NCBI GenBank assembly: GCA_902519405.1
Contig: CABYJX010000010.1
Coordinates: forward strand, 1 to 50,302
Source of the DNA: an uncultured Gammaproteobacteria bacterium
Lineage (GTDB): Bacteria; Pseudomonadota; Gammaproteobacteria; Pseudomonadales; Halieaceae
DNA: 50,302 nucleotides
Direction of reading: 5' to 3'
In this document: positions 1-50,302 of the stretch, in pieces
Layout of the letters: every line of letters begins with the position of its first letter
Position numbering within the stretch: position 1 is the first letter of the stretch
Position numbers and translations under genes: made by a program
The notes under the pieces: model-generated
Told to the model about the DNA's origin: nothing
The model's input: only the letters and a program-made list of their open reading frames with translations
Databases searched by the model: none

Positions 1-93
1 CATAATTATGAGAGTATCTACCTAGTTGATATGACAAAAACTGGCAAAATTTCCGAAGGAAAATCAGTCGCAGATATCATGGAGAAGATTTAA
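1..93 (+). CDS. C-terminal end of an unidentified protein (partial)
   Basis: An open frame enters from the left edge and stops with TAA at 91-93, giving about 30 residues that end in VADIMEKI. No family can be recognised from so little. Its last 17 bases overlap the 3' end of the convergent gene at 77-517. It may be the true end of a plus-strand gene lying outside the window, but an open frame of this length could also arise by chance. Confidence 0.4.
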   Translation, partial: HNYESIYLVDMTKTGKISEGKSVADIMEKI

Positions 94-517
94 TCCTTTT
101 TGGGGGTGCACTAATAAGTGGCTCCTTTTTACACTGCATGCTTTTTAACTCTGTTACAGAGATCACTTTTCCTTTAAATTTATCTTCTCTTCGTCCATAA
201 AGCTTTAAAGAGAAACGAGATAAATACAGCTCTAAAGAGGACTCACGTTCGCTTGGCGATTTCGGTTCCAACCAAAATTGATAAAAAACCTGGGTACTGG
301 AAATTTTGGCCCCTTCTGCCGGTTGGGTCCACACAGATTGGTCATCAAGCACCGCAGATACAGATCCGTCAGTAAAGATATCAAGCTTTAAACTCACCGG
401 CGGCACAGAACCATCGTAAATAACCTCACAGTAGAAAGTATCCGCTATAGTAATACTTGAACCTATTGTGAACAGCAAAGTTCCAACGAATAGCGATCGA
501 AAGGAAATTCTGGGCAT
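77..517 (-). CDS. Small secreted hypothetical protein
   Basis: The 146-residue product begins with a basic n-region and a hydrophobic stretch (LFVGTLLFTIGSSITIADT) that looks like a Sec signal peptide with cleavage after about residue 25. The mature part is rich in beta-strand-forming sequence and has two cysteines (about residues 29 and 128) that could form a disulphide. No family is recognised. It diverges from the potassium channel gene across an 81-base gap and is not obviously flagellar. Its 3' end overlaps the convergent partial gene at the left edge. Confidence 0.6.
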   Translation of the reverse strand: MPRISFRSLFVGTLLFTIGSSITIADTFYCEVIYDGSVPPVSLKLDIFTDGSVSAVLDDQSVWTQPAEGAKISSTQVFYQFWLEPKSPSERESSLELYLSRFSLKLYGRREDKFKGKVISVTELKSMQCKKEPLISAPPKRIKSSP

Positions 518-518
518 T

Positions 519-547
519 TTTTACCTTCTATTTTGCTAACGTATAAT
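519..547 (+). promoter_or_regulatory. Possible sigma-70 promoter of the potassium channel gene
   Basis: A perfect TATAAT lies at 542-547. A poor -35 match (TTTTAC, 519-524) sits 17 bases upstream. An AGAAGGA ribosome-binding site follows at 581-587, before the ATG at 599. The call rests mainly on the -10 hexamer. Confidence 0.3.
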
Positions 548-598
548 TACACTATAAACAGTATAGATCCCCGATAGTGCAGAAGGAAAATAAGTTCC

Positions 599-1519
599 AT
601 GGCAACCTCCCCTCTACAAACTCGCATTTACAAAATTTTAGAGAAAGGCGGCGCGCATACAAGTAGAGCTAGTAGGATATGTGACATAACCCTTGGTAGT
701 TTAATTATCCTAAATTTGATAGCAATTTCTCTCGAGTCAGTTTCGAGTATAAATGCCGTTTATTCAAAAGAATTTTTTGTTTTTGAAATATTTTCTGTGT
801 TTGTCTTTAGCATTGAATACTGTCTCAGAATCTGGTGTGCACCTGTTCGCGATGATATGCCAAATGCTGGGCCTCTAAAAAAACGAATGGCCTATATTCT
901 TAGTGGACATGGTCTGATCGATCTGCTGGCAATATTGCCAAGCATTGCCGCACTGGTTATGACCAGTGTGGATCTGAGATGGTTGCGCGTAATGCGGATG
1001 TTGCGCCTGTTTAAGATTTCGCACTATTCCACAGCATTGGAAGATCTTTTTTCTGCTATCCGAGATGAGCGAGGTACCTTTGCCGCCGCCTTTTACCTAT
1101 TTACGATCGCATTTTTCATAGCCAGCACCCTAATCTATCTAATTGAGAATGAGGTTCAACCAGAAGTATTCAGCTCAATACCACACGCAATGTGGTGGTC
1201 AATTATAACTCTTACAACCGTAGGGTATGGAGATGTCTCCCCATTAACCATCCCCGGAAAGTTTGTGGGGGCAGCTACCGCAATGATGGGGGTGCTAACT
1301 GTTGCTTTGTTAACTGGTATAGTCGCTACTGCTTTTTCTAATCAAATGGCTAGACGGAAAGAAATATTTAAAGCCGAAGTCGCTCATGCACTAGAAGATG
1401 GGGAGGTATCTGCGACAGAAAAAGAGCATCTTGAAGATTTGCGAAAACGATACGAAATTAGTGAAGAGCATGCGAAGGCGATTTTAGAACTTGCTAGAGA
1501 ACATCGCAAATCTGAATAA
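599..1519 (+). CDS. Kv-type voltage-gated potassium channel
   Basis: A 306-residue six-helix ion channel of the bacterial Kv family in the inner membrane. Hydrophobic helices S1-S4 occupy about residues 28-145. S4 carries the spaced arginines of a voltage sensor (LRWLRVMRMLRLFK, about 126-139). The pore loop holds the potassium selectivity filter TTVGYGD at about 206-212, followed by S6. The cytoplasmic tail (about 250-306) is charged and helical; it resembles a small TerB-like segment rather than an RCK domain. An AGAAGGA site 11 bases upstream supports the ATG. It would set membrane potential; no direct flagellar role is implied by its position outside the flagellar operons. Confidence 0.9.
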   Translation: MATSPLQTRIYKILEKGGAHTSRASRICDITLGSLIILNLIAISLESVSSINAVYSKEFFVFEIFSVFVFSIEYCLRIWCAPVRDDMPNAGPLKKRMAYILSGHGLIDLLAILPSIAALVMTSVDLRWLRVMRMLRLFKISHYSTALEDLFSAIRDERGTFAAAFYLFTIAFFIASTLIYLIENEVQPEVFSSIPHAMWWSIITLTTVGYGDVSPLTIPGKFVGAATAMMGVLTVALLTGIVATAFSNQMARRKEIFKAEVAHALEDGEVSATEKEHLEDLRKRYEISEEHAKAILELAREHRKSE

Positions 1520-1536
1520 CTTAGGGAGGGAAACAC

Positions 1537-1866
1537 ATGTGTCGTTCTTCAAACCACTTAGCTAAGCAAGTACATTCAAAAATTGTAGTACTCTTAATGA
1601 GTGCAAGAAGACTTGCAATAATTCTCCTAGCAGTGTCTTTCACTACCTTGGCCTATGGTAATAAATACGCAGCTAAACCTGTAGTGATTATGGAAGGGAG
1701 TAACAATATGAGTCGAATATGCTTGTATGAGGGTAAGGCTTTTTCGCTTGGTGCAGTAATTTTAGTTGGAGGTGTTTATCTCGACTGCGTCCCCGAGAAA
1801 AATGTCGAAACAAGCGGAAGACTTAAGTGGGAAAAGATTCTTCTTGATCCCAAAGAGGAAGATTAA
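1537..1866 (+). CDS. DUF1496 (YnjH-like) small secreted protein
   Basis: A 109-residue protein whose C-terminal half matches my recollection of the DUF1496/YnjH family: a cysteine in RICLYEG, a GAVILVGG turn, a second cysteine in YLDCV and a final G-x-LKW. The family has no established function. The ATG at 1537 has an excellent AGGGAGG site. A second in-frame ATG at 1597 starts a cleaner signal peptide (MSARRLAIILLAVSF, cut after about AYG) but has a poor ribosome site, so the start is uncertain. It follows the potassium channel gene by 17 bases and overlaps the stop of convergent fliD by 4 bases. Confidence 0.65.
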   Translation: MCRSSNHLAKQVHSKIVVLLMSARRLAIILLAVSFTTLAYGNKYAAKPVVIMEGSNNMSRICLYEGKAFSLGAVILVGGVYLDCVPEKNVETSGRLKWEKILLDPKEED

Positions 1867-3302
1867 TTATTATTGTACGCATTTTCCATCGCCTTAAACT
1901 GACCGGTTAGGTAATCTCCTGTACTATTTAAGGTTTCAACCAGTGACTCCATTGCAGAGAACTGTTCGATGTAGCTGTCGTAGGCCTTCTGCAACCTGGT
2001 CTCTAGTTTTTCAAGCTGCTCTTTATATCTATCAATTGTTTTTGTAGTGCTATCGGTACTCGTTTTAATTGTCCCATTAGCTGAAGTCAGATCGTCTAGA
2101 ATTATAATTGCATCCGTTGCAAGTCCTTTATTAGCGGTATCGTATACAGTTTGATTATCGGTATTTGCACTTAGCATCTTAGCGACATCACTAAAATTAG
2201 AGGCAAGTGCAGCATCCAGTTTGGTATCGTCGACAGTAAGCTGCCCATATCGATCAGAGGACACTCCGATATCAATTAATCCTTTAATTGTCCCAGACTG
2301 TGTAGAGGATGTAGCTTTTATTGCATCAGCGACTTTCTGTTTCACTAGTCTAGTCGTACTACTGTCATTTGAAAGAGAACCACTGTATGAAAAATTCGTA
2401 GAGTCCTGGTTCAATAATTCATCTACCGTTGTCTCAAAATCATTGTAAGCCGTCACCAAGGCCTGGATGGAAGTCTTGGCAATACTTCTATCTTCGCTAA
2501 TAGAAAGCGAAACCGCTGATCCGGTAGTGGCTTTAAGTTTTACAGTGGTGCCTGGAATTAAGTCTGTAAATTCATTGCTAGAACGCTGAATACCAGTAAG
2601 ACCGTTCAGCGTCATCACCGCATTCTGCGCCGTCGGTAAAGCGTTTCCATTAGTTGAGAAACCCAGGTTCGGTGTCGATGAGATTGTGAACTCCCCCTCC
2701 GCTCCGGAAGGGCCTTGCACCATAATCTTTACACTTGTGCTCGCAGAATTTTCTTGAACTAAAAAAGCCTTGAGGCCGGTTGATGACTCATTAATCGCAG
2801 ATACGACCCCAGCCGGTGTATCAGATGTCACGGATATAGTGGAGTTAACCGGACTAGTAGCACCCACGGCTACACTTATATCAAATGCCGAGCCCGAATT
2901 TAATGCAGTCGAGCTAGATGCAGAAGCGTTCGAAATTAGCTGTTGGGAGCTGGCAAGTTGACTTACCGTCATCGAATAATTACCAGCAATCGCCGTCGAA
3001 TTAACAGTGGTTACATCGATCGATGTCGTACTTGATAGCGTTGCAGCCTTGGTCGAAAGTTCACCCAGATCATTTAGTGCCTCTAAGGCAGTTTTTACGC
3101 TTTTGACACTATTTGATAACACGCCATATCCAGAGATCGCGGTTTCTCGTTGCGTAATCTTGTCTGAGATCCGATCCATATTTGGCTTATTTTCGGCATC
3201 AGCTAACGACTGAGCTAAATCTTTAATATTGATCCCAGTGCCGACATCGAGTGCCTGCATGATCGAATTAGTTGTATCTGTAGCGCTACTCACTTCAGTC
3301 AT
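1863..3302 (-). CDS. fliD: Flagellar filament cap protein FliD (HAP2)
   Basis: FliD caps the growing filament and folds incoming flagellin. The 479-residue product has the FliD N-terminal pattern (GTGINIKDLAQSLADAENKP, about residues 21-40), a variable middle, and the C-terminal helical region ending in a long coiled coil (about 415-475) with YDSYIEQFSAMESLVETLNS, typical of FliD. Residues about 131-216 are nearly the same as a segment of the neighbouring FlgL. fliD normally lies between flaG and fliS; here it is the last gene of the flg operon, 13 bases after flgL. Late expression would usually need sigma-28, but I see no sigma-28 promoter in front of it. Confidence 0.93.
   Translation of the reverse strand: MTEVSSATDTTNSIMQALDVGTGINIKDLAQSLADAENKPNMDRISDKITQRETAISGYGVLSNSVKSVKTALEALNDLGELSTKAATLSSTTSIDVTTVNSTAIAGNYSMTVSQLASSQQLISNASASSSTALNSGSAFDISVAVGATSPVNSTISVTSDTPAGVVSAINESSTGLKAFLVQENSASTSVKIMVQGPSGAEGEFTISSTPNLGFSTNGNALPTAQNAVMTLNGLTGIQRSSNEFTDLIPGTTVKLKATTGSAVSLSISEDRSIAKTSIQALVTAYNDFETTVDELLNQDSTNFSYSGSLSNDSSTTRLVKQKVADAIKATSSTQSGTIKGLIDIGVSSDRYGQLTVDDTKLDAALASNFSDVAKMLSANTDNQTVYDTANKGLATDAIIILDDLTSANGTIKTSTDSTTKTIDRYKEQLEKLETRLQKAYDSYIEQFSAMESLVETLNSTGDYLTGQFKAMENAYNNN
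2655..2912 (-). repeat. Module shared by FliD and FlgL, copy in fliD
   Basis: Codes for FliD residues about 131-216. It begins TALNSGSAF and ends STPNLGFS. Aligned by hand without gaps to FlgL residues about 223-309, about 57 of 88 positions are identical. Shared blocks include SSTGLKA, DTP-GVV-AIN and FTI-STPN. The DNA has diverged more than the protein, so the copies are not recent. Confidence 0.85.
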
Positions 3303-3315
3303 TAGTATTTATCCG

Positions 3316-4521
3316 TTATCTGAGATAGTCAAAAAGACTCATTTGGGAAATCTTAGCGAAACTGCTTTGTAGTGCCTCTAAAGCAATGATTTCAGAAGAA
3401 AGCTCTGTAACGGCAAGTGCATAGTCCAAATCTTTCTCAGAGGAGATAAGTTTTTTAATTGCAAGGTCTCTCTCTTCGTTAACATCTTTTTTTTCGTTCA
3501 CGACCGACATGGAAACACCTATACCGACAAGCGCGTCGGTGGCGCGATTCTTAGAATCCGAGATACGACCAATACCCTTTTGAACGGTATCATTGTCGGA
3601 AAAACCCATATTCGGTGTCGAAGTAATTGTAAAAACCCCCTCTTTCCCACCAGGCCCCTCTATGTAAACCTTAACAATATCCGAACTGGGATCTTCTTTG
3701 GCAAGTTTCGCTTTAAGACCTGTCGACGACGCATTAATAGCTGTGACAACGCCCTCAGGAGTATCAGTTGTAACGTTTATGGTTGTATTAGTAGGGCTCG
3801 TCTTCCCAACCGATACAGTTAGGTTAAATGCTGAGCCAGAATTTAATGCCGTTGCAGAAGTCGCATAAGAACTAGAGACTGTTTCCTGCTTGGCCGTGCC
3901 CATTAAGGCATCAGCCATTCCATCTATGACATCAAAAAAATTATAATCCACGCCTTTGTCAGTAACTTTAGAAAACACCTCAGTACCCGGCCGATTGAGA
4001 CGCACGCTGCTATTTGGACCGGTAGAGACAACCGCAGAAGAAGAATCTCCATGATAGGAAACCTCCCCCGCTGCATTTTCTTGGTAAGGAGTCGTAGTTA
4101 CTTTGGTTCCCGCAAAAATATAATTTCCGCCCGAGTCTTGAGAATTTGCTAGTGAAAGTAATTCGTCTCTTAAACCCCTCATTTCTTGAACCACGATCGC
4201 TTTGTCACTAGGGGAATAAGTCCCAGAGGCAGCTGCAAGAGAAAGATCTCTAATTCTCCCCATTATATTGTCGACTGAGTTCAAAATAGCCTCTTCAATC
4301 GACAAACGACCATCCACTTTATCCAAATTCTTTTGATAGGTAGATATCTGACTAGCTGTGGATTCCAGCTGGTTAATTAGCGCTGCTCTCTGAGGTTCCT
4401 CACTTGGTGAAAGCAGTTTCTCCCCCGTACTAATTTTCGCCTGCAATTCGTTGATTCGACCACTTTGCTTTGCAAGCTGAGAGCTTGTGTTGAGAAACAT
4501 TTGTGAAGTAGAGACTTTCAT
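3316..4521 (-). CDS. flgL: Hook-filament junction protein FlgL (HAP3)
   Basis: FlgL joins hook to filament. The 401-residue product has the flagellin-like N-terminal D0/D1 helices (STSQMFLNTSSQLAKQSGRI, about residues 4-23; FAGTK near 136-140) and the C-terminal D0 helix ending in LFDYLR, a usual FlgL ending. It is somewhat longer than the common 300-400 residues because residues about 223-309 are a module also found in FliD. It follows flgK by 18 bases and precedes fliD by 13, in one minus-strand operon. Confidence 0.95.
   Translation of the reverse strand: MKVSTSQMFLNTSSQLAKQSGRINELQAKISTGEKLLSPSEEPQRAALINQLESTASQISTYQKNLDKVDGRLSIEEAILNSVDNIMGRIRDLSLAAASGTYSPSDKAIVVQEMRGLRDELLSLANSQDSGGNYIFAGTKVTTTPYQENAAGEVSYHGDSSSAVVSTGPNSSVRLNRPGTEVFSKVTDKGVDYNFFDVIDGMADALMGTAKQETVSSSYATSATALNSGSAFNLTVSVGKTSPTNTTINVTTDTPEGVVTAINASSTGLKAKLAKEDPSSDIVKVYIEGPGGKEGVFTITSTPNMGFSDNDTVQKGIGRISDSKNRATDALVGIGVSMSVVNEKKDVNEERDLAIKKLISSEKDLDYALAVTELSSEIIALEALQSSFAKISQMSLFDYLR
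3595..3855 (-). repeat. Module shared by FlgL and FliD, copy in flgL
   Basis: Codes for FlgL residues about 223-309, beginning TALNSGSAF and ending STPNMGFS. It sits in the surface-exposed middle of FlgL, between the two conserved coiled-coil ends. It aligns without gaps to the fliD copy at 2655-2912. Confidence 0.85.
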
Positions 4522-4539
4522 ATTTTTAAACTCTCATAA

Positions 4540-7512
4540 TTAACGAGTTGCTTGAATAATCGAGTCAAACAAACGCGTCGAAACTTGTATAATCTGAGCT
4601 GCTGCCTGAAATGATTGTTGATAACGCACCAAATCAGCAGCCTCTCTATCCAAAGTGACACCCGAAGCCGCGGACTCAGCTTCTACTGCTTGCGTGTAGA
4701 CCACATCCAAAGCCTGCTTAGAAATCTCGGCTACAAATCCTTTTGCCCCCATATCATTAACTATATCGGTGTATGCATCAGATGCATTTCGACTACCAAG
4801 GAATATAGGCTGAGTCTGCAGCAAAGCAATTCGTCGAATACCACCATTGTCACCGGGAGCATCTAAATTAGGTTCAACTAAGAAGCTATCGCCTGCCAAA
4901 GGTGCGTTATCAAAACGAATGTCAATTCCTTTGTAAATTATTGGTTTTAAAGGATCAAACGTCTGTTTCCTCACTACCGTATTTGTTTTTGTATCCGTAA
5001 TTGTGACCAATCCACCTGCTAGAAAATCGAGTTTTAAGGGATCCTCTGGCTGCGGATTTAGTACAGAATCAGCCGCTTTACTCGCTACCCGCGCCTCGAC
5101 TGTTACGTTCGACGCGGTGGTATCCGTAATCAAAACCGCTAAATCCTCAGGCACCACACCGTCTATATAGACACCACCCGATATACCTAATTTGGAAAGT
5201 TCAGAGACGTAACCCAAGGTCCCTGACAACTCGTTGACCTGAAACTTGATATTGCCTGCGGCACTGAGTTTGAGCTTTCCCGAATAGGTGGTGTCTGCGA
5301 TACCAAGTGTGTTGGGAGCAGCAGTACTAGCTATTGTAATATTTTTCCCCTCATTACCCGCTGTATTGGTTATTATCAGGTTGTCATCCACTCCAAGGTA
5401 AGCGTCAACACCGGTAGTCGCACTCAAGGCACCGATCCGATCAGCCAACTGACTTAAAGTCGTTGCGGTATTTGCATTGGTAATAGTGGTCCCATTAATT
5501 TTTAACCCCTGGCCAAAATTAGCCTGCTTTTTCGTTATATTTATCTCCGTGACTGCTGTAGCTGTAACACCAGTCGCATTCGATTGAGCATTAAGCCAGG
5601 TGGCCAGTGTGTTGGCAGAAGTAGTTGTTGAATTTGCTACATTTAGTGCGTTAAGAGATGTGCCGTTGAGCGATAATGCTCCATTTGCGATCCAAGCGAC
5701 ACTGGACCCTGTCGAGTTCGTGTAAGCATTTATGCGATCACTAGTAAATTCGTTTGGCGATGACGCTGGCAACATGGAAGATTTGGCTTGGTCAAATCCA
5801 AAAGTCACGTCTAAATCAAGAAATGCGTTTGATCCGGTCTTATTTAAATACGTCGAGCTATACGAGACTCCTTCATTAAAAAAACTATTCCCTGTGAGCC
5901 ATAAAGCCGGATTAGTAGGCTGTTTACCCAAGATATGGACTCCATCTTTTGTGATCAAATCAATTCGAGTCGTATTACCTACGGGAGTATCTAGAACAAT
6001 ACTTGAGCCAGTTGATCCTGCGGTCAAATAGCCCCAAGGTTTTATATTATCTGTGGATACAAGACTATTTAACACTTTTGATCCATTAGACAAGGAACCC
6101 AAATCAAATCCTGGCAACGCGATATCAGGTCTTTCGGGGTCATAGGTAATGGTGGCTTTGGAATCTCCATTATTTGCCGTATCAACTATTACCCGCAATC
6201 TATCAGCTGCCGCTATCTCATCGCCATTTGCTATTCCTACCCTGATGGTTTCCGCAGGCCTATTAAAAACCGATAAAGTAATTTTCTGTTTGTCTGACAA
6301 AGCTTTTGTAATATCAATTTCCAGCCCGTTAGTTTTAATTTTTCCTATCCCAGTTGCCGTCGCACTATCAAACCATTTATCGCCGACGCCATCTTGGACA
6401 AGAAATTTCTTATCTTGTGCGTACCAAGTAATATCTAATGAAGGCACGGTATTTTTAACATCGGTTACTATCGCGGTAGCCGGGCTCTCTGCCCGCATGT
6501 CACTACTAACTAACTCCACCACAGGCGAAGTGGTAAATAATTGGGCACCGCTCTGATTTTTCTTGTCCATACTTCCAGAATGAATCTTATTTATTTCCCT
6601 GGTAAATCCTTCTACAAAAAGATCGAAGTCTCCGACTGTCTCCATCAAGGCTGCATTCCTGAGGCTTATAAGGCCTCCCAACTCGCCTCCCTGAATCGCG
6701 GGAAGAGGGACTGAATCACCAGCAGGATCGATTGAAACTAGCGACTTTTTTGTTGCGTCTGCAAAGGTCTGTGCACCAATATCACGATATTCTATTCCGT
6801 TCACAATTGTGCCTGAAGCACCGGCACCGGCTAACTCTACATCAACCAAGCCAGCAGAGTTTTCGGTGACCTTAATTTTGACTAATCCGGATAGTTCATG
6901 GAGCAGTAGGTCACGTGAATCCATCAACGCCGGGTTTTGACTAAGCTTGCTTGGATTGCTAGCCATCTGTCCATTTAAAAATGCTAACTGGCCAGCCTTT
7001 TCATTTATTGAAGCAATTACTGTCTCCGTCTCTCCGTTTACATCGCGAACAACATCAGATAGAGATTGTGAGATAGATCTTATCCTAGAAACTAGACTTT
7101 CACTGGACGCCAGAAACGTTGTCCTTAGTCCACCCGACGCTGGATCAGTACTCAGCACCTCTGCGTCACTAAAGAATTTGTCTAGTGCTCCGGCTAGCCC
7201 TGACTGGGAATCTCCCATAATATCGACTATCCGCTGCGAATAGTTTATCAAGGGAGTTTGCGACGATAACTCACTATTGCTTTGCCTTAAATTACCCTCT
7301 AGAAATTGATCATAACTTCGAGTAATTCGCTTTAGTGACGCGCCAGTTCCAATGAAGGATTGACCCTGCTCGGTAGGTAAGTTTTGAGTCGATATCGCCT
7401 CCTGACGAGAGTATCCCTCAGTATTTAAATTAGCGATATTGTTACTGACAGTCGTCAACGCTTGTCGATAGACATTTGCCGCTGACGTGCCAACTGAAAG
7501 TATATCTGCCAT
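4540..7512 (-). CDS. flgK: Hook-associated protein FlgK (HAP1), very large
   Basis: FlgK forms the first hook-filament junction ring. The N-terminus (VSNNIANLNTEGYSRQE, about residues 22-38) and C-terminus (DREAADLVRYQQSFQAAAQI) are the conserved helices that pack into the axial tube. At 990 residues it is far longer than the usual 450-650; the extra length lies between about residues 330 and 900. Two tandem segments there (about 608-660 and 668-730, each with an LNGT or INGT turn and a helix ending near TGV) resemble flagellin hook IN motifs. It lies 8 bases after flgJ. The expansion probably enlarges surface-exposed domains, not the axial core. Confidence 0.95.
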   Translation of the reverse strand: MADILSVGTSAANVYRQALTTVSNNIANLNTEGYSRQEAISTQNLPTEQGQSFIGTGASLKRITRSYDQFLEGNLRQSNSELSSQTPLINYSQRIVDIMGDSQSGLAGALDKFFSDAEVLSTDPASGGLRTTFLASSESLVSRIRSISQSLSDVVRDVNGETETVIASINEKAGQLAFLNGQMASNPSKLSQNPALMDSRDLLLHELSGLVKIKVTENSAGLVDVELAGAGASGTIVNGIEYRDIGAQTFADATKKSLVSIDPAGDSVPLPAIQGGELGGLISLRNAALMETVGDFDLFVEGFTREINKIHSGSMDKKNQSGAQLFTTSPVVELVSSDMRAESPATAIVTDVKNTVPSLDITWYAQDKKFLVQDGVGDKWFDSATATGIGKIKTNGLEIDITKALSDKQKITLSVFNRPAETIRVGIANGDEIAAADRLRVIVDTANNGDSKATITYDPERPDIALPGFDLGSLSNGSKVLNSLVSTDNIKPWGYLTAGSTGSSIVLDTPVGNTTRIDLITKDGVHILGKQPTNPALWLTGNSFFNEGVSYSSTYLNKTGSNAFLDLDVTFGFDQAKSSMLPASSPNEFTSDRINAYTNSTGSSVAWIANGALSLNGTSLNALNVANSTTTSANTLATWLNAQSNATGVTATAVTEINITKKQANFGQGLKINGTTITNANTATTLSQLADRIGALSATTGVDAYLGVDDNLIITNTAGNEGKNITIASTAAPNTLGIADTTYSGKLKLSAAGNIKFQVNELSGTLGYVSELSKLGISGGVYIDGVVPEDLAVLITDTTASNVTVEARVASKAADSVLNPQPEDPLKLDFLAGGLVTITDTKTNTVVRKQTFDPLKPIIYKGIDIRFDNAPLAGDSFLVEPNLDAPGDNGGIRRIALLQTQPIFLGSRNASDAYTDIVNDMGAKGFVAEISKQALDVVYTQAVEAESAASGVTLDREAADLVRYQQSFQAAAQIIQVSTRLFDSIIQATR

Positions 7513-7520
7513 AGTACTAG

Positions 7521-7847
7521 CTAATCATCTGATCCATTACCGCGGATCGCCCCCACTGTATTGAGATGCTGCACAAGCCAGTCGGCCACACCCAAAGAAC
7601 CTCTTTGTGCCATAGCCTGAGACACTTGGGCGTCAAACATCTCTGTATAGTTATCCATCGCTGCGCTATCGAACAAGCCGCTTTTCAAAGGTTCAGATGC
7701 TTCTCGCATAGATTTGAGCATCATTTTGAAAAACATAGCTTCAAACTGCTTTCCAGCCTCGCGAGCCGCCTCTTCTGAACGACTATCTGCCCGCGCTCTA
7801 AGCTCGCTAAGCCCTTTAAAATCGTAATGATCTGAAGAAATTTCCAT
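7521..7847 (-). CDS. flgJ: Rod-binding protein, FlgJ N-terminal domain only
   Basis: This 108-residue protein is the rod-capping half of FlgJ: AGKQFEAMFFKMMLKSMREA (about residues 31-50), then the GLFDSAAMDNYTEMFDAQVSQAMA region. It stops where two-domain FlgJ proteins of many gammaproteobacteria continue into a peptidoglycan hydrolase, which is absent. No hydrolase gene is visible nearby. It is 2 bases after flgI and 8 before flgK. The family role is to scaffold rod polymerisation in the periplasm; wall cutting must be done by another enzyme. Confidence 0.9.
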   Translation of the reverse strand: MEISSDHYDFKGLSELRARADSRSEEAAREAGKQFEAMFFKMMLKSMREASEPLKSGLFDSAAMDNYTEMFDAQVSQAMAQRGSLGVADWLVQHLNTVGAIRGNGSDD

Positions 7848-7849
7848 AA

Positions 7850-9007
7850 TTAAATCACTATCAACTCGGCCTTGAGACTGCCAGAGCGTTTTAGTGCCTC
7901 CAAAATTGCAATAAGTGAGGAGGGTGTTCCGCCAACGGCATTAATAGCATCGACGATATCCTGAAGTTCTACACTCTCATCAAATACGAACATATCAGCC
8001 TCCTGTTCCTCTACTGCCACCTCCGCGTTCGCTACTACCTGGTCTCCGCCAGGTGCAAAGGGCGCCGCTTGCGCTACCTGGTTGAACGTATCTATCTTTA
8101 CGGAAATAGTGCCATGAGACACTGCAGCAGCACTTAATTTAACTGATCGATTAATTACAGCAGTTCCAGTGCGCGCGTTAACAATGACTCGAGCTGCTGG
8201 CTGTCCAGGCTCAATTTCTAGATCCTGCACGGCACTCATAAAAGCGACGCGGGCACTTTGCTGGTCAGGTGCCCGAATAGCTACAGACACTCCGTCCACA
8301 GCCACAGCGGTACCTGTACCAAATGCGCTGTTAACGGCTGCGGCTATTGCATTAGTGGTTGAAAAATCTGCATCTCGGACATTAAGCACCAGATGATCTG
8401 AGGAGGTAAATGGAGTTTCCACCGCTCTCTCTACAATAGCCCCGTTTGGAATTCTGCCAGCGGTAGCTACACCTATTTCAACACTTGTACCTGCGGCGTC
8501 CGCAGATATGCCAGTAACTGTTAAAGGGCCCTGCGCTAGACCGTAAATTTCGCCATCGATGCCTCTCATCTCAGTCATGATCAAGGTGCCACCTCGTAAA
8601 CTAGAAGCCTTACCCATTGTAGACACATTGACATCAAATCTTTGACCTGGCTTTGCAAAGGGAGGTAAATCAGCGGTAACCATCACGGCCGCTAGATTTT
8701 CGACCTTAATATCTTTATTTGCATTCTGCCCAGCAAGTGCTCTTAGCGATTCACCGAGGTCGTAGTCTGAAACTGGACCGTCGACACTTGCGCCAAGACG
8801 GGACAATAGTGACTTCATTGATTGGCCAGTCCAAGGTAAATCTTTGCCATCACCAGTTCCAGCGAGTCCTGCTACTATCCCATAGCCAATTAACTGATTA
8901 CTTCTAACACCTCCTATATCAACCAAGTCTTTTACTCGATCTGCCTGTATAGGTGGCGCAAAAAAGAGCGCAACTAAACAAATCTTGATTATTTTTTCTT
9001 TTAACAT
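7850..9007 (-). CDS. flgI: Flagellar P-ring protein FlgI
   Basis: FlgI builds the peptidoglycan-embedded bushing around the rod. The 385-residue product has a signal peptide (ICLVALFFAPPIQAD, cut near residue 22), the diagnostic RVKDLVDIGGVRSNQLIGYG start of the mature protein, and the conserved C-terminal end (LIAILEALKRSGSLKAELIVI). Length is normal. It lies between flgH and flgJ, with gaps of 10 and 2 bases. Its assembly chaperone FlgA is encoded divergently at 16084. Confidence 0.97.
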   Translation of the reverse strand: MLKEKIIKICLVALFFAPPIQADRVKDLVDIGGVRSNQLIGYGIVAGLAGTGDGKDLPWTGQSMKSLLSRLGASVDGPVSDYDLGESLRALAGQNANKDIKVENLAAVMVTADLPPFAKPGQRFDVNVSTMGKASSLRGGTLIMTEMRGIDGEIYGLAQGPLTVTGISADAAGTSVEIGVATAGRIPNGAIVERAVETPFTSSDHLVLNVRDADFSTTNAIAAAVNSAFGTGTAVAVDGVSVAIRAPDQQSARVAFMSAVQDLEIEPGQPAARVIVNARTGTAVINRSVKLSAAAVSHGTISVKIDTFNQVAQAAPFAPGGDQVVANAEVAVEEQEADMFVFDESVELQDIVDAINAVGGTPSSLIAILEALKRSGSLKAELIVI

Positions 9008-9017
9008 TTTCTGTCCC

Positions 9018-9704
9018 CTAAAATGGCCAGACGGAGAACAGTGCTCGAGTCATCCATCCTGGTTTTGCAGCATCCGATAATGCTCCTGTGCCACTATATG
9101 AAATTTCTGCCTGAGCAATCCTGGTAGACAGGATCGTATTATTCGGTTGAACATCCTCAGGTCGAATGATTCCGGATATCTGTATGAACTCAGTTCCCTC
9201 AGTGAAGGAAAGCTGTTTTTGACCGGCAATCATTAAATTCCCGTTAGGCAAAACATCAGTCACGACTGTACCGATCTGTCCAGTCAAGGTAGCTGCCTGA
9301 CCAGAAGTTCCTGTACCTGCATGGGTTATGTTCGCCCCACCGATTTTAAAGTTATCAAAAAAAGAACTGCTAGGAAGAATTGCGCCGGCCTGCGATGTGC
9401 CAAGCACATCGTTAGTAGAATTTCTGGAAGCTGTAACACCAGCGCTTCGCGTGGAGTTTGTGGTCTCCGTCAACACGACTGTTATCAAATCACCGACAAA
9501 TAACTCACCCGCTTGATATGTGCGCGTCGTCGGGTATAAGTCCGTTCCATTAGTGAAAATTGATCCGGTCGCGTAACGTGGTTTCGCTTCGACTTGCACT
9601 GGCGCTCCAACGGCAGATCTAGCAAACTCATCTGCAGTCGGAGGCATTGTTCCGCAAGCACAGATCACGGTCGATAGTATCAGAACTAATAAAGATCTAA
9701 TCAT
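9018..9704 (-). CDS. flgH: Flagellar L-ring lipoprotein FlgH
   Basis: FlgH forms the outer-membrane ring around the rod. The 228-residue product begins with a lipoprotein signal (LLVLILSTVICACG; the likely lipidated residue is Cys17, with Cys15 just before it). It continues with GELFVGDLITVVLTETTNS, the conserved L-ring core, VLPNGNLMIAGQKQ, and RPEDVQPNNTILSTRIAQAEI. It ends in an aromatic tail (LFSVWPF) common in the family. It is 10 bases after flgG. Normal length. Confidence 0.97.
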   Translation of the reverse strand: MIRSLLVLILSTVICACGTMPPTADEFARSAVGAPVQVEAKPRYATGSIFTNGTDLYPTTRTYQAGELFVGDLITVVLTETTNSTRSAGVTASRNSTNDVLGTSQAGAILPSSSFFDNFKIGGANITHAGTGTSGQAATLTGQIGTVVTDVLPNGNLMIAGQKQLSFTEGTEFIQISGIIRPEDVQPNNTILSTRIAQAEISYSGTGALSDAAKPGWMTRALFSVWPF

Positions 9705-9714
9705 GTCTCAGGCC

Positions 9715-10500
9715 TTATAAATTATTGTTTAAGAAACGAAGCATGCCATCTGCAGCCGAGATCGCCTTGGAATTAATTTCATACGCTCGTTGCGTTTCAA
9801 TCATACTAACCATCTCTTCCACCACATTGACATTTGATGCTTCTAGCATTCCCTGAACCAATCCACCAAATCCGTTCTCGCTGGGAACCCCTGTTTCAGC
9901 AACACCACTGGCTTCCGTCTGACCATATAAATTTCGCCCCATTGGCATCAAACCAGACTTATTGAGAAATCGAGAAAGCTGTATCGAACCTAGCTGAGTT
10001 GAACCACCGCCACCGGCGAGTTCTGCGGTTACAGTTCCATCTCGACCTATCGTGATGCTTGCTGCGTCAACCGGAATTGTTATCGCGGGAAATAGCGGCT
10101 GCCCACCAGTAGTAACCACTTCGCCCTCTGAAGAAATCTTGAATGACCCGTCCCTAGTGTAAGCAAAGGTGCCGTCTTGCTGAGTAATGGCAAAAAAACC
10201 ATCACCCGAAACGGCCAAGTCAAAGGAGTTTTCCGTAGAAATCATGTTCCCCTGAGCATGAATTTTCTCGGTAGAGATGATTCTCGTGCCCGTTCCTAAC
10301 ATAAATCCTGTAGGATCTTCATTAGTTGCGTCGGTCTGACCACCGGCTTGAGCAATTGTTTGGTAAAGTAATTCCTCAAACATCGCGCGGTCTTTCTTAA
10401 AACCAACCGTATTAACGTTAGCTAGGTTGTTGGCAATCACCGTCATCTTGGTTGATTGTGCAGTTAAGCCGGTCTTGGCTACCCACATTGATGCGTCCAT
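9715..10500 (-). CDS. flgG: Distal rod protein FlgG
   Basis: FlgG forms the distal rod. The 261-residue product opens with MTVIANNLANVNTVGFKKDR (about residues 19-38), the rod/hook N-terminal helix, and ends with the matching C-terminal helix (MVSMIETQRAYEINSKAI). The length matches the family (about 260). It lies 26 bases after flgF and 10 before flgH in the flg operon. Confidence 0.97.
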   Translation of the reverse strand: MDASMWVAKTGLTAQSTKMTVIANNLANVNTVGFKKDRAMFEELLYQTIAQAGGQTDATNEDPTGFMLGTGTRIISTEKIHAQGNMISTENSFDLAVSGDGFFAITQQDGTFAYTRDGSFKISSEGEVVTTGGQPLFPAITIPVDAASITIGRDGTVTAELAGGGGSTQLGSIQLSRFLNKSGLMPMGRNLYGQTEASGVAETGVPSENGFGGLVQGMLEASNVNVVEEMVSMIETQRAYEINSKAISAADGMLRFLNNNL

Positions 10501-10526
10501 TTACTACTCCTCCCTAATTACGGGTC

Positions 10527-11300
10527 TCATGCCCGCAACTTCATTAAATCTTCCCCACTTGAATCAAGTTCACTTACGCTCTTGATTACTTTAATCTGGG
10601 TTTCGAATGATCGATTGAATTCCATTAATGACACGAGTGCCTCGATCGGACTAACGTTACTACTCTCAAGCCGACCTGACTCGATCTCTATTTTATTTGG
10701 ACCACTTTCGAAATCTCCACCTGCCCCATTTGCAGCAGGTGTTTCATACAGCCCATCCATACGTCTGACCAATCCTGCTTGACTAGCGTCACGAAGCATT
10801 AAGTTTGCTACTAACTGCGGTTGTTCCTCACGATTATCAAGACTCGCTGCGTAGACACCACCATCTCGGCCAAATGTTATTCTGACTCCAGGTGGTACAG
10901 TTAGAGGCCCACCGCCGTCTTCTAGGACGACTAATCCGGTTCCGATTTCTACAACACCACTCGCGGTAATCCGCATGTCACCGCGTCGAGTAAAGCCGAT
11001 ATTTCCATCTTCAGCTTGAACTCCCAGTACCGTTTTATAGTTCATGGCAATATCCATGTCGTTGCCCGTTGATATCATGGGAGCTCCCGGGGATAGGTCT
11101 ACCGATCCGTCTGCCATATTATTAACTGGCTGATATCGCGTAGGGAAACCTTCACCTAGCACTTCTCTAAATTCTAACGTCGCACCACCACCTTTTTTGA
11201 AACCAGGTGTAGATACGTTGGCAAGCTCGTGTGCCAATTGAGTCCTGACATATCCTTGTGCCAAAACTCCCGAAAGCGCTGTGTAAGCTAGTCTGTCCAT
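10527..11300 (-). CDS. flgF: Proximal rod protein FlgF
   Basis: FlgF is a proximal rod subunit. The 257-residue protein has the rod N-terminal pattern LAHELANVSTPGFKKGG (about residues 23-39) and the C-terminal helix ALVSLMEFNRSFETQIKVI. It is distinguished from FlgG by position (between flgE and flgG), by MDRLAYTALSG at the start, and by divergence from the FlgG consensus. Normal length; same operon. Confidence 0.95.
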   Translation of the reverse strand: MDRLAYTALSGVLAQGYVRTQLAHELANVSTPGFKKGGGATLEFREVLGEGFPTRYQPVNNMADGSVDLSPGAPMISTGNDMDIAMNYKTVLGVQAEDGNIGFTRRGDMRITASGVVEIGTGLVVLEDGGGPLTVPPGVRITFGRDGGVYAASLDNREEQPQLVANLMLRDASQAGLVRRMDGLYETPAANGAGGDFESGPNKIEIESGRLESSNVSPIEALVSLMEFNRSFETQIKVIKSVSELDSSGEDLMKLRA

Positions 11301-11323
11301 TGTCCGCTACCTACCTAAATCCT

Positions 11324-14266
11324 TTATCCGCGAATATTAATAATGGTCTGCGTCAACGAGGAACTTGTTTCAATCGCTTTCGCGTTTGCCTGGAAGTTCC
11401 GTTGCGCCGTGATCAAATCAACCAATTCACCGGTCAAGTCCACGTTGGATCTTTCTCTCGCACCCGCTCTAAGTGTTCCGAATCCAGCTGCACCAGGCTC
11501 TCCATATGCCGCTTCACCAGATTCAGAAGTCGCGAAGAAGCTTGCGTCTCCAATCTGACGTAGGCCTTTCGGAGTAGCAAAGTTCGCAATAATAATTTTA
11601 CCGAGTGATTTCTGAGATCCATTTGAATAACTGGCAACCACCAGTCCATTGTCACCGATATTAACGCCGACCAAATCACCTTCCGCTGCACCATTCTGAT
11701 TCTGACTCAATACCGCAAAGGGGCTATTGAACTGTGTACTTCCATCATATGCGACTGCGATTGATGTACCGGTGATACCATCACTTTGGAGTTCTGCACC
11801 ACCCATTGGTGAAACCAAGGTACCCGACGTATCAAAGGTCAATTCACCACGATCTAGGAAGATGGGCGTCCAATAAGGTACGTCCTGTTCATCAAATTCA
11901 CCTTTGTCGGTAGTCTCTATCCAGTACCCATCAGAGTCCTGCGCAACATAAACATCTGCACTTCCTTGTTGATCTGGATACAATTGAATATAAGTTGATA
12001 CCGTTGCAAATGCTGCATCCACATTATCAAGTCCCCAATCTGAGGAACCCGCTATCTGAATAAAAGAGTCTGACTTCGCTGTACCCCCGTGGATAATTAA
12101 CTGTTCAGTCGCATCATCAAATCCCACAGTGATACCCGACACACTTCGACCAAGACCGTCGGCCATCAGATTAATCTTTTCCTGTAAGTGCGTTGTAAAG
12201 GTTCCGATCGAGTACTGACCTTCTGTCAGCGTAATCTGGGAAGAGATACCGTCAACAATACAGGTGAGTGTTTTGTTGGCTGGCGTCACTGCAAAAGAAG
12301 CCGAGGGATCAACTCCCATTGGACCTCCATAAACCACCGCAGGTTGAGATGCCTGGCCACGAACAGTTGGCAAGTTTGCGATCGTAGAAACCTGTGGGGA
12401 GACTTCATGTCCGTTTTGATTAACTCCTAGTAAATCAGTAGCCAGCAATGATGGGGCTGTTAAAGTTGTCACATTATTGGCGGTCGTAGTATTCACTGTT
12501 AACTCTATACTGGATGTATCACCCGTTTGACCTGAAGTAATATTGAACTGCCCGTCCGCGTAAGACACCTGAAGTCCATAGCGTTGATCAGACAATGCGC
12601 GCTCTGCCGTTCCATTTGGAAGTACGTTGCCCAGCAAAGTTATCGCTTGGTTACTATCAAGCGGTGGTAGCAACGTGCCATATGTTGGCGGGTTATCTTC
12701 TGCAACAGCATTACCAGTCGGAACATTGATTTCTTTGACACCAAACAAGGAATTGGTTCCCTGTCCTGTCGTGCTTGCTACATATAAATTATCTTTTTTG
12801 GTACCACCTTGTGTAAACCGGAAACCCAGATTTTCGTAGTCGTATATACAGACAATATCGTTAAAATCGGGGTTGCCAGAAGCGGCGTTCGCATCAAGCG
12901 CTGTCGTGATTATCTCGGCTAGTTCTTCCGGAGGTATCTCCCCATTCGCATCGCGGTTATATGTTGCATCCGCAGCGGCGACAAGGGCCCTTAGATCTAA
13001 AGTAATATTCTTGGGAACTGACCAAGCAGCACCACCCCAAACAGGGGCTTCACGATACAGCGTGATCTTGCCCAATGCGGCCTCCGCATCATTGGCAGCC
13101 GCACCAAAATCAAAACGTTTACCATCTCCGAATCGGCTATTAAGCACATTCTGGAGTTCAAATGCGATCTGGTTACCTGACAGCTTGACGGCATCTCCCG
13201 CTAAATGCTCTAACCCTATCGATACTAGGGGCGAACCATCAACTGAAAGATTAAACATGTCTTTCAAATTTGCTCGCGTAAAAGTAGAAAAGTCCACACC
13301 GTCCTGGTTATTCGTCAGGTTCAAGTTATCGGTATAAGGTGATGTGGCCGGTATTTTCATATCGATCGCAGCGGGCTGTGAGTTGATTGGTGTTGATAAT
13401 TGGTCGTAAGAATATTTCTTATATTGAGTACCGGTCGTGATCAAGTATTTTTCACTTTCTGCACTAGTTCGTTGCAGCGTCAACAATTCAGCCTCTGTTT
13501 TCAGCTCTCCATACTTGTTAACGTAGTATTTATCTCCAGCAGTATCAGCTGATTGAATGAGGCGAGGCGTAACCTTTTGGTCATCAATATATACATGCGT
13601 CTGCCATTTATTGAAAGGATCAGCGGCTGTCGCTTCTCCTGTCTTCACATAGTAAATCGTTGCAAGGTGACTCGAGCCTGAAGCTCCATATACCGTCAAA
13701 GATGTTGTTTTGTGGTAAGTCTCTGGATTGTTCGGATTGAAGACTTCCGTAATAGGCTCGCTCGTAGACGGAAGGTTAAGACCCAACTCCACGCTTGTAG
13801 TCGCTCTAAATTCTGCAACCGTCTGTCTTGGAATAGTCATCGCAGTTAAAGGCGCACTAAAGTCCGCTGTGTTTGTCGAGTCGACCGGCAATGACATCAA
13901 GGCCTGCCCCGCCGCGTTAACCATCTGGTTTTGCTCGTTAAGCATGAAACCACCGTTACGTGTGAATATCTTGGTGCCATCTGGCGACTCCAGCGCGAAG
14001 AAACCATCACCGGTAATCGCTAAGTCGAGAGAGTTGGCGGAAAACTCAATATTTCCCTGGCTGAATTCCTGCGACACCGATTTAAGCGATACCCCGGCAC
14101 CGATCACACTCGCAGCACGCTGCAGAGGTGACGTTGCAAAAATGTCACCGAAGTCGGCATCGGATCGCTTAAACCCGGAGGTTCCAGCGTTAGCAATATT
14201 GTTTGAGGTTACCGCAAGCTCTGTAGTGGCTGCGTTTAATCCTGTTAATGAGGTATAAAATGACAT
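11324..14266 (-). CDS. flgE: Flagellar hook protein FlgE, very large
   Basis: FlgE polymerises into the hook. The 980-residue product has the conserved N-terminal end (SLTGLNAATTELAVTSNN then IANAGTSGFKRSD, about residues 6-36) and C-terminal end (TGELVDLITAQRNFQANAKA). Usual FlgE proteins have 400-450 residues, so about 500 extra residues lie in the outer domains. The middle is rich in Thr, Asp, Ala and Tyr. It lies between flgD (25 bases) and flgF (23 bases). Large hook proteins are known in some marine bacteria; what the extra domains do is not evident here. Confidence 0.95.
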   Translation of the reverse strand: MSFYTSLTGLNAATTELAVTSNNIANAGTSGFKRSDADFGDIFATSPLQRAASVIGAGVSLKSVSQEFSQGNIEFSANSLDLAITGDGFFALESPDGTKIFTRNGGFMLNEQNQMVNAAGQALMSLPVDSTNTADFSAPLTAMTIPRQTVAEFRATTSVELGLNLPSTSEPITEVFNPNNPETYHKTTSLTVYGASGSSHLATIYYVKTGEATAADPFNKWQTHVYIDDQKVTPRLIQSADTAGDKYYVNKYGELKTEAELLTLQRTSAESEKYLITTGTQYKKYSYDQLSTPINSQPAAIDMKIPATSPYTDNLNLTNNQDGVDFSTFTRANLKDMFNLSVDGSPLVSIGLEHLAGDAVKLSGNQIAFELQNVLNSRFGDGKRFDFGAAANDAEAALGKITLYREAPVWGGAAWSVPKNITLDLRALVAAADATYNRDANGEIPPEELAEIITTALDANAASGNPDFNDIVCIYDYENLGFRFTQGGTKKDNLYVASTTGQGTNSLFGVKEINVPTGNAVAEDNPPTYGTLLPPLDSNQAITLLGNVLPNGTAERALSDQRYGLQVSYADGQFNITSGQTGDTSSIELTVNTTTANNVTTLTAPSLLATDLLGVNQNGHEVSPQVSTIANLPTVRGQASQPAVVYGGPMGVDPSASFAVTPANKTLTCIVDGISSQITLTEGQYSIGTFTTHLQEKINLMADGLGRSVSGITVGFDDATEQLIIHGGTAKSDSFIQIAGSSDWGLDNVDAAFATVSTYIQLYPDQQGSADVYVAQDSDGYWIETTDKGEFDEQDVPYWTPIFLDRGELTFDTSGTLVSPMGGAELQSDGITGTSIAVAYDGSTQFNSPFAVLSQNQNGAAEGDLVGVNIGDNGLVVASYSNGSQKSLGKIIIANFATPKGLRQIGDASFFATSESGEAAYGEPGAAGFGTLRAGARERSNVDLTGELVDLITAQRNFQANAKAIETSSSLTQTIINIRG

Positions 14267-14291
14267 TTGGCGTTTCCTCGACCGTTAAAAT

Positions 14292-14990
14292 TTAAATTTC
14301 TATTCGACTCATCTCTTCGAGACTGAGCACTAATCCCCCATCGACCTCTACCTCTATCGATTGGGCTTCTGCATTCCAATTAACTGCTCTGACCGTAGAC
14401 GAAGTTTTAACTGCAATAGGTTCTAAAGCTCCGTCTTTTACAATGGTTGCGCTCATCACGTAGTTACCATACGGTGCGGAATTGCCCCCGCTATCCGTTC
14501 CGTCCCAGACCAACGGCAACATCCCGGGGCTATGTGCTCCCATTTCTTCACGATCAACCAGTTCACCGGAATCTCGATCGTAGACACTAAAAATAATCGC
14601 GTCAGCGCCCTCGGGTAAATTTAATGTCCCCTGTCCGGGGATCCCTTCTCCTGCAACAACCAAACCGCCTTCCAGCGAAACCTTTTTACCAAGTAGATTT
14701 GCTCCAGCTAGGAATTGATCATCACGCATCCGTGATGACACATCTTCCAAAGAAGACTGCATCCCTTTCATAGCCTCCAAAGAGGAAAACTGCGCCAATT
14801 GGGAGACAAATGCCTCATTCTCCATGGGATCAAGTGGATTTTGATTCTGAAGCTGAGTGGTAAATAACTGTAAAAAAGCATCTCTTCCCAAGTCTTCTTC
14901 TGTCTGCGTTAACTTGGCACGCTGCTGTGCCTCATAAGAGTCAGAGGTCAAAAAGTTGGTCGCGGCTTGCTGAATGTTACTGGGCATCAT
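14292..14990 (-). CDS. flgD: Hook cap / hook assembly protein FlgD
   Basis: FlgD is the scaffold at the hook tip that allows FlgE to polymerise. The 232-residue product has the signature DAFLQLFTTQLQNQNPLDPM followed by ENEAFVSQLAQFSSLEAMKG (about residues 37-76), then a Tudor/FnIII-like beta domain with the WDGTDSGGN turn near residue 163. Normal length. It is 13 bases after flgC and 25 before flgE. Confidence 0.97.
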   Translation of the reverse strand: MMPSNIQQAATNFLTSDSYEAQQRAKLTQTEEDLGRDAFLQLFTTQLQNQNPLDPMENEAFVSQLAQFSSLEAMKGMQSSLEDVSSRMRDDQFLAGANLLGKKVSLEGGLVVAGEGIPGQGTLNLPEGADAIIFSVYDRDSGELVDREEMGAHSPGMLPLVWDGTDSGGNSAPYGNYVMSATIVKDGALEPIAVKTSSTVRAVNWNAEAQSIEVEVDGGLVLSLEEMSRIEI

Positions 14991-15003
14991 CTATCCTCTC
15001 TTT

Positions 15004-15429
15004 TTAAGCCTTCGCCAAATCTAGGGTGCGAAGGAGAAGTTCTTTAGAAGTGGTAATTACTTGAACGTTGTTCTGATAACTTCTGGAGGCAGCTAGCATT
15101 TCTACCATTTCTTCTATTTCATTTACGTTAGATGCGTAGACATAACCATCTTTATCCGCCACTTCGTTCCAAGGCTGGTGTAACTTTTTTACGGCGCTGG
15201 GGTCATCTACAATATCTTCAACTAAAACCCCGCCTTCCATATCCTTTCCGTATTTCTGAACGTACTCACCGACAATGGCTTGAAACACAGCGCGCTTTCC
15301 TCGAAACGCCTCTTCCTGTGAGCCCGCTACCACGCTCGCGTTAGCGATATTGGACGCTATTGCATTCAGCCGGACCATCTGCGCTGCAAGCGCACTTCCG
15401 GCTACGTTCATATTGTTTTCAATACTCAT
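15004..15429 (-). CDS. flgC: Proximal rod protein FlgC
   Basis: A rod subunit of 141 residues. The N-terminal helix MVRLNAIASNIANASVV and the C-terminal NEIEEMVEMLAASRSYQNNV are FlgC signatures, and the length is typical. It is 3 bases after flgB and 13 before flgD. Confidence 0.97.
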   Translation of the reverse strand: MSIENNMNVAGSALAAQMVRLNAIASNIANASVVAGSQEEAFRGKRAVFQAIVGEYVQKYGKDMEGGVLVEDIVDDPSAVKKLHQPWNEVADKDGYVYASNVNEIEEMVEMLAASRSYQNNVQVITTSKELLLRTLDLAKA

Positions 15430-15432
15430 AAG

Positions 15433-15822
15433 TTATTCCCCCTTTAGTGCCTTGCGAACTCCGCTAATGCGGCCCTCGATAAAGTTTAGAGTTGCCTCGT
15501 AGCGGCCAGCTGCACGACCAAATTTGGCTTGCTGAACCCCAATTTCAACAGTGTTTCCATCAGGGCTAGGGTTAAGGGCTTTTTCAAAATAAGTAGGAAA
15601 TGAACCGTTATTCACGGAAGGATGGCGAAAGTGTTTGTTATTAGTCACCGTCATAGCTCCCTGACCCATATGAGCTTTAATAGCTTTTTTGAAGTCAACG
15701 TCTTTAGCCTTGTAACCAGGTGTATCTGCATTAGCGATATTGCTTGCCAAAGTCGAGATCCTTGCATTACGCAGCGGCAGCGCGTGTTGGTGTATTCCTA
15801 ATGCTCTATCTAACAATGGCAT
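15433..15822 (-). CDS. flgB: Proximal rod protein FlgB
   Basis: First gene of the rod-hook operon. The 129-residue product carries ISTLASNIANADTPGYKAKD (about residues 22-41), the diagnostic FlgB N-terminal helix, and ends with a short helical region. A perfect sigma-54 promoter lies 69 bases upstream of the start codon. It diverges from flgA across 261 bases. Confidence 0.97.
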   Translation of the reverse strand: MPLLDRALGIHQHALPLRNARISTLASNIANADTPGYKAKDVDFKKAIKAHMGQGAMTVTNNKHFRHPSVNNGSFPTYFEKALNPSPDGNTVEIGVQQAKFGRAAGRYEATLNFIEGRISGVRKALKGE

Positions 15823-15890
15823 CTTTTTCCCCTAAAGTTATTCGGTTAAACACCGATTAATATATTTACCGGTATTCCGTACATAAGTAG

Positions 15891-15906
15891 AGCAAGCAGC
15901 GTGCCA
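15891..15906 (-). promoter_or_regulatory. Sigma-54 promoter of the flgB-fliD operon
   Basis: On the minus strand the sequence reads TGGCACGCTGCTTGCT. This matches TGGCACG-N4-TTGC(A/T) at every defined position, with -24 GG and -12 GC at the required spacing. Initiation would fall near 15880, leaving a leader of about 58 bases before flgB. The promoter fits control by the FleQ- or FleR-like enhancer-binding proteins encoded at 43791-46561. Confidence 0.9.
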
Positions 15907-16083
15907 AATCTATAAATTGGTAAATAACTACTATTAATCAGTAATTTAGCGGCTCTAAAGATTTTTTTTCTAAATATAACCGGCATAAACTGGCTAACAT
16001 TTTGTGGCAATGCGGCAATAGGTTGCCATGTGCAAGTCCGAGTAATGCTTGCCGACTATCGACACAAAGTTGATACTTGATAA

Positions 16084-17154
16084 ATGCATACTGGATGGCT
16101 AAGATTCCTTCTTTTCGCTTTTTTGAGTTACGCTTGCTTTGGGTGGAGTGAATCTCAATTATCGCCAGACTCTAAAACGGTACTGAAAGCTGCTGTAATA
16201 CAACACGTTAGTAATTCACTAGAAATTCCTGCCGATCAAGTTGTTCTAAGGCCTTTTCATCCTAGTTTTTCGCCCCCAATATGCCCGGAACCATTCGCAA
16301 TAAGCTTCTTTGAGAAATCAGAAAACTCACTGCTAGTAGAATGTATATCCGCCGATTGGAGATCCTATATCTCCGTTGATATAACAGAAATCCGGGATGT
16401 CCCTGTCTATGTAGACAACTTCGAACGTGGTCATTTGCTAACCAGAGAAGACTTGATACTGGAGCGAATGGAAGGAAAATTTTCAAAGTCGTTGATTGAT
16501 AGAGATTCTTTAGGCATGGTGGTTATGAAACGTCCTGTCAAACTAGGCCAAGTCGCTGCGACATCAGATGTAGAAAAAGCGGCGATGGTACATAAATTAC
16601 TTCGTGATGTTGAAGCAAAGTCCAAATTAACGTTATCGAATGTAAAAAAGGTAGCCATTGCGGAGTCTCGCGCAACTATGAATCAGATATTCCCCACAAG
16701 ACTAATAAAGGGGAGTACTGCAGCGCGTCAATTACGTGCGGGTCGGGTGCTATCTCGGATGGACTTCAATGAAAGGAAAAAAGCACTGTTTGTCACCGAA
16801 AATATCCGATATGGTGGCTTGGTAGATAATACTAATACTGAAATGCGAAGCACCAATGAACGGGTGCCAGCCAATTTGGTACTTGATTTAAGCACATTAG
16901 GACGTGTGCAAGCCGTCAGGCTTTTGAGATCAAATACTCTTTTGCGACACTCAGACGTTCGGCCAGCACCGTTGGTTCGCGCTGGAGAAGCTGCTACTTT
17001 AACTATAGAAAAGGGACCGCTAAATATTGCGGTCACACTGGTAGCACTAGAAAATGGCCTAATGGGTGATCTTATTAAGCTAAAAAACCCAGATTCAGGT
17101 GAAAATGTGGTTGCTCGTGTCTCCGGAGTAGGTAAAGTAGTGTTACCAAATTGA
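16084..17154 (+). CDS. flgA: P-ring assembly chaperone FlgA, enlarged
   Basis: FlgA is a periplasmic chaperone for FlgI. A signal peptide (WLRFLLFAFLSYACFGWS) begins the 356-residue product. The C-terminal half matches the FlgA SAF and beta-clip region: VQAVRLLRSNTLLRHSDV, LVRAGEAATLTI, a GDLIKLKNPDSGENVVARV strand and a final VGKVVLPN. Most FlgA proteins have 140-250 residues. Here an extra block (about residues 150-260) contains a second SAF-like stretch, FPTRLIKGSTAARQLRAGRV. Divergent from flgB; upstream of flgM. No convincing promoter is seen in front of it. Confidence 0.88.
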   Translation: MHTGWLRFLLFAFLSYACFGWSESQLSPDSKTVLKAAVIQHVSNSLEIPADQVVLRPFHPSFSPPICPEPFAISFFEKSENSLLVECISADWRSYISVDITEIRDVPVYVDNFERGHLLTREDLILERMEGKFSKSLIDRDSLGMVVMKRPVKLGQVAATSDVEKAAMVHKLLRDVEAKSKLTLSNVKKVAIAESRATMNQIFPTRLIKGSTAARQLRAGRVLSRMDFNERKKALFVTENIRYGGLVDNTNTEMRSTNERVPANLVLDLSTLGRVQAVRLLRSNTLLRHSDVRPAPLVRAGEAATLTIEKGPLNIAVTLVALENGLMGDLIKLKNPDSGENVVARVSGVGKVVLPN

Positions 17155-17171
17155 AAAAAATGAGTTAGCAT

Positions 17172-17198
17172 TAAAGATTAAGGTAGTATTGTCGATTA
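17172..17198 (+). promoter_or_regulatory. Sigma-28 (FliA) promoter of flgM
   Basis: TAAAGATT (17172-17179), an 11-base spacer, and GTCGATTA (17191-17198) match the FliA consensus TAAAGTTT-N11-GCCGATAA at about 6 of 8 positions in each half. Initiation near 17205 leaves a leader of about 40 bases. This gives FliA control over its own anti-sigma factor, as in enteric bacteria. Confidence 0.75.
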
Positions 17199-17216
17199 GA
17201 ATGGTAAGCGAAAAAG

Positions 17217-17231
17217 CATCCTAAAAGGATG
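17217..17231 (+). promoter_or_regulatory. Short leader hairpin before flgM
   Basis: CATCC-TAAAA-GGATG forms a 5-bp stem directly before the AGGTGAG ribosome-binding site of flgM (17233-17239). It could influence translation of the sigma-28 transcript. The stem is weak and may be chance. Confidence 0.3.
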
Positions 17232-17245
17232 TAGGTGAGCAAACG

Positions 17246-17548
17246 ATGAGTGACCCAGTGACATCAAGTGTAGACAAAACGCAGTCTGTACCTAGTACAG
17301 ACACCTTCAAAAAAGTGGGCTCAGGAGAAAAATCGACTGAAGCAACTGCTAGCGCACCTATAAAAAGTGGTGGTGATGAGCTTAAGCTCAGTGAAGCAAC
17401 CGCAGCTGCTCTGGAATCTGCTGAGTTTGATTCAGAAAAAGTAAACCAAATCAAAGAAATGATTGCCAAGGGAGAGTATCCTCTCGATGAAAAGCGGATA
17501 GCTGAAAGTTTCTTCGCTCTTGAACAGCTGATATCAGATCCAAATTAA
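17246..17548 (+). CDS. flgM: Anti-sigma-28 factor FlgM
   Basis: FlgM binds FliA until the hook is complete and is then exported. The 100-residue product has a polar, disordered N-terminal half and the FlgM C-terminal helices: DELKLSEATAAALESAEFDS, then VNQIKEMIAKGEYPLDEKRI (about residues 72-91). The AGGTGAG site at 17233-17239 supports the ATG. A sigma-28 promoter lies upstream, and flgN follows 36 bases downstream. Confidence 0.95.
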   Translation: MSDPVTSSVDKTQSVPSTDTFKKVGSGEKSTEATASAPIKSGGDELKLSEATAAALESAEFDSEKVNQIKEMIAKGEYPLDEKRIAESFFALEQLISDPN

Positions 17549-17567
17549 CTCAAACGGGTTTTAGCGA

Positions 17568-17580
17568 AGGGGTAACCCCT
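17568..17580 (+). promoter_or_regulatory. Palindrome over the flgN ribosome-binding site
   Basis: AGGGGTAACCCCT is a perfect 5-bp inverted repeat around a 3-base loop. It contains the only purine-rich site (AAGGGG) ahead of the flgN ATG at 17585. Folding would hide that site, so flgN translation could depend on unfolding or on ribosomes arriving from flgM. Confidence 0.4.
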
Positions 17581-17584
17581 CAGT

Positions 17585-18010
17585 ATGACCAAGGACGCTC
17601 CCGATCAATCGCTGCAAATTACTGCGCAATTAGAAGCTCTAGAGAAAATTTTAGAGCAGGAGTTTTCTGCCTTGAAACAGCAGGATATGGATGCCTTCGA
17701 TAGACTTCAACCCAGAAAAACTGCAATTATGGAGATTTTGGGGACAGATGGAATCATAGACTCTATAAAAGCGAAAACCTCAGAAGAGTCTTCCACTCCC
17801 CAAGAAGAAGTGTCTTCTATCAAGATACTAGTAGATCGTTGTCATGAACTTCATCGACGAAATGAAATCCTGATTAATAGGAAGCTCGAGGCAGTAAAGG
17901 GAGCTTTAGCGTCTCTCCGAGTAGGCGCCGCGACCGACGAGGTAGAAGTATATACAAAGGCGGGGAATCTCTCTAAACCAAAGTATGGCGCACCTATTAA
18001 GAAAACCTGA
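17585..18010 (+). CDS. flgN: FlgN-type chaperone for FlgK and FlgL
   Basis: FlgN-like export chaperones hold FlgK/FlgL before secretion. The 141-residue product is largely helical, with the FlgN pattern LEALEKILEQEFSALKQQDM (about residues 16-35), then RKTAIMEIL and a helix with LVDRCHELHRRNEILINRKL (about 84-103). Position directly after flgM and the usual length support the call. The 3' end is 7 bases from the convergent flhX gene, with no visible terminator between them. Confidence 0.88.
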   Translation: MTKDAPDQSLQITAQLEALEKILEQEFSALKQQDMDAFDRLQPRKTAIMEILGTDGIIDSIKAKTSEESSTPQEEVSSIKILVDRCHELHRRNEILINRKLEAVKGALASLRVGAATDEVEVYTKAGNLSKPKYGAPIKKT

Positions 18011-18017
18011 ACCTCTG

Positions 18018-18287
18018 CTACAAATTCTCAGGAGCATCGCCACGCAACCAATATACCCACGATAAAATAACAGCCACCGCAATATACAGCTCTTCGGGTA
18101 TTTCCTCATTTAATTCCAGGTTCATCAAAAGTCCAACTAAAGTAGGGTCGCTTGTAACAGGAATCCCTTGGGATATGGCATTTTGAATCATCGCTTCAGC
18201 AATCTCATAGTCCCCTTTTGCTATCACTCTTGGAGTAGAATTTTGCTCGTATTTTAGAGCGACAGCCTGCTTATCTGGGTCATCCAT
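18018..18287 (-). CDS. FlhX: stand-alone FlhB C-terminal-domain paralogue
   Basis: The 89-residue protein matches only the cytoplasmic C-terminal domain of FlhB: AVALKYEQNSTPRVIAKGDY (about residues 8-27), IPVTSDPTLVGLL and IPEELYIAVAVILSWVY. The membrane domain is absent and the sequence starts just after the position of the autocleavage motif. In FlhB, this region interacts with FliK during the switch from hook to filament export. It follows a FliK-like gene by 9 bases, resembling the ylqG-ylqH pair of Bacillus. The full FlhB is encoded at 30596-31753. Confidence 0.88.
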   Translation of the reverse strand: MDDPDKQAVALKYEQNSTPRVIAKGDYEIAEAMIQNAISQGIPVTSDPTLVGLLMNLELNEEIPEELYIAVAVILSWVYWLRGDAPENL

Positions 18288-18296
18288 GTATCGTAC

Positions 18297-19409
18297 CTAT
18301 GTCTGTAAATCAAGAAAGGAGCCTTGCGTGTCATTACTTTGGGCTGAATTTTCCCTGACCCTTCGGCCTGTGATTACGCTTGTATTGCTAGTGATGATTT
18401 GGTACCGCTCTAATTCAAAAGTTAGCTCAGATAGCATATTTTTCATCAAAGATGCCGTACCAGCTCTATCAGCCCACAGTGTGATATCGAGGAGCCCCTT
18501 ATCGAGGAGAGAGGCTTTTACAGAGACATCTCCTAGATTTGGATCAGCTGTATCTAATGCGATTGACCAAGCGCGACTCTCACTATTTTTACCCTTATTG
18601 CGCCCCTCTATCTCCACCTGGACACCGCTGCCCTCTTGAAAAGGTAAAACAAATCGATACAGCACATCTCGTCTTTCCTGTGCAATAAGACTCTCTATTT
18701 GAGCCAATTCAATGCCATCAATTGCACCCGAAATCTTGGATATTTGCTCTATATCTTGCGAGTACGTTTCTCGCAATAACAGCAACGCTTGCTTTATGTC
18801 CAATCGGCCTCGCGACTTATCACTCAACATCGATTCAGTGAACAAGCCCGAATGAAGCAGTGCATCAGCTACCAATCTAGGGGTGATTTTCGAGCGATTT
18901 GATGGCAGTTGTAGAAGTCTAAACTTGTCAGAGAGGCCGCTATCACGTGATTTTTCTGCCAATGCAGCGAACCCGGAGGCCCCAAGAATTGACGCTAAAT
19001 CCTGCGAGGCCAGCCCCGCGCTATTAAGTTTTCCTATGTGTGAGAGTGCAAACTGGACAAGCACTGATGGCAGCGAGGTCATAGTGGAAGGACGATTAGT
19101 GGAGATATTTTTAGAGGCTGATGGCTGACTAGTCGGCAACAAATGCTTGCCGTAGATACTAGTGGCGTACCTTAAACTTAGCGCAGCACCAGCGGAATAT
19201 ATTGATACTGCAGGAAGGCGGAAACTTCTCTCATTCGCACTTAGTAGTAAATGTTTGCCTCCATGCTCTACCAATGCCTTTACAATTTGACCATCTCGAA
19301 GCTGAAGTTCTTTCGCAGCTGCTTCTGTGATCTGTATCGGTGGTTGATTTACTAGCAAGCCGCTCAAAGGTCGTGAGGAAAGGCCTAACTGCTCTACTCC
19401 ACTTGTCAT
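18297..19409 (-). CDS. FliK-like protein paired with FlhX
   Basis: A 370-residue protein not clearly named by any single motif. Its C-terminal part (about residues 245-345) has the pattern of the FliK hook-length-control domain: FVLPFQEGSGVQVEIEGRNK, then alternating strands (VSVKASLLDKGLLDITLWAD) and an amphipathic helix (MKNMLSELTFELERY). The N-terminal half is Ser/Leu-rich and probably flexible. No signal peptide is present. It is start-linked (9 bases) to the FlhB-like flhX, so the pair looks like a second FliK-FlhB module. The classical FliK is at 35857-37641. Confidence 0.65.
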   Translation of the reverse strand: MTSGVEQLGLSSRPLSGLLVNQPPIQITEAAAKELQLRDGQIVKALVEHGGKHLLLSANERSFRLPAVSIYSAGAALSLRYATSIYGKHLLPTSQPSASKNISTNRPSTMTSLPSVLVQFALSHIGKLNSAGLASQDLASILGASGFAALAEKSRDSGLSDKFRLLQLPSNRSKITPRLVADALLHSGLFTESMLSDKSRGRLDIKQALLLLRETYSQDIEQISKISGAIDGIELAQIESLIAQERRDVLYRFVLPFQEGSGVQVEIEGRNKGKNSESRAWSIALDTADPNLGDVSVKASLLDKGLLDITLWADRAGTASLMKNMLSELTFELERYQIITSNTSVITGRRVRENSAQSNDTQGSFLDLQT

Positions 19410-19421
19410 AAGAAATTAATT

Positions 19422-19835
19422 TTATGGATAACTAACCCAATCACGTTTTCCGCTAGCAGCTGGGGCACCGTCTACAAAAACGGCCTTCTGAAAATCCCTC
19501 ACCTCCGGCATAGTTAACATTTTACCAGCATACATCCAGTTAGGGTTTCCTCTGCGAAATGCGGCCGGATTAGCCTTGACAAAAGCCTGACGGATAATTG
19601 GCCTTCGGATTTTTGAATTAGTAAAACTTTGCCTTATGATTGCGTCTAGAGTATCACCGCGACGAATGTTATAGGTAGATCCATACCTTCCAGATTGCGT
19701 TTTCTCTGCCTTACTACTGGCAACATCTGTACCCAATAAGGTTGCTAATGCGCTGTCTACCGAGTCATTTCCTACCGCTAAATTGACTGGTACTAAGATG
19801 ACCCAGCAGGTAAAATAAATTTTCCAAGAATTCAT
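19422..19835 (-). CDS. Secreted LysM/FimV-like protein in the flgT operon
   Basis: A 137-residue exported protein: signal peptide at about residues 1-22 (ending NLAVG or nearby), then a LysM-like fold at about 55-110 (YNIRRGDTLDAIIRQSF ... NPNWMYAGKMLTMP). The GDTL motif and the long insertion before the final P resemble the periplasmic LysM region of FimV/HubP polar-landmark proteins. It lies 10 bases after flgT and 12 before the FliK-like gene. A role in peptidoglycan binding near the flagellar motor is inferred from context. Confidence 0.7.
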   Translation of the reverse strand: MNSWKIYFTCWVILVPVNLAVGNDSVDSALATLLGTDVASSKAEKTQSGRYGSTYNIRRGDTLDAIIRQSFTNSKIRRPIIRQAFVKANPAAFRRGNPNWMYAGKMLTMPEVRDFQKAVFVDGAPAASGKRDWVSYP

Positions 19836-19845
19836 ATTTATTACC

Positions 19846-21003
19846 TCAAAATGGTACGGCTATAAGACTTCCGGAGTCTGGTGCATTCGGTCCAGCAATG
19901 ACTTTAATTGCCGATTCCTGTGGGTAAACAAACTCCACTCTTGCTAATGCTAATTCAGCTACATCCTTAATATCAAGCCGGTCTCTTTCCCAGACCGCAC
20001 TCCTGACTAATATGAACTGGTCACCAGAGGTTACTCCGGCTGCCTGTCCAGCAAGTAAAGAATATGTGCCATCTTCGGCACGTCGAGTGACAATTCTTTC
20101 TGGCTCACAAAGTAAGCCCCCCAAACCTTCTTCGAGAATATCTCCCACTGACTCTTTAATTTCTTCCCGAAGATTCCTCGGCAAAATAGTATCTCGGGTT
20201 GGCTCTGGTTGACTTCTAAAACTGATGTCTTCATTAGCCGCAAACACTATTTTAGACTGGTCTACCTGGGTTACCTCAAGTTTGTAGGATATTCCCCCAG
20301 CTATGTTCGCAGGAGAACCACGGTAGATGTTAAAGAATGGAACATATTGCCAGATGCTGTTGGCTGTTTTACCCACCTCGTAAATTCCCTTGTCAATTTT
20401 GCCAGCTTGAGCACTATCCATACCGACTTCGATTTTTAAATTGTAAGAACCAACTCCCTGGTTGGCCCGTGCTAGGATCGCGTCATATTCTGTTTGATAC
20501 AGTCCATCGTCGCTTTCCACAACGACCACTTGCGAATTATCTCTAAGGATTCTTAACAGGTGTTCACGGGTTTCTGACACCACTGCACTCAAATAAACCG
20601 AGCCAATTCGGGTATTTGGGTCTCCATGTGCAGTCGCTGAAACAACTAGTTGCGGACGATAGCGGTTGGAAACACAGCTGTCGTCGGCACGCCGCCGTAG
20701 CGGTAAAGGTGACTGTGTAGGCAGCGGGTTCACATAGCCAGCTACTCTTACACCTCGGATAGACTTATTTGCAGTGATATAGGCCGACTCGTGGATTTGT
20801 CCATCTGAGTCAACATAAGCACTGGAGACAATATCAACTTCCCCGCTAAGCGCCTCATCTAATAAAGATTGACGCAGAACTTCCAATCTCTGTTCTGCAG
20901 ATAATTTGTCATCTGCAAAAGAGTGGCTCCCGAAAAAAAATACAAAATAAATCAGGACATGAAAAAGGTTAAGCCAATTTTTATAGCTTTTTGAATCATT
21001 CAT
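19846..21003 (-). CDS. flgT: Flagellar H-ring assembly protein FlgT
   Basis: FlgT forms the H ring around the LP ring of polar flagella in Vibrio-like bacteria. The 385-residue product has a hydrophobic export signal (about residues 11-30), an N-terminal domain with RLEVLRQSLLDEALSGEVDI, a TolB-like middle domain beginning RPQLVVSATAHGDPNTRIG (about 115-133), and a C-terminal beta-domain with GQAAGVTSGDQFILVR and a final GSLIAVPF. A run of eight T bases encodes FFF in the signal peptide. It is 27 bases after the flgP-like gene. Confidence 0.85.
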   Translation of the reverse strand: MNDSKSYKNWLNLFHVLIYFVFFFGSHSFADDKLSAEQRLEVLRQSLLDEALSGEVDIVSSAYVDSDGQIHESAYITANKSIRGVRVAGYVNPLPTQSPLPLRRRADDSCVSNRYRPQLVVSATAHGDPNTRIGSVYLSAVVSETREHLLRILRDNSQVVVVESDDGLYQTEYDAILARANQGVGSYNLKIEVGMDSAQAGKIDKGIYEVGKTANSIWQYVPFFNIYRGSPANIAGGISYKLEVTQVDQSKIVFAANEDISFRSQPEPTRDTILPRNLREEIKESVGDILEEGLGGLLCEPERIVTRRAEDGTYSLLAGQAAGVTSGDQFILVRSAVWERDRLDIKDVAELALARVEFVYPQESAIKVIAGPNAPDSGSLIAVPF

Positions 21004-21030
21004 CGCACTTCCAAACGCAAGAGGTTTGAC

Positions 21031-21540
21031 TTACGAAGCCTTTCTTGCAAATTGGTTAGAATATTTTAAATACAGCTTTCTCAAATCATTTACCACCCGC
21101 GGATTAAGGCTGAGTGTTACAGCATAAGTATCATCACCAACAGTTTCAATGCTGATCAGTTCCGCACCATAAATCACACCTTCAATTCGAGCTCTAAAAA
21201 CATCGCTGCCCACAATTAGATCGCCAAGTGTTGTGGTTGAATTGACGTGCTGACCATATACTTGGGCTGCGAGTGATCTGTAGGCATCCATCTTGCCAGC
21301 CCTTATTGCCATCAAACGCTGCTGTGCAGGGTTGCTATGACGCTGAACTGCAATTACCGCGTAACCTGTGGCCGTCATAGTGTACTGGTCCTCGACCATA
21401 GCCCTAACCGAGCCACCCGAACTTGCTGTAGGTCGACCATTTTTTTGAGAAGCGCGATCGGCAAAAACGGTTGAAGTTAGCATTATATTGCTTGCAACCA
21501 GGAATACAGCTGCGAATAAAACCTTTCTTTTAGTCTTCAT
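21031..21540 (-). CDS. FlgP-like LPP20-family protein
   Basis: The 169-residue exported product carries an LPP20-like domain: YTMTATGYAVIAVQ (about residues 53-66), then AQQRLMAIRAGKMDAYRSLA and AARIEGVIYGAEL-like strands. Vibrio FlgP is a lipoprotein that forms outer-membrane-proximal motor structures. Here the signal peptide ends VFAD and the protein contains no cysteine, so lipidation is not possible. It heads an operon with flgT under a sigma-28-like promoter; no FlgO gene is seen. The assignment to FlgP rests on fold pattern and neighbours. Confidence 0.7.
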   Translation of the reverse strand: MKTKRKVLFAAVFLVASNIMLTSTVFADRASQKNGRPTASSGGSVRAMVEDQYTMTATGYAVIAVQRHSNPAQQRLMAIRAGKMDAYRSLAAQVYGQHVNSTTTLGDLIVGSDVFRARIEGVIYGAELISIETVGDDTYAVTLSLNPRVVNDLRKLYLKYSNQFARKAS

Positions 21541-21600
21541 ATCCCTGGCCCTCGCGATACAGCAGAAAATTTTAGGCTAAACCAAGCCCAACATTCAAAT

Positions 21601-21627
21601 AAATCGACATTCTGATTAAATTCTTTA
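21601..21627 (-). promoter_or_regulatory. Sigma-28 (FliA) promoter of the flgP-flgT operon
   Basis: On the minus strand: TAAAGAAT, 11 bases, GTCGATTT. Both halves resemble the flgM promoter (TAAAGATT-N11-GTCGATTA), with the same spacing. Initiation near 21594 would leave a leader of about 53 bases. The match is good in TAAAG and CGAT and weak at the outer -10 positions. Confidence 0.6.
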
Positions 21628-21665
21628 GTGATTCATACATGGTGCTGAAAGACTAGGTGACTTTT

Positions 21666-21681
21666 TGGCACAACCCTTGCA
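21666..21681 (+). promoter_or_regulatory. Sigma-54 promoter of the flhA operon
   Basis: TGGCACAACCCTTGCA matches the sigma-54 consensus with correct -24/-12 spacing; only the variable seventh base differs from TGGCACG. Initiation near 21693 gives a leader of about 60 bases before the ATG at 21755. Confidence 0.88.
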
Positions 21682-21754
21682 GTACATATAAGTAATACTT
21701 AGAAAAATAACACAATCTAGTTTTAGGTCATTGTTTTATAGGGGTTTTATTTTT

Positions 21755-23860
21755 ATGGCAACACTCTCTATGTCATCATTTCGACAATCGATGTCGACTT
21801 TTGAACTATCAACATTAGGAATTCCATTACTCCTTCTACTCATTATTTCGATGCTAGTGCTGCCTTTGCCGCCATTTTTACTCGATGTTTTATTTACGTT
21901 TAACATCATACTAGGACTAGTGATCATAATGATCGCAGTTCACGTCAAGGCACCCCTGGAATTTTCATCTTTCCCGCTCATATTGCTTTTTGCAACTATG
22001 CTAAGACTTGGTCTGAATGTCGCATCTACACGAGTGGTTTTGGTTAACGGACATGAAGGTTCAGATGCAGCCGGCAAAGTCATCCAAGCATTTGGAGAAT
22101 TTGTAATAGGTGGCAATTATGTGGTTGGTATCATCGTTTTCGCTATATTGATGATCATCAATTTTATTGTAGTGACCAAGGGTGCAGGGAGAGTGTCTGA
22201 AGTTATCGCACGATTTACTTTGGATGCGATGCCAGGAAAGCAAATGGCCATTGATGCGGACCTAAATGCGGGGGTAATCGATCAAAATACAGCAAAAATA
22301 AGAAGAGAGGAACTTTCTCAGGAGTCTGATTTTTATGGATCAATGGACGGTGCTTCTAAATTCGTAAGAGGGGATGCGATTGCGGGATTATTAATTCTTG
22401 TTATCAATATCCTCGGTGGTTTAATGATTGGGATAGCACAGCACGATCTAAGTTTCTCGGAAGCAGGAAGGATATACGTACTTTTGACTATCGGAGACGG
22501 ATTAGTTGCCCAAATTCCGTCTCTTTTACTATCGCTTTCCACTGCTATCATAGTGACTAGAGTTACTACTCAGGAAACTGTCTATTCACAAGCAGCAACG
22601 CAGCTGGCAAACCCACTTGCCTTCTTTGTTGCCGCGGCAATTATACTTATCCTTGGCCTTGTACCAGGTATGCCACACTTTGTGTTTATAGCTATTAGCG
22701 CTGGTGCTATTGCGATGGGTGTTTCAATCCTCAGAAAGAATCGAGCTTCGACAACCGCTGTCGATAGTCCCGAAACACCCAATCAAACCGAAGAAGAAGA
22801 GCTTGATTGGGCTGATCTAGATCAAGTAGATCTGGTCGGAGTAGATATCGGCTATGGTCTTATTCCATTGGTAAGTCCCGAGTCTGGTGGAACTTTACTG
22901 ACAAAAATAAAAGGTGTTAGAAAAAAGCTTTCAGCAGAGTTAGGTTTCTTGGTTCAGCCAATAAGAATAAGGGATAACCTAGAACTTGAGCCAGATGCCT
23001 ATAATATTGTTATCAGTGGCGTGGTGCGCGGAAGAGGTGAGATTAAGGTTGGACAGGAGTTGGCAATAAATCCCGGTGATGTTCATGGTGAGCTTAACGG
23101 GACTCCAACTAAAGAACCCGCGTTTGGCTTGGATGCATACTGGATTGACAGCTCTCAAAGAGACTATGCACGCACCCTAGGTTACACAGTTGTCGACCCT
23201 GCTACGGCAATCGCTACCCATCTAAATACGATTCTTCTGGATAATTCATCAGAGCTTCTCAGTCACGATGAAACTCAGCAGCTGCTCGATAAAGTGGCGG
23301 AGAGATCGCCCAAGCTTGTGGAAGAGCTGGTGCCAGACAAGATGTCATTATCTGTTATCACTAAAGTTCTTCAAAATTTACTGGCCGAAGGCATCAGTGT
23401 AAGAGATATGAGATCAGTCATCGATGTACTATCCTCGGAGTCAGGAAAAACAAGTGATCCAGATCAATTGACAGCTTTGGTTCGGCCTCGATTGGGTCGC
23501 TTTATCATGCAGAATTTAATTAGCGTCGACGAAGCATTGCCAGTCATGACCCTCGAACCAAAACTTGAGCAAATAATTACGAATGTACTGCAGCAAAGCG
23601 AGAGAAGTGGATCTCTCATTATAGATCCTAAATTAGCGGAGAGCCTGTTTAAATCACTTAAAGAGGAAGCACAGTCGGTCGAGCAAAAAGGGCTACCTGC
23701 TGTGTTAGTGATTTCACCGGCATTGAGACCTTGGCTTTCTCGTTCAGCACGTCAACGCATACCAGGCTTGACAGTCTTGTCCTATACGGAAATTCCGGAA
23801 GATCAAGATATCACCGTAGTTGCGACAATAGATACCCAAGAACAGGAGAATGAAGAATGA
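21755..23860 (+). CDS. flhA: Flagellar export gate protein FlhA
   Basis: FlhA is the major export-gate protein. Eight or so membrane helices fill the N-terminal half, with the family signature FATMLRLGLNVASTRVVLVN, then FTLDAMPGKQMAIDADLNAG in the cytoplasmic loop. The C-terminal half (from about residue 350) forms the cytosolic ring that docks chaperone-substrate pairs. I chose the ATG at 21755 (701 residues), with AGGGG 10 bases upstream; a TTG at 21731 would add 8 residues. The stop overlaps the flhF start as ATGA. Confidence 0.97.
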   Translation: MATLSMSSFRQSMSTFELSTLGIPLLLLLIISMLVLPLPPFLLDVLFTFNIILGLVIIMIAVHVKAPLEFSSFPLILLFATMLRLGLNVASTRVVLVNGHEGSDAAGKVIQAFGEFVIGGNYVVGIIVFAILMIINFIVVTKGAGRVSEVIARFTLDAMPGKQMAIDADLNAGVIDQNTAKIRREELSQESDFYGSMDGASKFVRGDAIAGLLILVINILGGLMIGIAQHDLSFSEAGRIYVLLTIGDGLVAQIPSLLLSLSTAIIVTRVTTQETVYSQAATQLANPLAFFVAAAIILILGLVPGMPHFVFIAISAGAIAMGVSILRKNRASTTAVDSPETPNQTEEEELDWADLDQVDLVGVDIGYGLIPLVSPESGGTLLTKIKGVRKKLSAELGFLVQPIRIRDNLELEPDAYNIVISGVVRGRGEIKVGQELAINPGDVHGELNGTPTKEPAFGLDAYWIDSSQRDYARTLGYTVVDPATAIATHLNTILLDNSSELLSHDETQQLLDKVAERSPKLVEELVPDKMSLSVITKVLQNLLAEGISVRDMRSVIDVLSSESGKTSDPDQLTALVRPRLGRFIMQNLISVDEALPVMTLEPKLEQIITNVLQQSERSGSLIIDPKLAESLFKSLKEEAQSVEQKGLPAVLVISPALRPWLSRSARQRIPGLTVLSYTEIPEDQDITVVATIDTQEQENEE

Positions 23861-25017
23861 GGCTTGAAAAAATAGTTGGTCCGGACTCTCGTACCGTGAT
23901 TGAAAAAATACGACGATCCTTTGGAGATGAGGCGCTAGTAATCTCCAACTCTAGGTCAGAGAATAAGAACGAAATTATTGTCGCCATTGAAGGGGATGGA
24001 CTTGTCGACTTAGCCGAGATGGCTCAAGAACCGCTGGAGATTAAACAGGCACCAGATCCGGAGGTTACTGATACTGACGATCTGCGAGCTAATGTCACCC
24101 TTGAGATATTAAGAAAAGAATTGATGGAGTTTCGCGCTGAAATGGAAAAGATGAGTAACAAGTCATCTGCCAATTGGCTCTACAAACCAAAATTATCATC
24201 ATCCCATCAACAGATATTGTGGAGTGAACTTGAAGAAATCGGAGTCCCAGAATCTATGCGAAAAGCTTGGATAGAGGCGATTCCTTCCCATGCGACTCCA
24301 AATGAAGTAGTAGCACATATTGTATCAGTAATTCATAACGGTTTGATCAAGCCAGAGATGAATGTAACATCAGGACAAAATCTTTTAATCGTTGGCAACC
24401 CTGGCTCCGGTAAAACATCAATGGCTGCTAGGGTGGCTGCTAGGATTTTGGATAAAGATAATGAAGGACGGGTTGCTATTATAAGTTATCGTGACAGTAG
24501 ATTAGGTTCTTGGAGCACTTGTCAAGTCATCGCTAACCGACTCGGAGCTGAGAGTTATCGAATTCAGGATCCAGGAGAACTTAAAAAAGTATCTACCGAG
24601 CTTGAGGAGGGAGTGATGATTATTGATACCTCTGGGGCAAATACGCCAGAGGATATAGCCGCCATAGAGAAAATATTAACCAATGTGGTGATTTGCCCTG
24701 TGGTAGCATGCGACTCCAGTGAGAGCAGCACCCGCGAGATTATTAGTTGTATAGGGGAAGAGAGAATCCACTCGGTCATGCTGACACGTTTGGAGCAAAA
24801 TCACGTACCATGGGAAACTCTAGGGGTGCTTCTAGACAAAGGTATAAGCGTCTCTAGCGGAACCTTCGGAAGGGATGTTGCAAATCCCAAACAAATAAAA
24901 TTTGATAAGGAATTGGCCAAAAGTATCGAAAATCTTATATGCGAAGACTTTGACCTTGAATGGTCGATAAATCATAATCAGTTACCATTAGATATGACGC
25001 CAAGAGCGCCATCGTGA
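23857..25017 (+). CDS. flhF: Polar flagellar GTPase-family protein FlhF
   Basis: FlhF is an SRP-type GTPase that places the flagellum at the pole. The 386-residue product has the short N-terminal domain, a helical linker (about 75-165), and a G domain starting with the P-loop GNPGSGKTSM (about 180-189) and a G3-like DTSG (257-260). The expected TKLD guanine-specificity motif reads TRLE (310-313), and the usual GQ-x-VP-x-D segment after it is replaced by SSGTFGRDV. It could therefore be a weak or inactive GTPase. It overlaps flhA by 4 bases and precedes flhG. Confidence 0.92.
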   Translation: MRLEKIVGPDSRTVIEKIRRSFGDEALVISNSRSENKNEIIVAIEGDGLVDLAEMAQEPLEIKQAPDPEVTDTDDLRANVTLEILRKELMEFRAEMEKMSNKSSANWLYKPKLSSSHQQILWSELEEIGVPESMRKAWIEAIPSHATPNEVVAHIVSVIHNGLIKPEMNVTSGQNLLIVGNPGSGKTSMAARVAARILDKDNEGRVAIISYRDSRLGSWSTCQVIANRLGAESYRIQDPGELKKVSTELEEGVMIIDTSGANTPEDIAAIEKILTNVVICPVVACDSSESSTREIISCIGEERIHSVMLTRLEQNHVPWETLGVLLDKGISVSSGTFGRDVANPKQIKFDKELAKSIENLICEDFDLEWSINHNQLPLDMTPRAPS

Positions 25018-25026
25018 GTTTAATTT

Positions 25027-25851
25027 ATGTCTCTTAAAAAACCCATTAAGGTAGTTGGTGTTTCGAGCGGAAAAGGTGGTGTTGGAAAAACTACTATATC
25101 GGTAAATATTGCGGCAGCCCTCGTCAAGCAAGGCCTTGACGTACTTTTACTAGATGGTGATCTGGGTCTAGCAAATGTCCAACTCGCACTGGGAGCTGTA
25201 AGTGAATATAACTTTAGCCACGTTTTATCCGGGGAAAAGACACTTGATGATGTAGTAATAGAGACTGTCAGCGGAGTAGATCTAGTCCCTGGAGCTAGCG
25301 GACTAAAGGATCTCGCATCACTTTCTGAGAGAGAAACTAGCTCAGTTATCCAAGCGTTCTCCTCTCTTACTAAGCAATATGACGTTTTTCTTATTGATAC
25401 AGCTGCCGGTATATCCAGTTCTGTCGTGTCACTTTTAGGCGCTTGCCAGCACCGTATTATTGTTTTAAAAGATGACCCATCTTCCATTGCAGATGCCTAC
25501 GCAACTATTAAAGTTTTATTCTTAGAGGGCATAACCAGAGGCATATATTTGTTGCCAAATGAAGTGGCTGGAATGGAACATGCAGAGCAGTTATTCACAA
25601 ATTTAAATAAAGTTATTGCCAAGTTTTTGGGATTTGAGACATCCTATGCTGGTTTCGTAAAACATGACGACGCGATACCTCAAGCCTGGAAAAAAGCTAT
25701 GCCAATTGTATCCTGCTTTCCGAATTCTGAAAGTGCTAGAGAATTTAGGAAGCTTGCAAACTTCGTTACTAATCTAAATAGTAATATGGATGATAATGGC
25801 GGACTGCAATTTTTTTTCAACCAATTACACTCCGCTTACCGGAGCGCGTAG
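25027..25851 (+). CDS. flhG: MinD-like ATPase FlhG/FleN
   Basis: FlhG (FleN) limits flagellar number, acting against FlhF and on FleQ. The 274-residue product has the deviant Walker A motif SGKGGVGKTTISVN (about residues 14-27), LLLDGDLGLANVQLALG (about 39-55) and LIDTAAGISSSV, all typical of the family, followed by a C-terminal amphipathic part that could bind membrane. It lies 9 bases after flhF and 4 before fliA. A run of eight T bases near its 3' end encodes LQFFF. Confidence 0.95.
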   Translation: MSLKKPIKVVGVSSGKGGVGKTTISVNIAAALVKQGLDVLLLDGDLGLANVQLALGAVSEYNFSHVLSGEKTLDDVVIETVSGVDLVPGASGLKDLASLSERETSSVIQAFSSLTKQYDVFLIDTAAGISSSVVSLLGACQHRIIVLKDDPSSIADAYATIKVLFLEGITRGIYLLPNEVAGMEHAEQLFTNLNKVIAKFLGFETSYAGFVKHDDAIPQAWKKAMPIVSCFPNSESAREFRKLANFVTNLNSNMDDNGGLQFFFNQLHSAYRSA

Positions 25852-25855
25852 TTAA

Positions 25856-26584
25856 GTGGTGAGAGATGGAGTCAAAACTTATGGCGAAATCCAAAGCGAG
25901 GCTTTGGGAGATAATGCAGTATTAAATAATCTCGCTTTGGTTAAACGAATAGCACTTCACTTAAAGGCGAGAGTTCCGGATGTCATTGAGCTGGATGATA
26001 TGATTCAAGTTGGTACTATCGGATTGATGGAGGCGGTAAAAAGTTTTCGTTCCGATGAAGGTGTAGAGTTCGATTTCTTTGCTAAAACTCGAATTAAAGG
26101 TTCTATTTTAGATGAGGTTAGGAGACTTTCAAGCCTTCCCAGATCTGCTATTTCTAATATAAAAGCTCATAACGAAGCAATCAAAACGCTCAATAATAAA
26201 TTAGGTCGAGAACCGCGAAATTCAGAGATTGCCGATCATTTAGGTATTAGCTTGGATCAATTTGAGCATGAGAGAGAACATGCAAATCGTTTTCAAACTA
26301 TACCTGAAGAGAGCTCTTCTACGCTTAGCGAGAAAGTGGACACCCGCTCACACTCTATAGATCCTCAAGATTCTGTTCAAGACGATGAGGTGCGCTCAAT
26401 GTTGGCTGATGAAATTAAAAATCTTCCAGAGCGAGATCAGCTGGTGCTATCTCTATACTATGAAAAAGAACTCCACCTCAAGGAAATAGGAGCGATCATA
26501 GGTGTGAATGAATCCCGAGTTTCGCAAATTCTTTCTGCGACTGCTAAGAAATTGCGTGCTACTATCAATAAAAAAGTAAGTTAA
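25856..26584 (+). CDS. fliA: Flagellar sigma factor FliA (sigma-28)
   Basis: FliA directs RNA polymerase to late flagellar promoters. The 242-residue protein has region 2 (VIELDDMIQVGTIGLMEAVK, about residues 41-60, with FDFFAKTRIKGSILDEVR), region 3 and region 4 with the helix-turn-helix LKEIGAIIGVNESRVSQI (about 208-225). It begins with a GTG 4 bases after flhG; a second GTG follows at once. FliA-type promoters are visible at 17172, 21601 and 47176. FlgM at 17246 is its antagonist. Confidence 0.96.
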   Translation: MVRDGVKTYGEIQSEALGDNAVLNNLALVKRIALHLKARVPDVIELDDMIQVGTIGLMEAVKSFRSDEGVEFDFFAKTRIKGSILDEVRRLSSLPRSAISNIKAHNEAIKTLNNKLGREPRNSEIADHLGISLDQFEHEREHANRFQTIPEESSSTLSEKVDTRSHSIDPQDSVQDDEVRSMLADEIKNLPERDQLVLSLYYEKELHLKEIGAIIGVNESRVSQILSATAKKLRATINKKVS

Positions 26585-26606
26585 AGCACAGGGTCTAATA
26601 TCTAAT

Positions 26607-27119
26607 ATGTCTCTTTTTTCAAGATCAAAGGGTAATCAGAGAGCCATGGCACAAGCCAAAGCAGAATTTGAAAAAATTCTCACGGCAATTAAAGAAGACA
26701 AACGTGTTGATAGGGCTCTTCGATCGAGAATTGCCTTCAGGACACGATCACACATTGACCAAACATTTATCGAAGGAGCAAAAAAAGCCGAAATTTATGA
26801 CCACCTTTGCTTGCAAGCAGTTGCAAAGGGAGAAACGAAACCTGAACCACCAGAACCAGCTCTATTTAAAGTAATAAAAACTAATACAGGTAACTTTTTT
26901 GCCTATCTCCCGAAGGAGCCAGCGAACAAGATATTCTTACTGGGCGGACTCTATCAGACCATGGAAATTTCTGGCGAGCAAGCGATTGAAAAAGTTCAAG
27001 CTATCGCTGATGAGATTTGGGAAGAACTGGGTGTTGCTCAGAGTTTAGAATGCCTCCGCTTTCTTGCCGCAGAATTGGGTCTAGAAGATGAAGAGGATGC
27101 AACAGAGCTCACAAGTTAA
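26607..27119 (+). CDS. Unrecognised soluble protein downstream of fliA
   Basis: The 170-residue protein has no signal peptide or membrane segment. The N-terminal 75 residues are basic and helical (MAQAKAEFEKILTAIKEDKR). A proline-rich hinge (about residues 79-85) leads to a mixed alpha/beta part (FKVIKTNTGNFFAYLPKEPA, then LGGLYQTMEI) and an acidic helical tail. I recognise no family. It is 22 bases after fliA and its stop overlaps the next start (TAATG), so it belongs to the flhA operon. Pseudomonas-like clusters have che genes here. Confidence 0.75.
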   Translation: MSLFSRSKGNQRAMAQAKAEFEKILTAIKEDKRVDRALRSRIAFRTRSHIDQTFIEGAKKAEIYDHLCLQAVAKGETKPEPPEPALFKVIKTNTGNFFAYLPKEPANKIFLLGGLYQTMEISGEQAIEKVQAIADEIWEELGVAQSLECLRFLAAELGLEDEEDATELTS

Positions 27120-27706
27120 TGTCACTAAGTTTCATACTAGCTCTGGCCACTGGCTTGGCAATAATCATCCTCCTACTTTATATTATCGGTCGCATGGGTA
27201 AGCTCGAGGAAGTAACAAGAACTATATTGCAGAGTAAAAACGAGGTGTCGAGAGAATCTAAATCAGGAAAGACAGGGAAGTCTCTTGAAAATAGCGAGGA
27301 TTTACAGGGAAAAGAATTATGGGATGCTTTGACTGGGAAAGGTGGCGATGTCAACGCAGAAAATATTGACTCTATTAGACAAAGATATGAGATCATCTTA
27401 AAAAAACATGTGCAAACTCTCCTTCAAGCGGGTTATGCAGACTCGCAGAGCGGTGGAATAAAAAAAAATCCAGGGAATTTAGATTCGATAAATACGCTCA
27501 GGGGCACCGTGCAATCATGGTTGCCTTCCGAACATTGCGCCGTGCTTTATAATTCGGGATATGAACTAGCCAATACAGATGAAAAAAGCGATCTGGACCG
27601 ATTAAGAATGAGCATCGATGATTCAATTGCTACTCTTTTTGATCAAGTGGATTTGCAGTTTCCCAGAGACTTTTCCCAGGGATTAATAAGCTCAATGATG
27701 GAATAA
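27119..27706 (+). CDS. Unrecognised single-span membrane protein
   Basis: The 195-residue protein has one N-terminal membrane helix (about residues 4-23, FILALATGLAIIILLLYIIG). A charged helical linker and a cytoplasmic-looking C-terminal region of about 120 residues (RQRYEIILKKHVQTLLQAGY) follow. The layout loosely recalls SwrB of Bacillus, also after the flagellar sigma factor gene, but I see no sequence match. It is start-stop coupled to the preceding gene. An A9 run at 27460-27468 lies in the coding region. It ends 16 bases from the convergent gene at 27723. Confidence 0.75.
   Translation: MSLSFILALATGLAIIILLLYIIGRMGKLEEVTRTILQSKNEVSRESKSGKTGKSLENSEDLQGKELWDALTGKGGDVNAENIDSIRQRYEIILKKHVQTLLQAGYADSQSGGIKKNPGNLDSINTLRGTVQSWLPSEHCAVLYNSGYELANTDEKSDLDRLRMSIDDSIATLFDQVDLQFPRDFSQGLISSMME
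27460..27468 (+). repeat. A9 homopolymer inside the single-span protein gene
   Basis: Nine A residues, read as the end of ATA then AAA-AAA-AA(T), lie at about codons 114-117 of the 195-residue gene. Runs of this length are prone to polymerase slippage. A one-base change would cut off roughly the last 80 residues. Confidence 0.6.
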
Positions 27707-27722
27707 CAGGAATTTTCGATTA

Positions 27723-28781
27723 CTAATCTGCCTCATACAAAACAATATCAGACGGCTCTTCAATTTCCACGCCTGCTTCTCTGTCGGCATTCTTTTTCTC
27801 TAATACATCAAGATATCTTTCCCTAGTTAATGTAACCAATGCCTCTACTTGATTTTCTAGGGAAGATAGCCCCGTCATTTTGCCCTGCATAGCACCTACA
27901 GTATTCGTGAGCCTTTTTATCGATCCCGACAAATCGGATACCGTACCGCGTTGGGTAGAAAGAGCCTTCTTAAGTTGATCTATCTCCTTATTCACTTCAC
28001 TAACCTCTGAAGAGACACTGGTCGCAGTAGCTACAGGTAGATCTGACTTAAGCTCTACCAAGGTATTGGACGCACCCATGACTACTTCCTCAAGGCCTTC
28101 ATATTTTAAAGAGGCGTTGGCCTGTTTCTCAGCGAGAATCCGGATATCAAATTGAAGCTCTTCAAAAAGCTCCAGACTTTGATTCATCTTGACCACTCGC
28201 TTGGTGACGGCCATGACCAATGCATCTACCTCTGAAACCCGTGAGGAAAGCTGGATTATCATAAAAATGAAGACCATGACAGCTACGGCCAGTACTGAGC
28301 TTACGGCAGCAAGTATGAGCTTGATTTGGTTAGACTGGCGAGCAAAAAGTAAGTTATTCCTTTCTAGTCTTCCATCTAGTTCAGTTTGTGTCAGAGATAA
28401 ACGCCTCATAGTGTTGAGGCTTGCTTCACTCGCTGTGGTAGACGCCTCAGCGGCATCAAGTGCTGTCGGTATTAGACCTTCTAGCTGGTTAATAACTTCA
28501 GCACCCGTCATTATAACTTCTGTCAACTCTTCTGACGGATTTGGTTCGTCTCCTTTCTGATGAGTTTCTTGACTATTGCCATCAGCAATTTCTTCAAGGG
28601 AGGAGTCAGTTTCCCCTGCAGCATCATCTCCCTGCGGACCCGAAGCTAGCTCTTCAGACTCCACCTCACCATCTGAAACTTCGGAACCTTCGTCCATTTC
28701 AGTGGCTTGTGTTTTCTGACTATCTATGCTCTCTTCAGTTTCAGAATCAGCGTCAACAACTTTTTCTTCTTCGTCCGCCAA
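27723..28781 (-). CDS. Unrecognised membrane protein with coiled coil
   Basis: A 352-residue protein in three parts. Residues 1-85 are very acidic and probably disordered (EEKVVDADSETEESIDSQ). A helical stretch leads to one membrane helix at about 154-178 (LILAAVSSVLAVAVMVFIFM). Residues about 180-330 form long amphipathic helices typical of coiled coil (VNKEIDQLKKALSTQRGTV). I do not recognise a family. It is the last gene of the fliE-flhB operon, 14 bases after the 106-residue gene. Topology suggests a membrane-anchored filament or scaffold; this is inference. Confidence 0.75.
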   Translation of the reverse strand: MADEEEKVVDADSETEESIDSQKTQATEMDEGSEVSDGEVESEELASGPQGDDAAGETDSSLEEIADGNSQETHQKGDEPNPSEELTEVIMTGAEVINQLEGLIPTALDAAEASTTASEASLNTMRRLSLTQTELDGRLERNNLLFARQSNQIKLILAAVSSVLAVAVMVFIFMIIQLSSRVSEVDALVMAVTKRVVKMNQSLELFEELQFDIRILAEKQANASLKYEGLEEVVMGASNTLVELKSDLPVATATSVSSEVSEVNKEIDQLKKALSTQRGTVSDLSGSIKRLTNTVGAMQGKMTGLSSLENQVEALVTLTRERYLDVLEKKNADREAGVEIEEPSDIVLYEAD

Positions 28782-28795
28782 AATGAACTCCTCTA

Positions 28796-29116
28796 TTACT
28801 TGCTACTGCCCAAGCTCTCCATTATAGAAGCTATCGAACTTCGTAATTTTCGTATGCGCTCAGCAAAAGGACGATCAGAACTACTCTTTGAAACTGAAAA
28901 ACGTGCTTTGCCATGCATCAACAACTCCACTGCAGTATCCGGATTGTCCCCTAAAGTTCTGGGCTCTTTGTCTTGCTCTACAACTTTTTCCGGATATGCA
29001 AGATAATCCGATTTTTCTGAGGTATCGGGACACTGTATTTTTTCAAGAGGATTTCCTGAAACACTCCCGATTGCCTCGCTTTCCCCAGACTTCCTATAGA
29101 TTTCACCTTCCGTCAT
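28796..29116 (-). CDS. Unrecognised small polar protein
   Basis: The 106-residue product is soluble and largely polar; the C-terminal 30 residues (FAERIRKLRSSIASIMESLG) could form an amphipathic helix. No family is recognised. Its start overlaps the end of the 498-residue gene by 14 bases and it precedes the coiled-coil gene by 14 bases. This tight overlap, rather than its own sequence, is the main reason to call it a gene. Confidence 0.6.
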   Translation of the reverse strand: MTEGEIYRKSGESEAIGSVSGNPLEKIQCPDTSEKSDYLAYPEKVVEQDKEPRTLGDNPDTAVELLMHGKARFSVSKSSSDRPFAERIRKLRSSIASIMESLGSSK

Positions 29117-30599
29117 CTTCCACCTCGGAAGGTACTCTGGAAACTATATATTCTCCCCTTACTATCACAACATCGGCAGTGGCTTCATTTTCTTTAGCAA
29201 CATTCATAGCATCATCGCGCGTAGCGTAAGGTCCAGAAAAAACCACATGCCAAAGCTTTGTTTGCGAAAACTGTGGCAATGAGAACGTTGTCGAAAAATC
29301 AGCAAAGATCTCTGTTGCTGCTGTACTTGCTGCAATCTGTGAAGAAAGGGCAGCATGCTGCAGGTAAAAAGCAGCGGGATCAATCGAGTTATCTAGTTGA
29401 TCTTTTTTTGACTCCTCATCAACTTTTTCCTCCAGAATTTGTTTATAAGGCTCTTCAATCTCATTAGTATTATCTGAGAGTGGAACTTCATCTACGATGA
29501 TTGATGATGCAATATCTTCTTCAATCATTACAGATTCCTCTTTGAACTCAGTCTCAGTTGATAGGTTGTCGGCACTTATCTCCTCAACTATTGGCTCTAC
29601 AAAATCTTCTTCACCGGTAGACTCTAACACCTGCATGGAATTCTCATTAGACGGCAAGGAATCGTTCTCTACTTCCTTTTCAATCAAAGAACCCGATAAA
29701 TTGTCAAGGCTATCGTCAATTATCTCTACCTCGCTTTCCTGAGCTAATGCGGCATCGTCGCTACTATTATCAATTGCTCTATCGGCTACTTTAAAATCAG
29801 CAGCGTTCTCGTCATTTAATTGATAAGCAACTCCAAAGGCGACAATCAAGATGAGTGCAAAAGTAAAAGACAGAAACTTGTTAAATTTCCTTTTCCCGGT
29901 AACTTCAGCCGAAACATCTATGCTCTCTTCATCAGAATATCCTGATGTCCGGTCTATCTCTAAATCCGATCCCGTGATTCCAAGCGCGGCTAATTTTTTC
30001 TTATTGTGAGAATGATAGGGAGTGAGAGAAGACGCATCTAGAAAACTTACCAGTTCCCGTGCATCTGGAAAATTGCAGTAACATCGTGTTAAACGAGAAC
30101 CTAGGAGTTTGAAAAATGCTTCCACTTCTTGATTAAAAGGTTCTTCGCATATGATTAGCAAACCGCAATTTGCTCCGGGAAAATCAATCAGCAATCTAGC
30201 CAATAAGTCCCACTCGTTTTTTGCCATTCCAGTACAGTCACTGATAACTAGAATTTTTCTGTGTAACTCCGAATCGGTCGCAATTTTTGCCGCATTGACG
30301 CTAATATCCTTGAGACGCTTGTTGTAAAAGTCTAAAAGCGCGTCTGTAGTTACAGAAAAAAAGACCTCTAGTTGATAGCGATCGCTTTCCTTTAATTTTG
30401 CATACAAATATTCAAAATAATAATTAAGCAAATCCACTCTTGGTCCACATAACGCCACATATGGGTTATCCTCAGATAGGCGCCCTGAAATAGATCTTAT
30501 TTGTATCTTGTCCTGCTCCCGCAAAAACAACATATCACCGTCCATCCAACTATCTATGGATTTGATATGTCGTTGATTGTCTATATCAGAGTTGTTCAT
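29103..30599 (-). CDS. DamX-like membrane protein with SPOR-like C-terminus
   Basis: The 498-residue product has the layout of DamX/GspA-type proteins. Residues about 20-190 look like an AAA-type nucleotide-binding domain that has lost its Walker A lysine (ALCGPRVDLL where GxxGxGKT is expected; strand KILVISDC where Walker B is expected). A membrane helix follows at about 241-261 (LSFTFALILIVAFGVAYQL), then an acidic linker of about 190 residues and a SPOR-like end (KLWHVVFSGPYATRDDAMNV). SPOR domains bind denuded septal peptidoglycan. The start overlaps flhB as ATGA, so translation is coupled. The family call is by pattern only. Confidence 0.75.
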   Translation of the reverse strand: MNNSDIDNQRHIKSIDSWMDGDMLFLREQDKIQIRSISGRLSEDNPYVALCGPRVDLLNYYFEYLYAKLKESDRYQLEVFFSVTTDALLDFYNKRLKDISVNAAKIATDSELHRKILVISDCTGMAKNEWDLLARLLIDFPGANCGLLIICEEPFNQEVEAFFKLLGSRLTRCYCNFPDARELVSFLDASSLTPYHSHNKKKLAALGITGSDLEIDRTSGYSDEESIDVSAEVTGKRKFNKFLSFTFALILIVAFGVAYQLNDENAADFKVADRAIDNSSDDAALAQESEVEIIDDSLDNLSGSLIEKEVENDSLPSNENSMQVLESTGEEDFVEPIVEEISADNLSTETEFKEESVMIEEDIASSIIVDEVPLSDNTNEIEEPYKQILEEKVDEESKKDQLDNSIDPAAFYLQHAALSSQIAASTAATEIFADFSTTFSLPQFSQTKLWHVVFSGPYATRDDAMNVAKENEATADVVIVRGEYIVSRVPSEVEDDGR

Positions 30600-31753
30600 T
30601 GAATAACTTCATCCCTTAATTTACCTGTTTCGTCGAAATCCAGTTCTGGCGGCACTTTGGGCTTAGGACGCTGATATTCTCCAGTGGCACTGAATGTTCC
30701 AATAGAAAATACGTAAGCTATTACCTGGGCTACCGCGTGATATAGTGGCTCTGGAATAAAACTGCCGACGTCAGTAGTAAAATACAGAGCTCTAGCCAAT
30801 GGTGGAGCCTCGAAAAGGGAAATACCTTCCTGTGTGGCTCTATCACGAATACGTAAAGCCATGAAGTCCGCTCCCCTCGCAACTACTCTGGGTGGATCAC
30901 TGCCGTTGGGATCATAAGCAAGAGCTACCGCAAAATGTTCTGGATTAGTTACAACGACATCGGCGGTAGGCAAAGCTTCAAGCATTGATTGCATTGCCAT
31001 ATCTCGCTGTCGTTGCTTTATACGAGCTCGAACCTCCGGCTGGCCCTCCATTTCTTTACGCTCATCTTTGACCTCTTGTTTGGTCATTTTCATGCGATTT
31101 GTGAAAGAAATTATCTGATAGGGCACATCTACTAACGCCACTAACACAAGGCTTATAGAAACAAATAACATTCCAAGTGAGAGCATTTCGGCAGCGCTTT
31201 CAATTGCGGGGTTCATCGCCATTACTGATAGATAAATGAAATCTTTAGCATAGATTGTATAGACGATAAATAATGAGGACCCTATAAGAAGGAATTTCAA
31301 AACCGCCTTAGCTAATTCTATAAGTGCCTTAGTCCCAAATATTCTCTTAAATCCATTTATAAGGCTTAACTTGGAAAGCTTGGGAGCAGCAGCCTTGAAA
31401 GAAAATATAAATCCTCCCAACGTGGCTGAAGGAATAATAGCTAAAATAATAGTCAGCACTAGTATTGGTGCAATGACCCAAAATCCCTCTCTTAGCTCTG
31501 TGCCGACAAGACCAGAAAATAATTGATCAGAAAAGATCATTCTCCTGTCAAGTACAAAACCTCTTGCAAATACATCCAGTAGGGAGTCTATTAACTCCCC
31601 ACCAAATACATACATAGTTATTACGACCATCATCACCATAACCGCGACATTTAAATCCTGAGAACGGATGGCCTCACCCTCTTCCCTTGCTTTCTCAAGA
31701 CGCTTCGCTGTCGGTTCTTCTGTTTTATCTTCCTGCGGACTCTCTTCAGCCAT
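30596..31753 (-). CDS. flhB: Flagellar export switch protein FlhB
   Basis: FlhB sits in the export gate and switches substrate class after self-cleavage. The 385-residue product starts with DKTEEPTAKRLEKAREEGEA (about residues 9-28), has four membrane helices, and a cytoplasmic domain with the cleavage region VVVTNPEHFAVAL (about 261-273); most FlhB proteins have NPTH there, this one has NPEH. A C-terminal tail (EYQRPKPKVPPELDF) follows. It is 2 bases after fliR and overlaps the DamX-like gene by 4 bases. The paralogous C-terminal domain is flhX at 18018. Confidence 0.96.
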   Translation of the reverse strand: MAEESPQEDKTEEPTAKRLEKAREEGEAIRSQDLNVAVMVMMVVITMYVFGGELIDSLLDVFARGFVLDRRMIFSDQLFSGLVGTELREGFWVIAPILVLTIILAIIPSATLGGFIFSFKAAAPKLSKLSLINGFKRIFGTKALIELAKAVLKFLLIGSSLFIVYTIYAKDFIYLSVMAMNPAIESAAEMLSLGMLFVSISLVLVALVDVPYQIISFTNRMKMTKQEVKDERKEMEGQPEVRARIKQRQRDMAMQSMLEALPTADVVVTNPEHFAVALAYDPNGSDPPRVVARGADFMALRIRDRATQEGISLFEAPPLARALYFTTDVGSFIPEPLYHAVAQVIAYVFSIGTFSATGEYQRPKPKVPPELDFDETGKLRDEVIQ

Positions 31754-31755
31754 AA

Positions 31756-32523
31756 TTAGATTCCGTAAGTTTCTCTAATTCTATCAAAAGCCAGAAACCA
31801 AAGTGACTCTGCTCGACGGACAAATCCAGGCATTGATATAACAATGATAACCATGCCGCCTAAAATCATGGCAGGAAACCCGAGCGAAAAAATATTCAGT
31901 GCAGGTGCCGATCTAGTGATCACACCTAAACCTAAATTTATAAATAGCAAGGAGGCCAGAACAGGTAGAGCAATCATTAAAGCACCAACAAACATACTGC
32001 CGGACCAGACGAGAACACCCTGAATCAGCTCTAACAATGATAAAGACTTGCCTACAGGAAGGGTTTCGAAACTATCAATCATAATTTGGATGACTATAAG
32101 GTGTCCTCCCAAGATCATGAAAACCAAAATTCCACAAATCAACAAAAACTGCGATATTACCGGAACATTACCCATATTGGGATCAACCATATTTGCCATA
32201 GCCAAACCCATTGAGGCGCTCATCGACTGACCACCAACTACAAATGCTGCATTAACAAGCTGCAAGATGACACCTCCAATCGCTCCTATCGCGGCCTGAA
32301 CAAATACTTCGCTTATTCCTAGTGACGAGAGAGGATCTATTAATGGAAGATCCAAAAAAGGATATATTATCCACGTTAAAAGAAACGCCAAAGTGATTCG
32401 TATACGCACGGAAACAGCGGCCAACGAAAACAAAGGGGCTGTTAAAAAAAATGCAGAGAAACGAATCAGAGGCCACAGGATTGTGTTGAAAATCATTACT
32501 ATCTCTGAAACTAGAAAATCCAT
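31756..32523 (-). CDS. fliR: Flagellar export gate protein FliR
   Basis: FliR is one of the three subunits of the export channel (FliP5Q4R1). The 255-residue protein is almost all hydrophobic helix, with the conserved RFSAFFLTAPLFS (about residues 21-33) and LGVITRSAPALNIFSLGFPA (about 198-217). It overlaps fliQ by 1 base and precedes flhB by 2. Confidence 0.96.
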   Translation of the reverse strand: MDFLVSEIVMIFNTILWPLIRFSAFFLTAPLFSLAAVSVRIRITLAFLLTWIIYPFLDLPLIDPLSSLGISEVFVQAAIGAIGGVILQLVNAAFVVGGQSMSASMGLAMANMVDPNMGNVPVISQFLLICGILVFMILGGHLIVIQIMIDSFETLPVGKSLSLLELIQGVLVWSGSMFVGALMIALPVLASLLFINLGLGVITRSAPALNIFSLGFPAMILGGMVIIVISMPGFVRRAESLWFLAFDRIRETYGI

Positions 32524-32792
32524 TACAAAAGCACAGTGGGAATATACTCTACGATGTATTCAAAAAATCTTATAATTGTCGAAATCTGCCAAGCTCCAAA
32601 AAGAGATAGTGCTAAAACCATTCCCGCTAATTTAGGTATAAAACTGAGCGTCATTTCTTGGATAGAGGTTGCTGCCTGTAATACACCAATAACAACACCC
32701 AAAAGTAAAGCAGTGCCAAGCAACGGACTTGCAATAAGCACTGCTGTCCACAACGCATCCTGCCCTATCGTAATTACATCACCAACATTCAA
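32523..32792 (-). CDS. fliQ: Flagellar export gate protein FliQ
   Basis: An 89-residue membrane hairpin of the export channel. Two hydrophobic helices (about residues 15-43 and 52-75) flank the conserved QAATSIQEMTLSFIPK (about 39-54). Family length is 89. It is 15 bases after fliP and overlaps fliR by 1 base. Confidence 0.97.
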   Translation of the reverse strand: MNVGDVITIGQDALWTAVLIASPLLGTALLLGVVIGVLQAATSIQEMTLSFIPKLAGMVLALSLFGAWQISTIIRFFEYIVEYIPTVLL

Positions 32793-32807
32793 AAAAACCT
32801 CCTAGTT

Positions 32808-33563
32808 TTAAGTGATAGCAAAACTTGTTGTTAAAGATTGTGTTATTAGCGCCCAGCCGTCTGCGAGAACAAATAGCATTAGTTTAAACGGCATTGATAT
32901 CATCATAGGTGAGAGCATCATCATGCCCATCGACATAAGAACCGAAGCAACTACCAGGTCGATGATGACAAATGGAATATATATTAAAAACCCTATTGTA
33001 AAAGCCGTCTTTAATTCGGAAGTCATAAACGAGGGGGCTAGTACCCGAAAAGGAATATCAGCTGGATCGTCAGTCAAATCATGATTAGCTATATCTGCGA
33101 ACATAAGAATGTCATCTTCTCGTGTTTGAGCAAGCATGAATTCGCGTAAGGGAATTGCAGCGTTATCAATGGCCTGCTCTGCAGAAATTTCTTCGTTTAC
33201 ATAAGGATCAAAAGCATTCTCATAAATATTTGTTAAAACCGGAGCCATAATAAAATAAGTCAGGAAAAGTGATAGGCCAATTAGCACTTGATTTGGAGGA
33301 GTTTGTGCGGTCCCCAAGGCCTGTCTCAGCAGCGACATAACAATTATTATACGCACGAAGGAGGTCATCATGATGACGATTGACGGCAGCAATGTGAGCA
33401 CCGTCATCAAGATCAAGATTTCTACACTCAGACTGTACTCAGAACCGCCTGCAGCATCTTGAACGACATTTATTAGAGGCACCCCTGTTTGGGCTGAAGC
33501 TGGCATGGGAGAAAAAACTACCAGCAATAAAAAAACTCTACACGATATTTTGGAAGCGCTCAT
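32808..33563 (-). CDS. fliP: Flagellar export gate protein FliP
   Basis: FliP forms the core of the export channel. The 251-residue product has a cleavable signal peptide (cut after PASA, about residue 24), then LLPSIVIMMTSFVRIIIVMS (about 57-76) and LRQALGTAQTPPNQVLIGL, both diagnostic, and four membrane helices in all. It follows fliO by 35 bases and precedes fliQ by 15. Confidence 0.97.
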   Translation of the reverse strand: MSASKISCRVFLLLVVFSPMPASAQTGVPLINVVQDAAGGSEYSLSVEILILMTVLTLLPSIVIMMTSFVRIIIVMSLLRQALGTAQTPPNQVLIGLSLFLTYFIMAPVLTNIYENAFDPYVNEEISAEQAIDNAAIPLREFMLAQTREDDILMFADIANHDLTDDPADIPFRVLAPSFMTSELKTAFTIGFLIYIPFVIIDLVVASVLMSMGMMMLSPMMISMPFKLMLFVLADGWALITQSLTTSFAIT

Positions 33564-33598
33564 TGAATCACCTGACGCCGAAAAAGTACGAGTCTAAT

Positions 33599-33877
33599 CT
33601 AAACCTTTTCCTCTAACTGATCTTCTGAGGACCGCTTTTCCACCTTCGCAATCGAAGTAATAGAGTACTGAGTCACTCCAAGAAGATAGCATTCCTCTTG
33701 GTACTCTACAACGACTATCTGCTGTCGTGGACCGAAACTATGTAGCCTCTTAATCTTGAAATGATCTCCATCCTGCGTTGCTTGAAATTTATTTAAGCGA
33801 GTGAGAACAAAAAGAGTTCCTGCTAGAAGAATTAAAACTAACAGTGTAGGCCCGACATATGAAACCCAATCAAGCAT
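33599..33877 (-). CDS. fliO: Flagellar export assembly protein FliO
   Basis: FliO is needed to assemble the FliP ring. The 92-residue protein has one membrane helix (about residues 8-27, GPTLLVLILLAGTLFVLTRL) and a short cytoplasmic beta domain with RLHSFGPRQQIVVVEYQEE, the family's recognisable part. It lies between fliN (9 bases) and fliP. Confidence 0.9.
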   Translation of the reverse strand: MLDWVSYVGPTLLVLILLAGTLFVLTRLNKFQATQDGDHFKIKRLHSFGPRQQIVVVEYQEECYLLGVTQYSITSIAKVEKRSSEDQLEEKV

Positions 33878-33886
33878 TGGCGAACT

Positions 33887-34225
33887 CTACAAATTCCTTA
33901 TTCTTTCCGCAGCAGGGACGACCGAAGTAAGTCGAACTCCATATCTATCATTTACCAAAACTACTTCTCCCTGAGCTACCAAGGTGCTATTCACAAAAAG
34001 ATCTAAAGGCTCACCTGCAAGCCTTTCAAGCTCGACTACACTGCCTTGAGTAAGACGCATTAAATCTTTTATCTTTAGTGAGGTGCGTCCTACTTCCACA
34101 GAAATAGTCACGGGAATATTTTGAAGTATATCTGGATCAATACTTGCCTTAACATCGCCGGAAGATTCACCGTCGGCCAATTCTTCAGTCTGAATCTCTT
34201 CTTCGACTGCTTCCTCATTTTCCAT
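33887..34225 (-). CDS. fliN: Motor switch protein FliN
   Basis: FliN is a C-ring component. The acidic N-terminal 35 residues precede the SPOA domain: IPVTISVEVGRTSLKIKDLM (about residues 36-55), GSVVELERLAGEPLDLFVN and EVVLVNDRYGVRLT. The 112-residue length is normal. It is 17 bases after fliM and 9 before fliO. Confidence 0.97.
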   Translation of the reverse strand: MENEEAVEEEIQTEELADGESSGDVKASIDPDILQNIPVTISVEVGRTSLKIKDLMRLTQGSVVELERLAGEPLDLFVNSTLVAQGEVVLVNDRYGVRLTSVVPAAERIRNL

Positions 34226-34242
34226 ATTAAACTCCTAATTCT

Positions 34243-35235
34243 TTAATTCTTAGCGGGAGATATTCCATCTACTATCCTAACCGCAGCTTGTGGCCCGCTA
34301 GTGCCAACATCTGCCAAAAACATTGGCGTACCAGCGACTCGAACTGTGGCATGCTCAGGGTTAGAGAAGTAAAGCAAATCTCCATCTTTCCAACGCTCAA
34401 TTTCCCCTATTGATGACTTTATATTCGCCAGGGTAACGTTGAGATCTAACTTAGCATCGCCAGAAGCAGTCTTTAATTGTTGGCTCCACTCTGAGGTCGA
34501 GGCATCATCATCACCAGTTTGTACTCTGCTTCTAAGCAAATCTCGTATTGGTTTTAAGGCTCCATAGGGATAAACAATATCCACCGATCCTTCGACAGTA
34601 TCGCCAATGCTCATCTTGAACTGACTCCATACAACCAGATCCATCTCATCAGCTATTTGTGCGAATTGAGGATTAACTTCTGTGCTTACTCTCTCGCAGG
34701 ACATCGGCATCACCGGAGCCCAGGCTTCCTGTAAACTAGCAAACATAATATCTACCAGTAAATTTATTATTGAATTTTCTGTTGGAGTAAAGAGGCGACC
34801 TTGCGGCAATTCGCCTATACTACGCCCAAATCCCCCAAAAAAATTGTCCAGGCAAGCAAAAATTAGATTTGGCTCAATTACCATCAAAGAATACCCTCTC
34901 ATAGGGTTTAACCTTACGATATTAACTGAGAGCGGCGCCTCCAAAGGGGTTAAATACTCACTAAAAGGTAGCGTGCTAACTTCTCCCTGGGACATCTTGG
35001 GTGTGGTCCTTAAAACATCTACTAGCCCGCTTCGAAAATGCCGGACAAAGCGCTCATTAATCATGTCTATCGCGCCAGTATTCACACCCAAGGAACTATC
35101 TTCGCTGGCTATATCGTGCCTGACTACCTGAGCTCCAGTATTTATACCGGTATCCACTTCAATAGTACCATCGTCTATTCCTGCAGTGAGCGCACCTAGC
35201 TCCTCAGTAGATAATAAATTTCCATCAGCAGCCAT
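34243..35235 (-). CDS. fliM: Motor switch protein FliM
   Basis: FliM binds CheY-P and FliG in the C ring. The N-terminal peptide NLLSTEELGALTAG is a version of the CheY-binding LSQxEIDALL motif. The CheC-like middle domain has FVRHFRSGLVDVLR and a GGFGRS loop, and the C-terminal SPOA domain ends in FLADVGTSGPQAAVRI. I chose the ATG at 35235 (330 residues) because AGGA lies 8 bases upstream; the longer frame needs a TTG at 35253. It follows fliL by 27 bases. Confidence 0.96.
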   Translation of the reverse strand: MAADGNLLSTEELGALTAGIDDGTIEVDTGINTGAQVVRHDIASEDSSLGVNTGAIDMINERFVRHFRSGLVDVLRTTPKMSQGEVSTLPFSEYLTPLEAPLSVNIVRLNPMRGYSLMVIEPNLIFACLDNFFGGFGRSIGELPQGRLFTPTENSIINLLVDIMFASLQEAWAPVMPMSCERVSTEVNPQFAQIADEMDLVVWSQFKMSIGDTVEGSVDIVYPYGALKPIRDLLRSRVQTGDDDASTSEWSQQLKTASGDAKLDLNVTLANIKSSIGEIERWKDGDLLYFSNPEHATVRVAGTPMFLADVGTSGPQAAVRIVDGISPAKN

Positions 35236-35262
35236 TACATCAATCCTATCCAAAAATTTAAA

Positions 35263-35832
35263 TTACTGAATAATAAATTCAACGAAGTAAACATTCTCTA
35301 TACCACCGAAGTCTTCACGCTCCTCAAGTGTTGCGTTCATTACCAGCTTAAGATCGTCAGCTAATATTTTCTTAAACTCACTGTCCTTTATATCTTTCTC
35401 AGTTATCTGGCCGAGCACATTTAGCATCTCAGATATCAATGCTGGAGCATGTTTCTCTATATTATCGATCACCTGTTGGTCGTAGTGGGTAGATACTTGA
35501 ACCGTAATCTGCATTACCTTTCGTGAATCTTTTACGTTCGAAACAAGGGATTGAGGTATCTTGAAATATACCGTATCGAGCTTTTCTTTCTCCGGCGTTT
35601 CCAAAAGTTGGGGTCCTGAACTTGCTTGCGCCTCAGCATCGGCTTCCTCTTCCTCTTCCAAGGCGGCTATAGCTTCTTCAGCAGTTTCTTCCTCGGCATC
35701 AAAAAAGCCCGTGGCAAACAAAGTACCAAACATCGTAATACCTACAAGCAGAAGCACACCGACAATTACGAGTATAATCATCACTATCGGGGGTTTTTGC
35801 TTTTCCTCTTCCTGTACTTCTTCTTCAGCCAT
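35263..35832 (-). CDS. fliL: Flagellar basal-body protein FliL
   Basis: FliL surrounds the stator and supports torque. The 189-residue product has one membrane helix (about residues 15-40, IVMIILVIVGVLLLVGITMF), an acidic linker rich in Glu/Ala (about 45-70), and a periplasmic domain (VYFKIPQSLVSNVKDSRKVM) with a C-terminal NVYFVEFIIQ that matches the family ending. It lies 24 bases after fliK. Confidence 0.94.
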   Translation of the reverse strand: MAEEEVQEEEKQKPPIVMIILVIVGVLLLVGITMFGTLFATGFFDAEEETAEEAIAALEEEEEADAEAQASSGPQLLETPEKEKLDTVYFKIPQSLVSNVKDSRKVMQITVQVSTHYDQQVIDNIEKHAPALISEMLNVLGQITEKDIKDSEFKKILADDLKLVMNATLEEREDFGGIENVYFVEFIIQ

Positions 35833-35856
35833 CTTGATTCCTCACGATCATTCTAT

Positions 35857-37641
35857 TTAGACAAAAAGGTCCAATTCACCATCATTGCTCTTCCGCTTAT
35901 CCTTTGCTGTACTTTCCTCGCTGTCGACTAGTTCATTCTGAGATTCTTGACTATCCTCACTAGGACCAAACGATTTCTTGGGATCCTGCCTTTGTTCCAA
36001 ACCTACTTGTACCATACTTTCCTTGATACCACCGTTTTGCAGAGACTCTTCCAGCTTAGCAAGATGCTCACTGAGCAAATCTCGTGCGGCAACATTACTC
36101 GCTAGAATACGAGCTTCCAAACGACCATCAATCATCTCCATTTTAATTTCTACACTTCCCAGTTCCTCAGGATGCAAATGTACTTGATAACGCCATCCCT
36201 CAACCTTTAAGCCATTAACTATTCTCTGCTGAACCAATGCTGTCAATTTACCGGGCAGGTCATCAACGGCCACTCTCGCACCCAGTCCTTTGGGTTGGTT
36301 AAGGGTATCAGAGGTTGGATTCGAATCTGAACTTGATCCCATTGGCTCTAAAGCTGCTATCTCTCCAGCTGGCAAGATACCGGTCAACTGGGCCTGCTGC
36401 ATTATGGGTTTTACTGGTCCAATGGAACTAACATATTGAGATTGAGGCGTTATTTCATTAATTGCTCTTGTCATTTGCATATTAGAGGACTGAGCACTTG
36501 ATCTCTTCTTATCCTTGCTTTGCTGCATTAATTCAAAATCCACGGGCTGTTCTAACTCCGATATGGGCTGTCCTTTCTCCTGCCGCGATCCAGAGGAGTT
36601 TACGAATCCCGACGTAATTTCGATTTGGTTCTGTGATCCTCTTTCTGGTGAGTAATTCTCCTTTACATTGACATTAACACCTGAGGTTAAATTTATTTTC
36701 TTCTGATAATCAGTATTCAAATCTACTTCGGAGTTTTTCAGCTCCAAGGCTCTGCTCGGCACTCCTTTAAAGTCGGGATGCTCTGGCATAGGGTCTTTTT
36801 TTGCAAATACCTCAGCAGCACCTTTTCCGGTAACTACTGGATCTCGTGGTACGCCATCTGAGTTACTATCGACTGCGTCCAATATTGCGGGAGCATCAGA
36901 AAAATCTGCACTTTTATGAGAAGCAGCACCGATCACCTGTCCTGGATTCAAAACTTCTTCGCGAGCCCTCTGGCTTAACCAATTGTTAGTGGTATTTCCA
37001 TCTTGCTCGGCTTTTTTAACGAGCGCAGATTCTCCTTCCGAAATCTGCGCTGCTGAATCTAGACCTTCTGATAATTTAAGTTTACTTTTGGTAATATCTT
37101 CAGAGCTTAGTTTTTCTTTTAATCCACCAACCGGCATCCCTGGTAAAAGGCCTTGCTCTTCAAGCGCCCTCACGGTCTGCTCGACCGATCCTGGAGGCAT
37201 CTCAACGAAGTCATCTAATAATCCGCCATCAGTCGATACTGACAGATCCACTAGAGTATCTCGCGACTGCTGTTCTTTATTCGATACAGGTTTCTCGAAA
37301 AGCGTTTTAAGTGACTCAGCGTCCATACCTTGTAACGCTGCAAAGGCAATAACTGTTTGATTACTTAAGTCAGCATCTCCAATAAGGACCGATGAATCTG
37401 AACTGAGTTTTTTTTGAGTCAATGCCATTCCTGCTAATTTTTCGGGATCAAACTCTAGTAGTTCTTTTGGCAAGTCTTTGCCACTTCTAGGGCTATCAAT
37501 GGCGGCGAGCGCTTGCCGAAAAGTGGTTTCAAACCCCTGAACATCTGAGTCGGCTTCTGGACTCACTATCGCAGCAATGCCGTCCAAACCCTTAGCAGTG
37601 GTGGATGTGGAGAGCAATATATTGTCAATTGTGTTTTTCAA
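35857..37641 (-). CDS. fliK: Hook-length control protein FliK
   Basis: FliK measures the hook and triggers the export switch through FlhB. The 594-residue product has a long, polar, poorly conserved N-terminal part and the C-terminal switch domain (about residues 465-560): YQVHLHPEELGSVEIKMEMI, then DGRLEARILASNVAARDLLS. It is longer than many FliK proteins (about 400), in keeping with the very large FlgE. A consensus sigma-54 promoter lies 45 bases before the start. Confidence 0.93.
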   Translation of the reverse strand: MKNTIDNILLSTSTTAKGLDGIAAIVSPEADSDVQGFETTFRQALAAIDSPRSGKDLPKELLEFDPEKLAGMALTQKKLSSDSSVLIGDADLSNQTVIAFAALQGMDAESLKTLFEKPVSNKEQQSRDTLVDLSVSTDGGLLDDFVEMPPGSVEQTVRALEEQGLLPGMPVGGLKEKLSSEDITKSKLKLSEGLDSAAQISEGESALVKKAEQDGNTTNNWLSQRAREEVLNPGQVIGAASHKSADFSDAPAILDAVDSNSDGVPRDPVVTGKGAAEVFAKKDPMPEHPDFKGVPSRALELKNSEVDLNTDYQKKINLTSGVNVNVKENYSPERGSQNQIEITSGFVNSSGSRQEKGQPISELEQPVDFELMQQSKDKKRSSAQSSNMQMTRAINEITPQSQYVSSIGPVKPIMQQAQLTGILPAGEIAALEPMGSSSDSNPTSDTLNQPKGLGARVAVDDLPGKLTALVQQRIVNGLKVEGWRYQVHLHPEELGSVEIKMEMIDGRLEARILASNVAARDLLSEHLAKLEESLQNGGIKESMVQVGLEQRQDPKKSFGPSEDSQESQNELVDSEESTAKDKRKSNDGELDLFV

Positions 37642-37685
37642 GGCTCAGCCTCTTTTTTTCGTAAATTTAGTTACTGATTTACTAC

Positions 37686-37701
37686 TGCAAATACTGTGCC
37701 A
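37686..37701 (-). promoter_or_regulatory. Internal sigma-54 promoter before fliK
   Basis: The minus strand reads TGGCACAGTATTTGCA, a full match to the sigma-54 core with correct spacing. It abuts the fliJ stop codon at 37702. Initiation near 37675 gives a leader of about 33 bases before fliK. It could drive fliK to flhB and the three following genes separately from fliE-fliJ. Confidence 0.85.
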
Positions 37702-38142
37702 TCAAATATTTTTCAAGTTAAATTGGTTCAACGCAGTAGCCTCGAACTCTCTGCGCTCCTGTAGATTGTTTTCTCTGTCAGTTCGCTCTTGATCCCTCTC
37801 CAACATTTTCCTTGCTTTCATTTCCTCTAGAAGCCTGGTTTGTAGCACATCTCTAGCCTCCCGAAGGTCAATCTCCAACATAGAACTTTCTCGATTAAGG
37901 CTATCTCTCGCTTGCTGGACTTCTGCTATAAATTGACGACGAAGATTGCTACCTCCTATGTCGGCTAGACCATCTTTTCTAGTACTGAACAACTCTTTAC
38001 TATATTCACTTATTAGTTCATCCAATTTTTCTATTTGTTCCTCAATAGTCCTCTTCTTGGCTACATAGCTAGCAACGATAATCTGGGCTTTGGTTACCTC
38101 TTGAGCACGTTTTTCAGATAAAATTCTCCATGTTTGCGTCAT
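37702..38142 (-). CDS. fliJ: Flagellar export protein FliJ
   Basis: FliJ is the coiled-coil stalk of the export ATPase ring. I chose the ATG at 38142 (146 residues, the usual length), which overlaps the fliI stop as ATGA; a longer frame would add 14 residues with no family resemblance. The product is almost entirely helical with heptad spacing: KKRTIEEQIEKLDELISEYS, then LEEMKARKMLERDQERTDRE. No globular domain is seen. Confidence 0.93.
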   Translation of the reverse strand: MTQTWRILSEKRAQEVTKAQIIVASYVAKKRTIEEQIEKLDELISEYSKELFSTRKDGLADIGGSNLRRQFIAEVQQARDSLNRESSMLEIDLREARDVLQTRLLEEMKARKMLERDQERTDRENNLQERREFEATALNQFNLKNI

Positions 38143-39476
38143 CTCGCAGCCCCTCCAATACAGGATCTCAGGCCTTTCCAGCAATCCTCAAAAGAAAAAT
38201 TATCCTCGCTTTCCTGACGCAAAAAGTCAGAGATATTGCCTATTAGCTCAATTGCTTCGTCGAGCTCTGGGTTGGTACCTGCCTCATATGCCCCAACTTG
38301 TATGAGATCTAAATTTTGTCTGTAAAGAGACCAATAACGTCTCAAGCGATTGGCTAAATTTACCTGTTCCTTGTCAACAAGGTTATCCATTATTCGAGAA
38401 ATCGAGCCGTTAAGATCGATTGAGGGATAATGCGCCGCATCAGCTAAATCTCTAGAAAGCATAACTTGCCCGTCGAGGGAAGCCCGCGCGATATCAACTA
38501 TTGGATCTGCCCTATCATCACCCTCAGCTAGCAGCGTATATATCGCGGTAATAGAACCATGACCACGTGCACCTACCCCCGCTCTCTCTATTAAACTTGG
38601 CAACAGGGCAAACACAGAGGGAGGGTAGCCTTTTGCCGTAGGCGGTTCACCCACCGCTAGACCTATCTCTCGTTGGGCGTGAGCAACCCTTGTCAAACTA
38701 TCAAACAATAGCAAAACCCTTTTACCACGATCTCTAAAATACTCCGAAATAACGTGAGCTAAGTGTGCCGCTTTCAATCGAGCGACCGGCGGGTCATATG
38801 TTGGTGAAGCAACTACGATTGATTTTCTCAGTCCTGCTTCACCCAAAGTAGTACTAACAAACTCCTGTACTTCTCTACCCCTTTCACCTACTAGCCCAAT
38901 AACCACGACATCGGCTGCAGTATTCCTTGCCAACATAGCCAAGAGAACACTCTTACCCACCCCAGAACCAGCCACCAAACCGATTCGTTGGCCTTGACCA
39001 AGCGTCAAACAGCAGTTAATCGCCTTTATACCGGTATCAAGTGCATGTTCTACCGGGCCTCTCTCCATAGGATTAATCGGAAAACCGAATAAGCCACAAG
39101 CCTCGGAAGCCTTTATCTGGCCAAGACCATCTATGGGTTCACCCTGCGCATTTACTACCCTGCCAAGCATATCTCTGCTGACATTAACCATTGGGAATCT
39201 GCTGACCACAGTTACACTAGCACCTGGCGAAACACCTTCTATAGACCCATATGGCATCAAAAAAAGTACGTCATCATTAAATCCGACCACCTCTGCCTCA
39301 ATAAAACCGCTGGGCGATGCATTAGAGATATGGCATTTGGCTCCGACTGGAGCAGCTATTCCTGAAACTTCGACGGTCATTCCCACCACTCGTAAAAGTT
39401 TGCCCGAGGGCTCAAGAGGTGGCGGATGAAGTTTTCCAATATACTGATCTACCTGATTTGCAAAATCAGTGACCAT
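38139..39476 (-). CDS. fliI: Flagellar export ATPase FliI
   Basis: FliI is the ATPase of the export apparatus. The 445-residue product has an F1-beta-like core: Walker A AGSGVGKSVLL (about residues 169-179), GLVGERGREVQEFV, and Walker B LLLFDSLTRVAHAQREI (about 248-264), followed by LLAEGDDRADPI and DGQVMLSRDLA, both diagnostic of the FliI/YscN group. It lies between fliH (2 bases) and fliJ (4-base overlap). Confidence 0.98.
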   Translation of the reverse strand: MVTDFANQVDQYIGKLHPPPLEPSGKLLRVVGMTVEVSGIAAPVGAKCHISNASPSGFIEAEVVGFNDDVLFLMPYGSIEGVSPGASVTVVSRFPMVNVSRDMLGRVVNAQGEPIDGLGQIKASEACGLFGFPINPMERGPVEHALDTGIKAINCCLTLGQGQRIGLVAGSGVGKSVLLAMLARNTAADVVVIGLVGERGREVQEFVSTTLGEAGLRKSIVVASPTYDPPVARLKAAHLAHVISEYFRDRGKRVLLLFDSLTRVAHAQREIGLAVGEPPTAKGYPPSVFALLPSLIERAGVGARGHGSITAIYTLLAEGDDRADPIVDIARASLDGQVMLSRDLADAAHYPSIDLNGSISRIMDNLVDKEQVNLANRLRRYWSLYRQNLDLIQVGAYEAGTNPELDEAIELIGNISDFLRQESEDNFSFEDCWKGLRSCIGGAAR

Positions 39477-39478
39477 GG

Positions 39479-40531
39479 TTACGCGTCCTCGTTATCATCT
39501 GACTCGAATCCAACTTCTTCAGGTGCAGATGAAGATGCAGTTCCAACACCCTCTTCAGTTGCAATAATTTCTACATTTGAATCTTGAGTCACGGAAGGTT
39601 CTGACGTCTCATCAATTGAATCTTCGTCTCTCAACTCGAAATCATCGTTTGGAGAGCTTATAGGCCTTGAAACATTGGTATTGCTGGACCCAGTTAGATC
39701 GTCGTCAATGCTAATTAATTTTTCTGCGTCATGCTTGTCGGACTCTGCAAACTGCTGAGGACTTGCAGCTATCTGATTTCGCTTACGAAATAGTTGCTCA
39801 GCTAGTGCATCTAATCTATTTTCGATTAAATCCTCTATCGATGTATCGTCCATAACAACGCGCAAACTACCCAATGAAAGCTCACTGTCTATCTCAAATT
39901 TCACGCTGGGATAAGCGTCCACTAAAACACTTTCCGCATCCCCGAAATCTTCTTCTGGAAGATATACAATAACAGCTTCCTCGCTGGACTTGTCAATAGC
40001 AGAGAGGCTCTGACTAACAAGCTCGTGAATTGCGGCAGCGTCAAGCCTTAGCTCAGCTCTTACAAGATGATTAGCAATCGCTAAAGATAATTTAACCAAC
40101 GGGGAATGAAAATCTTCTAGATTTCCCTGAATATCAGTAAAGCCCTGAATAAATTTATCCAGCTTAAGAAATTTATCAGCTAACTCGGCCTCTATTGATG
40201 CTCTACCTTCTTCAAAGCCACTCTGATAACTTTCCTGTACTTTTGCAACCATTTGCTCCTCTGGAACCAGCTTTTCCTCTATTACTGGATCTAAAGATTC
40301 CTCGTCATCATGTGTGCCTAAAACAGAGTCTTTCAAACCCTCATCAGAATCAGATTCTACTATCTTGTCATCTATCAACTTCAACATCGTCGGTGTCCAG
40401 GGCAAAAACTCTTGCTCCTTATCGCCATGCTCAAGTGATTCGTATCGTCTATAAGATGCTCGCCGTGAAGCATGAATTAAATCATTCAACTTCCAACTTA
40501 CATTCCCATCTTCACTAGACAAAGTCGTCAC
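39479..40531 (-). CDS. fliH: FliH, negative regulator of FliI, with acidic tail
   Basis: FliH links FliI to the C ring. The 350-residue product contains the FliH core at about residues 95-245: ESYQSGFEEGRASIEAELAD, then VKLSLAIANHLVRAELRLDA. Most FliH proteins have 220-280 residues. Here about 105 extra residues at the C-terminus are acidic and low-complexity (ending EEVGFESDDNEDA). The start overlaps the fliG stop by 17 bases. Confidence 0.92.
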   Translation of the reverse strand: MTTLSSEDGNVSWKLNDLIHASRRASYRRYESLEHGDKEQEFLPWTPTMLKLIDDKIVESDSDEGLKDSVLGTHDDEESLDPVIEEKLVPEEQMVAKVQESYQSGFEEGRASIEAELADKFLKLDKFIQGFTDIQGNLEDFHSPLVKLSLAIANHLVRAELRLDAAAIHELVSQSLSAIDKSSEEAVIVYLPEEDFGDAESVLVDAYPSVKFEIDSELSLGSLRVVMDDTSIEDLIENRLDALAEQLFRKRNQIAASPQQFAESDKHDAEKLISIDDDLTGSSNTNVSRPISSPNDDFELRDEDSIDETSEPSVTQDSNVEIIATEEGVGTASSSAPEEVGFESDDNEDA

Positions 40532-41585
40532 CTCTGCCGGCCAAAACGAGTTCGCCCGCGTCGGATAACTTACGTGCTATTCGTACTATGCTCTTCTGAG
40601 CTTCTTCAACATCGGTTATCCTAATGGGCCCTTTAGCTTCCATTTCGTCCAGAAACATTACTTTCGCTCGGGAAGACATATTATCCAAAAATTTATCTTT
40701 AACAGGTTCATCTGCGCCTTTCAGACTAATCATCAACATATCAGATTCCACATTACGCATTAACACCTGAACCCCTCGATTATCCAGGGCGGACAAATTA
40801 TCAAAAGTGAACATGTTGTCTTGTATTTTTAATGCAAGCTCTTCATCGACATCAGCTACTCCTTGAAGTACAGTGCTTTCCAACTCGACTTTCGTGAAAT
40901 TCATGATTTTAGCCGCCGCACCGATGCCTCCAAAGCTAGAAGATTTAGCCGATGAACTATTTGAAAACTGCTTCTTCATGATTGATTCAAGTTCTTCCAT
41001 GGCATTTGGCTGGACGGTATCAAGCATCGCCACTCGCTGAACAACCTCAGCACGTATGTCTGCGGCTAGAAAATTTAGTACATCAGCTGCCACATCGTAC
41101 TCCAGTACAGATAAAATGATTGCTATAACCTGGGGATGTTCGTCCTGAATCATCTCACCGATTGATCTCGCATCCATCCACTTTAAAATCTCCAGACCTT
41201 TACTAGTAGATCCTGGCATAATTCGGCCTAACACAGTGGCTGCTTTATCCTCTCCGAGCGCCCTTTTAAGAATGTTTTCGACATAGTCGGTTGTTCCAAG
41301 ACCTAAATTAGTTTGATTTTTAATCGTGGAAACAAAGTCATCTAAAACAGCACTTACAGCCTCCTGGGACAAGTCCGCAACTGCAACCATGCAAGCTCCT
41401 AAATTTTGAACTTCTCTTGGCGACAAGTATCGAATGATGTCTGCTGCCTGCTGTTCGCCAAGTAAAAGCATAATTACCGCTGCGCGCTCCGCGCCAGTTA
41501 GCGCCTCAATTTCTGCTTTAACGGCATCCGACAAGGGTGCCGCAGCCCCTTTATTGTCTTGTTCTTCTTCATTTGCTTCAGCCAT
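40515..41585 (-). CDS. fliG: Motor switch protein FliG
   Basis: FliG transmits torque from stator to rotor. The 356-residue product has the N-terminal FliF-binding domain (EALTGAERAAVIMLLLGEQQ, about residues 27-46), the middle EHPQVIAIILSVL motif (about 153-165), and the C-terminal torque helix with SRAKVMFLDEMEAKGPIRI (about 306-324), which keeps the usual charged residues. It lies 37 bases after fliF. Confidence 0.97.
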   Translation of the reverse strand: MAEANEEEQDNKGAAAPLSDAVKAEIEALTGAERAAVIMLLLGEQQAADIIRYLSPREVQNLGACMVAVADLSQEAVSAVLDDFVSTIKNQTNLGLGTTDYVENILKRALGEDKAATVLGRIMPGSTSKGLEILKWMDARSIGEMIQDEHPQVIAIILSVLEYDVAADVLNFLAADIRAEVVQRVAMLDTVQPNAMEELESIMKKQFSNSSSAKSSSFGGIGAAAKIMNFTKVELESTVLQGVADVDEELALKIQDNMFTFDNLSALDNRGVQVLMRNVESDMLMISLKGADEPVKDKFLDNMSSRAKVMFLDEMEAKGPIRITDVEEAQKSIVRIARKLSDAGELVLAGRGDDFV

Positions 41586-41622
41586 CTAACTCTCTCCTAA
41601 TTAGTCTCAGCTCTGGTTCCAT

Positions 41623-43416
41623 TTACTCGGGTGAGACCATTTTCTTCAACACATTTGCGACCCTACCAGAATCCTCTGACACTAATAATCTGACTAGTGC
41701 AACCTTGTCATCGTAGGTATTCGCGGTATCTAGCATTTCGGGCGAGATGCTGGATTTCTTGGGCTTCAGCTTTGCCTTTATATCTTCAAGCGTTTCGCCC
41801 TCTCCCATTTCAAGCATGCCATCATCTCCCACCGCACCAGCGCCATCCATTCCAGCCACGGTCTCCAATGGTAATCCAGTTACTGGATCTACTTCACCCA
41901 AACCCCCTCCACTCAGGAAGTGGCCCAATACAGGGCGAACGACCATCTGCATTATTAGGCCAAATACTAAAAGACCTGCTATTACCTGCACAACGCTAAG
42001 TAAATAGTGACTCTCATACCATTTGGTGGTATCAATAATAGTTTCCCGCACATCGAACGTAGATGTTACTAAAGTAACATTATCTCCTCGAGCTTCATCG
42101 AAACCGACCACACCGCGAACCAAATTTTCAAGTCTTGATAGCTTATCCTGATCTACTACCGGCTTCACCGTTGCATCGTCACCCTCTGATATCGGGAGCA
42201 AAAGTTGATTTTGGTTTACTACAACCGCTACCGATAATCGCTCTATCGATCCCCCAGGTTGCTTAATATAAGTTGTTTCTTTATCTAGTTCGTAGTTACG
42301 AGTAGTGCTACTACTACTTATTGTTGCCTCAGCCCCAGCTCCATCAGCTTGCGGCGATCCTGCACTTTCAAGCACATTAGTAGTAGCTCCTGGAATACCA
42401 CCTGCCTCCGCCGCTGCCTCTCTTTCTATATTTATAGATTCGGATCTAGCTTCGCCTCCAACATTGTCCCTATCAAAGTTTTCGTAGGTCGACTCAAGCT
42501 GAGTGAAGTCAACTGCAACGTCGACCTCTGCCCTAATATTTTCTAATCCTACTAATGGCCCCAGAATTGCGTTTATTCTACTTCTATATTGCTCTTCGAG
42601 ATCTCGCTCATATTCAGTAAATACTCCCACTACCTGACCGATACTATCTTCGTCTTTAGTGAGTAAATTACCCGTCTGATCGACAACTACGACATTATCA
42701 GCAGATAAGTACGGCACACTCGAAGAAACCAAATGTGTTATTGCTTGAACCTGTGCATTCGACACCGCGCGACCCGCATGAGGGACTAAAATAACTGACG
42801 CGCTTGATTCGGTCTTTCTTCGCATGAATGGGGATCTTTTAGTAGTTGCTAAATGCACGCGTGCTGCATCTATAGTTGCAATTTTCACTATACTTTTTGC
42901 CAACTCTGCCTCTATCGCTGCACTGTACCGAGCCTGCTCCATAAACTGGCTTGTCATCATTGATGAATCTGATGAAAGCGCATCTACGGCGGTTGTATTT
43001 GCTTCGCGCGGCAATCCGGAAGAGGCGAGTAACATCCGTGCCTCATAGTAACGGCCCACTGGAACACTTATCACGCCCGTCGAAGAATCAACTTTTACAT
43101 TAAAATCTGCTGCTCTTAGTGCATCGTAGGCTGCTTGCCGATCTGAATCAGACATTTCCGGGTATAATGCTCTGTGACCACTATCCTGAATCCATAGATA
43201 AGCTAATATCAATAGCATTAGGGAAATAACTACTATTATCCCAGGCATCGCCTTACGCACCAACGGGGTATCAAAGATCTCCGTGACACTGGGTAAAGCA
43301 CCTCCAGCTTGCGGTATTTGAGTTGTAGCTGGTGGCGCACCTGCAGATGCAGCTGGCATATTTCGCGATTCATCTGCCGCTAACGTTTGTCCTGGTAAAG
43401 TAGCTGTTGCTTCCAT
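41623..43416 (-). CDS. fliF: MS-ring protein FliF
   Basis: FliF forms the MS ring in the inner membrane. The 597-residue product has two membrane helices (about residues 58-76, GIIVVISLMLLILAYLWI, and about 482-505), ring-building motifs between them (YPEMSDSDRQAAYDALRAAD, VHLATTKRSPFMRRK), and a C-terminal FliG-binding tail (VALVRLLVSEDSGRVANVLK). It follows fliE by 26 bases. Confidence 0.97.
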   Translation of the reverse strand: MEATATLPGQTLAADESRNMPAASAGAPPATTQIPQAGGALPSVTEIFDTPLVRKAMPGIIVVISLMLLILAYLWIQDSGHRALYPEMSDSDRQAAYDALRAADFNVKVDSSTGVISVPVGRYYEARMLLASSGLPREANTTAVDALSSDSSMMTSQFMEQARYSAAIEAELAKSIVKIATIDAARVHLATTKRSPFMRRKTESSASVILVPHAGRAVSNAQVQAITHLVSSSVPYLSADNVVVVDQTGNLLTKDEDSIGQVVGVFTEYERDLEEQYRSRINAILGPLVGLENIRAEVDVAVDFTQLESTYENFDRDNVGGEARSESINIEREAAAEAGGIPGATTNVLESAGSPQADGAGAEATISSSSTTRNYELDKETTYIKQPGGSIERLSVAVVVNQNQLLLPISEGDDATVKPVVDQDKLSRLENLVRGVVGFDEARGDNVTLVTSTFDVRETIIDTTKWYESHYLLSVVQVIAGLLVFGLIMQMVVRPVLGHFLSGGGLGEVDPVTGLPLETVAGMDGAGAVGDDGMLEMGEGETLEDIKAKLKPKKSSISPEMLDTANTYDDKVALVRLLVSEDSGRVANVLKKMVSPE

Positions 43417-43442
43417 CTAGATCGTCCCCTAAATTAAATTAA

Positions 43443-43781
43443 TTAAACCGGCATATTCATTATGTCTTCGTATGCTTTTAGTACTTTATTTCGCACTTGG
43501 AGCGTCGCTTCAAAAGCTAACGAGGCTTTTTGCATATTGACCATTACATCCGACAAAGGTATGTCTACCCCCGATTCATATGCCGCCGCCGCCGCCGCTG
43601 AAGACTTCTTTAGTGCATTGACCTCGTCAAGAGCACTGCCTACCAGCTCGGAAAAATTAACCTGATTATTATTTGAATCAACCTCAAAACCCGCGTCTAT
43701 TCGAGTTTCACTTATCTGTTGCTGGTGCTGGCGTATCTGCTCGAGTAAGGATTGTGCTATTGGATTTTGTTCTACTTTCAT
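43443..43781 (-). CDS. fliE: MS-ring/rod junction protein FliE
   Basis: FliE joins the MS ring to the rod. The product ends with the conserved DVMVNMQKASLAFEATLQVR (about residues 77-96) and NKVLKAYEDIMNMPV. I chose the ATG at 43781 (112 residues) because AGGTGA lies 5 bases upstream; an ATG at 43787 and a GTG at 43790 are alternatives. The gene follows fleR directly. A (GCC)5-GCT triplet run codes for six alanines. Confidence 0.92.
   Translation of the reverse strand: MKVEQNPIAQSLLEQIRQHQQQISETRIDAGFEVDSNNNQVNFSELVGSALDEVNALKKSSAAAAAAYESGVDIPLSDVMVNMQKASLAFEATLQVRNKVLKAYEDIMNMPV
43582..43599 (-). repeat. Triplet repeat (six Ala codons) in fliE
   Basis: Six successive alanine codons, five of them GGC on the coding strand, form a short tandem triplet repeat in the linker before the conserved FliE C-terminal part. 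Changes in copy number would stay in frame. Confidence 0.7.
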
Positions 43782-43790
43782 ATTCATCAC

Positions 43791-45287
43791 CTACCGTGCG
43801 TAAGCCTGAGGCACTTGCATTCCATCATCTCTAAGCTTCTTGAGCTTATGCCGCAAAGTTCTAGGACTTATCCCTAATTTCACAGCTGCCTCAGCTCGAT
43901 TTTTACTCGCCTGCAACGCTGCTAAAATCGTATTGCATTCAGTCTGCTTTACAGAGCTACCTAGGACGCCAGTACTTATTTCGGCACTATTTTGAAATGG
44001 ATCAGAAGATATCAATTTTTGCATTGCAGAAGCTGTCTGATCCCCTAATTCCTGCCAACCATCGTTGGGTTTGATGTCATCGAGAAGAATGTGACAAGCG
44101 TCAATATGATCCCCATCACTCATCACGATGGCCCGGGAAATAACGTTTTCAAGTTCCCGAACATTTCCTGGCCAACGATAATGCATCAGCTGATTCATAG
44201 CGGAAGTAGTGATTCCTACTTCTCGACCGAGCGCCTCACTGTGCTTTGAAAGCATAAGATCTACCAGTGGTGCAATATCTAAACGTCTACTGGCCAGAGG
44301 AGGAATAGTTAATTTAAATGCGCTTAGTCTGAAATATAGGTCTTCTCGAAATAATCTTGCACTGATCAACTCAGTAAGATTTCGATTAGTAGCTGCGATA
44401 ACTCTAACATCTAAGCTTAGAGATTTTTCTCCTCCGATCCTTGTCAACGTTTTCTCCTGCAAAACACGCAATAACTTAGATTGTAAAGCCAGGGGCATCT
44501 CTCCAATCTCATCAAGAAAAATTGTTCCTCCGTTAGCTTGCTCAAAAAGTCCCTTTTGAGTTCTTGTAGCGCCCGTAAAAGATCCTTTTTCATGGCCAAA
44601 AAGCATTCCTTCGGCGAGATTTTCCGGTATGGCAGCACAATTCATGCTGATGTAGGGTTGCTGAGATCGTTGTGAAGATTGGTGAACAACTTTTGCCAAT
44701 ACTTCCTTTCCGGCCCCGGTAGCCCCTTGTACAAGCACGGATACATCGGCTCTAGCGACACGCTGAGCGAGCGCAAACAGGCTCTGAGATAATGGATCTA
44801 CAAAAACATAAGAGGGCTCAATATTTGATTCCATTGTAGAATCCATTTCAGGGGATTCAGCTTGAATTTCGCTACTATCAAATGAATGTGATGAATCTAG
44901 AGAAGCATCCCGATGAGTTGCAAAGCTCCCGTTTAAAGACGAAAGTTTCTCTATCAGGGAAGCCGAGGTTAATTCCTCTTTTTGAACCACTGCGCTTGCA
45001 CCAGCTGCCATCGCATTAATTCCAGTTTCAAATTCACTTCTGGATACAACGGCAATAACGGGAATATCGCTTGCGAAGTCTGTCTTTTGAACTAAATGCT
45101 CTATCTCTCTTACATTTCTACTCAGCTCAACAACCAACGCAGACCAGGAAGCTCCCTGATCTACTGCCTCTTCCCATCCCGATAATGGTATGATTTCTGC
45201 CGCAATTGATGCACTTATCTCTAGTAGACTGGTGACATCTCCTTCTCCATAGATCCAACCTATACGTGGGTTAATATCTGCACTCAT
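43791..45287 (-). CDS. fleR: Sigma-54 activator FleR/FlrC-like
   Basis: This enhancer-binding protein would activate the middle flagellar genes. The 498-residue product has a receiver-like N-terminal domain (about residues 8-115), an AAA+ domain with Walker A GATGAGKE (188-195), the sigma-54 contact loop GSFTGA (235-240) and Walker B TIFLDEIG, and a C-terminal Fis-type helix-turn-helix (AAVKLGISPRTLRHKLKKL). The receiver has Glu54 (SALVVELS) where the phosphorylated Asp is expected, though a Ser82 and Lys103 remain. No FleS/FlrB kinase gene lies next to it. A sigma-54 promoter precedes it, and fliE follows without a gap. Confidence 0.9.
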   Translation of the reverse strand: MSADINPRIGWIYGEGDVTSLLEISASIAAEIIPLSGWEEAVDQGASWSALVVELSRNVREIEHLVQKTDFASDIPVIAVVSRSEFETGINAMAAGASAVVQKEELTSASLIEKLSSLNGSFATHRDASLDSSHSFDSSEIQAESPEMDSTMESNIEPSYVFVDPLSQSLFALAQRVARADVSVLVQGATGAGKEVLAKVVHQSSQRSQQPYISMNCAAIPENLAEGMLFGHEKGSFTGATRTQKGLFEQANGGTIFLDEIGEMPLALQSKLLRVLQEKTLTRIGGEKSLSLDVRVIAATNRNLTELISARLFREDLYFRLSAFKLTIPPLASRRLDIAPLVDLMLSKHSEALGREVGITTSAMNQLMHYRWPGNVRELENVISRAIVMSDGDHIDACHILLDDIKPNDGWQELGDQTASAMQKLISSDPFQNSAEISTGVLGSSVKQTECNTILAALQASKNRAEAAVKLGISPRTLRHKLKKLRDDGMQVPQAYAR

Positions 45288-45329
45288 AGCATTTCCCTTA
45301 GCTAAAAACAGTAATTTGGTACTGTTTAA

Positions 45330-45345
45330 AGCAATTAGAATGCCA
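45330..45345 (-). promoter_or_regulatory. Sigma-54 promoter of fleR-fliE operon
   Basis: The minus strand reads TGGCATTCTAATTGCT. The invariant GG and GC are correctly spaced, and TTGCT matches at -12; the -24 element reads TGGCAT in place of TGGCAC. Initiation near 45318 leaves a leader of about 30 bases. It fits activation of fleR by the FleQ-like protein encoded just upstream. Confidence 0.75.
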
Positions 45346-45499
45346 ATTTATTTTTATTTATTTAAAACAGTTACTTACGATTATTTGCTAGATCTAAAAG
45401 AGTGGAATTGTCATAATTAAGTCAGCGCGGAATCAAAAAAAGACGAGTTTCTGACAAAATTGAAATTGTGCAAGATGGTCTAGGTATTCGAACGACTGC

Positions 45500-46561
45500 T
45501 CAGTCACGTAGGCCCAGTTTTGCAATACGTTGAATTAACGTGGTACGTTGCATATTTAGGCGTTTAGCGGCAGCTGAAACGTTACCCTCGGAATCCTCTA
45601 AAGCGGCGGTTATAAGCCTCGACTCAACATCTCGAAGGATCTGTCGCATTTCTATCTCATCACCGCCCTGTCCGCTATCTGACTGCCAACCCTGCGCGAG
45701 TCCAATAATGGCTTCAACTTCACTCTTGTTAGTATTTAAAGATATCTCTGCAGCATCGTCGGTGTCAGTTGCTGCAGAGGATCCCATACCAGGAGGTAAC
45801 ATCGAGCGCGGAATCGTCGAGATATCTATCTCTGATTCTGGCCAGAGTGCGTTGAAGCGCGCCACAAGATTTGACAGCTCACGCACATTGCCTGGCCAGT
45901 GATAATCTCGCAGTCTTTCGATTGTCAAAGAAGAGAAAGTGATTATTTTGCCTTCACCTGCATGCTTTTTGGCAAAAAAGTCCAGAAAATCATCGAATTC
46001 TTCCCGTCTTTGTCTCAGCGGAGGGATATGAATCGGGATTACGTTTAACCTGTAGTAAAGATCCTCACGAAAACCGCTAGACTCAATCATTTTTTCGAGA
46101 TTCTGATGGGTCGCAGCTATAATTCGCACGTCTACTTTTGTTTCTTGATTCGCTCCAACCGGCGTGATTGCCTTATCCTCCAGCACTCGCAGTATCTTCA
46201 CTTGCAGATGTGCTGGCATATCTCCAATTTCGTCAAGGAATAATGTGCCTCGATTGGCAATCTCGAACCGCCCTTTGTGATCTGCTATTGCTCCAGTAAA
46301 GGAACCCTTGCGATGACCAAAAAGTTCACTCTCGAGGAGCTCTGAAGGCACCGCTCCGCAATTAATTGGCACAAAGGCGTCTTCGGCGCGCCGGGAGCGC
46401 TGATGAATTTGTCTGGCAGCAACCTCCTTGCCTACTCCTGTCTCGCCACGAATCATAACAGGGGCATCACTGGCTGCTGCAGCGTCCACGATCTGCCAGA
46501 TCTCGCGCATAGCAGCGCCAATCACAACATCCTGAGAGTTAATGTCGCGGGCCTCCCACAT
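45500..46561 (-). CDS. Sigma-54 activator FleQ/FlrA-like, lacking the N-terminal domain
   Basis: Likely the master flagellar activator. The 353-residue product starts almost at the AAA+ domain: Walker A GETGVGKE (39-46), [15 protein letters not shown] (77-91), TLFLDEIGD Walker B. It ends in a Fis-type helix-turn-helix ([20 protein letters not shown]) close to that of FleQ. FleQ proteins usually have about 490 residues with a receiver-like FleQ domain of about 120 residues first; here that domain is missing, and only 155 bases separate the start from fliS. Identification as FleQ rests on the fliS-fleQ-fleR order and the C-terminal helix. Confidence 0.8.
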
Positions 46562-46571
46562 AATTCCGGTA

Positions 46572-46614
46572 GCGGCAAAAATTGGCCGCCAAACTCATTC
46601 TATTACAAATGAGT
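46572..46614 (-). promoter_or_regulatory. Two inverted repeats upstream of the FleQ-like gene
   Basis: GCGGC (46572-46576) pairs with GCCGC (46585-46589), and ACTCATT (46593-46599) pairs with AATGAGT (46608-46614). Both lie within 55 bases of the start codon. They could be an operator or leader hairpins. No sigma-54 or sigma-28 promoter is recognisable here. Confidence 0.3.
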
Positions 46615-46716
46615 CTAGGCCGCGATGATAGGTAGTTTTTCGTTAAATTTGACCATAACGCCAAGTGTAGCTGAGGTTGTAGTACCGCAGGAAGGAGATA
46701 ATCTAATATAGGGTGA

Positions 46717-47136
46717 CTAAGCTGCTGCTGTATCCTGCGGCTTCATAAGAGAGGGTATAAGTTGCCAAGCAGAACTTATGTCTGAAATGATTTCTTTCAC
46801 TTCTCTAAGCGCCTCTACATCGTTGCTTGCACTGGCATTTATAAGCCGTCGATTAGCATACTCGTAAAGATCATCTAGATTTCGCGCCAATTCTCCACCT
46901 CGCTCAAAATCTAACGAAAGTCGTAACCCGCTAACAATTTTCTGGGCACGAGTGATGCTGTCTCCTTTTTTAGCTAAGTCGCCACGCTGTATATGGCCAT
47001 CTGCATCACTAATTGAATCCAAGAGAGCGGAAAATAACATTTGGATAAGTTGTACGCCATCCGCATACTCTGCTGTGGCTCCTGTATCCACTCCCTTGTA
47101 CTGGTCCATTGCTAAGAGTCTGTTTCTAGGGCTCAT
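46717..47136 (-). CDS. fliS: Flagellin chaperone FliS
   Basis: FliS keeps flagellin unfolded for export. The 139-residue helical protein has ATAEYADGVQLIQMLFSALLD (near residues 20-40, the conserved LIQMLF), AKKGDSITRAQKIVSGLRLS and LDDLYEYANRRLINASASND (about 87-106), all typical of FliS. Fifteen extra C-terminal residues follow. A sigma-28 promoter lies 39 bases upstream. Its usual neighbour fliD is not here. Confidence 0.94.
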   Translation of the reverse strand: MSPRNRLLAMDQYKGVDTGATAEYADGVQLIQMLFSALLDSISDADGHIQRGDLAKKGDSITRAQKIVSGLRLSLDFERGGELARNLDDLYEYANRRLINASASNDVEALREVKEIISDISSAWQLIPSLMKPQDTAAA

Positions 47137-47175
47137 ATCTCAACGCCTTCTTGTTGCGATTGCTTAATGCTCTAT

Positions 47176-47202
47176 AAATCGGTCGAAGAAAGCATCTCTT
47201 TA
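47176..47202 (-). promoter_or_regulatory. Sigma-28 (FliA) promoter of fliS
   Basis: On the minus strand: TAAAGAGA, exactly 11 bases, then ACCGATTT. TAAAG and CCGAT match the FliA consensus; the outer bases do not. Initiation near 47169 gives a leader of about 32 bases. The spacing is the same as at flgM and flgP. Confidence 0.6.
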
Positions 47203-47219
47203 GAGGTTGGAGCGGTTTT

Positions 47220-47246
47220 AAAAAGGTTTTTCTTATTTAAAAACCT
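47220..47246 (-). terminator. Rho-independent terminator after the sel1 gene
   Basis: An 8-bp stem (AGGTTTTT / AAAAACCT) around a 7-base loop overlaps the stop codon of the Sel1 gene and is followed on the minus strand by TTTT. The stem is AT-rich, so strength is uncertain. It would separate clc-sel1 from the sigma-28-driven fliS. Confidence 0.5.
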
Positions 47247-48091
47247 AGCTTTTCTGTTAGTTCCTCATAAGCATCCTTAGCCGCGGACTTAAGTTGCCTA
47301 GCTTTGAGAGCAGTTCCAGTCTCGGGGGGCGGGGCTGAACCAGCATCAATGACAACCCTTAAAGGGCCCTTTTCCAACAAAGGGCAGTCTGTCAAAGCAG
47401 AGCTAAAACATATGCGAGCTATTGCCTGTGCCTGCAAGACTTGTCTCTTGTCTAGTGATAACGCAGCAAGATTGTAAATTGCATCTGATTCGGGTTGCTT
47501 ATTTAGCTCAGCTAGTTTTGACCAGGCATAAGCTCGCATAGGATCTGGCTCCATTCCTTCACCAGCTTGAAACATAAAACCGCTCATAAATTGTGCAGGC
47601 GGGTGATTTTGCTTCGCAGATTTAGCGAACCATGCGAATGCCTCTCTGTAGTCAAGGCGGACTCCTTTCCCTTCATGATGAGCTAAACCCATCATATACT
47701 GCGCCTCCGCAAGGTTCTTTCTTGAGGATAATTTAAACCATTTAATTGCTTCTCGAAGGTTTTTGGCCACGCCATACCCGTAATAATAAAGCAGTCCTAC
47801 ATTAAATTGAGCTTCTGGCAGCTTGCTCTCAGCAGCTTTTTTATACCAGTTCATTGCCTCCCTATAGTTTTGGGCGACACCTAACCCTTCTTCGTACATA
47901 TGACCAATATTGTTTTGTGCGCGTGCATCACCTTTCTTTGCTAACGCTTTCCAAGCCCGAATAGCTGTCGCGTAATGGCCGCGATCTTTGGCCCGAATTC
48001 CAGCCTCAAGAGATGCTTCTGACTCAATGCTTGTAAGGGCAGAAGAGAAAAAGAATATAATTGCTGAAATTGAGAAAAAACCGTGGAACAT
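47237..48091 (-). CDS. Secreted Sel1-repeat protein
   Basis: The 284-residue product has a signal peptide (ending near residue 27) and about four to five Sel1-like TPR repeats between about 30 and 195, each of the form A-x-x-WY/F-KKAAE ... A-x-x-x-G-x-x-Y-x-x-G-x-GV (for example AQNNIGHMYEEGLGVAQNYR). The last 80 residues show no known domain. Such repeats mediate protein contacts, here in the periplasm. Its ATG shares one base with the stop of the ClC gene (TGATG), so translation is coupled. Confidence 0.88.
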   Translation of the reverse strand: MFHGFFSISAIIFFFSSALTSIESEASLEAGIRAKDRGHYATAIRAWKALAKKGDARAQNNIGHMYEEGLGVAQNYREAMNWYKKAAESKLPEAQFNVGLLYYYGYGVAKNLREAIKWFKLSSRKNLAEAQYMMGLAHHEGKGVRLDYREAFAWFAKSAKQNHPPAQFMSGFMFQAGEGMEPDPMRAYAWSKLAELNKQPESDAIYNLAALSLDKRQVLQAQAIARICFSSALTDCPLLEKGPLRVVIDAGSAPPPETGTALKARQLKSAAKDAYEELTEKLGF

Positions 48092-49782
48092 CAGCCTCGC
48101 TCCTGCTTCACTATCTCACCCTGCACCCCAACGACCGCATTGAATAAATCCCCTTCTGTTACGGTTCCAATCAAGACACCTGTCTCCTTATCTAGTATTG
48201 GTATACTTTCTCCGACAAAATTTGCCACTTTTGACATGGCATGTGCAAGTGTATCAGTCCCAGAAAGAGAGAACGGATCTTTATCCATATAATCCTTTAA
48301 AGAATTATTTTCGGCCGCAAGGGTATGAAAAAGTGAGATTTTACCCATCAGCACCCCGTCTTCTGCACATATGTAAGCTTCCGTAAGTGATTTTTCTTCA
48401 AGTATCGCCCGAGCCTGGTTTCCATCAACGGAGCTATCTAAAACAATACCATCTTTAGTCGCTAATTCTGCCGAGAGAATTTGATTTAAATGAATCGCTT
48501 CTCGACCGCCACGCAAATCAACGCCCCTATCTAATAGTTGCCTGTCAAAAAACGACAAAGCGAAAACACGCTGCGTGATTAGATTACATAACATTACTGT
48601 CACCATAGCGGCGACTGCAAATTCATAAGACTGTGTTAACTCAAGGATAATGATGGTGGCGGTTATTGGTGCACCAATAACTGATGCACTAACGGCAGCC
48701 ATAGAGGCCACGCTCGCAATCAGAGCAAAATTTGAAAATCCCAAATTCTCTGCTACACCACCTAAAACGGCACCTGCTGCAATACCAATGAAAATTGCCG
48801 GGCCAAAGACACCTCCAAACAAACCAAAGCCAATACAAAGAGTAGTCGCTACTAGCTTACCCAGAAGCAACAGAATGAGCATGGTCAGTGCAAACTCACC
48901 AGACAACATTTGATTTATCTGAACCATACCAAGACCAAGTACATCAGGAAGAAACATACCGAGCACGCCACATAATGTGGCGGCCAAAAAGGTAAGAAGA
49001 AAAGCGGGTCCACTAAATCTTGCTGCAAACCGCTGCGCGGTACGCAGTGAAAGCATGAACGCCAAAGCCACGAGCGATAAAATCGGTGTAATAGCAATTA
49101 AAGCGGGTAAAATTTCAATCAAAGGAGGCAGAACCGCGTCAATAGCAAAAGTGGCGTCACTGGGAAACAAGAATCGATCAACTGCGCTTGCTGTGATGGC
49201 AGCGATGGAAATAGGGGCTACTGCGCGAATAGAAAACAAGCGAAGAATTGCCTCATGAGCGAAGATAATTCCTGCAATCGGCGCATTGAATCCCGCTGAG
49301 ATGGCAGCAGCCACACCACAGCCAAGATATACCTCGTTGGACAAAGAAGGTGAGAGAAATCGCTTTACCCAGACACCCATGGTGGCACCAAAATGAACAA
49401 GAGGACCGTACTGACCCACCGCTGCGCCTCCGCTAGCAGATAGAAAGGCGGCAAAGGTAGAACCAAATCCTCGTTTTAAGTCTAAGGGTTCGCGGCTTTG
49501 ATGAGCGGCATAAATAGAGTCCGCCGGACCTGCCCATGCTTTAATGCCCAGTGATGTCTTAACAAAATAGACCGCAATCGCTGTAATCCAAAGAAAAACT
49601 ACGCTACCAACTGGGAGGATTTTGTCATGAATTTCGAGTCTAAAGAACGTATCTTGACCGCGAAGGGCACCAACTGCCTCCACACCAGCGACAAACATAT
49701 TGGTCACCAGAGACATTGCAGCTCCAATCAGACAAGCTACAAATATAATGGTTATCAATTCCCGTAACGTTTTTAAAAGCAT
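48091..49782 (-). CDS. ClC-family chloride channel/transporter with CBS domains
   Basis: The 563-residue inner-membrane protein has the ClC core over about residues 1-420: GQYGPLVHFGATMG (about 123-136), GFNAPIAGIIFAHE (about 164-177) and GLFGGVFGPAIFIG (near 319-332). Two CBS domains fill the C-terminus (about 425-560). At the GREGP position the gating glutamate is Tyr125, and the second internal glutamate of EcClC is Ala178, so proton-coupled exchange is unlikely. It sits between flaG and sel1, inside the flagellar region, with no evident motility role. A TATACT lies about 80 bases upstream of the start, with no clear -35. Confidence 0.9.
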   Translation of the reverse strand: MLLKTLRELITIIFVACLIGAAMSLVTNMFVAGVEAVGALRGQDTFFRLEIHDKILPVGSVVFLWITAIAVYFVKTSLGIKAWAGPADSIYAAHQSREPLDLKRGFGSTFAAFLSASGGAAVGQYGPLVHFGATMGVWVKRFLSPSLSNEVYLGCGVAAAISAGFNAPIAGIIFAHEAILRLFSIRAVAPISIAAITASAVDRFLFPSDATFAIDAVLPPLIEILPALIAITPILSLVALAFMLSLRTAQRFAARFSGPAFLLTFLAATLCGVLGMFLPDVLGLGMVQINQMLSGEFALTMLILLLLGKLVATTLCIGFGLFGGVFGPAIFIGIAAGAVLGGVAENLGFSNFALIASVASMAAVSASVIGAPITATIIILELTQSYEFAVAAMVTVMLCNLITQRVFALSFFDRQLLDRGVDLRGGREAIHLNQILSAELATKDGIVLDSSVDGNQARAILEEKSLTEAYICAEDGVLMGKISLFHTLAAENNSLKDYMDKDPFSLSGTDTLAHAMSKVANFVGESIPILDKETGVLIGTVTEGDLFNAVVGVQGEIVKQERG

Positions 49783-49872
49783 AACAAAGCCCCCACATGG
49801 CGTTAGGACGCAACGTGGTTAGACGCTTTACTTGACCCACGAAAACGAACCTATCGAGGGGTTAAGTATAGC

Positions 49873-50271
49873 CTAGAGAACTTGATCGAACAGTATTCCC
49901 TTTAGAGACTCTATGTTATGCGATACTTTTAACACCGCTGCACCAGGCACCTCACGAATGAGCTCGCCAGAAAACTTATCTCTCACCGATACCATCCATC
50001 TATCAGCGACATGATCCAATCTAAAGCTTAGGTTTCGAGGAGTTTTAGCATGCGCTTTCAAACGCGCCAAGGCCTCCTGTATTCGAGCTTCTGTGGTACG
50101 CATCTCAGCCACGTTTTGGCCTTTCGACCTTGTAGCTTTGGCATTGACCTCCACGACTGTACCCGCCACGGGTTCTGGTCGCAGTGATTGAATAGTCGCG
50201 GAATGTGAAGCATTCGCGCGAGATATATCAAGAGCCGTCGCGGGCGCAATTGTCCCGTCTGAATTAGCCAT
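49873..50271 (-). CDS. flaG: FlaG-family flagellar protein
   Basis: FlaG proteins influence filament length and usually follow the flagellin gene. The 132-residue product has a polar N-terminal part and the conserved C-terminal domain (about residues 78-132): LSFRLDHVADRWMVSVRDKF, then SGELIREVPGAAVLK. The D-x-x-SGELIREVP pattern is diagnostic. Only 31 bases remain upstream before the window ends, so a flagellin gene could lie just beyond. The next gene downstream is clc, not fliD. Confidence 0.93.
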   Translation of the reverse strand: MANSDGTIAPATALDISRANASHSATIQSLRPEPVAGTVVEVNAKATRSKGQNVAEMRTTEARIQEALARLKAHAKTPRNLSFRLDHVADRWMVSVRDKFSGELIREVPGAAVLKVSHNIESLKGILFDQVL

Positions 50272-50302
50272 TTATCACACCTTTAAGGGCCAGATTTTGC
50301 TG

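Follow-up and report, generated by a model that had tools for sequence, protein, structure and literature searches.

Four genes, here called A, B, C and E, which adjoin the flagellar genes fliA and flhB of an uncultured gammaproteobacterium, keep their order and are inherited together in a single flagellar lineage of marine gammaproteobacteria; FipA is absent from the loci of this lineage, and the GTPase part of their FlhF is eroded or lost. We favour the reading that the four proteins act as a module for the placement of the flagellum and the initiation of its assembly, which may do the work done elsewhere by FipA and the FlhF GTPase, and we give it a probability of roughly 0.4. It is the best of the readings weighed because of the tie to one lineage, the FipA-like site and layout of B, and the erosion of FlhF.

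The window, by which we mean the whole 50,302-nucleotide stretch of DNA analysed, is contig C10 of a 1.7-Mb draft genome that is 60% complete; a gene A 92% identical to its own is present in a Halieaceae MAG. Five genes, A to E, lie at positions 26607-30599 (Table 1). A and B are joined to the end of the flhA-flhF-flhG-fliA operon, in which neighbours overlap or are at most 10 bases apart; 22 bases separate fliA from A, and the A stop and the B start have the sequence TAATG (27117-27121) in common, a one-base overlap. On the opposite strand E, D and C are joined to flhB: the flhB stop and the E start share ATGA (30596-30599), and D and E overlap by 14 bases. The ends of B and C are 16 bases apart. 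With such tight spacing and overlaps, the fliA-side and flhB-side groups each look co-transcribed. The first-pass annotation of this DNA is confirmed on the five genes, on their coordinates and overlaps and on the 16 bases between the two groups. Hydropathy analysis gave one clear span each in B, C and E, the three single-span membrane proteins already proposed there. A and D have no span, and a fainter additional peak at 132-150 of E lies within a domain predicted to be folded. The long coiled coil that had been noted is found in C, with an acidic N-terminal region and the span. Values of dN/dS against a congener (L004) are 0.046 for A, 0.094 for B, 0.093 for C, 0.215 for D and 0.169 for E, with 0.029 for flhB. 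These low values, together with a gene order that is kept in other genera and families, identify A-E as genuine genes.

Table 1. Features of the window and of related loci (f, family; g, genus; locations without a locus prefix are positions in the window).
Feature	Location	Strand	Description
flhF	23857..25017	+	Eroded
flhG	25027..25851	+	Without the N-terminal DQAxxLR motif
fliA	25856..26584	+	Final standard gene of the flhA-flhF-flhG-fliA operon; A and B joined on
Gene A	26607..27119	+	170 aa, soluble, directly 3′ of fliA; founding copy of the A/B domain family
Gene B	27119..27706	+	195 aa; N-terminal span 5-23, then cytoplasmic A/B domain
Gene C	27723..28781	-	352 aa, TTG start; acidic N-terminal part, span 155-173, coiled coil
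Gene D	28796..29116	-	106 aa, soluble, fast-evolving
Gene E	29103..30599	-	498 aa; alpha/beta N-terminal domain, span 243-261, acidic linker, SPOR 408-469
flhB	30596..31753	-	Export-gate gene; E, D and C joined to it
FliK-like gene and lone FlhB-domain gene	18030-19409		Overlapping pair
Short FlhF, g12/g24	L015:4302-5072, L017:5573-6340, L018:5746-6549		
Short FlhF, g12/g24	L019:5875-6747, L021:5983-6768, L022:6263-6913		
Extra A paralogue and its neighbour, f15/g42	L064:9344-10688, L073:8789-10177, L074:12098-13464		
Second gene E of G041 (g24)	L145:8274-10112		612 aa, with SPOR
RTX-like repeat protein beside C, f45	L066:5230-7623, L067:14358-16487		

Gene A was found in 10 of 120 genomes of the window's family and in 26 of 391 genomes of its order, the hits falling in families f1, f15, f41, f42 and f45. 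Class-wide samples returned the window's own genome as the sole match, for B (1/369) as for A (1/239), and every copy of A that was found lies in a single order. At all 28 loci opened around primary A copies the gene lies directly 3′ of fliA, and FlhA was detected at E ≤ 1e-100 in 25 of the 26 A-positive genomes of the order, the remaining one being a fragmented draft. The flagellar link of the gene set, which the first-pass annotation had suggested, is therefore strong; homologues lying mainly away from flagellar genes, or in hosts without flagella, were looked for, and neither pattern was found. The whole order fliA-A-B><C-(D)-E-flhB is present in 20 loci from three families: in genera g1, g12 and g24 of f1, in six loci of f42 and in four of f15. 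C and E diverge most among the proteins, and at a few g12 loci they were assigned by position and alignment and not by BLAST. Partial versions also occur. In f45, A-B><C is kept with flhB elsewhere; in the f45 genome G459 A-B alone was seen, and in f41 A alone.

As to the view that all five genes belong to one set, it holds for A, B, C and E, which keep their order in the 20 loci, and fails for D, which is variable. D is the weakest member, being 59% identical even inside the genus; beyond the genus we could recognise no sequence conservation, and a small, unrelated-looking ORF fills its place in f15, f42 and f45, so that position is kept more than sequence. In f15/g42, an extra A paralogue stands away from fliA, beside a protein of about 275 aa without a Pfam match.

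A FlhA tree built from 42 loci groups every A-bearing locus in a single clade (support 1.000), whose A-bearing members are spread over five families. The clade is joined by G314, whose contig ends just 3′ of fliA. A-less flagella of the same families, even those of other g12 species, lie outside it. Since the A-bearing loci form one FlhA clade across families, the module marks a distinct flagellar cluster, which either moved from family to family or is an ancient second system that many have lost. In A-less loci flhB adjoins flhA, and a motA-motB-like pair is often found 3′ of fliA. MotA-MotB thus occupies in A-less relatives the slot that A and B take in the lineage, but has no similarity to either in Pfam searches.

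The surprising part of these clusters is the eroded FlhF of the same operon, which lies outside 26607-30599. When scored with the FlhF family model (NCBIfam TIGR03499, cut-off 174.15 bits), the window FlhF reaches 98.8 bits, with 30.6 bits for SRP54; its P-loop is kept (GNPGSGKTS), and TKLD is replaced by TRLE. All ten lineage proteins tested fall below the cut-off, at 21-133 bits, compared with eight of ten FlhF proteins above it among A-less relatives, where L106 (92.5 bits) and L109 (130.4 bits) have a weak FlhF. A genome-wide search of 35 genomes revealed no lineage-cluster FlhF that passes the cut-off. G459 carries two whole flagellar regulatory clusters (L068, L155) and provides an internal control, with 204.6 bits for its FipA-linked FlhF and 95.4 bits for the A-linked one. 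The lineage gene is placed between flhA and flhG, as a standard flhF in the same operon, and its product matches the N-terminal part of the model, with the FliG-binding end kept; it differs in staying under the family cut-off throughout the lineage and in the complete loss of the GTPase domain in g12 and g24.

In these two genera FlhF is only 216-290 aa long and consists of the FliG-binding N-terminal end alone, with no P-loop and no GTPase domain (Table 1), and no other FlhF was found genome-wide. The single-contig genome G041 (98% complete) holds the short FlhF only, plus matches to the later part of the model that are probably Ffh and FtsY. In FlhF, FliG binding lies in the first 44 residues and HubP binding in the NG domain (PMC11236974). 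As nothing but the N-terminal part remains, g12 and g24 have kept the end that should hold FliG and lost the presumed pole-finding end.

The GTPase activity of FlhF is activated by the N-terminal DQAxxLR motif of FlhG. This motif is absent from FlhG at all lineage loci, including the window. We do not regard its loss as specific to the lineage, however, for most of the A-less relatives examined are without it too.

FipA (DUF2802, PF10975) is a membrane partner of FlhF that recruits FlhF to the pole, and its gene elsewhere lies downstream of the flhA-flhF-flhG-fliA operon (PMC11620751). DUF2802 was found in 162 of 391 genomes of the order, of which G459 is the sole one that is also A-positive (1 of 26). 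In the second cluster of this genome (L155) FipA is seen directly after fliA, the site that A-B takes in its lineage cluster. Among the loci opened, FipA and A/B never occur in the same locus. Mutual exclusion of A and FipA at the level of genomes, read as proof of replacement, is weakened by many flagellated relatives (f1, f41, f42) that have neither, and only the statement on loci is therefore kept. The erosion or loss of the FlhF GTPase and the absence of FipA in these loci give indirect support to a polar role for the module.

B resembles FipA in having a short N-terminus, one span and a cytoplasmic domain, and the short N-terminus and N-terminal span are found in all orthologues tested. 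It also sits downstream of fliA and only alongside flhF and flhG. The domain itself is unrelated, and B is accompanied by its soluble paralogue, A, as well as by C and E. Pfam searches gave no DUF2802 match in A or B, and profile-profile comparison returned 1.4% and 0.1%, the former for B, so that membership of B in the FipA family was rejected.

A and B are paralogous, the soluble and the membrane-anchored version of one domain. A profile-profile comparison (hhalign) aligned them over 110 columns at 95.7% (E = 8.9e-9), and each profile recovers the proteins of the other, at best at about 1e-7. Neither has a Pfam family above the cut-off, and A is without an NCBIfam family as well; Pfam has no entry for the protein family that the A/B domain represents. 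Sequence searches against solved structures yielded no informative match to either protein, and an AlphaFold model of A, built from the window and two close relatives, has a pLDDT of 51, too weak to use. The hmmscan matches of C were dismissed as coiled-coil noise. Searches of the literature found no description of these genes.

DamX consists of an AAA_22 domain, a span and a SPOR domain, and its gene adjoins aroK-aroB. The description of E as DamX-like is correct for the layout and goes no further. A SPOR domain (PF05036, E = 2.7e-6) is present in the window protein, and in 11 of 19 E proteins overall. In g1, f15 and f42, E has the same order of cytoplasmic alpha/beta domain, span, acidic linker and SPOR. 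In contrast to DamX, however, it has no P-loop (0 of 20 proteins) and no AAA domain above the Pfam threshold, adjoins flhB and not aroK-aroB, and lacks SPOR in the flhB-operon copies of g12 and g24, which stop soon past the span. The true DamX of G199, with AAA_22 at E = 2.4e-16, lies 3′ of aroK-aroB-like genes. E has no detectable relation to true DamX (hhalign 0.8%). On these grounds a place for E in the DamX family was rejected. In G041, whose flhB-operon copy has lost SPOR, a second, full-length E with SPOR lies off this operon. The alpha/beta N-terminal domain was modelled with AlphaFold from the window and two close relatives, at a pLDDT of 43 that is too weak to use; Foldseek matches of this model are mostly P-loop NTPases, none of which reaches E = 0.001, and they are a hint only. 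A sequence search against solved structures found only a weak match to the SPOR domain of DamX.

HubP/FimV, like E, crosses the membrane once, has acidic regions and carries a module that binds peptidoglycan. E differs from it in having no FimV C-terminal domain (TIGR03504), and no NCBIfam match to E was found at E ≤ 1. A separate FimV/HubP is still present in 36 of 39 genomes tested, so that neither E nor the gene set as a whole is supported as its replacement, and the module does not stand in for a HubP that is missing.

The placement reading can be put as follows. The nascent basal body would be held at its proper site in the inner membrane, most probably at a pole of the cell, where its assembly would be started. 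B, anchored by its N-terminal span, would present the A/B domain in the cytoplasm, and soluble A may pair with it through the domain they have in common. Together they could hold FlhF, whose N-terminal FliG-binding end remains, and thus FliG-FliF. The genes for C and E are coupled to flhB, a gene of the export gate, and their products would tie the complex to the envelope, C through its coiled coil and E through its cytoplasmic domain and, where present, through SPOR binding to the septal peptidoglycan of the new pole; SPOR domains in general target septal peptidoglycan, which becomes the new pole (e.g. PMC6895207). All contacts between proteins, the location at the pole and the idea that the module took over from FlhF/FipA are what we infer from sequence. 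Several observations count against this reading. B is not a homologue of FipA (hhalign 1.4%), HubP/FimV persists, E has lost SPOR in the very genera with the shortest FlhF, and some members of the lineage hold A alone or A-B alone. FipA and a strong FlhF can also be lost without the module, since many A-less flagellated relatives lack FipA and some of them have a weak FlhF.

Alternatively, C and E may form a periplasmic scaffold round the basal body by means of the coiled coil and the peptidoglycan-binding SPOR domain, while A and B take the cytoplasmic side, and the motor or its stators would be steadied much as H-ring and T-ring proteins do it. Large parts of C and E are predicted to lie outside the inner membrane, SPOR occurs in 11 of 19 E proteins, the slot after fliA is often filled by motA-motB in A-less relatives, and the lineage clusters also encode FlgT- and FlgP-like proteins. 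We nevertheless consider a scaffold unlikely, as it leaves the coincidence with FlhF erosion unexplained and fits poorly with the flhB-operon E copies of g12 and g24, where SPOR is absent and A, B and C are kept. It is less probable still that the module helps to insert or stabilise FlhA, FlhB and FliPQR and has no part in choosing the pole. The tight translational coupling that joins E with flhB and A-B with the flhA operon, and the way in which the module tracks one FlhA clade, would suit such a role in the export gate; f45, however, keeps the module with flhB elsewhere, and a gate role would not account for the decay of FlhF.

The least probable of the explanations, and a very unlikely one, is that E is akin to the SPOR proteins of cell division, the other genes being passengers, without a direct flagellar role for any of them. 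The DamX-like layout of E, the second full-length E of G041 outside the flhB operon and the f15 paralogues of A away from fliA would all be in keeping with it. Against this, E cannot be aligned to true DamX (0.8%), is without a P-loop in 20 of 20 proteins and does not lie beside aroK-aroB, while purifying selection and the constant site after fliA speak against passengers.

Returning to placement of the flagellum by A, B, C and E, a more specific form of this reading is doubtful, though it is not as improbable as the scaffold. It holds that placement driven by the FlhF GTPase and FipA was replaced by a GTPase-independent one, in which FlhF was cut to its FliG-binding end, completely so in two genera, and the A/B pair with C and E came to anchor membrane and envelope. 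Genomes without the GTPase half but with the FliG-binding end constitute a natural experiment on how FlhF places the flagellum and on the share that either half has in this, for which the A/B/C/E module gives named and testable candidates for the replacement of this half.

The clusters of the lineage show further peculiarities. Within the window, a gene for a second FliK-like protein (Flg_hook, weak) overlaps one for a lone C-terminal FlhB domain, and this pair is kept next to the flgT and flgP of the lineage. At the f45 loci, a large protein that has glycine-rich, RTX-like repeats adjoins C and a small protein, the latter standing at the place of D, where other families have flhB-E. One locus, L003 (NZHT01000004.1), comes from a contig labelled Flammeovirgaceae; as the flagellar locus that it carries is gammaproteobacterial, with a FlhA 96% identical, an error in the label or in the binning is probable.

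Follow-up and report, generated by a model that had tools for sequence, protein, structure and literature searches.

The gene directly downstream of flhB in the window, a stretch of 50,302 nucleotides on contig CABYJX010000010.1 of an uncultured member of the Halieaceae, encodes a bitopic protein that joins an AAA+-fold domain without a Walker A motif to a C-terminal SPOR domain. We confirmed the open reading frame, the domain architecture and the adjacency to flhB as first described. We give an even chance to the reading that this protein is a DamX-derived inner-membrane scaffold, that it is a fixed part of one flagellar lineage, and that its SPOR domain guides assembly to the septum or pole. 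The way in which flagella governed by FlhF and FlhG locate the new pole is understood only in part. If the reading holds, denuded septal glycan would be a direct, testable chemical mark of the future flagellar pole, and a division protein would have lost its ATPase motif on being taken into a machine for motility.

Architecture of the protein encoded after flhB

The frame is intact, opens with ATG and codes for 498 residues (Table 1). At its junction with flhB, the sense strand reads GTT ATT CAA TGA overlapping ATG AAC AAC, so that four bases are common to both genes. The same overlap is present in L001, from the congeneric genome G006, which supplied the sole close full-length homolog found (68-69% identity). 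In G003 the two genes overlap by 8 nt, and at the remaining measured loci flhB is separated from the gene, on the same strand, by a gap of 6-136 nt. Translational coupling to flhB, as originally predicted, thus stands in part: the link to flhB is conserved, but the overlap of stop and start is confined to the genus of the window and to G003. The source genome is 60% complete, and gene absences in it were disregarded for that reason.

Table 1 Features of the flhB-linked gene, its neighbors and its non-flagellar relatives (window coordinates unless a locus is named)
Feature	Position	Strand	Evidence or remark
Bitopic protein, 498 aa: AAA+-fold N-domain, membrane helix, disordered acidic linker, SPOR	29103..30599	-	
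AAA+-fold domain without Walker A, residues 13-224	29928..30563	-	AF2 pLDDT about 80-94; Z about 11-12.6 against AAA+ chains; hhalign to DamX AAA
ALCGPRVDLL at the P-loop position, residues 49-58	30426..30455	-	aligned to DamX P-loop region YGAEGVGKTS
Single membrane helix, residues 238-268	29796..29888	-	AF2 model; hydropathy gives 239-262
Disordered acidic linker, residues 269-393	29421..29795	-	38 D+E versus 6 K+R
SPOR domain (beta-alpha-beta-beta-alpha-beta), residues 411-481	29157..29369	-	Pfam; AF2; Q414 kept; beta4 Trp lost
flhB, upstream neighbor	30596..31753	-	Pfam PF01312 1e-114; TIGR00328 above cut-off
ATGA, flhB stop TGA overlapping SPOR-gene start ATG	30596..30599	-	also in L001
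Small gene, 106 aa, 14-nt overlap with SPOR gene	28796..29116	-	110-170 aa counterparts in several other carriers
Protein of 352 aa, membrane helix and coiled coil, next module gene	27723..28781	-	17-84% identity over four families
Protein of 195 aa, N-terminal membrane helix, convergent	27119..27706	+	25-81% identity, 12 invariant columns
Soluble protein of 170 aa between fliA and the 195-aa gene	26607..27119	+	conserved
SPOR form at a non-flagellar locus	L021 7479-9815	+	
SPOR form at a non-flagellar locus	L022 8274-10112	+	

The AF2 model of the whole protein, for which inputs comprised 26-29 sequences, contains a folded N-terminal domain (13-224), the membrane helix (238-268) and a folded end (395-490), with a disordered linker between. 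The modeled N-domain has beta strands at residues 47-52, 75-80, 114-119, 145-152 and 170-174 with helices between them and shows the AAA+ core fold. When it was compared with solved structures (Foldseek, VIA-align), AAA+ proteins appeared throughout the listed matches, the best reaching Z 12.6 with an rmsd of 5.6 over 187 aligned residues. This likeness is at the level of the AAA+ superfamily rather than of DamX specifically; no solved structure of a DamX AAA domain was found. The original prediction had placed a degenerate AAA domain at residues 20-190, and both profile and structure agree with it: the model of the N-terminal part matched AAA+ proteins instead of an unrelated fold, and the P-loop position does carry ALCGPRVDLL and lacks Gly-Lys-Thr. 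Single-sequence searches with the N-domain gave no match in Pfam, NCBIfam or the PDB sequences, and weak matches of its profile to the PDB (a designed protein and UvrA) were judged to be due to chance.

The Walker A motif GxxxxGK[ST] was found in the N-domain of none of the 28 family members, and loss of the P-loop is universal among them. The N-domain might still be an active ATPase that uses a non-standard nucleotide motif, a reading that would fit the confidently predicted AAA+ fold and the acidic residue often retained at the end of the Walker B strand (the D of ILVISD in the window). However, Gly-Lys-Ser/Thr is missing in 28 of 28 members, no conserved lysine stands at that position, and the Walker B region is variable too; we consider such activity highly improbable.

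Hydropathy and the AF2 model agree on one clear membrane helix, and the long acidic linker is likewise present as foreseen. The stretch GKRKFNK directly precedes the helix, and by the positive-inside rule the N-terminus is probably cytoplasmic.

The SPOR-like end was identified as a true SPOR domain. Residues 408-469 match PF05036 (E=2.7e-6, 28.1 bits against a curated cut-off of 21 bits). Because the fold search with the whole protein listed no SPOR chains, the last 109 residues were modeled separately with AF2 and gave the beta-alpha-beta-beta-alpha-beta (RNP-like) fold. SPOR structures are the top matches of this model, led by RlpA (6i09 and 6i05; Z 8.7, rmsd 2.3-2.4, 72-74 aligned residues) and followed by CwlC (Z 7.0) and DamX (2lfv, Z 6.4). 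The beta1 glutamine (Q414 in the window) is invariant in all 26 rows of the family alignment; in RlpA its equivalent makes contact with denuded glycan, and in DamX the equivalent is required for septal localization (PMC6895207). The tryptophan equivalent to DamX W416 in beta4, one of three residues needed for that localization (PMC6895207), is replaced in the window and in the congeneric locus L001; it is kept in most relatives. SPOR domains favor denuded glycan over intact wall (PMC6895207), and the identity of the domain, together with its invariant glutamine, suggests that it binds denuded glycan.

Relation to DamX

In E. coli, DamX acts in cell division and is not known to have a flagellar role. 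For comparison we assembled DamX proteins encoded beside aroB in seven further families of this order. Two of these proteins were scanned, and both carry AAA_22 and SPOR. The P-loop is retained in nearly all of these proteins, the G-K pair being conserved in most rows. The C-terminal half of the family matches the DamX profile at 97.8% (E=1.1e-12), an alignment that covers the DamX-type W-x-R tail of other members, and the best match of the family profile in the PDB is the SPOR domain of E. coli DamX (2lfv, E=0.0017).

In hhalign, the N-domain and the DamX AAA domain align collinearly (71.6-81.4%); the P-loop region of DamX falls on VALCGPRVDLLNYY, and its Walker B strand falls on ILVISDCTGM. 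As controls, 30 column shuffles gave at most 0.4% and a reversed control 0.2%, and the profiles of FlhF, FlhG, AroK, AroB, FliA and FlhB gave at most 1%. Against the aroB-linked AAA proteins of family f15 alone, the N-domain profile reached 0.3%, yet these proteins match DamX well, so it is the whole DamX set that carries the link to DamX. The match is moderate and points to remote homology.

The family thus has the domain order of DamX (an AAA-type cytoplasmic domain, AAA_22 in DamX, then a membrane helix, a long linker and a C-terminal SPOR domain), the W-x-R tail in other members, and a remotely homologous AAA domain. It differs from DamX in that none of the 28 members has an intact Walker A motif, in its place in the flagellar operon next to flhB rather than in the aroB-gltB interval, and in having SPOR-less short forms. 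We conclude that these proteins descend remotely from DamX and have lost Walker A; given the missing motif and the different location, we call them DamX-derived rather than DamX. The description of the protein as DamX-like holds up well, since the domain order is collinear, both domains appear remotely homologous by profile and the SPOR model matches the solved DamX structure.

The Halieaceae examined at this site (G001, G003, G004, G007, G010, G011) have no damX in the interval from aroB to gltB, and the same is true of the f41 genomes G293, G353 and G507; aroB was not detected in the window's own genome. In L032-L035, L083, L096, L078, L080 and L089, which represent Halieaceae and most f41 genomes checked, gltB directly follows aroB without damX. 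In f15, aroB is followed by a shortened, 272-aa relative of DamX (L085 2529-3347 (+); L086 668-1486 (-); L093 674-1492 (-)) that keeps the P-loop and the membrane helix and has no SPOR domain, with an AAA_22 match in L085. A reciprocal split is therefore seen in f15, where the aroB-linked protein has the P-loop without SPOR and the flhB-linked protein has SPOR without the P-loop.

A conserved block in one flagellar lineage

Among 140 Halieaceae genomes, 64 have flhB and 18 carry the N-domain family; in 17 of these 18, a copy is the next gene after flhB and has the same orientation. Another 19 carriers were found in three other families of the order (E 1e-32 to 7e-9), mostly with forms of about 490-620 aa that have a SPOR-like end; flhB is directly upstream on the same strand in all except G431, whose contig begins at the gene. 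Elsewhere in the class, no member was confirmed among 369 genomes, and the sole match besides the window in the class-wide search (G554, E=4e-4), which sits in a sensor-kinase-like gene, was dismissed. Genome completeness varies, and absences in less complete genomes are weak evidence. Chance adjacency was rejected because the adjacency to flhB recurs in four families. In relatives that have flhB without the gene, flhA comes next after flhB wherever the frame is clear. On the FlhB tree, the 29 carrier rows lie on one side of a branch with support 100/100, which gives the family one origin on this tree and marks a distinct flagellar lineage.

The SPOR gene lies in a block beside flhA-flhF-flhG-fliA and is accompanied by three to four other uncharacterized genes. 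In the window, f15 and f41, the order is fliQ-fliR-flhB, the pseudo-AAA SPOR gene, a small gene and the gene for a membrane coiled-coil protein, convergent with genes for a membrane protein of 195-246 aa and a protein of 169-182 aa followed by fliA-flhG-flhF. G492 has the block without an evident small gene, and in f40 the SPOR, coiled-coil and 217-aa genes are consecutive on one strand. The coiled-coil proteins and the 195-aa proteins can each be aligned over all four families. None of the uncharacterized neighbors matched Pfam or NCBIfam at the curated cut-offs, and the 195-aa protein showed no DUF2802 and no Pfam match up to E 1. Because this block of uncharacterized genes is conserved, we treat the SPOR protein as a member of a flagellar accessory module. 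The flhF and flhG genes suggest that carriers have polar flagella. A second short FlhB-like frame in the window, at 18042-18278 (-), matches the C-terminal part of FlhB only (about 80 residues), and similar frames occur in G006, G001, G003 and G011.

Not all flhB-linked copies have a SPOR domain. In G001 and G002 (genus g2) and in g21, the copies examined have a length of about 269-325 aa and end shortly after the membrane region; the N-domain and membrane helix are kept, and SPOR is absent from every one. The small gene is also absent in these lineages. The short copies represented on the FlhB tree form one clade (100/98), which fits a single loss of SPOR. A SPOR form of 600 aa lies at flhB in G003, which also belongs to g2. 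SPOR would therefore not be required wherever the module works. G001 and G004 also have a SPOR form of 612-619 aa away from flagellar genes, near his genes. In G004, which is 97% complete, flhA and flhB were not detected and the full-length protein is kept, so that the long form seems able to persist without flagellar export genes. SPOR-containing frames of 570-780 aa also occur in G009, G010 and G011, none of them linked to flhB. Near the orphan SPOR gene of G001, a gene for a large TPR-like protein (L022 13245-15680 (-)) lies beside a flagellin-like gene. In L021, from G004, the gene next to the SPOR form encodes an OmpA-type wall-binding domain; the start of its product is similar to that of the coiled-coil gene product in L020, which would suit a remnant of a lost flagellar block.

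These distributions bear on whether the protein is simply a relocated DamX that still does ordinary division work and merely travels in a flagellar operon. The architecture common to DamX and the family, the lack of damX at aroB in the Halieaceae and f41 genomes named above, and the protein retained by G004 would all agree with such a relocation. However, G010 and G011 have flagellar genes and neither damX at aroB nor a family gene, so the family gene is not filling an obligatory gap; on the same ground, we reject the idea that the gene is there solely to compensate for a missing DamX. In addition, nearly all carriers have flhB, and the adjacency is kept over large sequence distances, whereas SPOR, the septal part of DamX, is lost in a sub-lineage that keeps the remainder, and the P-loop kept in DamX is lost in the family. 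We regard a mere relocation as unlikely.

A second alternative takes the protein as a structural part of the motor, in which SPOR would tether the stator or the basal body to peptidoglycan with no role in the choice of pole. Wall anchoring of this kind is familiar from the OmpA-like domain of MotB. The long linker that ends in a wall-binding domain, the co-conserved membrane coiled-coil partner and the OmpA-type domain encoded beside the orphan copy of G004 are compatible with a motor anchor. We nevertheless find this improbable as well, as a SPOR-less sub-lineage exists and the preference of SPOR domains is for denuded glycan, not intact wall (PMC6895207).

Proposed role and comparison with known systems

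As a conserved part of a distinct flagellar lineage, the DamX-derived scaffold may link flagellum building to the new pole. The N-domain, predicted to be cytoplasmic and to bind no ATP in the usual way, would act as a docking platform for FlhB, for FlhF/FlhG or for the neighboring uncharacterized proteins. SPOR would bind the peptide-free glycan left by amidases at the closing septum, which is the future new pole, and the protein would thereby concentrate early flagellar parts at the nascent pole, where the basal body could be built into new wall. There is a precedent in type IV pilus machines, which are recruited to future division sites via the AMIN domains of PilQ (PMC5285504). The original suggestion, by which a SPOR protein would couple the assembly of flagella to a fresh pole, is plausible, but it is complicated by the sub-lineage that lost SPOR and kept the rest, and by G004, which has the protein and no detectable flhA or flhB; the tryptophan missing from the window and its congener also speaks against it. 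In a more far-reaching form, which we put forward only tentatively, a module of four to five genes (for the pseudo-AAA SPOR protein, the small protein, the membrane coiled-coil protein and the convergent 195-aa and 170-aa proteins) would define a distinct flagellar lineage. Its SPOR protein, derived from cell division, would read the mark in the septal wall and install the flagellum in advance at the nascent pole.

The proposed logic is that of PilQ, where an envelope machine is directed to the pole-to-be by a domain that binds the wall, but the protein family and the machine are different, and what is experimental for PilQ is a prediction for the SPOR protein (PMC5285504). RlpA, FtsN and DedD share the SPOR fold and the conserved beta1 glutamine, whereas they have no AAA-type cytoplasmic domain and are not flagellar. 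No paper in the literature searched treats flhB and a SPOR domain together, and a link of this kind between septum and flagellum appears, as far as that literature shows, to be previously undescribed. FipA and HubP/FimV, which are placement factors of polar flagella, are also membrane proteins tied to FlhF/FlhG flagella. HubP/FimV bind peptidoglycan as well, but by LysM, and combine LysM with TPR where the present family has SPOR and AAA; FipA has a single DUF2802 domain after an N-terminal membrane helix and lacks any part that binds the wall (PMC11620751; PMC12918733). The gene for the 195-aa protein has a FipA-like placement in the window, downstream of flhA-flhF-flhG-fliA.
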